Shown here one piece after another: positions 1 through 64,000 of a stretch of 64,000 bases of DNA (its first letter is position 1; each line of letters starts with the position of its first letter). The notes below the pieces were generated by a model. The model was not told where the DNA came from and did no database searches. It worked only from the letters and a program-made list of their open reading frames with translations. This DNA is from Roseomonas aeriglobus. GTDB lineage: Bacteria; Pseudomonadota; Alphaproteobacteria; Sphingomonadales; Sphingomonadaceae. The stretch spans positions 124,001-188,000 of the forward strand of contig JAFHKN010000002.1 of the NCBI GenBank assembly GCA_016937575.1. The letters are read 5' to 3'. The position numbers were made by a program, and so were the translations under genes.

Positions 1-6
1 GGTCAT
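1..6 (-). CDS. rne: First two codons of a minus-strand gene, probably ribonuclease E (partial)
   Basis: The window begins with the reverse complement of ATG ACC (Met-Thr). Just upstream on that strand lies GGAG, 8 bases before the ATG, a normal ribosome binding site. Only two codons are visible, so the identity rests on context: in sphingomonads and other alphaproteobacteria rne is commonly divergent from the amidase-PBP1A-prfB cluster, and RNase E usually begins Met-Thr in this group. The identification is inference; the start codon and RBS are seen. Confidence 0.45.
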
Positions 7-565
7 TGTGAAGTCTCCGGGCGCGCGCTGCTCCGCAGCTGGGGCGCGGCGCGCGCATGTCTATGGTTCGCGGCCCGGGCGGAGCGCCCGGCTGCGGGGT
101 GAAAGCGAAAATACGAAGTGCGTCTGCTGACATGGCCCACGCACCGGAGACTTGGTCCGGCGCGACCGCTGCGCCCACGCGAACCGCCGGGGCGGTGCAG
201 TGGAGGCGGAGCGGGTTATGCCTCATTGTTCAGCGTCAACCTGGTTTCGCGCGCACGACCGGGCGGTCGCGGCGATCTGTTCTTATCGTCGGCAAGGACG
301 ATCGGGCGTTCCCAAATGGATGCCCTGCCTCCCGACATAGGTTGCGTAGCATCCATGGGCCACCCCGGCAACCGTCGCGCCGCCGCTAATCGTTGCGGGT
401 ACGACAGATTTGTGACGCGCCAGGTCGTTTCGCACCCGAAACCGGCAGGCCCTTGCCGTATTGCCGGCAAAAACATGCCGAACGGCAAATTTACCAGTTC
501 GCTCAACCGCACCTTGTCATGCGCGGGACTAGGCAGAGACCACAGGGATCAAAGGGAAAACCCCC
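7..565. promoter_or_regulatory. Gene-free divergent leader/promoter region between rne and amiC
   Basis: About 560 bases with no credible gene; the open frames here lack ribosome binding sites and have shadow-type composition. The length suits a long rne 5' leader, since rne mRNAs of other bacteria have long leaders used for autoregulation, plus promoters for both directions. Visible small structures include GGATGC/GCATCC arms around 320-355 and a TTGCCGGCAA palindrome near 459-468. I cannot assign -35/-10 boxes with confidence. Confidence 0.35.
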
Positions 566-1840
566 ATGTCTTTTGGCTGGACCGCCGCCGTCGGTGCACG
601 GCATAGGTCGTGTGTGCTTGCTTTCCTCGCCCTCCTGGCTGGGCTGTTCACCGGCGTGCCGAGCTGGGCGGGAACCGTGCGCGACATCCGTGTCGAGCGC
701 GGCCGGATCGTCCTGACCTTCGACGAACGGGTCGCGGAGGCGTCGAGCTTCGTCCTGAACGAACCGCGGCGGATTGCGATCGACCTGAGCGGCGCGAGCC
801 CGGGTGGCCGCGCGAGCGTTGGCGGACCGATCGCCGGTGTGCGCCAGGCCGCGCGGGAGGGCGGCGCTCGCGTAGTGCTCGACCTCGAGACGCCCGCGAT
901 CGTCACCGATGGAAGTTTCGGCGAGGACGGCCGCACCCTGACTCTCCAGCTGAAATCGGTCGATGACAGCCGCTTCGCCCGGGCCTCGGCCGAAGGGCGC
1001 AAGACCTTCCTCCCCGACGTCGCCCTGACGACGCCGGTCAAGGCGAATGGCTATAGCGTGACCATGCGGGTGCCGGCCGCGGGCAAGGCGTTGCCGCTGC
1101 CGCGCGTGATGGGGGCGGCCAACCGTCCGCTGGTCGTCGTCGATGCCGGACACGGCGGGCACGACCCGGGCGCGATCTCGCCCGACGGACGCCTGCAGGA
1201 AAAGGACCTGACGCTGAAGGTCGCCAAGGCGATCCGCGACGAATTGGTATCGTCGGGCCGCGCCCGCGTCGCGCTGACCCGCGACGACGACCGTTTCCTG
1301 GTCCTGCGCGAACGCTATGAAATCGCGCGGCGGATGGGCGCGGCGCTGTTCATCTCGATCCACTGCGACAGCGCCGGCAACCCCGAAGCGACCGGGGCGA
1401 CCGTCTATACGTTGTCCGAAATCGCCTCCGACAAGGAAGCGGCGCGCCTCGCCGCCCGTGAAAACAAGGCCGACGTCCTGGCGGGCGTCGATCTGGGCGA
1501 TGCCGGCGCCGACATTTCGCAGATCCTGATCGACCTGACCCAGCGCGAGACGATGAACACATCGGCAAGCTTCGCCCGTGTGCTCGGCCGCGAAGCGCGC
1601 CCGCTGATCCCGACCAAGGCGACATTCCACCGCATGGCGTCGCTGATGGTACTGAAGGCACCCGACGTGCCGTCGATCCTGTTCGAAACGGGCTATCTGT
1701 CCAACCAGAACGACGCCGACTTCCTCAATTCGCGCGAAGGCCGCGAAAAGGTCGCGCAGAGCGTGCGCCGCGCGGTCGAAGTCCATTTCGCCACGCGTAT
1801 GGCGAGCCGGGGTGGCACGGACGTGGTCGCCGAGCAGTAG
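566..1840 (+). CDS. amiC: N-acetylmuramoyl-L-alanine amidase (AmiC-like, AMIN + Amidase_3)
   Basis: Zinc amidase that cuts the bond between MurNAc and the stem peptide during septal peptidoglycan splitting, in the periplasm. The 424-residue product has a hydrophobic N-terminal export signal (about 15-36), an AMIN targeting domain (about 38-130) and an Amidase_3 catalytic domain (about 188-410). Zinc-site residues are visible: VVDAGHGGHDPG with His196, Glu212 in LQEKDLT and His266 in SIHCDS. The catalytic Glu lies in ILFETGYLSN. The ATG has an AGGG-type RBS. It is followed by PBP1A and prfB, the usual alphaproteobacterial order. No LysM domain is present. Confidence 0.93.
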   Translation: MSFGWTAAVGARHRSCVLAFLALLAGLFTGVPSWAGTVRDIRVERGRIVLTFDERVAEASSFVLNEPRRIAIDLSGASPGGRASVGGPIAGVRQAAREGGARVVLDLETPAIVTDGSFGEDGRTLTLQLKSVDDSRFARASAEGRKTFLPDVALTTPVKANGYSVTMRVPAAGKALPLPRVMGAANRPLVVVDAGHGGHDPGAISPDGRLQEKDLTLKVAKAIRDELVSSGRARVALTRDDDRFLVLRERYEIARRMGAALFISIHCDSAGNPEATGATVYTLSEIASDKEAARLAARENKADVLAGVDLGDAGADISQILIDLTQRETMNTSASFARVLGREARPLIPTKATFHRMASLMVLKAPDVPSILFETGYLSNQNDADFLNSREGREKVAQSVRRAVEVHFATRMASRGGTDVVAEQ

Positions 1841-1849
1841 AAGAGATTT

Positions 1850-2002
1850 TTCAGAGAAGGCGCAAAGGCGCGAAGGATGGCTCGCTGGCGGCATCTGCGT
1901 GCCGCGTCAGCGGCCATCGCAATCCGTAAGGTCTCGCTGACGCGAGACGTTGGCCACGAGCGATACCTCTTCGCAGCTTCGTGCCTTTGCGCCTTCTCTG
2001 AA
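1850..2002. repeat. 153-bp palindrome-ended repeat, copy 1 of 3
   Basis: Terminal inverted repeats of 26 bases (1850-1875 and 1977-2002) differ at one position and contain GAAGGCGCAAAGGC. The interior has another inverted pair (GTCTCGCTGACGCGAGAC, near 1930). Related elements with the same GCGCCTTCGCGCCTT-like ends lie at 57781-57922 and 59339-59492. It fills the space between the amidase stop and the PBP1A start. The arms could act as a transcriptional attenuator; no transposase is present. Confidence 0.75.
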
Positions 2003-2060
2003 CCCGTTCCTTTTCTTCGACTTCCCCCGCGCCGCGCGTGCGGCTAGAACCCCGCCCACA

Positions 2061-4574
2061 ATGCCCGACACCAGTACGACCGACCCGCGCGCGGCGCGTC
2101 CGATCCGCGAGCCCGGCCGATTTCGGCAGCTGTGGGCGCGGCGCTGGGTCCGGATCCTCAGCTATCTTGGTGCGATCGGTCTGGCGGCGCTTGCCGGCCT
2201 GTGGTTCGCGGTGTCGCGCGACCTGCCGTCGGTCGAGAAATTGCGCGCGTACGAACCATCGCTGCCGACGAACGTGCGCGACCGGGACGGCCAGCCGCTG
2301 CAGAGCTATGCCCGCCTGCGCCGGGTCGAGCTGAGCTACGACGAATATCCGCCGCTGCTCGTCAAGGCCTTCCTGGCCGCCGAGGACCGCACCTTCTTCG
2401 AACATTCCGGTGTCGACTATCCCGGCATCGCGGCGGCCATCATCACCAATCTGAAGAGCGACAAACGCCCGATCGGCGCGTCGACCATCACCCAGCAGGT
2501 CGCCAAGAATCTGCTCGTCGGCAACGAGGTCAGCTATGTCCGCAAGGCGCGCGAGGCGCTGCTCGCCTATAAGATCGAAGCTGCGCTGACCAAGCAGCAG
2601 ATCCTGGAGTTGTACCTCAACCAGATCGAACTCGGCCGCAACGCCGCAGGTGTGGCCGCGGCCGGCCATGCCTATTTCGACAAGGACCTGAACCAGCTGA
2701 GCCTGGCGCAGCTGGCCTATCTGGCGATCCTGCCGAAGGGGCCGTCGAACTATGGCCCCGAACGCCATTACGACCGCGCGATCGGCCGACGGAACTGGGT
2801 GCTCGGCGAAATGCTGCGCAACAATTTCATCACCCAGGCCCAGCATGACGCGGCGGTCGCGCAGCCGCTCGGCACCGTCCCTCGGCAAAACGCGCGGGTC
2901 GATCATAACGGCGGCTATTTCGTCGAAGCGGTGCGGCGCGAACTGCTCGATCGCTTCGGCGAGACGGACCAGGCCGGGCCATATAGCGTCTACGACGGCG
3001 GCCTGTGGGTGCGTACCTCCTTCGATCCGCGGTTGCAGGGCTATGCTCAGGACGCACTGCGCGCCGGGCTGTTGCGCTATGACGGCGGCCGCGGGTGGGC
3101 CGGGCCGCTCGAGCACAAGGACGTGACCGACGACAATTGGCGCGGCCAGCTGGTCGCGACCAACATCGGTCTCGACTATCTCGACTGGCAGGCGGCGATC
3201 GTCGTGACGAAGGGCGCGGAGAGTGCCGACATCGGCTTTGCCGACGGCAAGACCGGCATTCTGCCGCGCGGCAACGCACAGATGCCGGTGCGCGGGGTGG
3301 GCGGGACCGCGTTTGCCGCGCTGAAGGCGGGCGACATCATCGCCGTGGCACCGGCGGGCGGCGGCTGGGCGCTGCGCAGCGTACCCAAAGTGTCGGGTGC
3401 CTTCGTGGTCGAGGAACCGTCGTCGGGCCGCATCTTCGCGATGCAGGGCGGGTTCGACAGCCGCCTTGGCAGCTTCAACCGCGCGACGCAGGCGATGCGC
3501 CAGCCGGGATCGACCATCAAGCCGATCGTCTATTCGGCAGCCCTCGCCAGCGGCATGACCCCGGCGTCGATCATCGTCGATGGACCCTTCTGCGTCTATC
3601 AGGGCGCCCGGCTGGGCCAGAAATGCTTCCGCAACTTCGGCAACATGCGCGCGGCCGGCCCCAAGACGATGCGCTGGGGCATCGAACAGTCGCGCAACCT
3701 GATGACGGTACGCACCGCCGCGACCGTCGGCATGCCGCGCGTCGTCGATTATATCCAGCGGCTGGGCGTCTCTACAGCCAAGCTGCCGCCCTACCTGTCC
3801 TACGCGCTGGGCGCGGGCGAGACGACCGTCACGCGGATGACCAATGCCTATGCCATGCTGGTCAATCACGGCCGGCAGATGGAACCGACGCTGATTGATT
3901 ATGTCCAGAACCGCCGCGGCGGGGTGATCTGGCCGTCGAACTGGCGTCCGTGCGATGGCTGCAACGCGCCCGACTGGGACGGCGGCGCCATGCCGCGCCC
4001 GCAGCGTCGCTGGCGCCAGGCGATCGATGCGATGACCGCCTATCAGATGGTTCACATCACCGAAGGCGTCATCCAGCGCGGCACCGCGACCGTGCTGCGC
4101 GACCTAGGGCGCCCGATCATGGGCAAAACCGGCACGACGACGGGGCCGACCGACGTCTGGTTCGTCGGCGGCACCCCGCAGATGGTCGGCGGGCTCTACA
4201 TCGGATATGACACGCCGCGGAATTTGGGCGGCGCCGTGCAGGGCGGCACCTTCGCGGCGCCGATCTTCCGGGCGTTCGCGGAGAAAGCCTATGCCGGCCT
4301 GCCGGTCGTTCCCTTCCGCGCGCCGCCGGGCATTCGCATGGTCCGTATCGACCGGATGAGCGGCCGCCCGGTCTACGGTACTTTCCCGACCTCCGACGAC
4401 CCGAAGGCGGGCGTCATCTGGGAAGCGTTCAAGCCGCAAAGCGAAGGGCGTCGCGCCCGTCGCACGACCGAGGACGAGGCCGAGGCCCCCAAGGCCCAGG
4501 CGTCTCGCGCGGCGGGACCGGCGGAGAAAGCGCGCGACAGCGATTTCTTGCAGCGTGAGGGCGGTATCTACTAG
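2061..4574 (+). CDS. mrcA: Penicillin-binding protein 1A, bifunctional transglycosylase/transpeptidase
   Basis: Class A PBP that polymerises and cross-links peptidoglycan at the outer face of the inner membrane. I chose ATG 2061 (837 aa) because longer frames run back into the repeat at 1850-2002. A single membrane anchor lies at about 31-50. The GT51 domain follows, with the catalytic motif AAEDRTFFEHSG (Glu108) and GASTITQQVAKN. The transpeptidase domain has Ser484 in GSTIK, SRN at 544-546 and KTGTT from Lys689. The tail is rich in charged residues and Ala. The length is normal for alphaproteobacterial PBP1A. Confidence 0.95.
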   Translation: MPDTSTTDPRAARPIREPGRFRQLWARRWVRILSYLGAIGLAALAGLWFAVSRDLPSVEKLRAYEPSLPTNVRDRDGQPLQSYARLRRVELSYDEYPPLLVKAFLAAEDRTFFEHSGVDYPGIAAAIITNLKSDKRPIGASTITQQVAKNLLVGNEVSYVRKAREALLAYKIEAALTKQQILELYLNQIELGRNAAGVAAAGHAYFDKDLNQLSLAQLAYLAILPKGPSNYGPERHYDRAIGRRNWVLGEMLRNNFITQAQHDAAVAQPLGTVPRQNARVDHNGGYFVEAVRRELLDRFGETDQAGPYSVYDGGLWVRTSFDPRLQGYAQDALRAGLLRYDGGRGWAGPLEHKDVTDDNWRGQLVATNIGLDYLDWQAAIVVTKGAESADIGFADGKTGILPRGNAQMPVRGVGGTAFAALKAGDIIAVAPAGGGWALRSVPKVSGAFVVEEPSSGRIFAMQGGFDSRLGSFNRATQAMRQPGSTIKPIVYSAALASGMTPASIIVDGPFCVYQGARLGQKCFRNFGNMRAAGPKTMRWGIEQSRNLMTVRTAATVGMPRVVDYIQRLGVSTAKLPPYLSYALGAGETTVTRMTNAYAMLVNHGRQMEPTLIDYVQNRRGGVIWPSNWRPCDGCNAPDWDGGAMPRPQRRWRQAIDAMTAYQMVHITEGVIQRGTATVLRDLGRPIMGKTGTTTGPTDVWFVGGTPQMVGGLYIGYDTPRNLGGAVQGGTFAAPIFRAFAEKAYAGLPVVPFRAPPGIRMVRIDRMSGRPVYGTFPTSDDPKAGVIWEAFKPQSEGRRARRTTEDEAEAPKAQASRAAGPAEKARDSDFLQREGGIY

Positions 4575-4628
4575 GGCGGGTGCCTATATCGGGCATTCCC
4601 CCGCGATTTTCTTTCGGAGTTTCTCGTT

Positions 4629-5756
4629 ATGCGCGCCGAAGCGCAGGTTCACGTCGACACGATCAAGGACGCGCTGTCGCTGCTGCGCCGGTTTCTCAAC
4701 TGGGACGTCGCGTTGCGCCGGCTCGACGAACTCAATGCGCGGGTCGAGGACCAGGCGCTGTGGAACGACCCCAAGGCCGCGCAGGAAGTCATGCGCGAAC
4801 GCCGCCGGCTGGACGAGGCGATCACCGCGACCCGCGATATCGAGCAGGAGCTGAACGATACCGCCGAGCTGATCGAGATGGCCGAAGCCGAGGGCGACGA
4901 GGCGATGGCGGCCGAAGGGACCGAGGCGCTGGCGGCGCTGGCCAAGCGGGCGGAGGCCGACAAGGTCAAGGCGCTGCTGGCGGGCGAAGCCGACGCCAAC
5001 GACACCTATATCGAAATCAACTCGGGCGCCGGCGGCACCGAGAGCCAGGACTGGGCCGAAATGCTCCAGCGCATGTACACGCGCTGGGCCGAGCGTCACG
5101 GCATGAAGGTCGAGCTGATCGACTATCATGCGGGCGAACAGGCGGGCATCAAGTCAGCGACGCTCCTGGTGAAGGGCGAGAACGCCTACGGCTATGCCAA
5201 GACCGAAAGCGGCGTGCACCGGCTGGTCCGGATCAGCCCGTATGATTCTTCGGCACGGCGTCACACCAGCTTCTCGTCGGTGTGGGTCTATCCGGTGATC
5301 GACGACAATATCGAAGTCGAGGTCAACGAAAGCGACTTGCGCATCGACACCTATCGCGCGTCCGGCGCCGGCGGGCAGCATATCAACACGACCGATTCGG
5401 CCGTTCGTATCACCCACTTGCCGACCGGCATCGTCGTCCAGTGTCAGAACCAGCGATCGCAGCACAAGAACAAGGCAGAGGCCTTCAACCAGCTGCGTGC
5501 GCGCTTGTACGAGCGCGAATTGGCCGAGCGTGAAGCCGCCGCCAACGCCCAGAACGCGACGAAGACCGACATCGGCTGGGGCCACCAGATCCGCTCCTAC
5601 GTCCTCCAGCCCTATCAGCTGGTCAAAGACCTCCGCACCGGCGTGACCTCCACGGCGCCGAGCGACGTGCTCGACGGCGGACTCGACCCGTTCATGGCCG
5701 CCGCGCTGTCGCAGCGCGTGACCGGCGAGGCGGTCGAGGTGGAGGACGTCGATTGA
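4629..5756 (+). CDS. prfB: Peptide chain release factor 2
   Basis: Releases finished peptides at UGA and UAA codons. The 375-residue protein contains GAGGQ (248-250 GGQ) for peptidyl-tRNA hydrolysis. The codon-recognition tripeptide is SPY (203-205) instead of SPF, a variant I associate with alphaproteobacterial RF2. The first 30 codons are read in one frame, so the programmed +1 frameshift of enterobacterial prfB is absent. Its stop overlaps the next start (TTGA). Confidence 0.96.
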   Translation: MRAEAQVHVDTIKDALSLLRRFLNWDVALRRLDELNARVEDQALWNDPKAAQEVMRERRRLDEAITATRDIEQELNDTAELIEMAEAEGDEAMAAEGTEALAALAKRAEADKVKALLAGEADANDTYIEINSGAGGTESQDWAEMLQRMYTRWAERHGMKVELIDYHAGEQAGIKSATLLVKGENAYGYAKTESGVHRLVRISPYDSSARRHTSFSSVWVYPVIDDNIEVEVNESDLRIDTYRASGAGGQHINTTDSAVRITHLPTGIVVQCQNQRSQHKNKAEAFNQLRARLYERELAEREAAANAQNATKTDIGWGHQIRSYVLQPYQLVKDLRTGVTSTAPSDVLDGGLDPFMAAALSQRVTGEAVEVEDVD

Positions 5757-6490
5757 TCTCGCTCACCCGTGTTGGACGGACGGTGGGGGCAGCCCTGCTT
5801 CTCACCGCCTGCTCCGGCGCGCCGGTGACGCTCAACAAGACCGACGAACCGCGTTTCCCCGCCGCCGAGCGCCCGATCGCCAAGATCGTCAGCCCGCGCT
5901 GGTCGACCGAGGAGGCGCGCGATCGACTGCGCGAGGCGGACAAGGTCATGGACCTGGCTGGCATCGCGCCGGGCATGACGGTTGCCGACATCGGCGCGGG
6001 CGAGGGGTATTACACGATCCGCCTGGCGAGCCGCGTCGGTGCCAAGGGCCGGGTGCTTGCCGAGGATATCGTGCCGGCCGTTCGCGATGCGCTGGCCCAG
6101 CGTGTGACGCGCGAGCGGCTGGACAATGTCAGCGTCCGCCTGGGTGAGCCCGACGATCCCGAACTGCCCGAGAACAGCTTCGACCGCGTGCTGATGGTCC
6201 ACATGTATCACGAGATCGAGGAGCCCTATAAGTTCCTGTGGCACCTGCGCCCGTCGCTCAAGAAGGACGGGGCCGTGGTCGTGGTCGACGCCAACCGATC
6301 GACCCAGAACCACGGCACGCCGCCGGCGCTCCTCGAATGCGAATTCGCGGCGGTGGGGTACAAGCGGATCGAGTTGCGCACGATGCCGTCAGCCGGCGGC
6401 TACATCGCGCTGTTCCGCCCCGAAGGTCCGCGACCCGCGCCCGAAGCGATCAAGCCGTGTCGGATCGCGGCGGGGGCCTCCACGCAATAA
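5753..6490 (+). CDS. Class I SAM-dependent methyltransferase, predicted lipoprotein
   Basis: Begins with TTG inside the prfB stop (4-base TTGA overlap), so it is probably translated by re-initiation. The product is 245 aa. Residues 1-20 form a lipoprotein signal ending LLLTAC, with Cys20 as the lipidation site. Motif I of the Rossmann methyltransferase fold is VADIGAGEGYYTIRL (about 77-91). The fold resembles small secreted methyltransferases annotated in sphingomonads; the substrate is unknown. A lipid-anchored SAM enzyme would face the periplasm, where SAM is not expected, so either the anchor faces inward or the enzyme is not a classical methyltransferase. Confidence 0.82.
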   Translation: MISLTRVGRTVGAALLLTACSGAPVTLNKTDEPRFPAAERPIAKIVSPRWSTEEARDRLREADKVMDLAGIAPGMTVADIGAGEGYYTIRLASRVGAKGRVLAEDIVPAVRDALAQRVTRERLDNVSVRLGEPDDPELPENSFDRVLMVHMYHEIEEPYKFLWHLRPSLKKDGAVVVVDANRSTQNHGTPPALLECEFAAVGYKRIELRTMPSAGGYIALFRPEGPRPAPEAIKPCRIAAGASTQ

Positions 6491-6494
6491 CGAT

Positions 6495-6523
6495 GTCGTC
6501 ATCTCCGCCTTGGCGGGAACGAC
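6495..6523. repeat. Short palindromic repeat (half-unit of the 95-bp family)
   Basis: An imperfect 29-base palindrome, GTCGT...CTCCGCC TT GGCGGGA...CGAC, directly after the methyltransferase stop and before the convergent radC-like gene. Its core matches the arms of the longer repeats at 30955-31049 and 32397-32491. It may end transcription in both directions. Confidence 0.5.
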
Positions 6524-6539
6524 GGTGGAAGGGACTGTG

Positions 6540-6923
6540 TTAGACCACCCCCATCGCCCGCAAGCTCGTCATCGTGCTGTCGGTCACGATCAGATGATCG
6601 ACCAGCCGCACGTCCACCAGCGCCAGGGCCTGTGCGAGCGATCGCGTGTGGTCCAGGTCGTGCCGGCTGGGCGCTGCGTCGCCGCCCGGGTGGTTGTGCG
6701 CGACGATCACCCCTGCCGCGCCGAACGCCAGCGCGTCCAGCGTCAGCGTGCGCGGTGGGACGGTGACCTGGTCGGCGTCCCCGGCGATGACCCGCAGCCC
6801 CAGCACGCGCCCGTCCGGGTCCAGATAGGCGACACCCGCGACTTCTCCAGGCGCACGCGCCAGCCCGGCGAACAGCGCGCGCGCCCGAGACAGGCGGTCG
6901 ATGCGGAGCGGGCTGGCGTCCAT
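6540..6923 (-). CDS. RadC-family JAB/MPN-domain protein (domain-only form)
   Basis: A 127-residue protein that is almost entirely the RadC/JAB metalloprotease-like domain. The metal-binding signature is AHNHPGGDAAPSRHD (His76, His78 and the downstream Asp). Full-length RadC has about 100 further N-terminal residues with a helix-hairpin-helix; these are absent, and no continuation is visible upstream in frame. Short forms are common in sphingomonads. The historical DNA-repair role of RadC is disputed, so the function is unknown. It is transcribed toward the methyltransferase gene and divergently from fumarase. Confidence 0.8.
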   Translation of the reverse strand: MDASPLRIDRLSRARALFAGLARAPGEVAGVAYLDPDGRVLGLRVIAGDADQVTVPPRTLTLDALAFGAAGVIVAHNHPGGDAAPSRHDLDHTRSLAQALALVDVRLVDHLIVTDSTMTSLRAMGVV

Positions 6924-7045
6924 CCGCCAGCCTGTGGCGCGCCCGCGACGGCGCGATCCAGCCGAACCCGCTCGACTTCGGCGCCGAAACGGGGGGAAAT
7001 CTTTGCGGGCTTGGCGAGCGCGGGCGGCGGCAGTAACGGGCGACT

Positions 7046-8569
7046 ATGACCGTCACGATCCGCACCGCCGACCTGATCGAGAGCGTCGCCGACGCCCTGC
7101 AGTTCATCAGCTACTATCACCCGATGGATTACATCCGCGCGCTAGGCGAAGCCTATACCGCGGAGCAATCGGCGGCGGCCAAGGACGCGATCGCGCAGAT
7201 CCTGACCAACAGCCGCATGTGCGCGGAGGGGCATCGCCCGATCTGCCAGGACACCGGCATCGTCAACGTGTTCGTCGAATGGGGCATGGACTGCGTGCTC
7301 GACGACACCTCGCGCTCGCTGCAGGAGGTCGTCGACGAAGGCGTCCGCCGCGCCTACCTCCACCCGGAGAACAAGCTGCGCGCGTCGGTCCTCGCCGACC
7401 CGGCTTTCACGCGGCGCAATACGAAGGACAACACGCCTTGCGTCCTCCACGTCACGATGGTGCCGGGGTCGAAGGTGTCCGTCGACGTCGCGGCCAAGGG
7501 CGGCGGATCGGAAAACAAGTCCAAGTTCAAGATGATGAACCCCAGCGACTCGATCGTCGACTGGGTGCTGGAGATGCTGCCGCAGATGGGCGCCGGCTGG
7601 TGCCCGCCGGGGATGCTCGGCATCGGCATCGGCGGCACGGCGGAGCATTGCGTGCTGCTCGCCAAGCAGGCGCTGATGGAGCCGATCGACATGGGCCAGC
7701 TCAAAGCACGCGGGCCCCAGAACGATATCGAGGCGTTGCGCATCGAGATCTTCGACAAGGTCAATGCGCTGGGCATCGGTGCGCAGGGCTTGGGCGGCCT
7801 GTCGACCATCCTCGACGTCAAGATCAAGGACGCGCCGTGCCACGCCGCGGGCAAGCCGGTCGCGATGATCCCCAACTGCGCCGCGACCCGCCACGCGCAC
7901 TTTACGCTCGATGGATCGGGGCCATCGTATCTCGAGGCGCCGAAGCTCGACGAATGGCCCGACGTCAACTGGACGCCCGACAAGGCCGCCAAGCGCGTCG
8001 ATCTCGACACGCTGACGTCTGAAGACGTGCAGGGTTGGAAGCACGGCGACCGCCTGTTGCTGAACGGCAAGATGCTGACCGGCCGCGACGCCGCGCACAA
8101 GCGGATCGCCGACATGCTGGCGAAGGGCGAAGAGCTGCCCGTCAGCTTCAAGGGCCGCGTGATCTATTATGTCGGCCCGGTCGATCCGGTCGGCGAGGAA
8201 GTCGTCGGCCCGGCCGGTCCCACGACGGCGACCCGCATGGACAAGTTCATGCGCATGATGCTCGACCAGGGCCTGCTCGCCTGCGTCGGCAAGGCCGAAC
8301 GCGGGCCTGCCGCTACGGAAGCGATCAAGGATCACAAGTCTGCCTATCTGATGGCGGTCGGCGGTGCGGCCTACCTCGTCGCCCGCGCGATCAAGGGCAG
8401 CAAGGTCGTCGGCTTCGAAGACCTGGGCATGGAGGCGATCTACGAATTCGAGGTCGCCGACTTCCCCGTGACGGTCGCGGTCGACAGCGATGGTGCCAAT
8501 GTTCACACGCTGGCGCCGCTGGTGTGGCGGGAGAAGATCGCCAAGGAAGGGTTGCTGCAGCCGGCGTGA
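7046..8569 (+). CDS. fumA: Fumarate hydratase, class I ([4Fe-4S])
   Basis: Interconverts fumarate and malate in the TCA cycle. The 507-aa protein is the full-length, single-chain class I enzyme (N-terminal Fe-S catalytic region plus C-terminal beta region). Cluster cysteines appear in RPICQDTGIV (Cys67), IPNCAATRHAHF and LLACVGKAERG. The C-terminal part contains GPAGPTTATRMD and the VGGAAYLVARAI segment. The ATG is preceded by a weak RBS. It stands alone, divergent from the radC-like gene. Confidence 0.95.
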   Translation: MTVTIRTADLIESVADALQFISYYHPMDYIRALGEAYTAEQSAAAKDAIAQILTNSRMCAEGHRPICQDTGIVNVFVEWGMDCVLDDTSRSLQEVVDEGVRRAYLHPENKLRASVLADPAFTRRNTKDNTPCVLHVTMVPGSKVSVDVAAKGGGSENKSKFKMMNPSDSIVDWVLEMLPQMGAGWCPPGMLGIGIGGTAEHCVLLAKQALMEPIDMGQLKARGPQNDIEALRIEIFDKVNALGIGAQGLGGLSTILDVKIKDAPCHAAGKPVAMIPNCAATRHAHFTLDGSGPSYLEAPKLDEWPDVNWTPDKAAKRVDLDTLTSEDVQGWKHGDRLLLNGKMLTGRDAAHKRIADMLAKGEELPVSFKGRVIYYVGPVDPVGEEVVGPAGPTTATRMDKFMRMMLDQGLLACVGKAERGPAATEAIKDHKSAYLMAVGGAAYLVARAIKGSKVVGFEDLGMEAIYEFEVADFPVTVAVDSDGANVHTLAPLVWREKIAKEGLLQPA

Positions 8570-8603
8570 GTATATACGTCGTCAGTACCGCGGAGGAGAT
8601 CCT

Positions 8604-8882
8604 ATGTCCAAGGCCGCCGTATTTACGATGAAGCTGGAACCCGAGCTGCGAGACGAATTTATGGCGGCGGCGGAGGAATGTCATCGTCCCGCGTCTCAGG
8701 TCGTGCGCGAGTTGATGCGTGAGTTCGTGCAGCGTCAGCATGAGCGACGCGAGCACAGCGACCTGCTTCACCGCAAGGTTGCCGCGGCTCGAACGTCAGT
8801 CGCTGCCGGATCGGGCAGGTCGAACGATAGCGTCGAGGCTGATTTCGCCGCACGTCGTAGCGAGATTGATCAGTCCGCGTGA
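8604..8882 (+). CDS. ParD/RHH-type antitoxin
   Basis: A 92-residue antitoxin. I chose ATG 8604 because GGAGGAG (8592-8598) lies 5 bases before it; the open frame reaches further back but into fumA. The N-terminus (AVFTMKLEPELRDEFMAAAE) fits a ribbon-helix-helix DNA-binding fold, followed by a helical region with RELMREFVQRQ and a charged tail that would wrap the toxin. It normally represses its own promoter. Its stop overlaps the toxin start by 4 bases (GTGA). Confidence 0.82.
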   Translation: MSKAAVFTMKLEPELRDEFMAAAEECHRPASQVVRELMREFVQRQHERREHSDLLHRKVAAARTSVAAGSGRSNDSVEADFAARRSEIDQSA

Positions 8883-9145
8883 AGATCGTCTGGACGCCGC
8901 AGGCGGTCGCCGACCGCGATCCAGTGGCGGCGGTCAGGATGGACCAGCGATTTAGCGATGCGGTTGCCGGGCTGGCCGAGTTTCCCTTGCGCGGACACCC
9001 TGGTGAAGTGGCAGGGACGCGCGAACTCACGCCGCACCGCAGCTATCGGCTGGTGTACGAGGTCGTCGATGACACGGTGTGGATTCTGGTTCTGATCCAC
9101 AGCGCCCGTCTCTGGCCGCCGCTGTCGGATATCGGCGCCGAATAG
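8879..9145 (+). CDS. RelE/ParE-family toxin with probable internal deletion
   Basis: GTG start overlapping the antitoxin stop. The 88-aa protein matches the family at the N-terminus (MKIVWTPQAVADRD) and in the C-terminal core (GTREL, YRLVYEV, ILVLIHSARLWPP). Family members carry about 10 residues between ADRD and the following PVAA segment (helix residues of the type AIWDYIEADN). Here ADRD runs directly into PVAAV, so part of the helical hairpin appears missing and toxicity is doubtful. The reading frame is otherwise intact. Target unknown (gyrase for ParE, mRNA for RelE). Confidence 0.75.
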   Translation: MKIVWTPQAVADRDPVAAVRMDQRFSDAVAGLAEFPLRGHPGEVAGTRELTPHRSYRLVYEVVDDTVWILVLIHSARLWPPLSDIGAE

Positions 9146-9176
9146 AGAAAGCGGGCCGCCCTTTCGGACGACCCGC
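9145..9176 (-). terminator. Rho-independent terminator of the outer membrane protein gene
   Basis: Read on the minus strand, an 11-bp stem (two G-U pairs) with a GAAA tetraloop is followed by TTTCTC. It lies downstream of the minus-strand gene at 9239-9844 and also just after the toxin gene, so it may serve both convergent transcripts. A second perfect 8-bp hairpin (GGCCCGGC/GCCGGGCC, 9200-9224) lies between it and the gene. Confidence 0.72.
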
Positions 9177-9238
9177 CTCCCATTTACGCAAGATTACCGG
9201 GCCCGGCTGTTACGCCGCCGGGCCAAAGCGTCGTCCGC

Positions 9239-9844
9239 TTAGAAGTGGGTGACCACACCCAGCGTCGGACGGAAGCTGTGAGCGTTGCCGAAGGTCGACA
9301 CTTCACCACGCAGACGGAAGCCCGAGTTGCCGGTGATGCCGCCGAGGCCAATGCTCTTCGGGCCGACTTCGAAACCGATGCCGTAGGTGATGTCGTCATA
9401 GTCGCGGTTGGTCGGGACGCGCTTGGCGAAGTTGACCCACTGATAGCCGACCTTGCCGTAGATGAGGCCCGAGTCACCCGCGCGCAGACCGAAGCGGCCG
9501 GCCGCACCATACTGCCAGTCGATATCGCCCGACACGCCCTTGGCGACGTTACCTTCGGCACCGACGAACACCGGGCCCAGCGGCACGTTGACGCCGACCA
9601 GACCTTCGACCAGGCTGCCGTTCAGCTTGTCGCGACGGGTGACGGGCGGGATACCCGCGCGGTTGCCTTCGCTGTCGAACTGTTCCCAGCCACCACGGAT
9701 GCCGAAGTACGGCTCGATGCCGAAGGCGCGGGTGCCATCGGGGGCGGTGACCGTGTCGGTCGGGGCGGTGGACGCGTCCTGCGCGAACGCAGGCACAGCA
9801 AGGGTCGTGGCCGCAAGCGCGGCAGCGGTCAGGATCTTACGCAT
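9239..9844 (-). CDS. Outer membrane beta-barrel protein (opacity/porin-like family)
   Basis: A 201-aa exported protein with a clear signal peptide (about 1-21, ending AVPAFA). The rest has alternating hydrophobic strands typical of an 8-stranded barrel (FGIRGGWEQF, GLIYGKVGYQWVNF, DDITYGIGFEVG, FRLRGEVSTFG) and ends in aromatic Phe (VVTHF), the usual barrel-assembly signal. An AAGAAGG RBS precedes the ATG. It is monocistronic, with its own terminator and a 268-base upstream region that should hold its promoter. The function may be structural or adhesive; no substrate is evident. Confidence 0.8.
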   Translation of the reverse strand: MRKILTAAALAATTLAVPAFAQDASTAPTDTVTAPDGTRAFGIEPYFGIRGGWEQFDSEGNRAGIPPVTRRDKLNGSLVEGLVGVNVPLGPVFVGAEGNVAKGVSGDIDWQYGAAGRFGLRAGDSGLIYGKVGYQWVNFAKRVPTNRDYDDITYGIGFEVGPKSIGLGGITGNSGFRLRGEVSTFGNAHSFRPTLGVVTHF

Positions 9845-10112
9845 AGTAAACCTTCTTCGTTACAGTGTCGGACGAGGCGGGCCGATTGAGGCGTGCCGTG
9901 TCCGTCCAGGGACCTGCTGAATGCCGACACGCGCCGATTGTTGCGCCGCACCCTCAAAAAAGCGGCGGAAAACTAACATTGTTGCACTTCTGCCACGGTT
10001 TCTTGCTGGTCCATGAACGAAATCAGGCGGTCGTGTGGCGCCAACCTGTCCTGTTGATGCCGATTAAGGCAGGCCGTCTGGAACCGTCGGGCGACAGCAG
10101 CGATAAGCGGAC

Positions 10113-11348
10113 ATGATCCGATTCCTTCGCTTGTCCGGCGCAGTCCTGGTGTGGCTTGCGATCCTTGCGCTGCTGGCGGTGGTCATCGTTCCCCGGTTTC
10201 TCGACCGGCGCTATTACGAGGGGCCGGTGTCGGGGCATTTCGACGGACAACGGTTCTTCAACCCGGATGGTGAGGACACCGTCCGCCTGCCATCGGGCGG
10301 GGGACGCGGTGGTTTCCTCTGGCGGCAGGCGACCGGCAGCGACGGCCGGCCGGACTGGCCGACGCAGGTCGCCGTGACGCCCGCCACACCGGCGGCGCGC
10401 GTTGCGGGCGACGCGATGGTCGCGACCTGGGTCGGCCATGCGACGGTGCTGGTCCAGACCGCCGGGCTCAATATCCTGACCGATCCGGTGTGGAGCGAGC
10501 GCGCCGGTCCGTTCGGCTTCGGCCCAAAGCGCGTGGCGCCGCCGGGCATCGCTCTGGCTCACCTGCCGAAGATCGATCTGATCGTCGTCAGCCACAATCA
10601 CTATGACCACCTCGATCTCGCGACGCTCAAGCGCCTCTGGGATCGTGACCGGCCGCTGATCGTCACCGGGCTGGGTAACGGAGCGCTGATGCGCTCGGCC
10701 GGCATCGGCGCGGTCGAACTCGACTGGCGCAACGCCGCCGTGCTGACCGACACCGGCGTCGAGATCGAGGGCAACGGGGTACCGCGCTGCGATCCGTTCG
10801 GCGCATGCCCGCGCGACCGGGCAACCGTGTTCGTCACGCGCAACCATCACTGGTCGAGCCGCTGGTTCACCGACCGCAACCGCGCGCTGTGGTCCAGCTT
10901 CGTCATCCGGACGGGCAGCGGCACCATCTTCTTCGCGGGCGACACCGGCTTCGGCGACGGGCGCTGGCCCGCGGAGGCGGCGAAATTCGGCACCCCGCGC
11001 CTCGCGATCCTCCCCATCGGCGCCTTCCGGTTCGAACCCGGCCAGATGGGCACGGGCAGCCATATCGGCCCGGTCGATGCGGTCGAGGTATACCGCCGGC
11101 TGGGCGCGCAGACCGCGATCCCCATCCACTGGGGCACGTTTCGCCTGAGCTACGAGGCGTATGACACGCCGCCGAAGCTGCTGGCCGCGGCGACGCGGTG
11201 CACCGGGCAACAGGGTTTTGCGCCGGTCGCGATCGGGGTGCCGTTCGTCGTTCCACCGCTGACCGATCGACGCGCCGCTCCGCCGCCGATGGACCGCGAC
11301 GCTCTGCTCCGGTGCCTCGACACGCCTGCGGTACGTGCGCTGCGATGA
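10113..11348 (+). CDS. Membrane-anchored metallo-beta-lactamase-fold hydrolase (NAPE-PLD/UlaG-like)
   Basis: A 411-aa protein with one N-terminal membrane segment (about 8-27) and a metallo-hydrolase domain. The zinc motif is SHNHYDHLD (His161, His163, Asp165, His166), preceded by WVGHATVLVQ (His109). Further ligand candidates are TRNHHW, FAGDTGFG and PIHWGTF. The WxGHAT and NHYDH pattern is that of the NAPE-phospholipase D/RomA-like branch, which acts on lipids or phosphodiesters; the substrate here is unknown. It overlaps the next gene by 4 bases (ATGA). Confidence 0.85.
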   Translation: MIRFLRLSGAVLVWLAILALLAVVIVPRFLDRRYYEGPVSGHFDGQRFFNPDGEDTVRLPSGGGRGGFLWRQATGSDGRPDWPTQVAVTPATPAARVAGDAMVATWVGHATVLVQTAGLNILTDPVWSERAGPFGFGPKRVAPPGIALAHLPKIDLIVVSHNHYDHLDLATLKRLWDRDRPLIVTGLGNGALMRSAGIGAVELDWRNAAVLTDTGVEIEGNGVPRCDPFGACPRDRATVFVTRNHHWSSRWFTDRNRALWSSFVIRTGSGTIFFAGDTGFGDGRWPAEAAKFGTPRLAILPIGAFRFEPGQMGTGSHIGPVDAVEVYRRLGAQTAIPIHWGTFRLSYEAYDTPPKLLAAATRCTGQQGFAPVAIGVPFVVPPLTDRRAAPPPMDRDALLRCLDTPAVRALR

Positions 11349-11707
11349 GCGCCTATTACGTCACCGCGATCGACCGCATCGGCTGGGCGCTCGCCGTCGG
11401 GGGTGCGGCCGGCGGGGTGGTCGCCGGGGCCCTGGCAGGTCGAAGCGGCCCTAACGGGATCATGGGCGCTGCTGCGCTCGGCACGCTCGCCACTTGGGTC
11501 GTGCTGATCCTGGTCGCGGTGCCGATCTGGACGTGGTTCCACCACCGCAGCCGCCGGGACCCGGCGACGGCCGCATTGCTGGGCAGCGGACTGGGGCTGG
11601 TGCTCGGCCTCTTCACCGGGGCGCTGCTGGCGGCATTGGCTGCGACGATGTGTGGCGCGGTAATCGGTTGGCTGATGCAGCGCGTGGGCTATCGTCGGCT
11701 GTTCTGA
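11345..11707 (+). CDS. Hypothetical small membrane protein
   Basis: A 120-aa product starting at the ATG that overlaps the upstream stop; longer frames are antisense-like artefacts. Three hydrophobic segments are visible: about 13-32 (GWALAVGGAAGGVVAGALAG), 40-60 (LATWVVLILVAVPIW) and 74-105 (GLVLGLFTGALLAALA). They are Gly/Ala rich, resembling glycine-zipper packing. I do not recognise a family. The coupling suggests it serves or anchors the upstream hydrolase. Confidence 0.65.
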   Translation: MSAYYVTAIDRIGWALAVGGAAGGVVAGALAGRSGPNGIMGAAALGTLATWVVLILVAVPIWTWFHHRSRRDPATAALLGSGLGLVLGLFTGALLAALAATMCGAVIGWLMQRVGYRRLF

Positions 11708-11746
11708 CGCGTTGCGCGTCCGCGCGTGATCCCCATATGTACCACC

Positions 11747-13948
11747 ATGGTCATCCAGATCCGCAAGAGCCTCGACGAACCTGAAACCGATCAGAGCTTC
11801 GTGCCGCACCGCCCGGCGCGCCCGCTTAAGGCGGAGGGGGGCCGGCGGTTCGAGATCGTCAGCGAATATCAGCCCTCGGGCGACCAGCCGACCGCGATTG
11901 CAGAACTGGTGACGCAGGTCGAGGCTGGCGAGCGCGACCAGGTGCTGCTGGGTGTCACCGGCTCGGGCAAGACCTTCACCATGGCGCAGGTGATCGAACG
12001 CGTGCAGCGCCCCGCGCTGATCCTCGCGCCCAACAAGATCCTGGCCGCGCAGCTCTATGGCGAGATGAAGTCGTTCTTCCCGAACAACGCGGTCGAATAT
12101 TTCGTCAGCTACTACGACTATTATCAGCCCGAGGCCTATGTGCCGCGGTCGGATACCTATATCGAAAAGGAAAGCTCGACCAACGAGGCGATCGACCGGA
12201 TGCGCCACTCGGCGACGCGGTCGCTGCTGGAGCGTGACGACGTCATCATCGTCGCCTCGGTCAGCTGTCTCTACGGCATCGGTTCGGTCGAGACCTATTC
12301 GGCGATGATCTTCGACCTGAAGAAGGGCCAGAGCGTCGACCAGCGCGAAATCGTCCGCAAGCTGGTCGCGCTTCAGTACAAGCGCAACGACGCCGCGTTC
12401 CAGCGCGGCAACTTCCGCGTGCGGGGCGACAATCTCGAAATCTTCCCCTCGCACTATGAAGACAGTGCCTGGCGGATATCGTTCTTCGGCGACGACATCG
12501 AGGAGATCGTCGAGTTCGATCCGCTTACGGGCAAGAAGGTGGCGAGCCTCGACTATGTCCGCGTCTATGCGAACAGTCACTATGTGACGCCGGGACCGAC
12601 GCTGAAGCAGGCGACCGAAGCGATCAAGTTCGAGCTGGCCGACCGGCTGCAGGAATTGATCGGCGAGGGCAAGCTGCTGGAGGCGCAGCGGCTGGAGCAG
12701 CGTACGAACTTCGATCTCGAGATGATCGCGGCGACCGGCAGTTGTGCGGGGATCGAGAACTACAGCCGTTTCCTGACCGGGCGTCTGCCCGGTGAGCCGC
12801 CGCCTACCCTGTTCGAGTATCTGCCCGAAAACGCGCTGCTGTTCGTCGACGAAAGCCATCAGACGATCGGGCAGATCAACGGCATGTCGCGTGGCGACCA
12901 CCGGCGCAAGATCACGCTGGCCGAATATGGCTTTCGCCTGCCCTCGGCGATCGACAATCGCCCTCTACGCTTCAACGAATGGGACGCGATGCGTCCCCAG
13001 ACCACCTATGTCTCGGCGACGCCGGGCGAGTGGGAGATGGAGCAGACCGGCGGCGTCTTTGCCGAACAGGTCATCCGCCCGACCGGCCTGATCGACCCGC
13101 CGGTCGAGATTCGCCCGGTCGAGGAACAGGTCCAGGACCTGATCCAGGAATGCAAGAAGACGACGCAGCTCGGGTACCGCACGCTCGTCACCACGCTGAC
13201 CAAGCGGATGGCGGAGGATCTGACCGAATATATGCACGAAGCGGGACTGAAGGTCCGCTACATGCATTCGGACGTCGAGACGCTGGAGCGTATCGAGCTG
13301 ATCCGCGACCTGCGCCTCGGCGTCTATGACGTCCTTATCGGCATCAACCTGCTGCGCGAGGGCCTCGACATTCCCGAATGCGGGCTGGTCGCGATCCTCG
13401 ATGCGGACAAGGAGGGTTTCCTGCGCTCCGAAACGTCGCTGATCCAGACCATCGGCCGTGCCGCGCGTAACGTCGAGGGGCGGGTGATCCTCTATGCCGA
13501 TCGCATGACCGGCAGCATGGAACGCGCGATCAACGAGACGAACCGCCGCCGCGAAAAGCAGATGGCGTATAATGCCGAACACGGCATCACGCCGGCGACC
13601 GTCAAGAAGAACATCGGCGACATCATCGCCCATGTCGCATCCAAGGATCAGGTCACCGTCGAGATCGACGAGGACCGCCCGCACATGGTCGGCCACAATC
13701 TGCGCGCGTACATCGAGGAACTCGAAAAGAAGATGCGCGATGCAGCGGCGAATCTGGAGTTCGAGGAGGCCGGTCGTCTTCGCGACGAAATTCGCAGCCT
13801 GGAACAGGAAGAGCTCGGCCTGCCGGTCTCCGAACACAAGGCGCCGGTGATGGGCCGGTCGAACGAAGGAAAGCCGGGGACACGCAAGACCCGGTATGGC
13901 AAACAGCAGAAGATGCGGATGGCTGGCGGCTCGCGGCGGGGGCGGTAG
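11747..13948 (+). CDS. uvrB: Excinuclease ABC subunit B
   Basis: Damage-verification helicase of nucleotide excision repair; works with UvrA and UvrC. I chose ATG 11747 (733 aa), since the sphingomonad N-terminus typically begins at MxIQIR and the upstream GTG adds only seven unlikely residues. Visible motifs: Walker A GVTGSGKT (69-76), the beta-hairpin region [12 protein letters not shown], helicase motifs VDESH and YVSATPG, and the C-terminal UVR motif near [18 protein letters not shown]. The last 40 residues are basic. Length and motifs are normal. Confidence 0.97.
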
Positions 13949-14041
13949 TTAAGCTCTGTGGTGGCCCGTGGTTGCCGAAATAATGGTTGAAGCGCGAGTC
14001 GGCGTGCTCTCAATAGGCGGCTCACATTTGGAGTGGGCACC

Positions 14042-14325
14042 GTGATCCTGACTTTCGCTGATCCGGAACGGAGCGGGTTTGGCTTCGGCAATGAAGCCGG
14101 AAGCTTCCATCCGACATTCAGCACACTGCTCGTCGTAAACTTCGGCAACTCGACGGTGCCGATCGCCTCGACGACATGCGCGTGCCGCCCGGCAACCGCT
14201 TGGAGGAGTTGAAGGGCGACCGCAAAGGGACATATAGTATCCGCATCAACGATCAGTGGCGGATCACCTTCCGCTGGTCAAACGGAGGCGCGGACGATGT
14301 CCGGATCGAGGATTATCATCGCTGA
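14042..14325 (+). pseudogene. higB: Degraded HigB-family toxin gene
   Basis: Starts with GTG (14042) behind a TTGGAG-type RBS and reads MILTFAD, the usual HigB opening. It then loses frame at about 14063-14065 (one base appears missing in CCGG). In the corrected frame it continues TERVWLRQ, meets an in-frame TGA at 14092-14094 where Arg is expected (a C-to-T change), then [38 protein letters not shown] and [10 protein letters not shown] to TGA 14325. The C-terminal 77 codons are therefore clean HigB sequence. Two independent lesions make a true pseudogene more likely than a single sequencing error. The partner antitoxin follows 10 bases later. Confidence 0.8.
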
Positions 14326-14335
14326 GGAGGATCGG

Positions 14336-14617
14336 TTGGACAATGTCCATCCGGGCGACATCTTGCGCGAGGATTTCCTGATTGGGAGAGAAATTCCTAT
14401 CGCGGAAGTCGCCGAGAGTGCGCAGATCGATCCGGTCGTTCTGGCGGAGATCATCGCGAGCCGGCGTGACATCGATGCGTCGATCGATGCGCGGCTTACC
14501 CGATATTTCGGCATGTCGGACGGCTTTTTTCTGCGGCTGCAGAATAGCTATGACATGGAGGAGGTCGCTTACCGCGAGGCGGACGACCTTGCTAAGATCG
14601 TCCGCCGCGCCGCCTGA
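14336..14617 (+). CDS. higA: HigA-family antitoxin (Xre-type HTH)
   Basis: A 93-aa antitoxin. The preferred start is TTG 14336 because GAGGAGG (14324-14330) sits 5 bases upstream and overlaps the higB stop; an in-frame ATG at 14297 lies inside higB. The protein opens DNVHPGDILREDFL, typical of HigA, then shows a helix-turn-helix (IPIAEVAESAQIDPVVLAEI) and the conserved end TRYFGMSDGFFLRLQNSYD. It would autorepress its promoter and bind HigB, but the toxin is broken here. Confidence 0.82.
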   Translation: MDNVHPGDILREDFLIGREIPIAEVAESAQIDPVVLAEIIASRRDIDASIDARLTRYFGMSDGFFLRLQNSYDMEEVAYREADDLAKIVRRAA

Positions 14618-14620
14618 CGC

Positions 14621-14995
14621 TCATCCCTCGCGAAGATCCTCCGTCCGCGTGCCGTAATAGCCCGCGACACGGTCCGCATAGGCCTGATCGAAGGTCGGGG
14701 CGTTGTTCGCCCAGCTCGGGCCGCCTTCCAGCAGGCGTTTGTCGACGGTGATCGTGTAGAGGTCATTGGCGACGTCGTAGATCAGCAGTTCGAACGGCAC
14801 GGCGTAGAAGCTCTTGCCCATGCCGAGGAAACCGCCGAGGCTGAGGACCGCATGAGTCGTGCGGCCGGTGCCTTTGTGGATCATCAGCGCGTGAACGGTG
14901 CCGACGGTGTTGCCGTCGCGGCTCTGAACCTTCAGCGTGTGGGCGACGTTCGCCTGGACCAGCAGGATCGTTCCGGCGTCGAGTTCGGTGCTCAT
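14621..14995 (-). CDS. PRC-barrel domain-containing protein
   Basis: A 124-aa protein; ATG 14995 chosen as the first start after the divergent lipoprotein region. The sequence (LKVQSRDGNTVGTVHALMIH, THAVLSLGGFLGMGKSFYAVPFELL) matches the PRC-barrel fold with the phrase GGFLGMGKS/YAVPF common in small alphaproteobacterial PRC proteins. Such proteins may bind RNA or other proteins; a specific role is unknown. It is convergent with higA, with only 3 bases between the stops. Confidence 0.8.
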   Translation of the reverse strand: MSTELDAGTILLVQANVAHTLKVQSRDGNTVGTVHALMIHKGTGRTTHAVLSLGGFLGMGKSFYAVPFELLIYDVANDLYTITVDKRLLEGGPSWANNAPTFDQAYADRVAGYYGTRTEDLREG

Positions 14996-15134
14996 GTCTT
15001 TTAATCCTGATTCAGATTGCAAGCTGTCGGCATTGGGAACCGGCGGGGCGGGGCTCGGTTCCCCGAAGGCGGCGACCGGCCCGGCCGATCGGTGGTTGAG
15101 GCGGGCGGCACGCTGGTTCATGAGGCCCGATGTG

Positions 15135-15656
15135 ATGCGTTCTATCTTCCTTGCCGGCCTGGCCGGGCTCGTCGTCCTGTCCGCCTGCGTGCCGAAAGCC
15201 GAAGCGCCGGCGCCAGCGCCGATACGGCCCGTGCCGATCCCCGTCCGCACTCCGACGCCGCCGCCTGCGCCCCCGCCGTCGAGCGACTGGCGGGACTGGG
15301 CGTTGAGCCCGGGCACATGGCGATACGCGGCGGACCCACGCGGCAGCCGGGCGACCTTCGGCAGCGGCGCGGGACCCGCGCTGATGCTGACCTGCGACCG
15401 CGGCGCCAATTCCGTGCGCCTGACACGCACCGGCGTGTCGGCGGGCACGGTGACCGTGCGGACCAGCACAACGGCGCGCACGCTGGCGGTCCAGCCGGTG
15501 GCGGGTGGGGTCGAGGCGGTACTGCCCGCGGCTGACTCGTTGCTCGACGCGATGGGCTTCAGTCGCGGTCGTTTCGTGGTGGAGGGCGGCGGTGCGCCTC
15601 TGGTCGTTCCGGCGTGGCCGGAGGTCCTGCGCGTCGTCGAGGATTGCCGCGGCTGA
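15135..15656 (+). CDS. Hypothetical lipoprotein with proline-rich linker
   Basis: A 173-aa product from ATG 15135 (GAGG 9 bases upstream; ATG 15120 is an alternative). It has a lipoprotein signal ending VVLSAC, then a long Pro/Ala/Val linker (about 20-50) and a compact beta-rich domain beginning SSDWRDWALSPGTWRYA. The phrase SPGTWRY followed by MLTCDR is found in small sphingomonad envelope proteins of unknown function. It probably faces the periplasm. Divergent from the PRC-barrel gene. Confidence 0.7.
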   Translation: MRSIFLAGLAGLVVLSACVPKAEAPAPAPIRPVPIPVRTPTPPPAPPPSSDWRDWALSPGTWRYAADPRGSRATFGSGAGPALMLTCDRGANSVRLTRTGVSAGTVTVRTSTTARTLAVQPVAGGVEAVLPAADSLLDAMGFSRGRFVVEGGGAPLVVPAWPEVLRVVEDCRG

Positions 15657-15796
15657 GGCCCTTTGCCGGGAAGCGCGAGATACTGACGCGCTTTCTTCGC
15701 ATTACAAGTCTTGAAACCGGGGCCGACACGATTCACATTCCATCTGTGCCGAGCAACCGGCACGTTCGTGTTCAACAAGCGAAAGGAGGTGATCCG

Positions 15797-15853
15797 ATGT
15801 CTCATGGTTCAGCAGTGGGGTCGGTTCAGTTCGTTCGGGAGACGCGCTTCTGA
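15797..15853 (+). CDS. 18-residue small ORF with extreme Shine-Dalgarno sequence
   Basis: ATG 15797 to TGA 15853 encodes MSHGSAVGSVQFVRETRF. It is preceded by GAAAGGAGGTGATCC (15781-15795), complementary to the last 15 bases expected for the 16S rRNA, with 7 bases between GGAGG and ATG. This is far stronger than any other RBS in the window, so translation is very likely if it is transcribed. No membrane segment or known peptide family is visible. It may be a real microprotein or a leader whose translation controls the hairpins after it. Confidence 0.45.
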   Translation: MSHGSAVGSVQFVRETRF

Positions 15854-15994
15854 CCTGACGCGCGGATCAGGCGCTTGTCGCCGATCCGTGAGGGCGCGCG
15901 GGGGGTATCCTCCCCCAATCAACGCCGTCCGCATCAGGCATCAGAGGCCCGCATGGTCTCCCGGGCTGGAGCTCTCCGGCCGCTGACCATGTCG

Positions 15995-16042
15995 GAGGTC
16001 GTCGGGGTGGTAGAAGCCACCTCGGCGGCCTCTTTCATTTTT
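15995..16042 (+). terminator. Strong Rho-independent terminator of the small RNA element
   Basis: A 16-bp continuous stem including G-U pairs (15995-16010 with 16017-16032), a 6-base loop TAGAAG and a T-rich tail TTTCATTTTT (16033-16042). There is no annotated gene immediately upstream except the tiny ORF, which is why it supports a separate short transcript. Confidence 0.8.
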
Positions 16043-16322
16043 GCGGGCGGCCGGCGATTTGCGAAAGCAAGTCGCGGACCCGCGGCGGCGGGCGGCGGTG
16101 CCGCGCAGCGGCTCCGGCCGACGGCATGGCGTAACGGTTGTCGCTCGATCCACGACGCCTCAGTCATCCCGGATCAGGCCGGAATGACGGTGATTTGGCT
16201 ATGGCGGGCGCCGCAAAAAGCTGATGCGCGGGCTGCACTTTCCGCAGCAACGCCGAACCGCAAAACGCGGCGCTTCGACAAACGCAGCACGAACGGGTCA
16301 GGTCAGGCCGCTGCCCCCGACC
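16043..16322. other. Non-coding stretch with a short palindromic repeat
   Basis: Follows the small RNA terminator and runs to the stop of the minus-strand STAS-like gene. It contains a short repeat at 16161-16189 (CAGTCATCCCGG...CCGGAATGACG), of a kind common between alphaproteobacterial genes. Nothing else convincing is visible. Confidence 0.5.
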
Positions 16323-16718
16323 TTACGCCGCTTGCGCCACCTCGGGCGCCAGCACCCACGCCAGTGCCGCGTCGCGCGTTTCGAAGAAGCGGACTTCCGG
16401 CCGTTCGACCAGCAGGCGCTTCGCCTGGATGCGGGGCAGCATGCTGCCGGTGACGATACCGATGCGGCGCGAGCGGACCGCAGGGGTGCGCATCATTGCT
16501 TCCAGCGCCTCGGCGACGTCCTGAGACTGCGTGCCGGCTTGGGTATAGTCGCAGACCGAAACCGGCGGCTTGCCGGTCTCATCGAGCACGCGCTTGGCCG
16601 CGGCGGCGATCGCCTGGGCAAAGGCGCTGACGTCGGCGAGCGTCCAGAAGCCGATGATCGCGGACTCGAACAATCCCACGTCCACCCGGACGTCGACCTT
16701 GAAACGTGCTGTGTCCAT
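16323..16718 (-). CDS. Conserved hypothetical protein, STAS/SpoIIAA-like
   Basis: A 131-aa soluble protein without signal or membrane segments. Its alternating beta/alpha pattern (VDVGLFESAIIGFWTLADVS, ALEAMMRTPAVRSRRIGIVT, EVRFFETRDAALAWV) resembles the SpoIIAA-like/STAS fold of small alphaproteobacterial proteins; the final FxTxxxALxWL-type helix is typical. The role is unknown, perhaps in signalling or lipid binding. It has its own promoter region (16719-16796) and lies downstream of thyA on the same strand. Confidence 0.6.
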   Translation of the reverse strand: MDTARFKVDVRVDVGLFESAIIGFWTLADVSAFAQAIAAAAKRVLDETGKPPVSVCDYTQAGTQSQDVAEALEAMMRTPAVRSRRIGIVTGSMLPRIQAKRLLVERPEVRFFETRDAALAWVLAPEVAQAA

Positions 16719-16796
16719 GCACAGGCGGTCTGCGCCGGAATGATTTACAGTCAGTTGCTTGCTACTAAATTTTGCGACGAACCGCGCGGTTTCGGG

Positions 16797-17726
16797 TCAA
16801 ACCGCGACCGGAGCCGCGATGTGCGCATGCGGTTCATACCCCGTGACGAGGAAGTCGCCGATGGCATAGTCGAAGATCGTCTCCGGCCGGCGGGCGATCG
16901 TCAGACGCGGCTCGCCGCGGGGTTTGCGCGCCAGCTGTTCCTCGACCAGATGCGCGTGGTTCAGATACACATGCGCGTCGCCGCAGCTCCACACCAGCTC
17001 GCCCGGCTCCAGCGCGCATTGCTGTGCCAGCATGCGGATCAGAAGCGCGGCGGAAAAGGCGTTGAAGGCAAAGCCCAGCCCCAGGTCGCATGACCGCTGC
17101 CAGAGCATCCCCGACAATTTCCCGTCCGATACATGATATTGATAGGTCATGTGACACGGCGGCAGCGCCATGTCGTCGAGTTCGGCGACGTTCCAGCCGG
17201 TAAAGATATGCCGGCGCGACGTCGGGTTGGTCCTGAGCGACGTCACCAGGGCTGAGATCTGGTCGATCCCGCGCTCCGCTTTGCGGTACAGCCCGTCGCC
17301 GATCGCGTCGTAGACCGGCCAGTCCACCCACTGCTTGCCATAGACGGGCCCGAGTTCGCCCCAGCGTGCGGCGAAGTCGGCATCGGCCAGGATGCGCGCC
17401 TCGAACGCATCGCGATCCAGTCCTTCGCCGGTGGCGCGGTTGTAGGCGTCGAGCGGCCAGTCGGTCCAGATATGCACGCCCTGTTCGACCAAGGGGCGGA
17501 TGTTGGTGCTTCCGCTCAGGAACCACAGCATCTCGCGCGTCGCCGTCTTCCACGCGACCCGCTTCGTCGTCAGCAGTGGCACCCGGTCGTCCGACAGGTC
17601 GAACCGCATCGTCGGTCCGAACAGCGATCGCGTGCCCACGCCGGTACGGTCGCGCCGCTCGTCGCCGCGCTCCCAGACGTCGCGCAGAAGGTCGAGATAT
17701 TGCTGCTCGTAATGCATCCCGGTCAT
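16797..17726 (-). CDS. thyA: Thymidylate synthase
   Basis: Converts dUMP to dTMP using methylenetetrahydrofolate. The 309-aa protein carries the catalytic Cys191 in LPPCHMTYQY, the folate/dUMP-binding segments RTGVGTRSLFG and LWQRSCDLGLG, and FNAFSAALLIRMLAQQ. It is longer than the 264-aa E. coli enzyme because of an insertion around 90-130, as in the long ThyA forms. Start ATG 17726 has an AGAAGG RBS; ATG 17717 is three codons inside. The C-terminal extension ends in APVAV, the conserved Ala-Val tail. Confidence 0.95.
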   Translation of the reverse strand: MTGMHYEQQYLDLLRDVWERGDERRDRTGVGTRSLFGPTMRFDLSDDRVPLLTTKRVAWKTATREMLWFLSGSTNIRPLVEQGVHIWTDWPLDAYNRATGEGLDRDAFEARILADADFAARWGELGPVYGKQWVDWPVYDAIGDGLYRKAERGIDQISALVTSLRTNPTSRRHIFTGWNVAELDDMALPPCHMTYQYHVSDGKLSGMLWQRSCDLGLGFAFNAFSAALLIRMLAQQCALEPGELVWSCGDAHVYLNHAHLVEEQLARKPRGEPRLTIARRPETIFDYAIGDFLVTGYEPHAHIAAPVAV

Positions 17727-17854
17727 GCCGCGCCTTCTAAGGCGGCAGGGCAGTGACGACAATGCATCGGGAATTGGGAAGAAAACACTGAAAATGCGCA
17801 GAATGTATGTCGCGGAAAGGAAAACTTTAATGATCGCTTCGCTAAATCCGCGGC

Positions 17855-19939
17855 GTGCCGAACGTCATCCGATCCCTGCGAAATCTTGGCGGCACCCGAC
17901 TGAGCGGCGCGCCTGCCGACCGAGCGGTCGACGAAGCGCTGGCACAGGGTGAGCAGGCGCAGTTGCTGGTCCGCGAGTTCGAGGAACAGGGCTCCGGCTG
18001 GTTCTGGCGAACCGACCGCGACGGCTTCGTCACCTATCTTTCGCGCAAGGTCGCCGATCAGCTTCAAGCGGCCGACGGCGGAATCGGCGCAACGCTGACC
18101 ACGCTGTTCCAGATGGACAGCGACAGCCCGGAAACCGAACGCACCCTGGGTTTTCATCTGTCGTCGCGCACGTCCTTTGCGGAATATTCGGTGCGCGGGG
18201 TTGCCGGCAACACCGACCGCTGATGGTCGATTTCGGGCCGCCCGATCGTCGATGCCAACGGCAATTTCCAAGGGTTCGTCGGCTGGGGCAGCGACCTGAC
18301 CGCCAAGCGCCGGTCGGAGGCGGAGATCACGCGCCTGGCGCTGTTCGACGGCCTGACCGGCCTGGCCAATCGCCAACGGATACGCCTGTCGCTCGACCAG
18401 ACGCTGGCACAGCTTGCGACGACCTATCGCACCGCGGCGCTGATGCTGCTCGATCTCGACCGGTTCAAGGCGGTCAACGATACGCTCGGGCATCAGACCG
18501 GCGACGCGCTGCTGAAACAGGTCGCCCAACGACTGACGCGGGCGGTCGGCGACGCCGGGCTGGTCGGGCGTGTCGGCGGGGACGAATTCAAGGTGCTGGT
18601 GCCGACCGATGCCGATCGCGATCGGCTGGCGACGCTGGCCGACACGATCATCGCGTCGCTGTCGCAACCCTATTTTATCGGCGGGTCGTCGATTTCCATC
18701 GGCTGCTCGATCGGCATCGCGGTCGCCCCCGACGACGGCACGGATGGCGATTCGCTCGTCCGCAATGCCGACCTGGCGCTCTATTCGGCCAAGGGCGACG
18801 GACGCGGCATGCACCGCTTCTTCCGTGAGGAGATGCTGGACGAGGCGCGCAACCGCAAGCAGCTGGAAGACGACCTGCGCCAGGCGCTGGTCGGGGATCA
18901 GCTCCACCTTGTCTACCAGCCGATCGTCGCCACCGCCGACGAACGGATCACCGGCTATGAAACGCTGCTGCGGTGGAACCATCCGGTGCGCGGGGCCATC
19001 AGCCCGGCCGAGTTCGTGCCGATCGCCGAAGAATGCGGAATGATCGAGACGATCGGCACCTGGGTGCTGCGCCAGGCGTGCGCCGACGCGGCGCAATGGC
19101 CGGGTGACACGCGGGTTGCGGTCAACATTTCGCCCATTCAGTTCGCCAACCCGGCACTGCCGTCGATCGTCACGAGCGCGCTGGCCACCTCCGGCATCGC
19201 CGCTGCCCGGCTGGAGTTGGAGATCACCGAGAGCGTGTTCGTCAATGAAGGTGCGTCGACCGAGGCGATGTTCGCCAGCCTGAAACGGCTGGGGGTGCGG
19301 CTGGCGCTCGACGATTTCGGCACGGGCTATTCGTCGCTTGGCTATCTCCGCAAGGCGCCGTTCGACAAGATCAAGATCGACCGCAGCTTCGTCTACGGCG
19401 TCTCGGATACGACCAACCGCAACGCGGCGATCGTCCGTGCGATCGTGACGCTGGCCGACACGCTGGGGATGGAAACGACCGCCGAAGGGGTCGAGACGCA
19501 GGACGAAATCGGCCTGATCCGCGATCTGGGCTGCACGCACATCCAGGGATGGGTCTACGGCAAGGCCGTGCCTCAGGCCGATGTGCTGGCGCGCGCCGCG
19601 ACCGGCGAAACGCGGATCGCACCCGTCGGACACCGCGTCAGCCGCGCGACCAGGACGAAGGTGCTGCGCTGGGCTAAGCTCGAGGTGGGCGGCAGCTGTG
19701 GCGACGTCCGCATCCGCAACTGGTCGTCGGGTGGCGCGCTGATCGACGGTATCGCCTTTCCCGCCGGGTCGGAGGGGTGTCCTGTCCGGCTGGATCTGGG
19801 CGACGGCCGCGTGGTCGCCGCGATCGTACGCTGGGCGCAGGAGGACCGCGCCGGGCTGGCGTTCGATCGGCCGATGCCGCTGGAGGCGCTCGCGCCGCGT
19901 TCGCAGCAGCGCGCGCCCGATCGATCCCGCACCGGCTGA
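17855..19939 (+). pseudogene. PAS-GGDEF-EAL-PilZ c-di-GMP protein interrupted by in-frame TGA
   Basis: One continuous 695-codon frame from GTG 17855 to TGA 19939, except for a TGA at 18221-18223 (codon 123). It stands where family members read Trp (DR-W-WSISGRP), so a single TGG-to-TGA change explains it. Before it lies most of a PAS domain (GSGWFWRTDRDGFVTYLS). After it come a GGDEF domain with intact GGDEF (241-245), an EAL domain with ETL instead of EAL at 369-371 but intact DDFGTGYSSLGYL, and a C-terminal PilZ domain with NWSSGG. No strong internal start lies before the GGDEF domain; the first in-frame ATG (18443) would cut it. Could be a real loss or a sequencing error. Confidence 0.8.
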
Positions 19940-22147
<2,208 letters not shown>

Positions 22148-22293
22148 TGCCTTTTTGCAACGCAGCAAAGGTGAATCAAGGTCCGACTCGACGACTCGGG
22201 TAATCGTCATTTATTAGTCACAAATCGAAGGCAGGGCGCACCGCGAACGGCGCGGGTGCCGTGTCCGAGCGATGACGCTCAAAGGGGAATTTA

Positions 22294-25200
22294 ATGCGCA
22301 ATGTGTTGATCTGTGGCGTGGCTGCTGCCGCGCTGGTGGCGCCGCTGGCGGCGGCAGCTCAGGAAACCACGTCGTCGATCCGCGGCACGGTGACCGCGAA
22401 CGGTGCGCCGGTCGCTGGTGCCCAGGTGACGATCACGAACGTGCCGTCGGGCACCACGTCGACCACGACGACTGGCAACGACGGGAGCTTTAACGCGACC
22501 GGCCTGCGCGTTGGCGGACCCTTCACCGTGTCGATCGCCAGCCCACAGGGCAACACGCAGGTCACCGAGATCTTCACTGTCGTCGGTCAGCCCTACAACC
22601 TGCCGATCGAGCTGGAGACGTCGGACGCCGGTACGGAGATCGTCGTTACCGCATCGTCGATCGCTGGCGCCGGCACCGTCGCTTCGGGGCCGCGCACGGT
22701 TCTGACGCAGGCCGACATCAGCAAGGTCGCCTCAGTCAATCGCGACGTCCGCGACCTCGCTCGCCGCGATCCGTTGGCGCAACTCGACCTGTCGAACAGC
22801 CGCGCGGTCAGCTTCGCCGGCGTTAACCCCCGCTTCAACCGCTTCACGATCAACGGCGTCCAGATCGGTGATAATTTCGGCCTGAACGCTGACGCCAATC
22901 CGACGGCGCGTGGCCCGATCCCGTTCGACGCAATTGGTCAGTTCTCGGTCTCGATCGCACCGTCGGACATCCGTCAGGGCAACTTCCAGGGCGGCGCGAT
23001 CGACACGGTCGTTCTGTCGGGTACCAATGAGTTCCACGGCACCGGCTTCTACTCGCAGTCGACCGACGGCCTGCAGGGCAGCGTCATCGGTTCGAACCGG
23101 CAGGTAGTCCCCAAGTATAAGTCGGAAACCTATGGCGCGACGCTGCGTGGTCCGATCATCCGCGACAAGCTGTTCTTCATGGTTTCGGGCGAGCGGAACA
23201 CCGATCCGCGTCCGGCCGCGGTGTCGCAGATCTCGCAGATCCCGGGGCTGACGCAGGGAGCGATCGATCAGGTCAAGTCGATTGCACAGAGCGTTTATAA
23301 CTACGCCGCAGGCGACATCGTTCAGATCAATCAGAACAAGGACGAAAAGATCGTCGGTCGCGTCGATTGGAATATCGTCGATGGCCAGCGCCTGTCGCTC
23401 ACCTATCTCAATGCTTATGAATCGGCGACCGTCCCACAGAATGTTTCGACCAGCCTGACGACGCCCGGCCTGGGCCTGTCTTCGAACGCTTATCAGCGCT
23501 CGGTGCTAGTCCGTTCGGGTATCGCGCAGCTGAATTCTGACTGGACGGATCGTCTTTCGACCGAGGCACGCTTCCTCTATCAGTCGAACGAGGTCACGCA
23601 GCGTTCGCTTGGTGTGCAGCCCTTCGCGCAGTTCCGCGTCTGCACCGATGCGACCAGCATCAATTCGGGCGACAATCGCATCAACAGCTGCGGCGTCGGC
23701 GTGCCGGTTATCGCCTTTGGCCCGGACGTCAGCCGTCAGGCGAACGAATTGTTCTTTGATACCTGGGGCGGCTCGATCCTGACGCGCTACACCGCCGGTG
23801 GTCACCAGGTCAGTTTGCTCGCCGAGTATAACCGTCGCCGCACCACGAACCTGTTCCTGCAGAATGCGACCGGTGCCTATTATTTCGATTCGATCGCGGA
23901 TTTCCAGAATCGCAATGCGTCGCAGTTCTCTTATCAGAACGCGCTGTCGCTGAACGTCGCCGACTCGGCTGCCAACTTCGTCTATGATCAGTGGACGTTC
24001 GGCCTGCAGGACACTTGGAACGTCACGAGCAACTTCGATATCAACATTGGTGTTCGTTACGACCTGTTTGGCATGCGCTCGGAAGTGCCGCTGAATAATG
24101 CGTATCTGGCCCGTTACGGCTTTACCAACACGCAGACGTTCAAAGGTCTGGACAACTTCCAGCCGCGCTTCAGTTTCAACTGGCGCCCGGTCAAGGGCCT
24201 GCGCATCCGCGGTGGCGCGTCGATCTTCGGTGGCGGTGCTCCCGATATCTACCTGTCGAACAGCTTCTCGAACACGGGTGTCGTCACCAGTGCGATCACC
24301 AATCTGACCCGCGCGACGCCGATCGGCGGGGCGACGGCGACGTGCAGTTCGCCGTTCACCGGTGTCAATGCCGGCGTTTGCACGGCCGCCCTGAACAGCG
24401 TCAACGGCGCGACGATCCCGGCAGCCGTCAATGCCTACATCGCGACCAACACTGCCGGTCAGGCGCTCGCGCCGACGTCGTCGCTGGCGCAGAATTTCCG
24501 GCCGCCGTCGGTTGCGAAGTTCAATCTGACTGCCGAATACGACCTGTTCGGCGTCACCTTCGGCGCGGACTATCTGTACACCGACACGGTCCGTGGCACG
24601 AGCTTCACCGATCTGCGCTCGCGCGTCATCGGCACGCTGCCGGATGGTCGTCCGCGCTATAGCTTCGTGCCCACCCCGGGTTCGACGGCGACCGCCGACA
24701 ACAACGGCGACTATCTGCTGTTCAACGACAACCGTGGTCGCAGCCACATCGCGGTCGCGCGCTTCAACAAGGACTTCGACTTCGGCCTGTCGCTCGCCGG
24801 CAGCTACGCTTGGCAGAACGTCAAGGACGTGAGCCCGGCAACGTCGTCGACGCCAGGTTCGCTGTACAACAACGCTGCCAAGGCGGATCCGAACTTCCAG
24901 GCCTATGGCCGCGCGAACGACGAGACGACGTGGCGCTACACCTATAGCGTCGGCTTCGATCGTGCCTTCTTCGGCGACTATCGCACGGTCGTGCAGCTGT
25001 TCGGCGAAACCCGCGCGGGCCGTCGCTACAGCTTCACCATGGCGGATACGGTGCAGAATCAGCGCCTGCCGGTGTTCGGCACGATCGGCAACAACAACGC
25101 CTTCCTGCTGTACGTCCCGACCGGGCCGAACGATGCAAAGGTCAGCTATGACAGCGCGGAAACCCAGGCGTCGCTTGAAACGCTGATCAACAACACCGCC

Positions 25201-25596
25201 CTGAAGAACTATCGCGGTCAGATCGCTGCGCGTAACATCGCTCGCAACCGTGCGTTTACCCGCATTGACCTGCACTTGGAGCAGGAAATTCCAACGTTCA
25301 TCGGCAAGTCGCGGTTTACGATCTTCGGCGACATCGAAAACCTGCCGAACCTGCTAAACAGCAAGTGGGGCGGCCTGCGCCAGTTCGGCTTCCCGTACAC
25401 CGCGGACGTCGTCCGAGTGTCGTGCTTGAGCGCCGCCACGCCGACGGGAACGACCCCGGGGACAGGTGTGGTCAACACGAACTCGACGCAGACCTGCGCG
25501 CAGTATCGCTACTCGTCGTTCCGTGACGCGAACGAGGTCGTACAGTTCAACAACTCGCTGTACCTGATCCGCCTGGGCGCACGCTTCACCTTCTAA
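22294..25596 (+). CDS. TonB-dependent receptor with CarboxypepD_reg-like N-terminal domain (Oar-like)
   Basis: An 1100-aa outer membrane transporter. Signal peptide about 1-22; a carboxypeptidase-regulatory-like beta sandwich (about 25-105, SIRGTVTANGAPVAGAQVTI); plug domain (about 110-240) with INGVQIGDNFG; then a large barrel ending LIRLGARFTF. This architecture is the Oar family, linked to import or export of large substrates such as peptides or glycans. The gene is less GC-rich than its neighbours, as expected for an abundant outer membrane protein. An AAAGGGGA RBS precedes the ATG. It ends in a strong terminator and is followed by a two-component pair. Confidence 0.92.
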   Translation: MRNVLICGVAAAALVAPLAAAAQETTSSIRGTVTANGAPVAGAQVTITNVPSGTTSTTTTGNDGSFNATGLRVGGPFTVSIASPQGNTQVTEIFTVVGQPYNLPIELETSDAGTEIVVTASSIAGAGTVASGPRTVLTQADISKVASVNRDVRDLARRDPLAQLDLSNSRAVSFAGVNPRFNRFTINGVQIGDNFGLNADANPTARGPIPFDAIGQFSVSIAPSDIRQGNFQGGAIDTVVLSGTNEFHGTGFYSQSTDGLQGSVIGSNRQVVPKYKSETYGATLRGPIIRDKLFFMVSGERNTDPRPAAVSQISQIPGLTQGAIDQVKSIAQSVYNYAAGDIVQINQNKDEKIVGRVDWNIVDGQRLSLTYLNAYESATVPQNVSTSLTTPGLGLSSNAYQRSVLVRSGIAQLNSDWTDRLSTEARFLYQSNEVTQRSLGVQPFAQFRVCTDATSINSGDNRINSCGVGVPVIAFGPDVSRQANELFFDTWGGSILTRYTAGGHQVSLLAEYNRRRTTNLFLQNATGAYYFDSIADFQNRNASQFSYQNALSLNVADSAANFVYDQWTFGLQDTWNVTSNFDINIGVRYDLFGMRSEVPLNNAYLARYGFTNTQTFKGLDNFQPRFSFNWRPVKGLRIRGGASIFGGGAPDIYLSNSFSNTGVVTSAITNLTRATPIGGATATCSSPFTGVNAGVCTAALNSVNGATIPAAVNAYIATNTAGQALAPTSSLAQNFRPPSVAKFNLTAEYDLFGVTFGADYLYTDTVRGTSFTDLRSRVIGTLPDGRPRYSFVPTPGSTATADNNGDYLLFNDNRGRSHIAVARFNKDFDFGLSLAGSYAWQNVKDVSPATSSTPGSLYNNAAKADPNFQAYGRANDETTWRYTYSVGFDRAFFGDYRTVVQLFGETRAGRRYSFTMADTVQNQRLPVFGTIGNNNAFLLYVPTGPNDAKVSYDSAETQASLETLINNTALKNYRGQIAARNIARNRAFTRIDLHLEQEIPTFIGKSRFTIFGDIENLPNLLNSKWGGLRQFGFPYTADVVRVSCLSAATPTGTTPGTGVVNTNSTQTCAQYRYSSFRDANEVVQFNNSLYLIRLGARFTF

Positions 25597-25621
25597 GCGT
25601 CAACCCATCGCACGCCTTACA

Positions 25622-25662
25622 GGGCCGCCGCCCCCACACCGGGGACGGCGGCCCTTTTCTTT
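25622..25662 (+). terminator. Rho-independent terminator of the TonB receptor gene
   Basis: A 9-bp GC arm pair (25622-25630 with 25646-25654) extended by CCCC/GGGG, with a CACACC loop, then TTTTCTTT at 25655-25662. It lies 26 bases after the receptor stop and directly before the histidine kinase gene, separating the two transcripts. Confidence 0.88.
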
Positions 25663-25696
25663 GCCTGATCTGCGACGAACCGTTACAGCGCTCGCC

Positions 25697-26809
25697 GTGC
25701 AGCAGCCGACGATCCTGTCCCGCCCCTTCTTCGAACAGAAAAGCCGCGCCTTCTGGATGCTCCAGGCCGCAGGCTGGTCGGGCTATCTGCTGCTGCGCGT
25801 GGTTGTGGCCGCATCGAACGGCGTGTCGGTGGAGGGTTATCCGCCGATCTTCATCGAGGCGATTGTCGGCTATTGCCTGACGCTGCTGCTCTCCACGCTC
25901 TACGGCTATTACCGCCGCCAGCCGCGCTGGCGTGCGATCGTCCTGACGGTCGCCACGCTGCTCATCGCGACGCTGGTCTATTCCGTCATCCAGGCATTCA
26001 ACGTCAGCTTTCTGCGCCCGGGCCTCGCGCGCGGGGCAGATGCGGGGATCAGCTGGGCGCTGGTCATCGGGTCGAGCTTCATACCGTTCACTGTGCTGAC
26101 GGGATGGACCTCGCTCTATTTCGGCATCAACTGGTATCTGATCGTCGAGGAGCAGGTCGACCGCATGCGCCTGCTGGAGACCGAGGCGTCGTCCGCCCAG
26201 CTCGCGATGCTGCGATATCAGCTCAATCCGCATTTCCTGTTCAACACACTCAATTCGATCTCCACACTGGTCCTGCTGAAGGAAACGCAGCGCGCCAATG
26301 CCATGCTCAGCCGCCTGTCGGCGTTCCTGCGCTACACGCTTGCCAACGAACCGACCGCGCACGTCACCGTGGTGCAGGAGGTCGAGACGCTGAAGCTCTA
26401 TCTCGAGATCGAGAAGATGCGGTTCGAGAAGCGGCTGCGGACGAATTTCGAGATCGACCCGGCGGTCGAGCGCGCGCGCTTGCCGTCGCTGCTCCTGCAA
26501 CCGCTGGTCGAAAATGCGATCAAATATGCCGTGACGCCGCAGGAGGAGGGGGCCGATATCTCGGTCCTCGCTCAACTCGCCGCTGAACGCGTTCGCATCA
26601 CCGTGTCGGACACCGGCCCCGGGTTGAACGGCGGCAACAAGCGGCCGAGCCTGTCCACCGGGGTCGGGTTGGCGAACATCCGCGAGCGACTGGCGCAGGC
26701 CTATGGGCCCGACCACCGTTTCGAAATCCGCGCTCTTCCCGAGGGCGGCTTTTCTGTCGTGATCGAGATACCATATCAGCTGGAGGAACCGGCACGCGAG
26801 GCAGGCTGA
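25697..26809 (+). CDS. LytS/YehU-type membrane sensor histidine kinase
   Basis: A 370-aa kinase of the His_kinase (LytS) class. Four membrane segments (about 20-40, 52-70, 78-98, 118-146) are followed by the phospho-acceptor box YQLNPHFLFNTLNS with His179, a dimerisation region and an ATPase domain with N-box LLLQPLVENAIKYAV and G-box VSDTGPGLN. I chose GTG 25697, since the upstream TTG (25661) lies inside the receptor terminator; no strong RBS marks either. It is followed by its LytTR partner 66 bases downstream. The signal is unknown. Confidence 0.88.
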   Translation: MQQPTILSRPFFEQKSRAFWMLQAAGWSGYLLLRVVVAASNGVSVEGYPPIFIEAIVGYCLTLLLSTLYGYYRRQPRWRAIVLTVATLLIATLVYSVIQAFNVSFLRPGLARGADAGISWALVIGSSFIPFTVLTGWTSLYFGINWYLIVEEQVDRMRLLETEASSAQLAMLRYQLNPHFLFNTLNSISTLVLLKETQRANAMLSRLSAFLRYTLANEPTAHVTVVQEVETLKLYLEIEKMRFEKRLRTNFEIDPAVERARLPSLLLQPLVENAIKYAVTPQEEGADISVLAQLAAERVRITVSDTGPGLNGGNKRPSLSTGVGLANIRERLAQAYGPDHRFEIRALPEGGFSVVIEIPYQLEEPAREAG

Positions 26810-26875
26810 GGACGACAACGGGGAACCGATCAGGGGGCACTGACGATTTTTCCGCATGACGAAAGACCACGACGC

Positions 26876-27679
26876 ATGACCATCCGCACCATTCTCGTCG
26901 ACGACGAGCCGCTGGCGATCCAGGGCCTGGAACTCCGCTTGCAGGAATTCGACGACGTCGAGATCATCGACAAATGCCAGAACGGGCGCGAGGCGATCAG
27001 CGCGATCAAGACGCACAAGCCCGACCTGGTCTTTCTCGACATCCAGATGCCGGGCTTCGATGGATTTTCGGTCATCCAGGGCTTGATGGAAGTCGAGCCG
27101 CCGCTGTTCGTCTTCGTGACCGCCTATAGCGACCATGCGCTGAAGGCGTTCGAGGCGCAGGCGGTCGATTACCTGATGAAGCCGGTCGACGAAGCGCGTC
27201 TGGCCGACACGCTCGACCGGGTCCGCCAGCGTCTCAGCGAAAAGCGCGGCGTCGAGGAGGTCGAGAAGCTGAAGGAAGTGCTGGCCGAAGTCGCCCCGGA
27301 TTCGGTCGAGGCGATCGGCGACGGCGGCGGCGACCAGCCCGCGGCGAGCCGGTTCGAAAAGCTCATCAACATCAAGGATCGTGGCAAGATCTTCCGCGTC
27401 GACGTCGACACGATCGAGGTCGTCGAGGCCGCGGGCGATTACATGTGCATAAAGACCGGCGACAATACGCTGATCCTGCGCCAGACGATGAAGGACCTGG
27501 AAAAGCGCCTGGACCCGCGCCGCTTCCAGCGCGTCCACCGCTCGACGATCGTCAACCTGGACCTGGTGCGCCAGGTGAAGCCGCACACCAATGGCGAATG
27601 TTTCCTGGTGCTCGAATCGGGCGGTCAGGTGAAGGTGTCGCGCAGCTACCGCGACGTGGTGGCGCGCTTCGTTCACTAA
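26876..27679 (+). CDS. LytTR-family response regulator
   Basis: A 267-aa regulator: receiver domain 1-120 with acidic pocket Asp9-Asp10, phospho-acceptor Asp55 in FLDIQMPGFDG, Thr in FVTAY and Lys in DYLMKPVDE; a linker with a coiled segment (about 130-145); and a C-terminal LytTR DNA-binding domain (about 165-265, VEAAGDYMCIKTGDNT, RVHRSTIVNLD). Such pairs control adjacent or distant transport genes. Partner of the upstream kinase. Confidence 0.93.
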   Translation: MTIRTILVDDEPLAIQGLELRLQEFDDVEIIDKCQNGREAISAIKTHKPDLVFLDIQMPGFDGFSVIQGLMEVEPPLFVFVTAYSDHALKAFEAQAVDYLMKPVDEARLADTLDRVRQRLSEKRGVEEVEKLKEVLAEVAPDSVEAIGDGGGDQPAASRFEKLINIKDRGKIFRVDVDTIEVVEAAGDYMCIKTGDNTLILRQTMKDLEKRLDPRRFQRVHRSTIVNLDLVRQVKPHTNGECFLVLESGGQVKVSRSYRDVVARFVH

Positions 27680-27712
27680 AGCTCAAACGGCGGATCGGCA
27701 GGGGGGTATGGC

Positions 27713-28093
27713 ATGATCGGATCGGTGATGGCGATGCTCCTGCTGATGCCCGCCCAGCAAACCGCCGCGGCGCCGCCTTCGGGCGACAGCTGGTCGATCC
27801 TCGTCGACCCTTGCTCCAGCACCTCCACCGAAGTCGTCGTCTGCGCGCCCGGCGCCCAATACCGCTTGCCCAATCCGGAAGACCGCGAGCGGACGCCGCG
27901 TCCGCGGCAGGCAACGGGCGATCCGCGTGCGGGTCTGGAAAATGCCGCCGAACCCTGTGCGATCCGTGGATGTCAGGTCGGCATCGACCTGCTGACCCCG
28001 GCGATCGCAGTCGCCTCTGCGGTCGTGCGCGAAGCTACGTTCGCCGCGCGCAAGACGCATCCGGGGAAGCGCGAAGCGATCAAGCTGGATTGA
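27713..28093 (+). CDS. Hypothetical exported protein
   Basis: A 126-aa product, 33 bases after the response regulator, on the same strand. An N-terminal hydrophobic segment (about 1-20) is a likely signal peptide. The mature part has four cysteines (DPCSSTSTEVVVCAPG, EPCAIRGCQVGID) that may form two disulfides. The phrase VVVCAPGAQYRLPNPEDR occurs in small sphingomonad periplasmic proteins. Function unknown; it may share the kinase-regulator transcript. Confidence 0.68.
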   Translation: MIGSVMAMLLLMPAQQTAAAPPSGDSWSILVDPCSSTSTEVVVCAPGAQYRLPNPEDRERTPRPRQATGDPRAGLENAAEPCAIRGCQVGIDLLTPAIAVASAVVREATFAARKTHPGKREAIKLD

Positions 28094-28100
28094 ACGACGT

Positions 28101-28544
28101 CTACTTCAGGATGACCCGTCCGCCATGTTTTCCTAGCCGTGTCGCAGGGGGCACCGTCGGATTACCGGGATAGGACCGACCGTCGAACCTGAGCCGCGTG
28201 TCATAGCCTCGCGCAATTCCTCCACCTGCCACTCGAACTGACAAGTCGCGCCAACCGTGCGACACGCTGTTCAGGACCGAAATCGGCGTTCGCGCCACGG
28301 ATAGGCGTGTGACGACGCGGTAGCTTCGCTTGCTCGGCGTCAGCACGTACAGATCGCATCCGCCGCTGCCGCACGTCGCCGGCGTTTCGGCGTAGACCAG
28401 GACTTCAGCCTGCCCGTCGCGATTGAGGTCGATCAGCGCTGCGCGATACTGCGCCAGATCCAGTCGGCGCGCGATGAAGGTCTTAGCTGTGGTGGGGATC
28501 GGCGTGGCAGCAGCGCTGGCGATGAGGATCAGTGGTGCGAGCAT
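28101..28544 (-). CDS. Hypothetical exported protein, FG-GAP-like
   Basis: A 147-aa protein with a short signal peptide (about 1-14). The phrase LIDLNRDGQAEVLVYAE is of the FG-GAP/VCBS type (a calcium-binding DxNxDGxxE loop). Two cysteines in CGSGGCDLYVLT probably form a disulfide. Function unknown. The stop is convergent with the gene at 27713-28093, with only 7 bases between. Confidence 0.65.
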   Translation of the reverse strand: MLAPLILIASAAATPIPTTAKTFIARRLDLAQYRAALIDLNRDGQAEVLVYAETPATCGSGGCDLYVLTPSKRSYRVVTRLSVARTPISVLNSVSHGWRDLSVRVAGGGIARGYDTRLRFDGRSYPGNPTVPPATRLGKHGGRVILK

Positions 28545-28570
28545 ATCGTCTTTTCCTCACGCCGCTGCGA

Positions 28571-29860
28571 TTACCCCAATATATGCATCCACATCGGCTC
28601 GCCGGCCAGGCTCTGCGAGCCGCGCAGCTTCTCCAGCGCCTGGGCGACGCAACGCTCCGGGCCCTCGTGCGTGACGATCGCGACCAGGACGTGGCCATCG
28701 GGGTTGGCGCCGCGCTGGATCAGGCTTTCGATCGAAACGCCGGCGTCGCGCATCGCGGCGGCGATTTCGGCGAGTACGCCGACCTTGTCGACCACGGCGA
28801 AGCGCAGATACGCGCGGCCGCGGCGTTCGCCGGTGTCGGCGGGGGCGGGCTTGGTGAGCGCCGAGGCGGGCATCGCGAAGGCGGAGCCGAACTCACCGCG
28901 GGCGATGTCGATCAGGTCGGCGACGACGGCCGATGCGGTCGGGCCGTCGCCTGCACCGCGGCCCTGGAAGAACAGGCGGCCGACGAAATTGCCGTCCGCG
29001 ACGACCGCGTTGAGCGACCCTATGGTGTGCGCTAGCGGGTGATCGACCGGCACCAGATGCGGGTGGACCCGCTGGAACAGACCGTTCGCGTCGGCCTCCG
29101 CCACGCCGACCAGTCGGACGCGGTAGCCCAGTGCGGCGGCCTCGGCGATGTCGGCGGCGAGCACATGGCGGATGCCGGTCACGCTCACGTCGCCGAACGC
29201 CGGCTGGGTGCCGAAGGCGAGCGCGGCGAGGAGCGAGAGTTTATGTGCGGCGTCGACGCCGTCGATGTCGAAGCTGGGGTCGGCCTCGGCATAGCCGAGC
29301 GCCTGTGCTTCGCTCAGCACCTCGGCGAAGTCGCGGCCTTCCGCCTCCATTTTGCTCAGGATGAAGTTGCAGGTGCCGTTGAGGATGCCGGTTACACGCT
29401 CGATCGCATTGGCGGCGGCGCCCTCGCGCAGTCCCTTGATGACCGGGATGCCGCCGGCGACCGCGGCTTCGAACTTCAGCGCGGTGCCCTTGGCTTCGGC
29501 AGCGTCGGCGAGTTCGAGCCCGTGATGCGCCAGCATCGCCTTGTTGGCGGTCACGAAGGCCTTGCCCGCGGCCAAGGTCTTGCGGGCAAGGGTCAGGGCG
29601 GGTCCGTCCGATCCGCCGATCAGTTCGACGACGACGTCGGCGCCTTCGTAATCGGCCAGCGCAGTCGTGTCGTCGATCCAGTCGAAGCGCGAAAGATCGA
29701 CGCCGCGGTCCTTCGTACGGTCGCGGGCCGAGACGGCGACGACCTGGATGGCGCGACCGGCGCGGCGTTCGATCAGGTCGCGGTTGGCGTCGAGCAGGCG
29801 AATGACGCCGCCGCCCACGGTTCCCAGCCCCGCCAGTGCGACTTTCAACGACTCCGCCAT
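28571..29860 (-). CDS. hom: Homoserine dehydrogenase
   Basis: Reduces aspartate semialdehyde to homoserine, the branch point to threonine and methionine. The 429-aa protein starts at ATG 29860, which has a GGGGGA RBS; longer starts lack one. It shows the NAD(P) loop GLGTVGGG (11-18), the catalytic region with KAFVTANKAMLAHHG and GILNGTCNFILSKM, a signature near YAEADPSFDIDGVDAAHK, and a C-terminal ACT domain (about 350-425, FAVVDKVGVLAEIAAAM) for feedback control by threonine. Same strand as the PLP transsulfuration gene two genes upstream. Confidence 0.96.
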   Translation of the reverse strand: MAESLKVALAGLGTVGGGVIRLLDANRDLIERRAGRAIQVVAVSARDRTKDRGVDLSRFDWIDDTTALADYEGADVVVELIGGSDGPALTLARKTLAAGKAFVTANKAMLAHHGLELADAAEAKGTALKFEAAVAGGIPVIKGLREGAAANAIERVTGILNGTCNFILSKMEAEGRDFAEVLSEAQALGYAEADPSFDIDGVDAAHKLSLLAALAFGTQPAFGDVSVTGIRHVLAADIAEAAALGYRVRLVGVAEADANGLFQRVHPHLVPVDHPLAHTIGSLNAVVADGNFVGRLFFQGRGAGDGPTASAVVADLIDIARGEFGSAFAMPASALTKPAPADTGERRGRAYLRFAVVDKVGVLAEIAAAMRDAGVSIESLIQRGANPDGHVLVAIVTHEGPERCVAQALEKLRGSQSLAGEPMWMHILG

Positions 29861-29904
29861 AAAATCCCCCATCAATCGACGGGGATCGCCTAGCGGTTGC
29901 GGAG

Positions 29905-29925
29905 ACCCCGGCACAAGGCCGGGGT
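29905..29925 (-). other. Hairpin between oxygenase and homoserine dehydrogenase genes
   Basis: A perfect 8-bp stem (ACCCCGGC/GCCGGGGT) with a 5-base loop, 9 bases after the oxygenase stop on the minus strand. It lacks a clear T tract, so it may be an mRNA 3'-end stabiliser or a weak terminator. Confidence 0.4.
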
Positions 29926-29934
29926 GCCATAGAT

Positions 29935-30888
29935 TTACTTCTTGATGAGTCCGATCTCGACCAACCGCTCCATCAGATAGTCGTGGCTGCTGATCGGGGT
30001 CTCGTAGCGGTTGGGACGATCGGCGGTGATCGTGCCCGGCAGCGTCTCGATCATGAAATCAGGCGCGGGATGAAGGAAATAGGGCATCGAATAGCGCGAG
30101 AAGCCGCGGCGTTCGGGCGCCGGGTTGACGACGCGGTGGGTGGTCGACGGCAGGACGTGGTTGGTCAGCCGCTGGAGCATGTCGCCGACGTTCACGACCA
30201 TCGCGCCCGCCGGCGGCTTGACCGGCAGCCAGGTGCCGTTCTTTTCGAGCAGTTCGAGACCCGCTTCCTCGGCGCCGAGCAGCAGGGTGATGAGGTTGAT
30301 GTCCTCATGCGCACCGGCGCGGACTTCGGGCGCGTCGGCCGGGACGGGCGGATAGTGGAGCAGACGCAGGACCGAGTTGCCGTCCTCCACCGCATGTTCG
30401 AACCAGTCCTTGTCGAGGTTCAGGTGCAGTGCGATCGCCGACAGCAGGCGGAGACCCGCGTCGTCCAGCGCCTTGAACAGATCGAGGAACGTCTCGCGGA
30501 ACCCTTCCGGCTTCTCCGGCCACAGGTTCGCCGGCATGTGGCTTTCGAACCGGTGCCCCTTCGCCAGTTCGCGACCGACGTGCCAGAATTCCTTGAGGTC
30601 GACATGGGTCGCGCCCTTGGCGATCTCGGTCTTGAACGGGGTATACCCGCGCGCACCGCCGCCGCCCTCGACGAAATAGCGGCGCTTTTCCTCTTCCGGC
30701 AGGTCGAAGAACGCCTTGGTCATCGCCCAGGCGCGTTCGACGACGTCGTCCGGCACGCCGTGGTTCGACACCATCGCAAAGCCGAACCGTTCGAACGATT
30801 CGCCAAGTGCGGTGGCGAAACCTTGGGGATCGGCGGCCTGTTCGCCCATGTCGAGCAGCGGAACCTGGGCCATCGGGGTGTCGAGCAT
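29935..30888 (-). CDS. 2-oxoglutarate/Fe(II)-dependent oxygenase, isopenicillin N synthase family
   Basis: A 317-aa soluble enzyme (start ATG 30888). N-terminal DIOX_N domain (about 8-120, GFAMVSNHGVPDD) and C-terminal 2OG-FeII_Oxy domain. Iron ligands His194 and Asp196 (GAHEDIN) and His251 (STTHRVVN); 2-oxoglutarate-binding Arg265 and Ser267 (RYS). The family oxidises varied small molecules; the bacterial housekeeping members have unknown substrates. An AGGA-type RBS lies 11 bases upstream, rather distant, so the downstream ATG 30873 is possible. Confidence 0.85.
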   Translation of the reverse strand: MLDTPMAQVPLLDMGEQAADPQGFATALGESFERFGFAMVSNHGVPDDVVERAWAMTKAFFDLPEEEKRRYFVEGGGGARGYTPFKTEIAKGATHVDLKEFWHVGRELAKGHRFESHMPANLWPEKPEGFRETFLDLFKALDDAGLRLLSAIALHLNLDKDWFEHAVEDGNSVLRLLHYPPVPADAPEVRAGAHEDINLITLLLGAEEAGLELLEKNGTWLPVKPPAGAMVVNVGDMLQRLTNHVLPSTTHRVVNPAPERRGFSRYSMPYFLHPAPDFMIETLPGTITADRPNRYETPISSHDYLMERLVEIGLIKK

Positions 30889-30954
30889 TTCTTCGTGTCC
30901 TGAGAGATTTATGGCGGCGATATAGGGGATTGTGGCAGCCCTCACCACCACCAG

Positions 30955-31049
30955 CGTCATTCCCGCGGAGGCGGGAATAAATTGTGGCTGAACGAAGTGA
31001 GTCTCATCCCAGTCTGCCAAAATTTATCCCCGCCTTCGCGGGGATGACG
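30955..31049. repeat. 95-bp palindromic repeat, copy 1
   Basis: Outer arms CGTCATTCCCGC...GCGGGAAT and ATCCCCGCC...GCGGGGATGACG pair with each other, and each arm also folds on itself. The interior holds GGCTGAACG. The same 95-bp unit, in the same orientation, occurs at 32397-32491 on the other side of the transsulfuration gene. It lies between the oxygenase start and the transsulfuration stop. Confidence 0.85.
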
Positions 31050-31060
31050 ATGTGGGCAAT

Positions 31061-32383
31061 TTAGATCGCGTCCAGCGCCGCTGCGAAGTCCGCGATCAAA
31101 TCGTCGGCATCCTCGACGCCGATCGAAATCCGGACCAGCGAATCGGTGATGCCCAGCGCGTCCTTGCGCTCCTGCGGCACCGACAGATGGGTCATGCCCG
31201 CCGGATGCGACGCCAGCGTCTCGGTGCCGCCGAGGCTGACCGCCAGCTTGGCGATCTTGAGGTTGTCGAGGAACGCGAACGCCTCCGCCTCGCCGCCCTT
31301 CAGGTACAGCGAGAAGGTCGAGCCTGCGCCGGTACAGTTGCGGCGGTAGATGTCGGCCTGTCGGGCGTCGCCGCCATCCTCCAGGAAGCCGAGATAGCCG
31401 ACGCGGTCGACCTTCGGGTGATCGCGCAGGAAGGCGCAGACCTTCGCCGCATTCTCGCCCGCGCGGCTCATGCGCAGCTCCAGCGTCTCGAGGCTGCGCA
31501 ACAGCATCCAGGCGGTATTGGGGTCGCAGATCGTGCCGATGGTGTTGCGCATCAGGCGGATGGTGTTGATGTGATCCTTCGACCCCAGCACGCCGCCGGC
31601 GACCAGATCGCTGTGACCACCGGCGTATTTCGTCAGCGAATAGACGACCAGGTCGGCGCCCTGCTTCATCGGCTGCGCCCAGAGCGGACCCAGGAAGGTG
31701 TTGTCGATCGCGATCGGCGGGCGGTTGTCGCCGGTGAAGATCGCGTCGCGCGCGGCGGCGACCGCCTCGACATCGACCAGCGCATTGGTCGGGTTGGCTG
31801 GGCTCTCGAGATAGATCAGCGCCACGTCGCCGCTCGCCTTGGCCTGTCCGAGGACCGCGTCGATCTCCTCACGGGTCGCCCCTGCCGGGAAGTCGAGCCA
31901 CTTCACCCCGAACTTGCCGAGGATGCGGCCGATCAGCGTCTCGGTCGCGGCATAGAGCGGCCCGGAATGGACGATCGTGTCGCCGGGCTTCACCATCGCC
32001 AGGAACAGCGTGGCGATGGCCGACATGCCGCTCGAGAACGCCAGCGCGTCCTCCGCCTCTTCCCAGATCGCCAGGCGATCCTCGAGGATTTCCTGGTTCG
32101 GCCCGTTGAAGCGCGAATAGACAAGCCCCTCGGCGCCGCCGGGACGCTTGCCGGTCACGCCCTCGAAATGACGCTTGCCCGCCGCGGCGTTCGGGAAGAC
32201 GAAGGTGGAAGTCAGGAAGATCGGGGGTTTCAGCGACCCTTCGCTGAGCATCGGGTCATAGCCATGGCCCATCATCATCGTGGCCGGTTTCAGCTTGCGG
32301 CCGCCGATGGTCTTGGGGCCGGGGTCGCCCTTGCCCTGCAGAGCGGGGACGCCGGTCACGTCGGCTTCGGTCTTGTCGGCCAT
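31061..32383 (-). CDS. Cystathionine gamma-synthase family PLP enzyme
   Basis: A 440-aa Cys/Met-metabolism PLP enzyme. The PLP lysine is Lys252 in YSLTKYAGGHSD; other hallmarks are YSRFNGPNQEILEDRLA, ALAFSSGMSAI, the Asp in AIDNTFLGP and SVSLGGTETLASHPA. Members include cystathionine gamma-synthase, O-succinylhomoserine sulfhydrylase and methionine gamma-lyase; sequence alone does not decide. Proximity to homoserine dehydrogenase favours methionine biosynthesis. The start has a GGAGAG RBS 6 bases upstream. Flanked by the two 95-bp repeats. Confidence 0.9.
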   Translation of the reverse strand: MADKTEADVTGVPALQGKGDPGPKTIGGRKLKPATMMMGHGYDPMLSEGSLKPPIFLTSTFVFPNAAAGKRHFEGVTGKRPGGAEGLVYSRFNGPNQEILEDRLAIWEEAEDALAFSSGMSAIATLFLAMVKPGDTIVHSGPLYAATETLIGRILGKFGVKWLDFPAGATREEIDAVLGQAKASGDVALIYLESPANPTNALVDVEAVAAARDAIFTGDNRPPIAIDNTFLGPLWAQPMKQGADLVVYSLTKYAGGHSDLVAGGVLGSKDHINTIRLMRNTIGTICDPNTAWMLLRSLETLELRMSRAGENAAKVCAFLRDHPKVDRVGYLGFLEDGGDARQADIYRRNCTGAGSTFSLYLKGGEAEAFAFLDNLKIAKLAVSLGGTETLASHPAGMTHLSVPQERKDALGITDSLVRISIGVEDADDLIADFAAALDAI

Positions 32384-32396
32384 ATATACTCTCCAC

Positions 32397-32491
32397 CGTC
32401 GTTCCCGCGAAGGCGGGAATCAATTCTGGCTGAACGCAATGAGACTCATGTCATCCAGCGACTATATATCCCCGCCTTCGCGAGGATGACG
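32397..32491. repeat. 95-bp palindromic repeat, copy 2
   Basis: Same length, orientation and architecture as 30955-31049, with the shared interior GGCTGAACG and GAATNAATT. It ends 14 bases before the transsulfuration start codon, so it lies in the 5' leader of that gene and downstream of the pgeF stop (32514). Confidence 0.85.
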
Positions 32492-32513
32492 AAGGAAGCG
32501 ATAGCTGATCGTA

Positions 32514-33284
32514 TCAATCGTTACCAGTTAGCCCGATGATGCTGATCTGGCGGCCATAATCAGGCTCCGCCCGATGCGTGCTGCGACGATAGCTGAAGAA
32601 ACGCGTCTCATCGGAATAGGTGTCGAGCCCCAGGCACTCGATCCGTCCGATGCCCGCCCGTGCCAGTCGATCTGCGACATAGGATTCAAGGTCGAAGTGA
32701 CAGCGATCACCCGCACCGTCGCGGAAGAAGCGCTCGTTCTGCGCGTCTTCCGTCTCGAACCGGGCGCGGAAGGCCGCGTCGACCTCGTAGCTCGCCTGCG
32801 CGATGCACGGGCCGATAGCGGCGACGATCCGGTCGCGGTCGGCGCCAAGCGTTTCCATCGCCACGATCGTCGCGTCGGTCACCCCGCCAATCGCGCCCTT
32901 CCACCCGGCATGCGCTGCGCCGACGACGCCTGCGGTCCTATCGGCGAGCAGGACAGGCGCACAATCGGCGGTGAGGATGCCGAGCGCCAAGCCGGGGCGG
33001 TTGGTCGCCAGCGCATCGGCTCGCGGCCGGAGGGCATCGTCGTAGGGCTCGACAACCGCCACGCATTCGGCCGAGTGAATCTGGTACAGCGTCAGCAAGC
33101 GCGCGCCCGGCACCGTCGCCGCAATCGCGCGGCGCCGGTTCTCTTCCAGTTCGGGCGTCGTTTCCTGTCCGCGACGGCCCATGTCGAGTCCGGCCATGAT
33201 GCCGGTCGACACGCCACCGCGGCGCCCGAGGAAGCCGTGTGCGACGCCTTCGAGGGCCGCCGCGCGGATGACCTCGACGGTCAC
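32514..33284 (-). CDS. pgeF: Peptidoglycan editing factor / multicopper-like purine nucleoside phosphorylase (PgeF, YfiH)
   Basis: A 256-aa member of the YfiH/laccase-domain family. Conserved zinc/catalytic residues appear in QIHSAECV, GILTADCAPVLLAD and HAGWKGAIGG, and the C-terminal FFSYRRS is typical. The family has been given roles in purine nucleoside phosphorolysis and in correcting misincorporated peptidoglycan precursors. It overlaps the GNAT gene by 4 bases and is the last gene of lgt-midA-GNAT-pgeF. Confidence 0.92.
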   Translation of the reverse strand: MTVEVIRAAALEGVAHGFLGRRGGVSTGIMAGLDMGRRGQETTPELEENRRRAIAATVPGARLLTLYQIHSAECVAVVEPYDDALRPRADALATNRPGLALGILTADCAPVLLADRTAGVVGAAHAGWKGAIGGVTDATIVAMETLGADRDRIVAAIGPCIAQASYEVDAAFRARFETEDAQNERFFRDGAGDRCHFDLESYVADRLARAGIGRIECLGLDTYSDETRFFSYRRSTHRAEPDYGRQISIIGLTGND

Positions 33285-33796
33285 AGCGCCAGCACCATCA
33301 GCCGGTCCTCGTCGATCTGGTCGCCGACCGGGAAGTCGTACCGGCCCACATCGACGAAGCCATACCGTGCGTAGAAGCGCTTGGCGCGGTGGTTGTCGAC
33401 ATAGACCGACAGCGCCAGCGTATCGGCGCCTTGCCCCCGCGCGGTCGTGATCGCCCAGTCGAGCAGCGCGGGGCCGACGCCGTCACCATGGTGGGTGCTC
33501 GCGACATAGAGCTGATAGAGCTCGACTGCATTGGCGTCATCGGCTTGCGGGAAGGGCAGGGCGTTGGGGCCGAGCTTCGCGAACCCGACGATCCGCCCGG
33601 TATCGGTCGCCAGGCGGATGGTGAAGGCCGGATCGTCGATCTGGCTCGGCAGGCCGTTCGGGCCGAACACCTGCTCCAGGAACGCCGCCAAGTTCTCGGG
33701 CGAATAGAGCGTGCCGAACGTCTCGGTGAAGCAAGTCCGCGCCATCGCGGCGAGTTCGGGTCCATCGCCCGGCACGGCGTTGCGATAGTCGATCAT
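33281..33796 (-). CDS. GNAT-family N-acetyltransferase
   Basis: A 171-aa acetyltransferase with the GNAT fold. The acetyl-CoA loop region is HHGDGVGPALLDWAI and the C-terminal part is LSVYVDNHRAKRFYARYGFVDVG. The substrate is unknown. Both ends overlap neighbours by 4 bases (midA upstream, pgeF downstream), so it is part of the same translationally coupled operon. Confidence 0.88.
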   Translation of the reverse strand: MIDYRNAVPGDGPELAAMARTCFTETFGTLYSPENLAAFLEQVFGPNGLPSQIDDPAFTIRLATDTGRIVGFAKLGPNALPFPQADDANAVELYQLYVASTHHGDGVGPALLDWAITTARGQGADTLALSVYVDNHRAKRFYARYGFVDVGRYDFPVGDQIDEDRLMVLAL

Positions 33797-34872
33797 GGGA
33801 ACCCTGCCGGTTTGGGCCAGCCGGGCGCCGTGACGGCGATCACGCCGAACAGGTCGCCCATCTCGCCTTCGTTGACCAGCCGATTGCGCGCGACGATGAC
33901 GTCGGCGCCGCCCTTCACCGACAGCGTCGCGGCGCGGCCGTCGATCCCGAGTGCGCGCAGGAAGTCGCCCTGGCTGACCGGGCCGTGGACCTCGGCGCCC
34001 TCGGCGCGCGCGGCTTCGGCCAGCGTCGCGAAATCGACATGCGCGGTCAGGTCCGCTTCGCCCGGCGTGTCGAACGGGTTGGCAGGGGCGTGGCCCTTGA
34101 CCGCCTGCAACGTCTCGCCGATCGCCGGGCCTTCATAGCCATAGTCGATGATCAGCGCTGCGCCGCCCTGTTGCACGACCCGCTGGGCGAGCGCGCGCAT
34201 CGTCGCGACGCCGGCGGGCGAGGTTTCCAGGATCGATCCGCCGGCGGCATCGCGCAGGTGCTCGGGGATGATCGGATCGAACACGGTGTTGCCGACGACC
34301 GGCAGGAACAGCGTGTCCTGACAGGCGACCAGCCGCTCGCGCCAGCCATCGACGGTTTTTACCAGCTGGCGGATGGGCAGCGCGTCGAAGAATTCGTTGG
34401 CGACGGCGATCAGCGGGCGGTCGTCGGGCAGGCCGACGATATCCATGCACCATTCGGCTGCCGGCACGCGCTTGGCCTGTTCGGCACGCAGCACGGGGGA
34501 TGTTTCGACGAACTGGACACCCGGTACGAACCCCGCCTTGTCCATCACCCGCAGCGCATCGGCGGCCAGCGTGCCCCGGCCGGGCCCGAACTCGACATAG
34601 TCCGCTGCAGGCCGCCCGGCGCGATCCCACAGGTCCGCGATCCAGGCGCCGATTAACTCGCCGAACATCTGGCTGATCTCGGGCGCGGTCGTGAAGTCGC
34701 CCCGCGTCCCCAGCGGGTCGCGCGTCGCGTAATAATGCGCATTCGCCGCGCCCATGAACTGCGACAGCGAAATGGCACCACCCAGCGTGATCGCGCGGGC
34801 GAGCCGTTCGGGCAGCAGCTCCTCTGCCGCATTCTCCGCGCGTGCGGCGGGATCGGGCGTCAGCGCGCTCAC
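33793..34872 (-). CDS. MidA/NDUFAF7-family SAM-dependent methyltransferase
   Basis: A 359-aa protein. The GTG start at 34872 overlaps the lgt stop (GTGA). The family signature is clear: GGAISLSQFMGAANAHYYATRD, RGDFTTAPEISQMFGELIGAW and the SAM-binding EFGPGRGTLAADALR. The mitochondrial relative NDUFAF7 methylates an arginine of a complex I subunit, so a role in complex I assembly is plausible here, but bacterial proof is thin. Upstream it is coupled to lgt. Confidence 0.88.
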   Translation of the reverse strand: MSALTPDPAARAENAAEELLPERLARAITLGGAISLSQFMGAANAHYYATRDPLGTRGDFTTAPEISQMFGELIGAWIADLWDRAGRPAADYVEFGPGRGTLAADALRVMDKAGFVPGVQFVETSPVLRAEQAKRVPAAEWCMDIVGLPDDRPLIAVANEFFDALPIRQLVKTVDGWRERLVACQDTLFLPVVGNTVFDPIIPEHLRDAAGGSILETSPAGVATMRALAQRVVQQGGAALIIDYGYEGPAIGETLQAVKGHAPANPFDTPGEADLTAHVDFATLAEAARAEGAEVHGPVSQGDFLRALGIDGRAATLSVKGGADVIVARNRLVNEGEMGDLFGVIAVTAPGWPKPAGFP

Positions 34873-35735
34873 GCGATGCTCGGCCCGCCCGCGATCGGCT
34901 CGACGCGGGTGCGGCGCCCCTTGGCGGTCCACATCAGATAGAGGCCGATGGCGATCATCGGCAGGCACAGGATCTGGCCCATGTGGAGCACATTGGCGAA
35001 GAAGGTGCCTTCGAACTGGCGGTCGGGTTCGCGGAAGAATTCGATGAACAGCCGCGCGGTGCCGAAGAAGGCGAGGCCGAAGCCGGTCAGGAAGCCCGGC
35101 TTATACCGCGCATCCGTCCGCCAGAAGAGATACGCCATGATGAGGAAGGGGATCAGCCCTTCGCCGAACGCCTCGTACAGCTGGCTCGGGTGACGCGCCG
35201 GGTCGGCGCCGAATTCGACGGTGCGCGGAAAGATGATCGCCCAGGGCACGTCGCTCGGCTTGCCCCACAATTCGCCGTTCACGAAATTGGCGAGCCGCCC
35301 GAAGAACTGGCCGATCGACGCAACGCAGGCGACGTAATCGAGCACGCGCAGCACCTGCAATTTCTCGCGCCGACACACCCACCAGATCGCGGTCATCAGC
35401 CCGACGAGCCCGCCATGAAACGACATGCCGCCGTCCCACAGGCGCAGCACGCTGACCGGCTCCAGGATCATCTGCGGGGCATAGAACAGCACATAGCCGA
35501 TGCGTCCCCCCAGGATGATGCCGAGCGTCGCATAGAAGGCGAGGTCGTCGACATGCCGCCGCCCCATCGGCGCGCCGGGCTGATCCACCAGCTTCAGCAG
35601 ATACCACCAGCCGAGCAGGATGCCCGAGATATAGGCGAGCGAATACCATTTCAGCGTAAAGACACCGAGATCGAGCGCGACGGGGCTGAGCCCCAGGTCC
35701 TCGAACCGGAGATGGCCGGCGGCATTGGCGAGCAT
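34869..35735 (-). CDS. lgt: Phosphatidylglycerol-prolipoprotein diacylglyceryl transferase
   Basis: First enzyme of lipoprotein maturation; moves diacylglycerol from phosphatidylglycerol to the lipobox cysteine at the inner membrane. The 288-aa protein has about seven membrane segments, the HGGLVG loop and the signature GRLANFVNGELWG, followed by HPSQLYEAFGEG. The start is ATG 35735. It leads the minus-strand operon lgt-midA-GNAT-pgeF and faces away from the molybdenum hydroxylase gene across a 28-bp inverted repeat. Confidence 0.95.
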   Translation of the reverse strand: MLANAAGHLRFEDLGLSPVALDLGVFTLKWYSLAYISGILLGWWYLLKLVDQPGAPMGRRHVDDLAFYATLGIILGGRIGYVLFYAPQMILEPVSVLRLWDGGMSFHGGLVGLMTAIWWVCRREKLQVLRVLDYVACVASIGQFFGRLANFVNGELWGKPSDVPWAIIFPRTVEFGADPARHPSQLYEAFGEGLIPFLIMAYLFWRTDARYKPGFLTGFGLAFFGTARLFIEFFREPDRQFEGTFFANVLHMGQILCLPMIAIGLYLMWTAKGRRTRVEPIAGGPSIA

Positions 35736-35847
35736 GGGCAGCAGCAAGGGCGCGGATTCCCGGAGAATTGTTGTTGATCGTCCTCTAGCGAGCGCGGGCG
35801 GCGGGCGATAGAGCGCGGTGGATGCCGGCACGCTCACCTTACTTACG

Positions 35848-35929
35848 CCGTGCTCCCGCGCAGGCGGGAGCCCAGGGTTACGAAGGTCATCGCGCGAGAC
35901 TCTGGGCTCCCGCCTGCGCGGGAGCACGG
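35848..35929. repeat. Perfect 28-bp inverted repeat (82-bp palindrome) at a translation start
   Basis: Arms 35848-35875 and 35902-35929 are exact reverse complements, with a 26-base spacer. Each arm also contains the smaller palindrome CTCCCGC...GCGGGAG. It ends 4 bases before ATG 35934, and the only purine-rich RBS candidate (GGGAG, 35920-35924) lies within the right arm, so a folded mRNA would hide it. The core CCCGCGNAGGCGGG is shared with the 95-bp repeats. Confidence 0.9.
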
Positions 35930-35933
35930 TGGC

Positions 35934-38087
35934 ATGCAGCTTAGCCGCCGCGCTCTCCTTGCCGGCGGGGTCGTCGTCGGCGTTGCGGTCGCGTGGCAGG
36001 TGTGGCCGCGCGCCGAACAGGCCGCCCTCCCCACCGCAGAGGGTGAAACCGCATTCGGCGGGTGGATCAAGATCGGCAAGGACGGCCATATCGTCGTCGC
36101 GGTACCGCAATGCGAGCACGGCCAGGGCGTCTATACCGCGCTCGCCCAGGTCGCCGCTGACGAGCTCGGCGCCGATTGGCGTACGGTCGGTGTCGAGGCG
36201 TCGCCGGAAAGCCCGCTATACGCCAATCCGCTGGGCGCGGCGGCAGTGCTGGGCACCGACGACGGCTGGTTCGCCGATGCCGCACCGATGCTGACCGGCG
36301 GCTCGACCTCGATCCGTCAGTTCGAACGCCCGGTGCGCGAGGCGGCCGCCGCAACGCGGACCTTGCTCTGCAAGGCAGCGGCGCGCGAATGGGGAATCGA
36401 CTGGGAGGCGTGCCTGACCCGCGACGGCTTCGTCGTCGCAGGCGAGCGGCGCGCGCGATTCGGCGATCTCGCGATGGCGGCGGTGCAAGAGAGCCTGCCG
36501 AAGACGCCGCAACTGCGCGTCGGCGACGAAGGGCGGCTGACCGGCACGCCCGCACCGCGGCTCGATGCGCCGTCGAAGGTCGATGGCAGCGCGAACTTCG
36601 CCGGCGATATCCGCCTCCCGAACATGCTCTTCGCCAGCATCCGGCAGGGGCCGTTCGGCGACAGCCGGCTGGTCCGCTACGACACCGCGGCCGCGGATAA
36701 AGTTTCCGGCGTATCGCGGATCGTCGCGACCGATCGCTGGATCGCCGCGGTTGGAGACAATTGGTGGGCCGCGAACCAGGCGCTCGGCGCGCTTGCCCCG
36801 CGGTTCGAGACACCGGGTCCGCTCGCCGACGATCGCGGCATCACCGCTGCACTCGATGCAGCGCTGGCGGCCGAGGGGACGCAACTGGCGGGGACGGGCG
36901 ATGTCGCCGCGGCCTTTGCCGGCGGAGGCTTGATCCGCGCCGACTACCGCGTCGCGGCCGGCGTCCCCGCGGCGATCGAGCCGGTGACGGCAACCGCCAG
37001 CTTCGAACATGGCAAGCTGGTCGTGTGGATGGCGAGCCAGGCCCCCGGCCTCGCCCGCGCTGCGGCTGCCCGCGCGCTGGGGATCGGGGAGGGGGGCGTC
37101 GTGCTTCACCCGATGATGGCCGGCGGATCGTTCGGTGCGGCGCTGGAAGTGACGGTCGCCGAACAGGTTGCGCATCTGGCGCGGGAACTGGGACGCCCCG
37201 TCCAGCTGACCTGGTCGCGCGCGGAGAGCCTGATGCACACGCCTGTCCGTGCGCCCGCGGTCGGACGGCTGACCGCACGGCTCGACGGGCGCGGGATGGT
37301 CGCGGGGTGGCAGGCGCAGATCGCGACACCGCCGGTCGGCCCGGCGCTCCGCGCGCGGCTTGCCGGGCGGACGGCACCCGGCGCGGTGGCCGATCCGCAA
37401 GCGGTCGACGGCGCATCGCCTGTGTATCGGCTGCCGGCCTGGGCGGTGTCGCACCACCCGGCTGCCATCGGCGTGCCGGTCGGCTACACCCGCGGTGGCG
37501 CGCATATCGCGTCGTGCTTCTTCACCGAAAGCTTCGTCGACGAACTCGCACGGCGGGCGGAAGCCGAGCCCCTGTCCTATCGGATCTCGATGCTGGGCGG
37601 GGCGCCCCGGCTGGCCCGGTGCCTGTCGACGGTCGCCACGCTCGGCGGGTGGCAGGGCGGCACGCCGGGCAGCGGGCAGGGGATCGCGTGCCACGCCGTG
37701 GCCGGGTCGTACATCGCGCTAATGGTCGAAGGTGGCCTGGGCGACGGCGGCGTGCCCCGGGTCGAACGCATGGTCGCTGCGGTCGATGTCGGGCGTGCGG
37801 TCAATCCCGACCTCGTCCGCCAGCAGATCGAAGGCGGGCTGATCTACGGCCTCGCCGCCGCGGTCGGCGCCTCGACCGGCTATTCGGGGGGACTGGCCGA
37901 CGTCCGATCCTTCCGTGACCTCCAGCTGCCGCGGTTGACGTCGAGCCCCGACATTACCGTCGAACTGATCGACAGCCGTGCCGATCCGGGTGGCGCCAGT
38001 GAGCTTGCCGTACCCGTGGTTGCACCTGCGCTCGCCAACGCCATCTTCGCGGCCACCGGACGCCGTATCAGGACATTGCCGCTATGA
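35934..38087 (+). CDS. Molybdopterin-dependent hydroxylase large subunit (IorB-like), Tat-exported
   Basis: A 717-aa protein of the xanthine oxidase/isoquinoline 1-oxidoreductase beta family. It begins with a Tat-type signal (MQLSRRALLAGGVVVG), then two Ald_Xan_dh_C2-type regions: [20 protein letters not shown], a KVDGSANFAGDIRLPNMLF segment, HPMMAGGSFG and the C-terminal GGASELAVPVVAPALANAI, where the Glu is the expected active-site base. No small [2Fe-2S] subunit (IorA) lies next to it, so its electron acceptor must be encoded elsewhere. The stop overlaps hemH by 4 bases. The substrate is unknown, probably an aldehyde or N-heterocycle. Confidence 0.85.
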   Translation: MQLSRRALLAGGVVVGVAVAWQVWPRAEQAALPTAEGETAFGGWIKIGKDGHIVVAVPQCEHGQGVYTALAQVAADELGADWRTVGVEASPESPLYANPLGAAAVLGTDDGWFADAAPMLTGGSTSIRQFERPVREAAAATRTLLCKAAAREWGIDWEACLTRDGFVVAGERRARFGDLAMAAVQESLPKTPQLRVGDEGRLTGTPAPRLDAPSKVDGSANFAGDIRLPNMLFASIRQGPFGDSRLVRYDTAAADKVSGVSRIVATDRWIAAVGDNWWAANQALGALAPRFETPGPLADDRGITAALDAALAAEGTQLAGTGDVAAAFAGGGLIRADYRVAAGVPAAIEPVTATASFEHGKLVVWMASQAPGLARAAAARALGIGEGGVVLHPMMAGGSFGAALEVTVAEQVAHLARELGRPVQLTWSRAESLMHTPVRAPAVGRLTARLDGRGMVAGWQAQIATPPVGPALRARLAGRTAPGAVADPQAVDGASPVYRLPAWAVSHHPAAIGVPVGYTRGGAHIASCFFTESFVDELARRAEAEPLSYRISMLGGAPRLARCLSTVATLGGWQGGTPGSGQGIACHAVAGSYIALMVEGGLGDGGVPRVERMVAAVDVGRAVNPDLVRQQIEGGLIYGLAAAVGASTGYSGGLADVRSFRDLQLPRLTSSPDITVELIDSRADPGGASELAVPVVAPALANAIFAATGRRIRTLPL

Positions 38088-39088
38088 TGCCCACAGGCCA
38101 CCCGCCGATCCCCGCGCCGAAGGTCGGCGTGCTGCTCATCAACCTCGGCACGCCCGACAGCGCCGATGCGCGCGCGGTGAAACGCTATCTGGGCGAATTC
38201 CTGTCCGACCGCCGCGTCGTGGAAATCCCGCAACTGCTGTGGCAGCCGATCCTGCGCGGCATCATCCTCAACACGCGCCCGAAGAAGTCGGCGCATGCCT
38301 ATCAACAGGTCTGGACCGAGGCCGGGTCACCGCTCGCCGCGATCACCGCGCAGCAATCGGCGGCGTTGCAGGGGGCGTTCGGACCGGGCGTGATCGTCGA
38401 TTGGGCGATGCGCTATGGCAACCCGTCGATCGCCGATCGGATTGCGGCGCTCAAGGCGCAGGGCTGCGAACGCATCCTGCTGGCACCCCTCTATCCGCAA
38501 TATTGCGCGGCGACGACGGCGACCGCCAATGACAAGGCCTTTGCCGCGCTGGCTGCGATGCGCTGGCAGCCGGCGGTTCGGACGCTGCCGCCCTATTACG
38601 ACGACCCGCTCTACATCGATACGCTGAAGCGATCGGTCGAGGATGGGTTGCTAGCGATCGATTTCGAACCCGATATAATCCTTGCCAGCTTTCACGGCAT
38701 GCCGCAGCGGACGCTGGAGCTGGGCGACCCCTATCACTGCCACTGCCGCAAGACCGCGCGATTGCTAGGGGATGCGCTTGGGAGAGACCTTCGTGTGACG
38801 TTCCAGTCCCGCTTCGGCCGGGCGAAGTGGCTGGAGCCGGCGACCGATACGGTGCTGGAAGCGTTGCCGGGCGAGGGGAAGCGCAAGGTCGCGATCGTCG
38901 CACCGGGCTTTTCCGCGGACTGTCTGGAGACGCTGGAGGAACTGGCGATCCGTGGGCGCGAGAGCTTCGAAAGCGCCGGTGGCACGCACTTCGCCTATCT
39001 GCCCTGCCTGAATGCCAGCCAGATCGGCACCGAAATGTTGCGCAGCATTTTGTCGCGGGAGCTTGCCGGCTGGGTGCAGCTTCCCTAG
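38084..39088 (+). CDS. hemH: Ferrochelatase
   Basis: Inserts Fe2+ into protoporphyrin IX, the last step of protohaem synthesis. The 334-aa protein opens VGVLLINLGTPDSADA, typical of ferrochelatase, and has the catalytic His in LASFHGMPQRTLELGDPY followed by CHCRKTARLL, with GFSADCLETLEELAIRGRE toward the C-terminus. The ATG overlaps the stop of the molybdenum hydroxylase (ATGA), so the two are probably translated together; I know of no functional link between them. Confidence 0.96.
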   Translation: MMPTGHPPIPAPKVGVLLINLGTPDSADARAVKRYLGEFLSDRRVVEIPQLLWQPILRGIILNTRPKKSAHAYQQVWTEAGSPLAAITAQQSAALQGAFGPGVIVDWAMRYGNPSIADRIAALKAQGCERILLAPLYPQYCAATTATANDKAFAALAAMRWQPAVRTLPPYYDDPLYIDTLKRSVEDGLLAIDFEPDIILASFHGMPQRTLELGDPYHCHCRKTARLLGDALGRDLRVTFQSRFGRAKWLEPATDTVLEALPGEGKRKVAIVAPGFSADCLETLEELAIRGRESFESAGGTHFAYLPCLNASQIGTEMLRSILSRELAGWVQLP

Positions 39089-39121
39089 CGTAAAGTCGAA
39101 CTTGGATCAGGAGAGGACTGC

Positions 39122-39843
39122 ATGGCACGCGTAGCGATCGTCACCGGGGGAACGCGCGGGATCGGTGAGGCCATCAGCCTTGCCTTGAAGGACATGGGCA
39201 TGACCGTCGCGGCGAACTATGCCGGCAACGACGAACGCGCCCGCGAATTCACCGAGCGCACGGGCATCAAGGCGTACAAGTGGGACGTCGCCGACTATGA
39301 CGCCTGCCAGGCCGGGTGCGCACAGGTCGCTGAGGAACTGGGCCCGGTCGACGTCGTCGTCAACAACGCCGGCATCACCCGCGACGGCACGATCCTGAAG
39401 CTGACCTATCAGGCGTGGAAGGAAGTGATCGACACCAACCTGGGCGGCTGCTTCAACATGGCGAAGGCAACCTTCCCCGGGATGCGCGAGCGTAAATGGG
39501 GTCGGATCGTCAACATCGGCTCGATCAACGGCCAGGCCGGCCAGTATGGCCAGGTCAACTATGCCGCGGCCAAGAGCGGCATCCACGGCTTCACCAAGGC
39601 CCTGGCCCAGGAAGGCGCGAAGGCCGGCGTGACGGTCAACGCGATCGCCCCGGGCTATATCGACACCGACATGGTCGCCGCGGTGCCGGCCGAAGTGCTG
39701 GAGAAGATCGTCGCCAAGATCCCGGTCGGGCGCCTTGGCCAAGCCAACGAGATCGCACGCGGCGTGGCGTTCCTTTGCTCGGAAGAGGGGGATTCGTGAC
39801 CGGCTCGACGCTGTCGATTAATGGTGGGCAGCATATGTACTGA
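39122..39843 (+). pseudogene. phaB: Acetoacetyl-CoA reductase with a C-terminal frameshift
   Basis: SDR enzyme that reduces acetoacetyl-CoA to (R)-3-hydroxybutyryl-CoA for polyhydroxybutyrate. TGGTRGIGEA gives the NADPH loop, and NIGSINGQAGQYGQVNYAAAKSG holds the Ser-Tyr-Lys catalytic set. An AGGAGAGG RBS precedes ATG 39122. Near the end, the frame reads EEGDS and stops at 39799. One more G in the run 39787-39791 would restore GGFVTGSTLSINGGQHMY and the stop at 39843, the standard C-terminus. The missing part contributes to substrate binding and tetramer contacts. Either a true recent frameshift or a homopolymer sequencing error; without it the product lacks about 16 residues. Confidence 0.85.
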
Positions 39844-40051
39844 CGGGCGCAGGCGCGACGCGTTCGCGCCGCTGCGCGGCGGCCAGAGCCGCCATGCAGC
39901 GCCCGGCACGGCCGGCGGGAGCGCCCCGCGCTCCCGTTCGACGACGCGGGATTCGCGCCCGCGTCGGGGCCGGTGAGTCGGAAGCCCGGCCACACAATCA
40001 GCGTTCCGGCGCAGTCCGGAGCCCCGCCAACCGCGGCGCTCCGCCCGCCAA

Positions 40052-40073
40052 CGCTCCGGCCTTCGCCGGAGCG
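40052..40073 (-). terminator. Hairpin after gpsA, possible terminator
   Basis: A perfect 9-bp stem (CGCTCCGGC/GCCGGAGCG) with loop CTTC, 13 bases after the gpsA stop on the minus strand. It is followed only by TTGG, so termination may be weak or factor-dependent. The remaining bases between phaB and gpsA (39844-40051) are GC-rich non-coding sequence. Confidence 0.45.
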
Positions 40074-40086
40074 CATGCGCGGGTCC

Positions 40087-41061
40087 TTAGACCTCGGCCT
40101 TCAGCGGCCGCGCCAGCAGGCGCCCCACGATGTCCTTCACATCCGCCCCCGCCAGCAGATCGCATACCGCGGCAACCACCGGCATATCGACCCCGATCTC
40201 GAGTGCCGCCTCGTGCAACACCGGCGCGGTATGCGCGCCTTCCGCAACCGTCTGTCGGTTGGCGAGCAGCCCTTCCGCCGCGACTCCTTGTCCGAGCCCG
40301 ACACCCAGCGAAAAATTCCGCGAGTTCGTCGACGAGCAGGTCAGCACCAGATCGCCCAACCCCGACAATCCGGCCAACGTCTCCGCCCGTGCGCCCTTGG
40401 CGAGCCCGAAGCGCGTCATCTCGGCGAACCCCCGCGCGATCAACGCCGCGCGGGCGTTGAGGCCAAGCCCCGCGCCCTCGACGACCCCGCAGGCGATGGC
40501 GAGCACATTCTTGACCGCGCCGCCGATCTCCGCGCCGGTCACGTCGCTGCTGGCGTAAGGTCGGAACGCGGGGCTTGCGAGACGGGCTGCGAGCGCGTCG
40601 CGCAGGCGCGCGTCCTCGCAGGCGAGCGTCACCGCGGTCGGCTGACCCGCGGCGACCTCGTGCGCGAAGGTCGGGCCGGACAGGACGGCGATCGGCGCGT
40701 CGGGGGCGGCTTCGCGCGCAACTTCACCGACCAGCATTCGCGTGCCCGCCTCGATCCCCTTCGCGCAGAGCACCAGTGGTGTCGCGCCGGTGCCGGCCGC
40801 CGACAGGACGGCGCGGACGTGCTGGGCGGGTGCGACGACCAGGATCGCATCGCTATCGCCCAGTTCGGCAAGGTTGCCGGTCGCATGGATCGATGCGCTT
40901 AGCGCCACGCCACGCAGGAAGCTGGTATTCTCATGCGTGTCGTTGATCGCCGTCACGACCGCCGCCTCGCGCGCCCAGAGCGTGACCGGCTCCCCGCCAC
41001 GTGCCGCGACCTGCGCGAGCGCAGTGCCCCAGGCGCCGCCGCCGATGACGCCGATCTTCAT
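40087..41061 (-). CDS. gpsA: Glycerol-3-phosphate dehydrogenase [NAD(P)+]
   Basis: Makes sn-glycerol 3-phosphate for phospholipids. The 324-aa protein has the N-terminal dinucleotide loop [14 protein letters not shown], the substrate lysine in [13 protein letters not shown], and [19 protein letters not shown] and [13 protein letters not shown] in the C-terminal domain. The start ATG overlaps the tsaD stop (4 bases), so it forms an operon tsaD-gpsA on the minus strand. Confidence 0.96.
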
Positions 41062-42083
41062 GCCTTCACTCCTGCGCCGCGGACGGGCTCTGCGGTCGGG
41101 TCGAGCGGCCAGCGCGGCCGGGCCAGCGTATCGAGCGGGTCGGTCATCCCGGCGGCGAAGCGCTCGGCCCCCGCCCACGCGATCATCGCCGCATTGTCGG
41201 TGCACAGCCACAGAGGCGGCGCGACGAAGCGCAGGTCATGCGCATGCGCCAGCTGCTCCAGCGCCGCGCGCACCGCGCCATTGGCCGCGACCCCGCCGGC
41301 AACGACCAGCGCGGTTGCGCCCGACGCGCGCCCGATTGCGCGCCGTGTCCGGTCGACCAAGCAATCGACGACCGCCTGCTGGAACGACGCGGCGAGATCT
41401 TCGGACGAGGCCGTGCCGACCGCGCGCGCGACCGCAGCCTTCAGACCGGCGAAGGAGAAATGCGGCTCCTTCGTGCCGGTCAGCGGGCGGGGCAGGGCTA
41501 CGGCGTGCGGGTCGCCATTCCTTGCCGCGTGTTCGACCGCCGGTCCGCCGGGAAAACCGAGACCGAGCAACTTCGCGGTCTTGTCGAACGCTTCGCCCGC
41601 GGCGTCGTCGATCGTCGTCGCCAGCCGGCGGTATGCACCGACGCCCTCGACCAGCAACAGCTGACAATGCCCGCCGGAGACGAGCAGGAGCAGATAGGGA
41701 AATTCGAGGGCGGGATCGGCCAGCCGCGGCGACAGCGCATGCCCCTCCAGGTGATTGATCGCGACCAGCGGCTTGCCTGCCGCATGCGCCAGCGCCTTGC
41801 CGGTGACCAGACCGACCATGACCCCACCGATCAATCCCGGCCCGGCGGTCGCGGCGACGGCGTCGATGTCGGACAGCGACACGTTCGCCTGTTGCAGGGC
41901 GCGGGTCACCAGCGGCCCGATCGTCTCGACGTGCGCGCGCGCAGCGATCTCCGGAACGACGCCGCCGTAAGGACGATGCGCCTCTTCCTGGCCCGCGAGC
42001 GCATGCGACAGCACCTGCCGGTCACCGGTGACGATAGCGGCTGCCGTCTCGTCGCAGCTCGATTCCAGGCCCAAAATCAACAT
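41058..42083 (-). CDS. tsaD: tRNA N6-adenosine threonylcarbamoyltransferase
   Basis: Completes the t6A modification at position 37 of ANN-decoding tRNAs, with TsaB, TsaC and TsaE. The 341-aa protein (ATG 42083; ATG 42095 possible) has [14 protein letters not shown] at the N-terminus, the metal-binding motif [10 protein letters not shown] and the ASKHA signatures [12 protein letters not shown] and [14 protein letters not shown]. Length is standard. Divergent from hemC, separated by a 91-bp palindromic repeat. Confidence 0.95.
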
Positions 42084-42097
42084 CGTTACGGCCATAC

Positions 42098-42188
42098 CCG
42101 TTCGCACCGAGCTTGTCGAAGTGCTGCCCTTTCTTCTAATCGGCAACGGAGAAGAAGGGCAGGCCTTCGACAAGCTCAGGCCGAACGG
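42098..42188. repeat. 91-bp imperfect palindrome in the tsaD-hemC divergent region
   Basis: The outer arms contain CCGTTCG, GAGCTTGTCGAA and CTGCCCTT on the left and AAGGGCAG, TTCGACAAGCTC and CGAACGG on the right, giving near-40-bp arms with small mismatches. The GAGCTTGTCGAA core is a repeat known from many proteobacterial intergenic regions. The right end contributes the GG of the hemC RBS (GGAGG, 42187-42191). Confidence 0.85.
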
Positions 42189-42195
42189 AGGTTTT

Positions 42196-43107
42196 GTGTC
42201 CAGCGTCATCCGTCTCGGTACCCGAGGATCGCCCCTAGCCCTCACCCAGGCGGGCCTCGTCCAGCGCGCGTTGGAGGCGGCCCATCCCGGGCTGCACGTC
42301 GAGATCGTCACCATCAAGACGACCGGCGACCGCGTTCAGGACCGTGCGTTGGCGGAGATCGGCGGCAAGGCGTTGTGGACCAAGGAACTCGACCGCGCGC
42401 TGCTGGCGGGTGAGATCGACTGCGCGGTGCATTCGATGAAGGATGTCGAGACCGTCCGTCCGATCGAGATCGTCATCGCCGCGATGCTGCCGCGCGCCGA
42501 TGTGCGCGATCGGCTGGTCGGCGCCGATTCGTTCGAAGCCCTGCCGCCCGGCGCGCGGATCGGCACCAGCAGCCCGCGCCGCGCCGCACAGGTCCGCAGC
42601 CTGCGCGCCGACCTGCAACCGGTGCTCTTCCGCGGTAACGTCGATACCCGGCTGGCCAAGCTGGCCGCGGGGGAGGCGGATGCGACCTTGCTCGCCGCGG
42701 CGGGGCTCGAGCGGCTCGGACGAATGGACGTCGGGGTGCCGATCGCGATCGCCGAGATGCTTCCCGCGCCGGCCCAGGGTGCGGTCGGGATCGAATGCCG
42801 GGCCGACGACGAACGGACACAGTCGCGTCTCGCCAAGATCGATCATCCGAAGACCCGCGCCTGCGTGCTTGCCGAACGCACGCTGCTCGCGGCGCTGGTC
42901 GCCGATTGCCACTCGCCGGTCGCGGCGCTGGCGCAGATCGAGGGCGCCGTGCTGACGCTGTCGGCCACGCTCTACTCGCAGGACGGCGCGCATCACGTGT
43001 CCGCGCAGGAGAGCGGCGCGCCCGCCGACCCGGCGGTGTCGCGCGTGCTGGCCGAAAAGCTGCTGGACCTGGCACCCGAGCCCATTCGGGTCCTGTTCGC
43101 CGGATGA
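42196..43107 (+). CDS. hemC: Porphobilinogen deaminase (hydroxymethylbilane synthase)
   Basis: Polymerises four porphobilinogens into hydroxymethylbilane. The 303-aa protein starts with GTG 42196, 4 bases after GGAGG. It shows [34 protein letters not shown], the catalytic region [22 protein letters not shown] and [15 protein letters not shown], and the cofactor-attachment Cys238 in [11 protein letters not shown]. Overlaps hemD by 4 bases. Confidence 0.95.
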
Positions 43108-43730
43108 CGCGGGCGCTGGCCGTGCTGCGGCCGGAGCCGGGCAACGGCGCGACCGCTGCGCGAATCGAAGCGCTCGGCCATGTCGCGCTCCGCCTGCCGC
43201 TGTTCGCGATCCGCCCGCTCGACTGGAACGCGCCAGACCCCGCCGATTTCGACAGCCTGGTATTGTCGAGCGCGAACGCGGTGCGCGCAGGCGGACCCGA
43301 TCTGGCCCGCCTGTTGCCGCTTCCGGTCCACGCTGTCGGGCGGGCCACCGCACTGGCGGCGGAAGCGGCGGGCTTTACCGTAGCTGCGGTCGGGGAGGGC
43401 GGAGTCGACGCGCTCGATCCGCCGGGACGGGTTCTGCGTCTGGTCGGACGAGACCATCGCGCGTCTTCGGCTGCCCGGACCATCGTGGTCTACGCGAGCG
43501 AAGGCCTGACGCCCGATCTGTCCGCGCTGGTTGATGCGACCGCGCTGCTTCACTCGCCGCGGGCAGCCGCGCGGCTCGCCGATCGGGTCGCGGACAGAAG
43601 CCGTGTCGCCATCGCCGCCATCAGTGCCGCCGCCCTGGCCGCCGCCGGCCCCGGTTGGCGGATGACCGCCGTCGCCGATCGGCCGACCGATGCGGCGCTG
43701 ATCGCCGCCGCGTTGACGCTCGCCGATTGA
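43104..43730 (+). CDS. hemD: Uroporphyrinogen-III synthase
   Basis: Cyclises and inverts ring D of hydroxymethylbilane. The 208-aa protein is poorly conserved, as usual for HemD, but has the two-domain pattern, the start ALAVLRPEPGNGATAARI and FDSLVLSSANAVRAGG. The context (4-base overlap with hemC; a mitofilin-like gene after it) is the standard alphaproteobacterial arrangement. Slightly shorter than the 240-250 aa average. Confidence 0.9.
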   Translation: MTRALAVLRPEPGNGATAARIEALGHVALRLPLFAIRPLDWNAPDPADFDSLVLSSANAVRAGGPDLARLLPLPVHAVGRATALAAEAAGFTVAAVGEGGVDALDPPGRVLRLVGRDHRASSAARTIVVYASEGLTPDLSALVDATALLHSPRAAARLADRVADRSRVAIAAISAAALAAAGPGWRMTAVADRPTDAALIAAALTLAD

Positions 43731-43762
43731 CGCACCGCCGCCGGCGGCAGATAACGCGGGCA

Positions 43763-44710
43763 ATGACCGGCGACCCCCTGTCCACCGCGCCCGAGCCGGC
43801 GCCGTTCGCCCCCACCGCCCCGCGTCGTCGTGGCCGCGGCACGCTGATCGTCGCGCTGTTTGCGTTCCTGATCGGGCTGGTGGCGATGTATTATCTGCTG
43901 CCCGCGCTCCAGCGCTGGACCGGCACCGGCACGTCGGTCGCGCCCGTCGCGGGTCAGCCGGCCGCGCAGCCCGTTGCCAACCAGGCGCCGGCGCGGCCGA
44001 TCCCGGCCGATCCTGCAACGGTCGACGCGCTGACCGTGCGCACCGCGGCGCTCGACGCGCAACTGCGCGGGATCGAAGGACGGATGGCGGCTGCCGACAC
44101 CGCCTCGCGCACGGCGGCCGAGCAGGCACGTCGCGCCGAGGGGCTCCTGATTGCCTTTGCCTCCCGCCGCGCGATCGATCGCGGTCTGCCGCTCGATTAT
44201 CTCGAAGCCCAATTGCGCGCCCGCTTCGGCGCCGAACAGCCGCAGGCGGTGGCCACCGTCATCGGCGCGGTCGGCAGCCCGACGCTGGCCGACCTGCGCG
44301 AGGGCCTGACCAAGATTGCGCCGACACTGACGACGGGATCGCGTCACGACGGCTTCTTCACGACCGTCTGGCGGGAACTGTCGACACTCGTCATCCTGCG
44401 CCGTGAAAACACGCCGAGTTCGCGGCCCGACGATCGCTTGCAGCGGGCACGGCTGGTGCTCGACGGCGGTAATGTCGAAGCCGCCCTGGCCGAAGTCTCG
44501 CGGATGCCCGGCGCCACCAACGCATCGAACTGGATCGATGCGGCCAAGCGGTACATCGAGACGCGCCGCGCGCTCAACACGCTGGAGCGTGCCGCGATCG
44601 GTACGCCGGTGCCTGCACAGGCGGCGCCCGTCGCGGTTCCGGTGACCGCGCCTGAACCGGCGCCGACCGCGCCGGCGACCAATCCGGCCGGGACCCTACC
44701 CGGCGCCTGA
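43763..44710 (+). CDS. Mitofilin-like inner membrane protein (COG4223-type)
   Basis: A 315-aa protein: a cytoplasmic Pro-rich N-terminus, one membrane segment (about 27-47, TLIVALFAFLIGLVAMYYLL), an Ala/Pro linker, a predicted coiled coil (about 90-130) and a globular C-terminal region ending in a Pro/Ala tail. Alphaproteobacterial genes after hemC-hemD encode such homologues of mitochondrial Mic60/mitofilin (HemX-like). In other alphaproteobacteria Mic60 shapes intracytoplasmic membranes; here that is an inference. The start ATG has a weak RBS. Confidence 0.75.
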   Translation: MTGDPLSTAPEPAPFAPTAPRRRGRGTLIVALFAFLIGLVAMYYLLPALQRWTGTGTSVAPVAGQPAAQPVANQAPARPIPADPATVDALTVRTAALDAQLRGIEGRMAAADTASRTAAEQARRAEGLLIAFASRRAIDRGLPLDYLEAQLRARFGAEQPQAVATVIGAVGSPTLADLREGLTKIAPTLTTGSRHDGFFTTVWRELSTLVILRRENTPSSRPDDRLQRARLVLDGGNVEAALAEVSRMPGATNASNWIDAAKRYIETRRALNTLERAAIGTPVPAQAAPVAVPVTAPEPAPTAPATNPAGTLPGA

Positions 44711-44729
44711 CATTTGAGAGGATACCGAC

Positions 44730-45914
44730 ATGGCTGAAATGGGCCGGTTCGACTGGAGCGATCCGTTCGCGCTTGACGCACAGCTGACCGACGAGGAGCG
44801 GATGGTGCGCGACGCGGCACGGGGGTACGCCCGCGAACAGCTGTTGCCGCGCGTGACGAAGGCCTTCCTCGACGAGAATTTCGACCGCGAGATCATGCGG
44901 GAGATGGGCGCGGCCGGGCTGCTCGGCCCGACGATCCCCGAAGAATATGGCGGCGCTGGCCTGGGCTATGTCGCCTACGGCTTGGTCGCGCGCGAGGTGG
45001 AGGCGATCGATTCGGGCTATCGCTCGGCGATGAGTGTGCAGTCGAGCCTCGTGATGCACCCGATCAACGCCTATGGCACCGAAGAGCAGAAGCGGAAATA
45101 TCTGCCCGGTCTCGCCAGTGGCGAGCTGGTCGGCTGCTTCGGGCTGACCGAGCCGGATGCCGGCTCCGACCCCGGCGGCATGCGCACCCGCGCGGAAAAG
45201 ACCGCGACCGGATACCGGCTGACCGGCTCGAAGATGTGGATCACCAACTCGCCGATCGCCGATGTGATGGTGGTCTGGGCGAAGAGCGATGCGCATGGCG
45301 GCGGGATCAAGGGCTTCGTGCTCGAACGCGGCATGGCCGGGCTGTCGACGCCGAAGATCGAAGGCAAGCTGTCCTTGCGCGCCTCGGTAACGGGTGAAAT
45401 CGTGATGGACGGGGTCGAGGTCGGCGAGGATGCGCTGCTGCCCGAAGTGCAGGGGCTTAAGGGGCCGTTCGGCTGTCTCAACCGCGCGCGCTACGGCATC
45501 GCCTGGGGCACGATGGGCGCGGCGGAATTCTGTTTCGAGGCCGCACGGCAGTATACGCTCGACCGGCAGCAGTTCGGCCGGCCGCTAGCGGCGACACAGC
45601 TCGTGCAGCTGAAGCTTGCGAACATGGAAACCGAAATCGCGCTGGGCCTGCAGGCGGCGCTGCGTGCCGGGCGGATGTTCGACGAAGGTACGCTGGCGCC
45701 CGAAGCGATCAGCATCATCAAGCGCAACAATTGCGGCAAGGCACTCGATATCGCTCGCGTTGCGCGCGACATGCACGGCGGCAACGGAATTTCGGCCGAA
45801 TTCCATGTCATTCGTCACGCGATCAATCTGGAAACGGTCAATACCTACGAAGGGACGCACGACGTCCATGGGCTGATCCTGGGCCGCGCGATCACGGGGA
45901 TCGCGGCGTTCTGA
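44730..45914 (+). CDS. gcdH: Glutaryl-CoA dehydrogenase (acyl-CoA dehydrogenase family)
   Basis: Oxidises and decarboxylates glutaryl-CoA to crotonyl-CoA in lysine/tryptophan catabolism, passing electrons to EtfAB. The 394-aa protein has [15 protein letters not shown] (FAD contact), [16 protein letters not shown], KMxxG-type C-terminal helices and the catalytic base Glu374 in [17 protein letters not shown], the glutaryl-CoA dehydrogenase form of the motif. A GAGAGG RBS precedes ATG 44730. EtfBA is encoded about 4 kb further on. Confidence 0.92.
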
Positions 45915-45928
45915 CACCCCGGGCTGCG

Positions 45929-45985
45929 GCGAAGGCCGGAGCTTCGGCCGCGTCAGGCCGCGGTCATCATTGCTCCGGCCTTCGC
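45929..45985. terminator. Long hairpin between gcdH and the PilZ gene
   Basis: A perfect 14-bp inverted repeat (45929-45942 and 45972-45985, GCGAAGGCCGGAGC and its complement) with a 29-base loop that contains GGCCGCG twice. It lies 15 bases after the gcdH stop and 17 before the convergent PilZ stop, so it may end both transcripts. No strong T tract. Confidence 0.55.
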
Positions 45986-46001
45986 TTGGGTGCGAGGGGG
46001 A

Positions 46002-46322
46002 TCAGGCCGCCAGCAACCGCGTGATATGGTCGAATACTGCCTGGTGCAGCGGCTGGTGGAATGCCGCGCCGATGAATTCGCCGCGCTGCCAGGCGACCTC
46101 CGCCTCCAGGCTCTGCAGGCCGGGCAGCGACAGCCAGATCATCGTGCCGGCACGCAAGGTGTGGACGCATTCGGCCTTGAAGCCGGTTTGCGACAGGTCG
46201 ACGACATGCACCTTGTAGCGCGATCCGTTACGATCGCGGACCTTGGCCTCGACGCCGACGACCCGCCGCGCCGTGGCGCGCGTGTCGTCGTGGCTGGGCG
46301 GCAGGAACCCGTATTGGCACAT
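46002..46322 (-). CDS. PilZ-domain protein (c-di-GMP receptor)
   Basis: A 106-aa single-domain PilZ protein. The two c-di-GMP-binding motifs are present: RATAR (RxxxR) and DLSQTG (DxSxxG). The C-terminus is amphipathic (VFDHITRLL). I chose ATG 46322; a start at 46376 would overlap the TauE stop. Small PilZ proteins act as adaptors that relay c-di-GMP to motility or envelope functions. It sits immediately downstream of tauE on the same strand. Confidence 0.85.
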   Translation of the reverse strand: MCQYGFLPPSHDDTRATARRVVGVEAKVRDRNGSRYKVHVVDLSQTGFKAECVHTLRAGTMIWLSLPGLQSLEAEVAWQRGEFIGAAFHQPLHQAVFDHITRLLAA

Positions 46323-46362
46323 CGTGCGACTATCGCATGCAGCGGTTGACGCTTCGCTAACG

Positions 46363-47079
46363 TCAGACCAGCGCATCCCACACCAATTTGACCCCGACCG
46401 CGATCATCAGCGCGTAGATCACGCGGTAGAAGCGTTCGGCTGGAACCCGCCGCACGAGCCACACGCCCGCGGCGGTCGACAGGATCGCGACCGGGAGCAG
46501 CAGGGCCGACGTCGTCAGGTTCGCGCGTGTGAACTGGCCCAGCGCGATATAGGCCGGAACCTTCACCCAATTGACCACCGCGAAGAAGATCGCGGTCGTG
46601 CCGACGAAGACGTCGCGGGGCAGGCGGCGGGGAACGACCCAAAGCTGGTAGGGCGGCTGACCCGCGTGCGCGATCTGGCTGGTGAAGCCCGACAGGACGC
46701 CGAAGATCGTGCCCACCCAGCCGGGCGAACCGGCGCCGGCGTCGGGCGGGCCGTGGCGTTCGATCCATAGCCGGTATGCGCCGAATACGATCGACACCGC
46801 GCCGACCAGACCCAGGACGGCGTCCGGCGATACGGAGGCTGCGAACAGATAGCCGAGCGCAATGCCGATGGCCGCCCCGGGGAGCATCCAGCCGAGGATA
46901 TACCCGTCCCAATCGCGGCGGAAGGCCCAGACGCCGACGACATCCTGGACGATCAGGATCGGCAGCAGAATCGCGGCAGCGCGCACCGGCGACGTCGTCA
47001 TCGCCACGATCGGGAGCGACAGCGCGCCCATGCCCGCGAACCCACCCTTGGCGAGACCGAGCATGGTCACCGCCAGCAC
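46363..47079 (-). CDS. TauE/SafE-family membrane permease
   Basis: A permease of at least 238 aa with about seven membrane segments, opening MLAVTMLGLAKGGFAGMG, the TauE/SafE hallmark near the first helix, with the second repeat at GFTSQIAHAGQPPYQLW. The family exports sulfite, sulfoacetate or other anions. GTG 47079 is the first accepted start, but an in-frame CTG at 47112, overlapping the upstream stop by 4 bases, would add LIESAAFWVVA and a more complete first helix. Confidence 0.85.
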   Translation of the reverse strand: MLAVTMLGLAKGGFAGMGALSLPIVAMTTSPVRAAAILLPILIVQDVVGVWAFRRDWDGYILGWMLPGAAIGIALGYLFAASVSPDAVLGLVGAVSIVFGAYRLWIERHGPPDAGAGSPGWVGTIFGVLSGFTSQIAHAGQPPYQLWVVPRRLPRDVFVGTTAIFFAVVNWVKVPAYIALGQFTRANLTTSALLLPVAILSTAAGVWLVRRVPAERFYRVIYALMIAVGVKLVWDALV

Positions 47080-47108
47080 CGCGACGACCCAGAAGGCGGC
47101 GCTTTCGA

Positions 47109-47501
47109 TCAGCGCTCAGCGATCCGCGCAAGATGGCCGCCGATTCGCGCCAGCGCGACGACGGCTGCCGCGGCAATGGCCGCGAGCGCGATGACGGCAT
47201 AGGTCAGTGCCTTCAGCCAGCGCGCGATCTCGGCATCGCGACTCGCGGCGGTGCGTTCGACGGTGGCGGTCACTGTCGCGGCGACGGACTCGAGCGACTC
47301 GGCGGTGGCGGAGGCGTCACGCGCCTCTGCGGGTGCCGGTGTGCGCTCGATCGACGGCACATCCTGCCCCGCCAGCTGCCCTGGAAAGGCCGCGCCGATC
47401 GGAGAATTGGACACGCTCGCCAGCGATCCGATCAACGCCAGCGTCGCGAGCGCCGCCAACACCAGCATCGCGGTCCGCGCAATCCAGTCGATGACCTTCA
47501 T
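47109..47501 (-). CDS. Hypothetical membrane protein
   Basis: A 130-aa product with two membrane segments: an N-terminal one (about 9-29, ARTAMLVLAALATLALIGSL) and a C-terminal one (about 98-120, ALTYAVIALAAIAAAAVVAL). Between them lies a Pro/Ala/Thr-rich stretch (APAEARDASATAESLESVAA) likely to be periplasmic. The start overlaps the crtZ stop (ATGA). No family recognised; the operon with crtZ and tauE suggests an envelope role. Confidence 0.62.
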   Translation of the reverse strand: MKVIDWIARTAMLVLAALATLALIGSLASVSNSPIGAAFPGQLAGQDVPSIERTPAPAEARDASATAESLESVAATVTATVERTAASRDAEIARWLKALTYAVIALAAIAAAAVVALARIGGHLARIAER

Positions 47502-48013
47502 TCCGCAGCTTCTCGAACGCCGCGTGGTGCGCGGACGCCGGCGTTGGCACGGCGCTTGAGTTCCGCCTTCAGATCCTCGGGCTTGGGCGCCCATAGGAAG
47601 CCGAAGCTGACGGTGCCCCGCTTCGTCTCGACCGCATGATGCAGCCGGTGCGCCTGTACGATTCGTTTCATGTAGTTGGATTTCGGCAGATAGCGTGTCG
47701 GCAGGCGGCGGTGGACGATGATGTCGTGGAAGCCGAAGTAGATCGCACCGTAAGCGGCGATCCCTGCGCCGATCCATGCAAAGCCCGGCCACCAGCCGAG
47801 CTGGACTCCGCCCAGCAACAGCACGAACGACGGCACCGCGAAAATGACGGCGTACAGGTCGTTCAACTCCCAATTGCCTTCACGAGGTTCGTGGTGGCTC
47901 TTGTGCAGGAACCAGCCGGGGCCGTGCATCACCCAACGGTGCATGACATAGGCGAAGCCCTCCATGAACAGCACGGTGGTAAGAAACAGCAGGATGCCAA
48001 GCGGCAGGGACAT
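47498..48013 (-). CDS. crtZ: Beta-carotene 3-hydroxylase (CrtZ)
   Basis: Di-iron hydroxylase that adds 3/3'-OH to beta-carotene, making zeaxanthin; sphingomonads use it for nostoxanthin-type pigments. The 171-aa membrane protein has the histidine clusters YVMHRWVMHGPGW, HKSHHEP, FGFHDIIVHRR and AHRLHHAV in the order of this fatty-acid-hydroxylase superfamily. Several hydrophobic segments anchor it. Divergent from sucC, with 131 bases between that should carry both promoters. Confidence 0.93.
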   Translation of the reverse strand: MSLPLGILLFLTTVLFMEGFAYVMHRWVMHGPGWFLHKSHHEPREGNWELNDLYAVIFAVPSFVLLLGGVQLGWWPGFAWIGAGIAAYGAIYFGFHDIIVHRRLPTRYLPKSNYMKRIVQAHRLHHAVETKRGTVSFGFLWAPKPEDLKAELKRRANAGVRAPRGVREAAE

Positions 48014-48144
48014 TGGTCAAACTCGATATTGCGATGCGTTTTCAATAACGCGAAACCCTTCGTCAAATGCAGGGGTGGATTCACCCGCGCGCCTGTGCGA
48101 AAGGGCCGTGAATTTCACGTCCCTAGCATAAGGCGAGGCCGATC

Positions 48145-49344
48145 ATGAACATCCATGAGTATCAGGCGAAGGAATTGCTGGCGAAGTTCGGCGTTCCCGT
48201 CCCCGCAGGCTTCGCCGCGCTGTCCGTCGAGGAAGCCGTCGAAGCGTCGAAGAAGCTGCCCGGACCGCTCTACGTCGTAAAGGCGCAGATCCATGCCGGC
48301 GGCCGCGGCAAGGGCAAGTTCAAGGAACTGCCGGCCGAGGCCAAGGGCGGCGTCCGCCTGGCCAAGACCGAGGACGAGGTTCGTCACGCCGCGACCGAAA
48401 TGCTCGGCAACACGCTGGTCACGATCCAGACGGGTGAGGCGGGCAAGCAGGTCAACCGCCTGTACGTGACCGACGGCGTCGACATCGCGAAGGAATTCTA
48501 CCTCGCGCTGCTCGTCAACCGCGCGACCGGCCGGGTTTCGATGGTCGCCTCGACCGAAGGTGGCATGGACATCGAAACCGTCGCGCATGATACGCCCGAG
48601 AAGATCCACTCGATCGATATCGACACCGCGACCGGCTTCATGCCGCACCACGGCCGTGCCGTCGCCGCCGCGCTCGACCTGACCGGCGACCTTGCCAAGC
48701 AGGCCGCCAACGTCGCATCGAAGCTGTACGACGCGTTCCTGGGCACCGACGCCGAGCAGATCGAAATCAACCCGCTGGCCGTCACCGACGATGGCAAGCT
48801 GATGGTGCTCGATGCCAAGGTCGGCTTCGACGGGAACGCCATGTTCCGGCACAAGGAGCTGATGGAGCTGCGTGACGAGACCGAGGAAGATCCGGCCGAG
48901 CTCGAAGCGTCGAAGTACGACCTCGCCTACATCAAGCTCGATGGCGACATCGGCTGCATGGTCAATGGCGCCGGTCTCGCCATGGCGACGATGGACATCA
49001 TCAAGCTCAACGGCATGTTCCCGGCCAACTTCCTCGACGTCGGCGGCGGCGCGAACAAGGAAAAGGTCACCGCGGCGTTCAAGATCATCCTTCAGGATCC
49101 GAACGTTAAGGGCATTCTGGTCAACATCTTCGGCGGCATCATGCGCTGCGACATCATCGCCGACGGCATCGTCGCCGCGGCGAAGGAAGTGAACCTGTCG
49201 GTTCCGCTGGTCGTCCGCCTGGAGGGCACCAACGTCGAGAAGGGCAAGGAAATCCTGTCCAACTCGGGCCTCGCCATCGTTCCCGCCAACGACCTGGGCG
49301 ATGCGGCGAAGAAGATCGTCGCCGAAGTGCAGAAGGTCGCCTGA
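48145..49344 (+). CDS. sucC: Succinyl-CoA ligase (ADP-forming) subunit beta
   Basis: TCA-cycle enzyme making ATP from succinyl-CoA. The 399-aa protein has the ATP-grasp domain ([25 protein letters not shown]) and the C-terminal ligase domain ([49 protein letters not shown]). An AAGGCGAGG RBS precedes the ATG. The usual sucD partner does not follow: a double hairpin terminator comes next, so SucD must be encoded elsewhere. Confidence 0.97.
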
Positions 49345-49351
49345 TCACGTC

Positions 49352-49429
49352 GCCCCGCACGGTAGCGGGGCAGTCGAGAAAAACGCGAAGGGCGGGGATG
49401 GCTGTGGCCGTTCCCGCCCTTCGTCGTTT
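49352..49429 (+). terminator. Two consecutive hairpins ending sucC transcription
   Basis: First a 7-bp stem GCCCCGC/GCGGGGC (49352-49371), then an 11-bp stem CGAAGGGCGGG/CCCGCCCTTCG (49386-49423) followed by TCGTTT. The second is the better terminator. They isolate sucC from etfBA and explain why no sucD is cotranscribed. Confidence 0.8.
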
Positions 49430-49563
49430 CAGCGAGTCGTTGCAGCCGGAATCAGTTCCGCGAGCATATGACCATGGACATCTGAGGCGCCTGGCGCTTT
49501 ATCCCCTGTGTTCGGCGGACGTCGGCCATTTGGCTGCCCGCTGGGGGTTGATACCGGCGACTT

Positions 49564-49581
49564 GATGTTTACGTAAACGTC
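49564..49581 (+). promoter_or_regulatory. Palindromic operator upstream of etfBA
   Basis: GTTTACGTAAAC (49567-49578) is a perfect 12-bp palindrome inside an 18-bp one with a single mismatched pair. It lies 36 bases before the etfB start. TTTACGTAAACGT resembles the operators described for LiuR/MerR-type and related regulators of branched-chain amino acid and fatty acid oxidation, whose regulons include etfBA. The regulator's identity is inference; the palindrome is seen. A TTGATA at 49548 could be a -35 element. Confidence 0.6.
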
Positions 49582-49617
49582 AGGTAGCCGCGACGCGAAA
49601 CGAGGAGAGTGGCGCAA

Positions 49618-50367
49618 ATGAAGGTGCTGGTGCCGGTCAAGCGCGTGCTTGATTACAATGTGAAGCCCCGGGTGAAGGCCGACGGCAGCGGGGTCGACCT
49701 CGCCAACGTCAAGATGAGCATGAACCCGTTCGACGAAATCGCCGTCGAAGAGGCGATCCGCCTGAAGGAAAAGGGCGTGGCGACCGAAGTCGTCGCCGTC
49801 TCGATCGGCGAACCGAAGGCGCAGGAAACGCTGCGCACGGCGCTCGCGATGGGCGCCGACCGCGCGATCCTGATCACCTCGGACGAGAAGGTCGAGCCGC
49901 TGGGCGTGGCCAAATTGCTGAAGGCGATCTGCGACGAGGAACAGCCCAGTCTCGTGATCATGGGCAAGCAGGCGATCGACGACGACAATAACCAGACTGG
50001 CCAGATGCTCGCAGCATTGACCGGATGGGGCCAGGGCACCTTTGCCTCGAAGGTCGAAGTCGAGGGCGACAAGGTCGCGGTGACGCGTGAAGTCGATGGC
50101 GGTGCCGAAACGGACACGCTGACGCTGCCGGCGGTGGTCACCACCGACCTGCGCCTCAACGAGCCGCGCTATGCTTCGCTGCCGAACATCATGAAGGCCA
50201 AGTCGAAGCCTTTGGCGCAGAAGACGGCCGCCGATTATGGCGTCGATGTCGCGCCCCGGCTGACCACATTGAAGGTTGAGGAACCGGCCAAGCGTCAGGC
50301 GGGCGTGAAGGTCGCCGACGTCGATGAACTCGTGTCGAAGCTCAAGACGCTGGGAGTTGCCAAGTGA
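49618..50367 (+). CDS. etfB: Electron transfer flavoprotein subunit beta
   Basis: Small ETF subunit; with EtfA carries electrons from acyl-CoA dehydrogenases to ETF-quinone oxidoreductase. The 249-aa protein starts at ATG 49618, 8 bases after GAGGAGAG (49602-49609). The in-frame GTG 49609 overlaps that RBS, so it is not the start. Family signatures: [51 protein letters not shown] and [18 protein letters not shown]. Overlaps etfA by 4 bases (GTGA). Confidence 0.96.
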
Positions 50368-51293
50368 AGACGCTCGTTTGGGTCGAACATGACGGCCAGG
50401 CCGTCAAGGACGCCACGCTCGCCGCCGTCACCGCAGCCGCCAAGCTCGGTGAAGTCCACCTGCTGGTCGCCGGGCAAGGCATCGACGGGGTCGCTGCCGA
50501 AGCGGCCAAGATCGCCGGTGTCGGCAAGGTCCATGTCGCCGACGACGCGGCCTATGCACATGCGCTGGCCGAAAACGTCGCGCCGCTGGTCAAGTCGCTG
50601 ATGGACAGCCACGACGCGTTCGTTGCTCCGGCCACCAGCAACGGCAAGAACATCGCGCCGCGCGTCGCCGCGCTGCTCGACGTCATGCAGGTCAGCGACA
50701 TCCTGTCGGTCGAGGGGCCGGACACGTTCACGCGTCCGATCTACGCCGGCAACGCGATCGCGACCGTGCAGACCAAGGACGCCAAGCTGGTCCTGACCGT
50801 GCGCGGCACCGCGTTCGAAAAGGCCGCGGCCGAGGGCGGCTCGGCCGAGATCGAGGCGGTCGCCTCGACGGGTGACGCCGGTGTGTCGACCTTCTCGGGC
50901 AGCGAGATCGCGAAGCTGGAGCGCCCCGAGCTGACGAGCGCCAAGGTGATCGTGTCGGGTGGTCGCGCGCTGGGGTCGGGCGAGAAGTTCGTCGAGCTGA
51001 TCGAGCCGCTGGCCGACAAGCTGGGCGCCGCGGTCGGTGCGAGCCGTGCGGCCGTGGACGCGGGCTATGTCCCGAACGACTATCAGGTCGGCCAGACCGG
51101 CAAGATCGTCGCGCCGGAGGTCTATATCGCAGTCGGCATCTCGGGCGCGATCCAGCATCTGGCGGGCATGAAGGATTCGAAGGTCATCGTCGCGATCAAC
51201 AAGGACGAGGATGCGCCGATCTTCCAGGTGGCCGACGTCGGTTTGGTGGGCGACCTGTTCAAGGTCGTGCCGGAGCTGACCGAGAAACTCTGA
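50364..51293 (+). CDS. etfA: Electron transfer flavoprotein subunit alpha
   Basis: FAD-binding ETF subunit. GTG start overlapping etfB. The 309-aa protein has an N-terminal Rossmann-like domain and a C-terminal FAD domain with [52 protein letters not shown] and [18 protein letters not shown]. Length and motifs are normal. Its likely electron donors include the glutaryl-CoA dehydrogenase encoded at 44730-45914. Confidence 0.97.
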
Positions 51294-51357
51294 TCCCTTT
51301 CCTTACGTGACCGACGACGCGGGGGCTGCCCGGCGTCGTCGGTCTACGGACGCGCGA

Positions 51358-51891
51358 TCAGTCCGGGATTACGACAATCACCGACAGCGCACCCGTGTTT
51401 CCCTTGAACGAAATGTCGTTGAAACCGAGGGCAAGGCCGGCCGTATTTTCGGGGATCGGGACGCGGATACCCTTGCCTACGATGAAGGGGCGCCCGACGA
51501 CCACACCCTTGTCGTCGACGAATGCTGCGACCAGGGCGTGGCGGTACGACGGGTAGAGCAGCTTCGGCGCGTAGAAGCTCGGATAGCGCTTTTTCTTCAC
51601 TTCCTTGTCATCGACCGCGTCATTTTCCAGCCCGATCGGGGGGACGTCGGCACGTCCCGGAATCGCGGTCGTTCCCGATGGAATGATGGCGATCACGCCG
51701 CCGCCGATATCGAAGGGGACGACGACCGGGGGTTTTGCGTCGCCGATGCCGTACGGCATCAGGTCGCTGTTCAGGTCGACCCGCCACGGCCCCGATGCGG
51801 CATCGACCTGAACCGTCACGTCACGGGCCGCTGCAGGCGTCGCGGCGATTAACGCCGCAGCAAGCATCAGCACATAATTATTCTTTCGCAT
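51358..51891 (-). CDS. Secreted LecA-like beta-sandwich protein (paralogue 2)
   Basis: A 177-aa exported protein with a signal peptide (about 1-22, ending TPAAA). The mature N-terminus VTVQVDAASGPWRV and the end LALGFNDISFKGNTGALSVIV resemble the fold of the LecA/PA-I galactophilic lectin family, in which an ND...N-G-L loop binds calcium. It lacks some of the acidic residues in that loop, so sugar binding is uncertain. It overlaps its paralogue at 51878-52447 by 14 bases and follows it in one operon. Confidence 0.62.
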   Translation of the reverse strand: MRKNNYVLMLAAALIAATPAAARDVTVQVDAASGPWRVDLNSDLMPYGIGDAKPPVVVPFDIGGGVIAIIPSGTTAIPGRADVPPIGLENDAVDDKEVKKKRYPSFYAPKLLYPSYRHALVAAFVDDKGVVVGRPFIVGKGIRVPIPENTAGLALGFNDISFKGNTGALSVIVVIPD

Positions 51892-52447
51892 CGCTCGACT
51901 CCACGGTCACTTTCGGATCGGCCATGCTGATCGTGACGGTCAGCGCGCCATCATTGTCGGAGAATTTGTCGTCGTTGATGCCGAGCGACAGCGCCGATGC
52001 CCCCTCCGGGATTTCGACGACCGCATTCGATCCGATCGCGAAGGGCTGTCCGACGATGACGCCGTCGGCATTGACGAAGCATCCGACCAATTGGTTGAGG
52101 TGGATCGGCCCATCTCTCTTGCTCATGTAATAGCTGGGGAACAGCGCCATCCCACGGTCTGTGATCCAGTCGGGGATGCCGTTCGGGCCGATGGCGTCAC
52201 CGCCGCCGAAGGTGGTCGTCCGCCCCGTCGCCGAAATCGTCAGCTTCAATCCCGACAGCAGGCCGATCTGCCACACGACCGTCGGGGCGCGCGCATCCCC
52301 CAGGCCGAAGCCGAATTTCTTATTGACGCCCGTTTGCCAGGGGGCCGAGTGCGCGTCGACGACGACGGTGACTTCCTTTGCGGCAGCGGGCGCGGTGCTC
52401 GCCATCGCTGCGATGCCCAGGGCGATCAGGGCCCCCTTCATGCGCAT
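51878..52447 (-). CDS. Secreted LecA-like beta-sandwich protein (paralogue 1)
   Basis: A 189-aa exported protein. ATG 52447 has GAGAGG 6 bases upstream. The signal peptide ends about residue 24 (STAPAAA). The mature region (VTVVVDAHSAPWQTGVN, KLTISATGRTT, GPNGIPDW, LVGCFVNADGVIVGQPFAIG and LSLGINDDKFSDNDGALTVTI) matches the LecA/PA-I lectin-like sandwich, and here the NDDxxSDNDG calcium loop is fully acidic. It may bind galactosides or other envelope glycans; experimental function unknown. A possible two-gene duplication with the next entry. Confidence 0.65.
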   Translation of the reverse strand: MRMKGALIALGIAAMASTAPAAAKEVTVVVDAHSAPWQTGVNKKFGFGLGDARAPTVVWQIGLLSGLKLTISATGRTTTFGGGDAIGPNGIPDWITDRGMALFPSYYMSKRDGPIHLNQLVGCFVNADGVIVGQPFAIGSNAVVEIPEGASALSLGINDDKFSDNDGALTVTISMADPKVTVESSDAKE

Positions 52448-52581
52448 CGTCCCTCTCCCCATCGCCCGCCCAGCAACTTCCGCGATCTTTTTTCAGATAT
52501 CGTATACTTTCTTATCGGGATATGGGTTGTCAACAGGCGTAACGCACTCCGTTGTGCGACCCAGTCAGGGACGGCGGACGG

Positions 52582-53475
52582 TCACCAAAGAACGTCCCGG
52601 TCCGGCTGCATCGGCTCGGGCGCGGCGTCGCCGATCGCCTGGAGCAGGTCGATCTCGATCGTTCGGCACATCGCATCGAGTGGCAGGTCGTGGATCGAGT
52701 TTGCGAACGGATCGGCCAGGTCGTCGCCGATCTGCAGCACGGCCAGGAACATTAGCCCCGCCAGCGTCGATCCGATCGGCGTCGCCCAGCCGAGCGTCTC
52801 GACCAGACCCACCGGCAGGACGATGCAGAACAGACGCGTGAACAGATTGGGGAAGAAGCGATATTGATTGGGCAGCGGCGTGTTCTTGATCCGCTCCATC
52901 CCGCCTTGCGCGTTGGTGATGTCGGTCAGCGTCCGTTCCAAGGCGGAATGGAGGATGGTGTCGAGATGCCCTTCGCGCCGCGCCTTGGCGATGCGGCCGG
53001 CGGTGCCGTCGATGATGCCGTTGGCGATGTTCACGCGCCTGAACGGACCCGCTGCCTCTTCCGGCGACAGGAACCGCAGGACATCGGGCTTGGGGTCGAT
53101 TCGGCGAAGCTGGCAGCGCAGCGCGTGAACATAAGCGATGTGCCGCAGCACGATCGTCCGCTTCAGATCCCATAACTTGCCTTCTGCGGCATAGGGCATG
53201 AAGGTCACCACTTCACGCGCCAGGCTGCGCGAGCAGTTGATCATCGATCCCCACAGGATCCGCCCCTCCCACCAGCGTTGGTAGGCGGAATTGTCGCGGA
53301 AACCGAGGAACAGCGCGAGCGCGGTGCCGAACAGCGTCAGAGGCAACGACGGCGCCTTCAGCGACGTCAGCATATAGGCGGCCGTCACCACCACGTCCCA
53401 TACGAACAGGACAAGCAGCGGCTTCCACACTTCGGCGAGGATGCGGGTGTAGCGGGGCGTGGCAGTAACAATCAT
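52582..53475 (-). CDS. Bestrophin-family (UPF0187) ion channel
   Basis: A 297-aa membrane protein of the bestrophin/YneE family, anion or cation channels assembled as pentamers. Hallmarks: the N-terminal WKPLLVLFVWDVVVT, the strongly conserved FRDNSAYQRWWEGRILWG and the second half FTRLFCIVLPVGLVETLGW, then DDLADPFANSIHDLPLDAMCR, which carries the acidic cluster seen in the gating region. About four membrane segments. Monocistronic. Confidence 0.88.
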   Translation of the reverse strand: MIVTATPRYTRILAEVWKPLLVLFVWDVVVTAAYMLTSLKAPSLPLTLFGTALALFLGFRDNSAYQRWWEGRILWGSMINCSRSLAREVVTFMPYAAEGKLWDLKRTIVLRHIAYVHALRCQLRRIDPKPDVLRFLSPEEAAGPFRRVNIANGIIDGTAGRIAKARREGHLDTILHSALERTLTDITNAQGGMERIKNTPLPNQYRFFPNLFTRLFCIVLPVGLVETLGWATPIGSTLAGLMFLAVLQIGDDLADPFANSIHDLPLDAMCRTIEIDLLQAIGDAAPEPMQPDRDVLW

Positions 53476-53558
53476 CGGGCACCGCGACGCATGACGTGAA
53501 TCAAGGTTGCATCGCAGCGTGGAATTTTTGTCGCGCCGGCTGTAGGGCGCGTGTCGAC

Positions 53559-55133
53559 ATGACAGACGAACTCCGCACCGCCGCTTACGAATCCAAGGCC
53601 TGGCCCTATGAGGAGGCGCGCAAGCTGTTGAAGCGCTATACCGACGGCAAGCCCGGCGGCGCGCCGATCCTGTTCGAAACCGGCTATGGCCCCTCAGGGC
53701 TGCCGCATATCGGCACGTTCAACGAAGTGCTGCGCACGACGATGGTGCGCAACGCCTTTCACGCGCTCAGCGACCAGCCGACGCGGCTCGTCGCCTTCAG
53801 CGACGACATGGACGGGCTGCGCAAGGTGCCGGACAATGTGCCGAACAAGACGATGCTGGCGGAGCATATCGGCAAGCCGTTGAGCCGCATACCCGACCCG
53901 TTCGAGAAGTTCGACAGCTTTGCTGCGCACAATAACGCGATGCTGCGCCAGTTCCTCGACCGGTTCGGCTTCGAATATGAATTTGCCTCGTCGACCGACT
54001 ATTACACGTCGGGCCGCTTCGACGATGCGTTGCGCGGGGTGTTGCGGCATTTCGACGCGATCCAGGGCGTGATGCTGCCGACCCTGCGCGAGGAACGTCG
54101 CGCTACCTACTCGCCGATCCTGCCGGTCAGCCCGACGACAGGAGTCGTGCTGCAAGTGCCGGTCGAGGTCGTCGACGTGGACGCCGGTACCATCGCCTTC
54201 ACCGACGAGAGCGGCGAGCGGATCGTTCAGTCGGCTCTGGGCGGGCGCAGCAAGCTGCAGTGGAAGGTCGACTGGGCGATGCGCTGGGTCGCGCTAGGCG
54301 TCGATTTCGAGATGTACGGCAAGGACCTGATCGATTCGGGAATCCAGTCGTCGAAGATTGCGCGCATCCTGGGCGGCCGCCCGCCCGAAGGTTTCGTCTA
54401 CGAGATGTTCCTCGACGAGAAGGGCGAAAAAATCTCGAAGTCGAAGGGCAACGGCCTCAGCCTCGAACAATGGCTGACCTATGGCCCAGACGAGAGCCTC
54501 GCCTTCTTCGCCTATCGCGAGCCGAAGAAGGCCAAGCAGTTGCACATGGGCGTCATCCCGCGGGCGGTTGACGAATATTGGCAGTTCCGCGCGAACTATC
54601 CGACCCAGGAACTGAAGCAGCAGCTGGGCAATCCGGTCCATCACATCCATGATGGCAAGTTGCCGGAGGGCGAACTGCCGGTGACGTTCGGCCTGCTCCT
54701 CAACCTGGTCGGGGTGATGGGCGATGCCTCGAAAGAACAGGTGTGGGGATATCTGGGGAATTACGTCCCCGATGCGACCCCGCAGAGCCACCCCGACCTC
54801 GACCGGCTGATCGGCTATGCGCTGGCCTATGCCCGCGATTTCGTCGCGCCGACCCTGGTCCGCCGAGCGCCCGAAGGCGTCGAGGTGGACGCACTGAAGC
54901 GGCTCGATGCCGAGCTGGCGGCTCTTCCCGACGATGCGCCGGCCGAGGATATCCAGAACATCGTCTACGAGATCGGTAAGACCGGTGGCTTCGTCGAGCT
55001 GCGCGACTGGTTCAAGGCGCTGTACGAGACTTTGCTCGGATCCAGCCAGGGGCCGCGGATGGGCAGTTTCATCAAGCTGTACGGCATCGCCAATTCGCGA
55101 AAGCTGATCGCGGACGCGTTGGCGAAGGCATAG
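53559..55133 (+). CDS. lysK: Lysyl-tRNA synthetase, class I
   Basis: Charges tRNA-Lys. This is the class I form (archaea, spirochaetes, most alphaproteobacteria), unrelated to the class II LysS of E. coli. The 524-aa protein starts at ATG 53559. The class I signatures are PSGLPHIGTFNE (HIGH type) and EKISKSKGNG (KMSKS), with DDMDGLRKVP between. Length is normal. It is convergent with the DUF389 gene. Confidence 0.95.
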   Translation: MTDELRTAAYESKAWPYEEARKLLKRYTDGKPGGAPILFETGYGPSGLPHIGTFNEVLRTTMVRNAFHALSDQPTRLVAFSDDMDGLRKVPDNVPNKTMLAEHIGKPLSRIPDPFEKFDSFAAHNNAMLRQFLDRFGFEYEFASSTDYYTSGRFDDALRGVLRHFDAIQGVMLPTLREERRATYSPILPVSPTTGVVLQVPVEVVDVDAGTIAFTDESGERIVQSALGGRSKLQWKVDWAMRWVALGVDFEMYGKDLIDSGIQSSKIARILGGRPPEGFVYEMFLDEKGEKISKSKGNGLSLEQWLTYGPDESLAFFAYREPKKAKQLHMGVIPRAVDEYWQFRANYPTQELKQQLGNPVHHIHDGKLPEGELPVTFGLLLNLVGVMGDASKEQVWGYLGNYVPDATPQSHPDLDRLIGYALAYARDFVAPTLVRRAPEGVEVDALKRLDAELAALPDDAPAEDIQNIVYEIGKTGGFVELRDWFKALYETLLGSSQGPRMGSFIKLYGIANSRKLIADALAKA

Positions 55134-55164
55134 AAGCGGCGGCGCGCTTGGCCTGCGCACGCCG

Positions 55165-56619
55165 CTAGGGCGTGCTGACGGGGGCCGCCCAGGCCAGCCG
55201 CGTCGGCCCGCTCGCCGCGCCTTGGGTCGCAACGACGCCGCCAGCGCTCAGCGCCGTGACGATGGCGGCCGACTGCGCGCCGGACACCTCGACCGCATCG
55301 CCCCGCCGACGCGCGGCCCACAGGATATCCGCGACGTCGGGGGTCGCATCGGCGAACTCCGGTGTCGGAAGCGGCAAGGCGGGCGGGATCAGGTGGACCT
55401 GCCAGTTCGGCGCTGCCGCTGCGGCGCGCGCCTCCAGTGCACGATAGGTGGCGATCGTCGCGCCCGACAGGGCGGCGGCGCGCGCGGAGGCGATCTGGCG
55501 GTCGGCGTCGATCAGGATGCTGTTGCGATCCACGCCGCCAGCGACCGACAGCGCATCGACGATCTTGCCGACCGCGGGATCTGTGGCCGGTTGCGGCACG
55601 CTGCGATTGGCCTTTTGCAGCTCTGCCGCCGCGGCATCGCCGACGCTGACGTGATATTGGATGATCGCGATCCGGGCCGGGCGGCCGATCAGCCGGCTGA
55701 GCTGCGCCGAGGCTTGGGCATCGGCGCGGGCGCGATAGGCGGGCGTCAGGACGGTCGCGTTGACCCGCACCGGCGTCTGGGCGAAGTCGATGTCGAGCTG
55801 GCTGATCCGTGCGGTGTCGGGGAAGGCATCACCGACCGCCGCCCGCGCCTGCCGCGTCGCGAGATTTTCCCACGCAATGCCGCGTAGCGAGAGCCCGAGG
55901 GGGATCGACAGACCCACGAACGTCGCGATGATCGCGACCGATTGCAGCAGGTTCTGGCGCGGCGACAGCGCGCTCGCGAACCCGTAGAGGCGCGCCATCA
56001 CCGCGGCGGTCAGCGCGATCGCGACGAAGTTCGTGACGAACAGCAGCAATGCGCCGCCCAGGACGACCAGATTGCCGGTGGCCAGCCCGAAGCCGACCGT
56101 GGCCAGCGGCGGCATCAGCGCCGTCGCGATCGCAACGCCGACGATCGTTCCGGCCCGTCCCCGGATCGTCGCATAGGTGCCCGCCAGGGCCGAAAAGATC
56201 GCGACGAGCAGGTCGAACAGGTTCGGTCGCGTCCGTGCGGCGATTTCGGACGTGATGTTCTGCAGCGGCGACGCCAGCGCGATCAGGGCGCAGAACAGGA
56301 CCGCGACGACCGATCCGGCGACGAGTGCGACGGCAGATCGCCGGATGTAGCGCGAATCGACCGTGGCCAGCGCGAAGCCCAGCCCGATGATCGGCCCCAT
56401 CAGCGGCGATATCAGCATCGCCCCGATGACCACGGCCGGCGACGACAGCAACAGACCCAGTACCGCAATGCCGGCCGACATGGCGACCATGAACAGGTAG
56501 CGCCCGGTCCAGCCGGCATCGTCATGCACGCGGTCGAGGACCTCGACCCGGTCGACGGTGCCGATCACCCGGCTGTTCCACCAGCGCGTCACAACCCTGG
56601 CTTTCGAGAAATACGCCAT
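55165..56619 (-). CDS. DUF389-family membrane protein
   Basis: A 484-aa protein of the TIGR00341/DUF389 family: membrane segments from about 42 to 260, with the family signature SPAVVIGAMLISPLMGPIIGLGFALA and the later MPPLATVGFGLATGN. A large soluble C-terminal region (about 265-484) has an alternating Ala-rich beta/alpha pattern and lacks recognised catalytic motifs. Function unknown; the membrane part resembles transport or channel proteins. The C-terminal 30 codons lie close to the convergent lysK stop. Confidence 0.85.
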   Translation of the reverse strand: MAYFSKARVVTRWWNSRVIGTVDRVEVLDRVHDDAGWTGRYLFMVAMSAGIAVLGLLLSSPAVVIGAMLISPLMGPIIGLGFALATVDSRYIRRSAVALVAGSVVAVLFCALIALASPLQNITSEIAARTRPNLFDLLVAIFSALAGTYATIRGRAGTIVGVAIATALMPPLATVGFGLATGNLVVLGGALLLFVTNFVAIALTAAVMARLYGFASALSPRQNLLQSVAIIATFVGLSIPLGLSLRGIAWENLATRQARAAVGDAFPDTARISQLDIDFAQTPVRVNATVLTPAYRARADAQASAQLSRLIGRPARIAIIQYHVSVGDAAAAELQKANRSVPQPATDPAVGKIVDALSVAGGVDRNSILIDADRQIASARAAALSGATIATYRALEARAAAAAPNWQVHLIPPALPLPTPEFADATPDVADILWAARRRGDAVEVSGAQSAAIVTALSAGGVVATQGAASGPTRLAWAAPVSTP

Positions 56620-56758
56620 GCGACCTCAATTCATCGGGTGTGCGCAATGCGCGCAAACCTCGTGATCCCGCGCGTTGAAGGCCCTGACGGCACTCTGGGT
56701 TCCGATCGTCGGGATATCGAATCTAGGCGGCGGCGCTTTTCGATGCGAGGACAGCGAC

Positions 56759-57760
56759 ATGCGACTGTTCTTCGATCCCCGCCAACGTGCCCATGCTCCC
56801 GCGCGTGAGTTTCACAATGGCGGCTGGACGCCCTATGCCGAGGTGCCGGGGCGCGTCGATGCGATCCTGTCCGCGATCGGACCGGCCGAGCGGCCGGCGG
56901 ACGTGGGAGAGGCCCCGATCCTGCGCGTGCATGACGCAGGCTATGTCGCATTCCTGAAGACCGCGCACGATCGATGGGCAGCAGCGGGGCGGGACGGCGA
57001 TGTCATCGCCTATGCCTGGCCCGTCGCGCGGCGTCGCGACGTGCGGCTCGACCGGATCGATGCACTGGCCGGGCGCTATACGATGGACGCGGTAACGCCG
57101 TTGACGGCGGAAACCTGGACCTCGGCTTATTGGAATGCGCAGACCGCTCTCGCCGCGACGCGGTCCGTGCTGGACGGCGGCAGGGCTTTCGCGCTGTGCC
57201 GCCCGCCGGGGCACCATGCGGGGGCGGATTATGCCGGCGGATATTGCCATCTGAATACAGCGGCGATCGCCGCCGAGGCCGCACGCGATGCCGGGTGCGC
57301 GCGGGTCGCGATCCTCGATATCGATTACCATCACGGCAATGGGACGCAGGATATCTTCTGGGACCGCGGCGATGTGTTCTACGCCTCGCTCCACGCCGAT
57401 CCGGCGACGGATTTCCCGTTCTTCTGGGGCCATGCCGATGAAGCGGGCGAGGGGGCCGGTGCGGGCGCGACGCTGAACCTGCCGCTGCCGCAGAGGACGC
57501 GGCTGGAGGGCTTTCGTGCGGCACAGGCACAGGCGCTGGAAGCGATCGCGCGGTTCGCACCCGATTTGCTGGTGGTGAGCTTCGGCGCGGATACGTGGGA
57601 GGGCGATCCGATCAGCCGCTTCGCGCTGACGACCGCCGATTATGCGGTACTGGCGCGGGACATCGCGGCGTGCGGGTGGCCGACGGTGACGCTGATGGAG
57701 GGCGGATACGCGGTCGATGCGCTGGGCGCGAATGTGGCGAGTTTTCTAAGCGGATTTTGA
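56759..57760 (+). CDS. Histone-deacetylase-family amidohydrolase (acetylpolyamine amidohydrolase-like)
   Basis: A 333-aa zinc amidohydrolase; ATG 56759 with GAGGA upstream. The HDAC fold motifs are clear: CRPPGHHAGADYAGGYC (the paired catalytic His), DIDYHHGNGTQDIFW (Zn ligands Asp and His), SFGADTWEGDP (second Asp) and LMEGGYAVDALG. Bacterial members deacetylate acetylpolyamines or similar small amides. The N-terminus MRLFFDPRQRAHAP, with HNGGWTPYAEVPGR, suits the acetylpolyamine type. Confidence 0.88.
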   Translation: MRLFFDPRQRAHAPAREFHNGGWTPYAEVPGRVDAILSAIGPAERPADVGEAPILRVHDAGYVAFLKTAHDRWAAAGRDGDVIAYAWPVARRRDVRLDRIDALAGRYTMDAVTPLTAETWTSAYWNAQTALAATRSVLDGGRAFALCRPPGHHAGADYAGGYCHLNTAAIAAEAARDAGCARVAILDIDYHHGNGTQDIFWDRGDVFYASLHADPATDFPFFWGHADEAGEGAGAGATLNLPLPQRTRLEGFRAAQAQALEAIARFAPDLLVVSFGADTWEGDPISRFALTTADYAVLARDIAACGWPTVTLMEGGYAVDALGANVASFLSGF

Positions 57761-57780
57761 AGAAGAGCAGACGTGATCTT

Positions 57781-57922
57781 GGTGCGCCCGCGGGCGCAAG
57801 GCGCGAAGCTGTTATGCCCGCGGCGCTCGATCGGGAGACCCAGAAGATATGTTCATGGGCTGCTTCGCAGCCACGAAGCTCATACCTCTTAGCGCCTTCG
57901 CGCCTTGTGCCCACAGGGCACC
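57781..57922. repeat. Palindrome-ended repeat, copy 2 of 3
   Basis: Ends with inverse-related segments: GGTGCGCCCGCGGGCGCAAGG at the left and CCTTGTGCCCACAGGGCACC at the right, arms broken by small mismatches. The interior holds GATCGGGAGAC and GTTCATG. The same layout and orientation occurs at 59339-59492, and a shorter-armed relative at 1850-2002. It lies between the HDAC-like stop and the dipeptidase stop; the rest up to 58044 is non-coding. Confidence 0.7.
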
Positions 57923-58044
57923 CAAATCCCTTCTTCTGCACCTTCTTGTTTGGCCGCCGCGGCAAAACCGTTGTCGGACGGACGTTGCCCGCCGGCCGGC
58001 CTTGCCCGAGTCCGCGGCCGGCATGGCCGTGGCCGCGCTGCGGC

Positions 58045-59274
58045 TTAATCCGGCTCCGTCGCGTCGATCGGCTTCATGTCCTTCATCGACGCCGCCACCG
58101 CGTCGGCCCGCTCGATCACCCGAAGGATGTTCCCCGACGTCAGGCCGGCGAGATCCGCATCGCTCCACCCGCGCCGCGCGAGTTCGGCCAGCACCAGAGG
58201 ATAGCCGTCGACGCCCGTCATCCCCTCCGGACCCGTCCCGCCGATGCCGTCGTAGTCGCCCCCGAACCCGACGCTGCCCTTTCCCGCCACCTTGGCAACA
58301 TGCTCGATATGGTCGGCGACGGTCGACGCATCGACGCGCGGCATCGGGTGGCTGCGGTCCCATTCGATCAGCGGCGCGGGCGATTTGGCGCCATAGGCGT
58401 CGGCGGGGACGCCGACCGACTTCGCATAGGCGCTGCGTTCGCGATCCCAGTCGGCCCAGGCCTTCGACAGGAAGGCCGGGTAGAAGTTGACCATCACCAC
58501 GCCGCCGTTCGCGCCGATCCGCTGCAAGAGATCATCGGGAATGTTCCGCGGCCGGTCGGCCAGCGCCCGGGCGGAAGAGTGCGAGGCGATCACCGGCGCT
58601 TTCGTCACGTCGAGTGCCGCCGCCATCGTCGCGTCGGACACATGGCTGACGTCGACCAGCATGCCGATGCGGTTCATCTCCATCACGACCTTGCGCCCGA
58701 AGTCGCTGAGGCCATTGGCGCGCGGCGCATCGGTCGCACTGTCCGCCCAGTCCAGGCTCTTCCCATGGGTCAGCGTCATGTATCCCACGCCCAACTCGCG
58801 CATCTGGCGCAGCACCGACAGCCGCCCGTCGATCTGGTGCCCGCCCTCGATCCCGATCAGCGAAGCGACACGGCCCGCCCGCATCGCGGCGCGCACTTCG
58901 TCCGCGGTCTTCGCCATGCGGAAGGCCTGCGGGTTGGCGGCGACGAATCGGCGGGCGATGTCGATCTGCTCGATCGTCATCTCGACCGCACGTGGGCCGG
59001 TGGTGGCGGCCGGGATGTAGACCGACCAGAACTGGCCGCCGACGCCGCCCTTCTTCAGGCGCGGGATGTCGGTCTGGAGCGGAAAGGGCAGGGTGGCGGT
59101 GCTTCGCGTCAGATCGACCGATTCGACCTTCGCCTCGTGCCGCTCGCGGATCTCCCAGGGCAGGTCATTATGTCCGTCCAGCACCGGCGCCCGCTGGAGC
59201 ACGCGCTGGACGCGGGCTTGGATGGCGGGATCTGTCGCTTGCGGCGCGGTGAGGAGGAGGGCGAGGAGGATCAT
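58045..59274 (-). CDS. Membrane dipeptidase (peptidase M19)
   Basis: A 409-aa exported zinc dipeptidase of the renal-dipeptidase type. A short signal (about 1-13, MILLALLLTAPQA) precedes VLDGHNDLPW (His-x-Asp metal ligands); then IGIEGGHQI (bridging Glu), DVSHVSDATM and IASHSSARALADRPRN (further His ligands), GGVVMVNFYPAF and VGFGGDYDGIGG (Asp). It hydrolyses dipeptides, including those with D-residues, in the periplasm. Flanked by two copies of the palindromic repeat. Confidence 0.93.
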   Translation of the reverse strand: MILLALLLTAPQATDPAIQARVQRVLQRAPVLDGHNDLPWEIRERHEAKVESVDLTRSTATLPFPLQTDIPRLKKGGVGGQFWSVYIPAATTGPRAVEMTIEQIDIARRFVAANPQAFRMAKTADEVRAAMRAGRVASLIGIEGGHQIDGRLSVLRQMRELGVGYMTLTHGKSLDWADSATDAPRANGLSDFGRKVVMEMNRIGMLVDVSHVSDATMAAALDVTKAPVIASHSSARALADRPRNIPDDLLQRIGANGGVVMVNFYPAFLSKAWADWDRERSAYAKSVGVPADAYGAKSPAPLIEWDRSHPMPRVDASTVADHIEHVAKVAGKGSVGFGGDYDGIGGTGPEGMTGVDGYPLVLAELARRGWSDADLAGLTSGNILRVIERADAVAASMKDMKPIDATEPD

Positions 59275-59338
59275 GGGCGGCTCCGGCTGGTTTGACTTGG
59301 TGATAGCTCAGGCCCGAAGAAAAGAAGAAGGCTGTTTT

Positions 59339-59492
59339 GGGCGCCCGTGCCGGGCGCAGGGCGCGACGGCGCGAAGATGTCTCGCCTGATGCTCGCGATC
59401 GGGAGACAGTTCATGCACCGGTTCCAAGGGCTGCTACGCAGCCAATTACCCTGACCCCTTCGCGCCTTCGCGCCTTGTGCCCGCAGGGCACA
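59339..59492. repeat. Palindrome-ended repeat, copy 3 of 3
   Basis: Same orientation and plan as 57781-57922: a GGCGCCCGTGCCGGGCGC start, interior GATCGGGAGAC, GTTCATG and GCTGCTACGCAGC, and an end containing CGCGCCTTGTGCCCGCAGGGC. It lies in the dipeptidase 5' leader, about 65 bases before its start codon, and before the helicase start. Confidence 0.7.
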
Positions 59493-59560
59493 CCGAAAAT
59501 TTCCCCTGTCTTCTCTTTCGGAACGTTTCCATTTCGTTCCGACCGCCGTAGACCGTCAAA

Positions 59561-62251
59561 ATGCTCCCCCACCCCGCTCTCCACGCCAGCCACAGCGGCA
59601 TCTGGGTTGCCGACGGCGACGGGTGCCGTGCGGTCGGGCGGGGGGAGGCGATCCGGATCGCGGCGGATACGCCGGTCATCCTGCTGGGTGCCTCGATCGC
59701 CGGTCAGCGGCTGGGCTATGCCGATTTGTCGGGACTGGACCTGCTGGAGTTGTTCGCCTTCGTCTACCCCGCGCGCTTCGCGGTGCCGACGCCAAAGGGG
59801 CTCGCTGCCGCGCTCGGGATGACCCCGCCGGCCAGCGACGATGGGGTCGCACCGTTTCTGCGCGACGCTGCCGCAACGATGCTCGCGACGCTGGCCGGCG
59901 ACTGGCCCGAGCGCGAGGGAGCCTGGACCGCGGCGCAGTCCCTATTTCGCCTGCGCTGGCCCTGGGCGCCACACGTCACCGCGCGCCTTAGCAAGCCGCA
60001 GGGGGGCGAGCGCTGGCTGTTCTCGCGCCTGCCCGAATGGGAGGAGGGCCCGCCAAGGGCTGCGCCGCGCACGGTAACGCTCGACGACGGCGCGGTCGCC
60101 GATCGCCTGGCGCGGCTGACCGGCAATGCCGCCGAGCGTCGCGAGGGGCAGCGCCATTTCGCCGCGACCGCCGCCCAGGCCTTTGCCCCCCGCCGGATGC
60201 GCGACACGCCGAATCTGGTCCTGGCGGAGGCGGGGACGGGCATCGGCAAGACGCTCGGCTATCTCGCGCCTGCGTCGCTGTGGACCGAAGCGGCCGATGG
60301 CGCGGTGTGGGTGTCGACCTTCACCAAGGCGCTGCAGCGTCAGTTGGGGCACGAGACCACGCGCCTCTACCCCGACGCCGCCGAACGCCGTGCTCGCGTC
60401 GTGACGCGCAAGGGGCGCGAGAACTACCTGTGCTTGCTGAACCTGGAGGATGCGCTGCAGGGCGGGTTCCAGGGGCGGGCGGCGATCCTGGCGCAGCTCG
60501 TCGCGCGCTGGGCGGCGTATAGTGCGGATGGCGACATGGTCGGCGGAGACCTGCCCGGCTGGCTGCCGACCCTGTTCCGGCGCAACGGATCGACCGCCCT
60601 GACCGACCGGCGCGGCGAGTGCATCTACGCGGGCTGCCCGCATTATCGGAAATGCTTCATCGAACGCGCCGCGCGCGCGTCGGCCAATGCGAACATCGTC
60701 ATCGCCAATCACGCACTGGTCATGGTCAACGCCGCGCGTGGACGCGAAACGGCGACGCGGCCGACGCGCTACGTGTTCGACGAAGGCCATCACCTGTTCG
60801 AAGCCGCCGATTCGATGTTCGCCGCGGCGCTCACCGGGGCCGAAGCGATCGAGATCCGCCGCTGGGTCACCGGCCCCGAAGGAACGTCTCGCGGTCGCCG
60901 CCGCGGGCTCGCCGCCCGGCTGAGCGACGTCGCCAGCTATGACGACGAAGGCGGCCGCGCCATCGCCGCTGCGGTCGAGGCGGCACGCGCGCTACCCTCC
61001 GACGGCTGGCTCGCGCGCCTGCAGGAGAATGCACCCTTCGGCCCGGTCGAGACGCTGCTGGGCGCGGTGCGCGGTCTGGTCTACGCGCGCGCCGCCAAGG
61101 ACGACGATGCCGGCTATGCGCTGGAGACCGAACTGGCCGAACCCGACGCCGCGCTCGTCGATGCCGCCGGGCCCGCCGCTGCGGCGCTCGATGCGCTTGT
61201 CCGACCGCTGGTGACGCTCGGCCGGCGGCTGGAAGCGGTGCTGGCCGAAGCGCCCGACTGGATGGACGGCCCGGCCCGCGCGCGGATCGAAGGCGCGATC
61301 GCCTCGCTCGGCTGGCGGGCGGAAACGGTCGGTGCGTGGCTGGCACTCATCGCGCGGATCGGCGGGCCGGCGGACCCGGACTTCGTCGACTGGCTGGCGG
61401 TCGATCGGGCCGAGGGGCGCGAGTGGGACGTCGGGCTCCACCGTCATTGGCTCGACCCGTCGCGGCCCTTCGCGCAGACAGTGCTCAAACAGGCGCACGG
61501 TGCAGTCATCACGTCGGCGACGCTGCGCGCGGGCGGGGATTGGGACGTGGCCGATGCGCGCAGCGGCGCAGTGCATCTGGAAGGGGCGCCGATCCATTTC
61601 GAAGCGCAGAGCCCGTTCGACTATGCATCGCGCGCAGAAGTGCTGATCGTGACCGATGTGAAGCGCGGCGACCAGGCGGGCCTCGCCAATGCCTATGCGC
61701 GGCTGATCCTGGCGGCGGGCGGGGGCACGCTCGGCCTGTTCACCGCCATCCGACGCTTACGCGGCGTCCATACCCGCATCGCCGACCGGCTGGCACGCGA
61801 AGGGCTGCCGCTCGCGGCGCAGCATGTCGATCCCATCGACACGGGCACGTTGGTCGATATCTTCCGCGACGATCCGCGGGCGTCGTTGCTCGGCACCGAC
61901 GCGTTGCGCGACGGCGTCGACGTGCCGGGTCAGTCGCTGCGCCTGGTCGTGATGGAAGGCGTCCCGTGGCCCAAGCCGACCGTACTCCACGCCGCGCGGA
62001 GGATGGCGGGCGGGGGCAGCGCCTATGACGACCGCATCGTTCGTGCACGGCTGGCGCAGGCCTTCGGTCGCCTCATTCGTCGGGCGGACGATTCGGGTGC
62101 GTTCGTCCTGCTGAGCGCTGCGATGCCGTCGCGCCTGCTGTCGGCCTTTCCGCCGGGAACGCCGGTACGACGGATCACGCTCGACGAAGCGATCGAACGG
62201 ATCCGCGCCCTTCCTTCCGCCGCGCCGATCCGGCAGAAGGAGGGCGCATGA
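59561..62251 (+). CDS. DinG/XPD-like ATP-dependent DNA helicase
   Basis: An 896-aa superfamily 2 helicase. Motifs: the Walker A AEAGTGIGKTLGYLAP (about 223-238), the four-cysteine iron-sulfur site (CLLNLEDA at the start; CIYAGCPHYRKCF after it), the DEGH box in YVFDEGHHLFEA, and the C-terminal helicase region with ALRDGVDVPGQSLRLVVMEGVPW and QAFGRLIRRADDSG. The 120-residue N-terminal extension is found in alphaproteobacterial members. Role: unwinding of damaged or replication-blocking structures. Overlaps sixA by 4 bases. Confidence 0.9.
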   Translation: MLPHPALHASHSGIWVADGDGCRAVGRGEAIRIAADTPVILLGASIAGQRLGYADLSGLDLLELFAFVYPARFAVPTPKGLAAALGMTPPASDDGVAPFLRDAAATMLATLAGDWPEREGAWTAAQSLFRLRWPWAPHVTARLSKPQGGERWLFSRLPEWEEGPPRAAPRTVTLDDGAVADRLARLTGNAAERREGQRHFAATAAQAFAPRRMRDTPNLVLAEAGTGIGKTLGYLAPASLWTEAADGAVWVSTFTKALQRQLGHETTRLYPDAAERRARVVTRKGRENYLCLLNLEDALQGGFQGRAAILAQLVARWAAYSADGDMVGGDLPGWLPTLFRRNGSTALTDRRGECIYAGCPHYRKCFIERAARASANANIVIANHALVMVNAARGRETATRPTRYVFDEGHHLFEAADSMFAAALTGAEAIEIRRWVTGPEGTSRGRRRGLAARLSDVASYDDEGGRAIAAAVEAARALPSDGWLARLQENAPFGPVETLLGAVRGLVYARAAKDDDAGYALETELAEPDAALVDAAGPAAAALDALVRPLVTLGRRLEAVLAEAPDWMDGPARARIEGAIASLGWRAETVGAWLALIARIGGPADPDFVDWLAVDRAEGREWDVGLHRHWLDPSRPFAQTVLKQAHGAVITSATLRAGGDWDVADARSGAVHLEGAPIHFEAQSPFDYASRAEVLIVTDVKRGDQAGLANAYARLILAAGGGTLGLFTAIRRLRGVHTRIADRLAREGLPLAAQHVDPIDTGTLVDIFRDDPRASLLGTDALRDGVDVPGQSLRLVVMEGVPWPKPTVLHAARRMAGGGSAYDDRIVRARLAQAFGRLIRRADDSGAFVLLSAAMPSRLLSAFPPGTPVRRITLDEAIERIRALPSAAPIRQKEGA

Positions 62252-62790
62252 AGACGCTGACGCTGCTCCGCCACGCCAAGTCGGGATGGGACGATCCCGC
62301 CCTGCGCGATTTCGACCGGCCGCTGAACGCCAAGGGGCAGCGCGCCGCGCAAGTCGTCGGGCGGAATCTGAAGGCGCTGGACTTGTCGTTCGACCGGATC
62401 GTCGCCTCGCCCGCCGTCCGCGTCGTCGAAACGCTGGATCATGTCGGCCGCGGTTACGGCCGCGCGCTGACCCCGGATTGGGACAAGCGCCTGTACCTCG
62501 CGTCGGTCGCATCGCTGATCGACGTCATCCAGGAACAGGCCGACTCCGTCGACCGGTTGCTGCTCGTCGGGCATAACCCGGGTTTGGAGGAATTGGTGCT
62601 GACGCTGGTGCCGCTTGCCGGCGGCAATCCCGCGCGCGCCGATGTGGAAGAGAAATTTCCGACCGCGAGCATCGCGGAAATGACCTTCGCGATCGATCGC
62701 TGGGCGGATGCCGGGCCCGATGCCGCGACGCTGACCCGGTTCGTACGACCGCGCGATCTCGACCCCGCCCTCGGCCCCAGCGCCGACTGA
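62248..62790 (+). CDS. sixA: Histidine phosphatase, SixA family
   Basis: A 180-aa phosphatase with the catalytic LLRHAKSGWDDP (His8), RxxxT-type VVETLDHVG and LLVGHNPGLEEL (second His). SixA-type enzymes remove phosphate from phosphohistidine proteins (ArcB HPt domain, PTSNtr NPr). Substrate unknown here. Starts inside the helicase stop (ATGA), so it is translationally coupled. Confidence 0.9.
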   Translation: MKTLTLLRHAKSGWDDPALRDFDRPLNAKGQRAAQVVGRNLKALDLSFDRIVASPAVRVVETLDHVGRGYGRALTPDWDKRLYLASVASLIDVIQEQADSVDRLLLVGHNPGLEELVLTLVPLAGGNPARADVEEKFPTASIAEMTFAIDRWADAGPDAATLTRFVRPRDLDPALGPSAD

Positions 62791-62914
62791 CGGCGCTTCA
62801 GGCCCGGTAGGCGCGGATGTCCGGTGTTCGGACGTCCCCGTCGCTCGGGACGGTCGGGAGGGAGGGGCATCGCTGCACGGATAGGCGGTGGCGTCTACCG
62901 GTGCCGCGCGCCCC

Positions 62915-63262
62915 TCAGCCGCGATCCTGCTTGTCGTCGTCCGCCAGCGCTGCGGCCAGCCCGTCGCGGATGTCGGTCAGCGCGGCCTTGCGCGACCCGC
63001 CGCGCTTGATGGGGGCTTCCTCCGCGAGGAGCTTCTGAACGCCGCGGATCGTGTACCCCTCGGTTTCCAGCAAAGTCTGGATGCGACGCACGAGCGCCAC
63101 ATCCTCGGGGCGATAATATCGGCGGTTTCCTGCGCGCTGCAGCGGACGGAGCTGTGGGAAACGCGTTTCCCAATAGCGCAGGATGTGTTGGGCGACGCCC
63201 GTCTCCCGCGACAGTTCACCAATCGTCCGAAATGCGGTCGCCGCCTTGTCCGGCGCGGCCAT
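62915..63262 (-). CDS. MerR-family transcriptional regulator
   Basis: A 115-aa regulator with the N-terminal MerR HTH (FRTIGELSRETGVAQHILRYWETRFPQLRPLQRAGNRRYYRPEDV) and a short coiled helix (about 55-80). It lacks an effector domain, and its tail is charged (ALADDDKQDRG). This is the small form that follows ihfA in many alphaproteobacteria; its regulon is not established. Same strand as ihfA, 8 bases downstream. The bases between it and sixA (62791-62914) hold no gene I can support. Confidence 0.88.
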   Translation of the reverse strand: MAAPDKAATAFRTIGELSRETGVAQHILRYWETRFPQLRPLQRAGNRRYYRPEDVALVRRIQTLLETEGYTIRGVQKLLAEEAPIKRGGSRKAALTDIRDGLAAALADDDKQDRG

Positions 63263-63270
63263 CGTGCGTC

Positions 63271-63570
63271 TCAGCAGGCGGCTACGATGCGGTCGCGCAT
63301 CATCTGGCTCGCCCGGAACGTCAGCACGCGCCGCGGAGCGATCGGCACCTCGACGCCGGTCTTGGGGTTACGGCCGATCCGTTCGCCCTTGTCACGCAGC
63401 ACGAAGCTGCCAAAACCGGAGATCTTGACGTTCTCGCCGTTGGCGAGAGCATCGCACATGTGGCCGAGGATCTGTTCCACGAATTGCGACGAGTCCGCGC
63501 GCGACAGGCCCACTTCATGGTGCAGCGCTTCCGCCAGGTCGGCCCGCGTGAGCGTCCGTACGTCCTGCAT
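63271..63570 (-). CDS. ihfA: Integration host factor subunit alpha
   Basis: A 99-aa DNA-bending protein of the HU/IHF family: [40 protein letters not shown], the DNA-contact arm [24 protein letters not shown] and the end [16 protein letters not shown]. The arm [11 protein letters not shown] supports IhfA over HU. It acts with IhfB in transcription, replication and recombination. Position between fabH and merR is the standard alphaproteobacterial order. Confidence 0.93.
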
Positions 63571-63717
63571 GACGTTCTCCTAGTTTTCCCACAGACTTAG
63601 CGGGCACCGTACCGTACCATGCCGGTCGTGGCCGCGCAAAAGCCCGAACACTGTCTACCCTAAAATTCTACAGTATACGATATGAAATCCAGCCATTTTG
63701 AGTAGTATCTTCTGGCG

Positions 63718-64000
63718 TCAATATCGTACGACCGCAGCCCCCCAGGTGAAACCTCCGCCCATCGCTTCCAACACGATCAGATCGCCCCGTTTGATGCGGC
63801 CGTCACGGACGGCGGTATCGAGTGCCAGCGGCACCGAGGCGGCCGAGGTATTGGCGTGCTGATCGACGGTGACCACGACTTTCTCGGGCGCCAGACCCAG
63901 CTTTTTCGCCGTCGCGTCGAGAATGCGCGCATTGGCCTGGTGGGGCACCACCCAATCGACATCCTGTGCCGTCAGGCCGGCGGTCGCGAGTGATTCGCCC
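63718..64000 (-). CDS. fabH: 3-oxoacyl-[ACP] synthase III (C-terminal part, cut by the window end)
   Basis: The C-terminal 93 codons of FabH, which starts fatty acid synthesis by condensing acetyl-CoA with malonyl-ACP. The open frame continues to base 64000 without a stop, reading [19 protein letters not shown]. The catalytic His lies in VPHQANARI and the Asn in [13 protein letters not shown]; the last part is [16 protein letters not shown]. The catalytic Cys and start lie beyond the window. The bases between ihfA and this gene (63571-63717) are AT-rich and probably carry the ihfA promoter. Confidence 0.93.

Follow-up and report, generated by a model that had tools for sequence, protein, structure and literature searches.

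Why would an open reading frame of only 18 codons be preceded by 15 bases complementary to the 3′ tail of 16S rRNA, and be enclosed in a strongly folded RNA with its own terminator? This question is raised by a locus in a 64,000-nucleotide stretch of Roseomonas aeriglobus DNA (positions 124,001 to 188,000 of contig JAFHKN010000002.1, forward strand; hereafter 'the window'). An earlier note, made from the letters of this DNA, had proposed three roles: a dual-function RNA that encodes a microprotein, an RNA that binds ribosomes, or a translation-sensing leader that ends at its terminator.

An anti-16S box and a mini-ORF within a structured RNA

The features of the locus are collected in Table 1. 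Transcription is predicted to start at about 15746, as judged from the promoter-like TTGAAA/CACATT pair; a consensus scan of the locus returned no promoter. The motif CAACAA lies between the P0 hairpin and the anti-16S box. Within the box, GGAGG (15785–15789) ends 7 bases before the ATG (15797) of the mini-ORF, whose TGA occupies 15851–15853; these coordinates confirm the spacing to an 18-codon ORF that had been read earlier. The fold of 15781–16042 (−144.4 kcal/mol) is far stronger than that of shuffled sequence (z = −6.25, 200 shuffles). Stacked hairpins follow the ORF, as described in the earlier note. The terminator and T tail described there were also recovered by a terminator scan (2 terminator-like sites versus 0.6 expected in shuffles); the stem, at 15994–16033 with the tail TTCATTTTT, has 18 pairs rather than the 16 first counted. 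One element did not survive: the mutually exclusive pairings that had been placed near 15854–15888 fall in columns of alignment A1 (below) that are largely gapped in relatives. We have dropped that switch as a conserved feature, and the opposition of P1 and P2 to ALT takes its place.

Table 1. Features of the locus, in window coordinates
Feature	Position	Strand	Evidence
Promoter-like TTGAAA – 17 bases – CACATT	15711..15739	+	putative, by eye
P0 hairpin, predicted 5′ end	15746..15763	+	beats the mean of its own shuffles in 34/34 same-genus loci
Anti-16S box GAAAGGAGGTGATCC, extended Shine-Dalgarno	15781..15795	+	invariant in 41 aligned same-genus sequences
Mini-ORF MSHGSAVGSVQFVRETRF, 18 codons + TGA	15797..15853	+	start-codon test; length tests
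P1 5′ strand, CATGGTTCAGC + GGTCGG, codons 3–6 and 8–10	15803..15824	+	partner-permutation tests
P2 5′ strand, CGGGAGAC + CTTCTGA, last codons + stop	15836..15853	+	covariation, alignment A1 (helices 3 and 4)
P3 hairpin, GGGGG/CCCCC core, borders approximate	15893..15930	+	helices 5 and 6, two-sided changes in 12/12 pairs
P2 3′ strand, TCAGAGG + GTCTCCCG	15941..15963	+	covariation
ALT 5′ strand CATGGTC, rival partner of 15985–15991 (GACCATG)	15952..15958	+	pairable in 41/41 genus sequences
P1 3′ strand, CCGGCC + GCTGACCATG	15976..15991	+	partner-permutation tests
Intrinsic terminator stem + T-rich tail	15994..16042	+	terminator scan; covariation in 8/14 pairs (helix 7)

The 15-base complement to the 16S tail claimed for 15781–15795 is exact: the box pairs throughout with GGATCACCTCCTTTC (followed by T), the 16S 3′ end of a same-genus genome (G004). 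We used this same-genus 16S as the reference, the 3′-end pattern having turned up in a single one of the 13 genomes searched, and the assembly under study having shown no match to it; 16S 3′ ends seem to be absent from most of these 13 assemblies. A simple base-composition estimate gives a chance expectation of about 0.005 such 15-mers in 4.28 Mb, and the looser 13-mer AAAGGAGGTGRTC has two sites in the assembly, both within RNAs of this kind. Start-codon-proximal extension of 16S pairing is also described for Staphylococcus aureus in an extract of PMC13009471; there it concerns mRNAs of ordinary genes and sORFs, whereas here it belongs to a small RNA under a closing helix.

Such a box might act as a decoy: an RNA that holds the 30S subunit by 15 base pairs and thereby lowers or buffers general translation, its ORF only aiding release. 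The complementarity does reach far beyond an ordinary Shine-Dalgarno core (duplex of −28.0 versus −10.1 kcal/mol for AAGGAGG), and no part of the family is as constant as the box. However, a pure decoy needs no start codon, fixed ORF length or stop, and all of these are kept (see below); we consider this reading fairly unlikely.

A divergent relative of CC2171

By BLASTN, 34 of 36 same-genus relatives have the locus (one of them only as a fragment of 92 bases at the end of a contig), and 24 genomes from the order's other families gave no match. Of 296 genomes of the order, 174 contain the pattern AAGGAGGTGRTC-N0-4-ATGTCTCA; the matches listed all come from the window's own family. A second copy is found in the same genome (contig C5). 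It shares only the 5′ block with the window RNA in BLASTN, and has a mini-ORF (MSHC...), closing helix and terminator of its own. We refer to the window's type as type A and to that of the second copy as type B. In two other genomes, boxes of the GATCC and GTCTG forms lie on the same strand about 4 kb apart (G294:C1:1542578 and 1546653; G298:C1:1894285 and 1898862), a hint of local duplication.

At curated cut-offs, Rfam has no match in the window. A laxer scan aligned the locus to RF01867 (CC2171) with 30.4 bits (E=1.7e-4), and B-type and other loci with up to 73 bits. Across the whole genome the B copy ranks first (51.5 bits) and the window RNA second (E=2.1e-4); the next place has E=0.11. 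Since its score is below the cut-off of 75 bits, we describe the window RNA as a divergent relative of CC2171, not as a member of the family; the relation itself we regard as firm. Class-wide, RF01867 is found at E<=0.01 in 56 of 240 genomes, with 7 above the cut-off; it is also found in 23 of 37 relatives, all of the same genus and none above the cut-off, some of these matches being weak. Other names from the laxer scan scored lower: ctRNA_pGA1 (on the terminator), epsC and isrG were taken as chance or terminator look-alikes.

CC2171 was reportedly discovered as a Caulobacter sRNA by Landt et al. in 2008. The likeness consists of the 5′ block CAACAA-GAAAGGAGGUGAUCC-NUGUCUCAU, a helix that joins the start of the ORF to the bases before the terminator, and the terminator; in the window, the block is represented by the anti-16S box with NTGTCTCAT, and the closing helix by P1. 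The window type differs in its additional P2, P3 and ALT, and the Rfam entry is not presented as coding. The RF01867 model aligns the 3′ part of the window RNA to bases other than P1, so that the 3′ strand of P1 is misaligned.

The literature on CC2171/RF01867 and on Caulobacter, sphingomonad or ORF-bearing small RNAs yielded no function for CC2171, and titles that matched the letters of the box were unrelated (probably 16S primers) and likewise named none. In the extracts at hand, a table of Caulobacter ncRNAs (PMC5988900) has no entry that we could match to CC2171, CC2171 is named as a match in a table of sRNAs predicted for Mesorhizobium huakuii (PMC5596092), and Rfam 15 (PMC11701678) credits the family with one added covarying pair. 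Caulobacter ncRNA regions in general, CC2171 not being singled out, are stated in part of PMC4117421 not to be translated; from Ribo-seq in Sinorhizobium meliloti, an excerpt of PMC10117765 reports that some annotated sRNAs are translated.

Rfam files the CC2171 relative as an sRNA gene, which would suit a classical trans-acting sRNA: the box or the loops would pair with mRNAs or with CCUCC-bearing sRNAs, and the ORF would be incidental. A precedent is Caulobacter CrfA, which sponges the CU-rich aR8 sRNAs SisA–D according to an extract of PMC12559287 and, like the window RNA, is rich in G and A and could engage a CCUCC motif. Extended pairing of the window RNA with UUUCCUCCCU was not found, and a CrfA-like aR8 sponge was rejected: only 5 bases of the box pair with the aR8 core (−8.7 kcal/mol), as against 15 with 16S. 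An incidental ORF would, moreover, not keep its start and stop. We judge a trans-acting role to be quite unlikely.

Start, length and stop of the mini-ORF are conserved; its peptide is not

The start codons of types A and B are uninformative, because these loci were picked by patterns that contain ATG. We therefore rely on the pattern GAAAGGAGGTGATCC-NNN-GTC, which leaves the first two bases of the start codon free, fixing its last base and the first two bases of codon 2. It is present in 52 of 385 alphaproteobacterial genomes, and the reversed control is absent among the matches listed. All 52 matches have a start codon at this place (ATG 26, GTG 23, TTG 3), and CTG never occurs; the preceding base varies (A 28, G 15, T 6, C 3).

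The length of the ORF is also constrained. Among class loci, that is, those found by the RNA model in a class-wide sample, the first in-frame stop follows after 20–35 codons in 26 of 26; the shifted frames give 4 and 6, and shuffling predicts 5.2, for a bin that was chosen after the data had been seen. (These 26 come from 30 loci; three A or B copies were left out, as was L195, which has the box and a GTG.) For 27 fresh loci chosen by the above pattern alone (26 distinct ORFs, some of them close relatives), the bin of 15–35 codons was fixed beforehand: it holds 22 of the 27 ORFs, compared with 6 and 7 in the other frames, and the remaining five have 14, 36, 55, 56 and 56 codons. The A-type set comprises 119 loci with 114 distinct sequences. 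One of the searches gave at least 119 stretches, with 80 loci among the matches listed. In 104 of the 119 A-type loci the ORF has 18 codons; it ends in TAA in 71, TGA in 36 and TAG in 11, and one locus has no stop in reach.

No such constraint is apparent in the peptide. In types A and B we found no selection at the amino-acid level, the trait expected of a dual-function RNA: the codon-substitution score does not exceed the column-shuffled mean, and the frame shifted by two outscores the ORF's own frame. Codons 2–4 are invariant across 64 A-type loci, as is to be expected if RNA pairing fixes them. Peptides of different types are alike only in their first residues, one A-type relative (L068) has a length change within the ORF, and by eye the peptide has no hydrophobic character, unlike the conserved, hydrophobic peptide expected of a type I toxin mRNA.

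These data bear on a further alternative, in which the RNA is dual-function or a tiny mRNA and its peptide of 18–26 residues is the product that matters. Conservation of the start, stop and length of the ORF would fit it, as would a common TW-I/V motif, discerned by eye, that recurs in class loci of the GTG type. Furthermore, six loci (L105, L128, L134 (Azospirillum), L240, L262 and L263) have ORFs of 55–59 codons with a signal-peptide-like start (…ANAECSSSH…, …ALAECSTSH…), so that there are lineages in which the RNA resembles a small mRNA that encodes a secreted protein. Set against this are the substitution scores, the dissimilar peptides and the length change in L068, and we rate the peptide reading as unlikely. 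We are confident, as far as sequence comparison reaches, that start, length and stop are conserved far beyond the genus, with no sign of this in the peptide sequence of types A and B; it seems that the ORF is retained because it is read, and not because of its peptide.

Covariation supports a closing helix and further helices

P1 joins codons 3–6 of the ORF (in type A also codons 8–10) to the bases directly before the terminator. Its core is invariant in 41 sequences of the genus, and the case for its covariation therefore rests on comparison between types: the strands are CATGGTTCAG/CTGACCATG in type A and CATTGTC/GACAATG in type B, and single loci have CATGAAT/ATTCATG (L213) or ATGAGATT/AATCTCAT (L212). 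In 18 class loci that lack CATTGT, P1 strands pair better with their own partners than with permuted ones (−7.56 versus −5.63 kcal/mol), and the same is true of 27 further loci (−7.31 versus −5.68 kcal/mol); in each test, 0 of 20,000 permutations were as good. These permutation tests replaced a one-by-one comparison of types, in which a locus's own partner was best in 36/40 A, 0/30 B, 1/26 class and 0/3 Azospirillum loci, and which is uninformative for B and class loci because CATTGTC is so widely shared.

The other helices could be followed within the genus, using alignments A1 (41 sequences) and A2 (48 sequences) made from 110 A-type references; 7 further loci of the A-type reference list either lack the exact 3′ motif or are from Azospirillum. 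P2 links the end of the ORF to 15941–15963 and includes joint changes (at one pair, for example, T-A in 16 sequences and G-C in 18); P3 and the terminator covary as well. For the structure as a whole, two-sided changes occur in 23 of 55 pairs, compared with 13.6 after shuffling (0 of 500 shuffles as good); the shuffles ignore relatedness, and the real structure nonetheless beats all six slid versions of itself. One half of what the earlier note would have taken as a refutation, a lack of conservation or covariation outside this strain, is contradicted by the BLASTN survey and these pair counts. ALT (15952–15958 with 15985–15991) is nearly invariant, and so yields no covariation; it is incompatible with P1 and, by overlap, with P2a.

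P3 contains an unpaired AATCAAC that shows strong conservation within the genus and is similar to the TTCAAC in front of the box. This stretch might be a contact for a protein or an RNA.

Ribosome docking would compete with the closing helix

We modelled the fold in five states. For the free RNA, taken from 15746, the pairing probabilities are 0.97 for P2a, 0.99 for P2b, 0.61 for P1 and 0.02 for ALT; the value for P1 depends on the 5′ end, falling to 0.25 with another one, and the box is itself partly paired (unpaired probability 0.37). With a 30S subunit only at the start, P1 is open and P2 is kept. Once a ribosome sits in mid-ORF or at the stop, the values are 1.00 for ALT and 0 for P1 and P2a. 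The P1 duplex (−21.9 kcal/mol) is weaker than that of the box with 16S, and opening the 30S footprint costs 14.2 kcal/mol, or 9.0 kcal/mol when the P1 partner is replaced.

Across loci, the modelled pairing of the P1 3′ strand with the free ORF reaches one half in 49/110 A, 29/30 B and 12/26 class loci. Only 23/110 A, 0/30 B and 2/26 class loci are in addition predicted to refold into a local hairpin, and we rejected such refolding as a general rule. From these counts, the general part appears to be docking against P1; refolding into ALT would be an addition of type A, and not in every A locus.

On balance, then, we think that this is probably a free-standing small RNA with a predicted ribosome-gated switch, a divergent relative of CC2171. 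A 30S subunit would dock on the Shine-Dalgarno box, a perfect match over 15 bases, and would pry open the helix that ties the beginning of the mini-ORF to the sequence just ahead of the terminator; it is likely that ribosome docking competes with the closing helix. So strong a box may be what a start site under a closing helix needs. In the model, a free ORF leaves P2, and partly P1, formed; a ribosome in mid-ORF or at the stop would abolish P1 and P2a, and the freed 3′ half would fold into the ALT hairpin. We infer that the passage of the ribosome matters, not the peptide, in which case ribosome supply would set the shape or the lifetime of the RNA. As to the output, our bet is that the freed 3′ half changes in its stability or its base-pairing.

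Genomic context favours a free-standing RNA

A small lipoprotein-like gene lies upstream of the RNA in 109 of 119 A-type loci. We read it as lipoprotein-like from its letters, Pfam giving no match; no such neighbour was seen at B, class and Azospirillum loci. Downstream genes vary between loci, and in the window the next genes, that for thymidylate synthase included, are on the other strand. With the upstream neighbour constant and the downstream genes variable, a free-standing RNA is favoured. Further along the window, a stop codon (18221–18223) splits an ORF of 122 amino acids (17855–18223) from a GGDEF-EAL frame (18224–19939) that continues in the same frame.

This context also bears on an attenuator-type leader, in which translation of the ORF would decide between termination and read-through into a downstream gene. 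A mini-ORF, alternative folds and a terminator are all present, and in the folding model the folds of the window RNA do depend on ORF occupancy. In addition, 36 of 119 A-type loci (e.g. L047) have, downstream of the RNA and on its strand, an aminotransferase-like gene that we take to be of the branched-chain type. However, this gene follows in 0 of 34 same-genus loci, there is no constant same-strand downstream gene, the ORFs of those 36 loci contain only 0–4 Ile/Leu/Val codons, and the terminator stem is formed in all five modelled states. We consider an attenuator very improbable. As presented in part of PMC10117765, rnTrpL/peTrpL of S. meliloti too is an alphaproteobacterial small RNA with a mini-ORF, translated there and predicted here, but it is leaderless and arises by attenuation before trpE, whereas the window RNA has a maximal Shine-Dalgarno sequence and no constant downstream gene.

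Among the roles first proposed, that of an RNA which binds ribosomes or senses translation, and which ends at its own terminator, has gained from the box, the start codon, the ORF length and the closing helix. The microprotein is weakened by the want of an in-frame signal in types A and B, and a leader role for a downstream gene by a shared neighbour that is upstream and by downstream genes that vary; we regard a leader of a downstream gene, or a functional microprotein, as unlikely.

A possible meter of ribosome supply

A bolder extension of the ribosome-gated switch, which we hold to be possible though doubtful, is that these RNAs are a widespread alphaproteobacterial sensor of ribosome availability, with a mini-ORF that is free of content and an act of translation, attracted by the maximal Shine-Dalgarno pairing, that holds the closing helix open. 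When 30S subunits are short, the RNA would snap shut, and its stability or its partners would change. The CC2171 'sRNA' would then be a translation meter, not a classical antisense regulator, and a second copy would have evolved in the Sphingomonadaceae, elaborated by a refolding hairpin of its own.

A catalogued sRNA family appears to carry a genuine start codon behind a maximal ribosome-binding site, and an ORF whose length is constrained, with no conserved peptide. RF01867 is worth rebuilding with the mini-ORF and with the sphingomonad type, which the present cut-off misses. If translation itself is the signal, these RNAs would offer a direct and testable handle on how alphaproteobacteria read their ribosome supply, and an example of an ORF that is conserved without its product.
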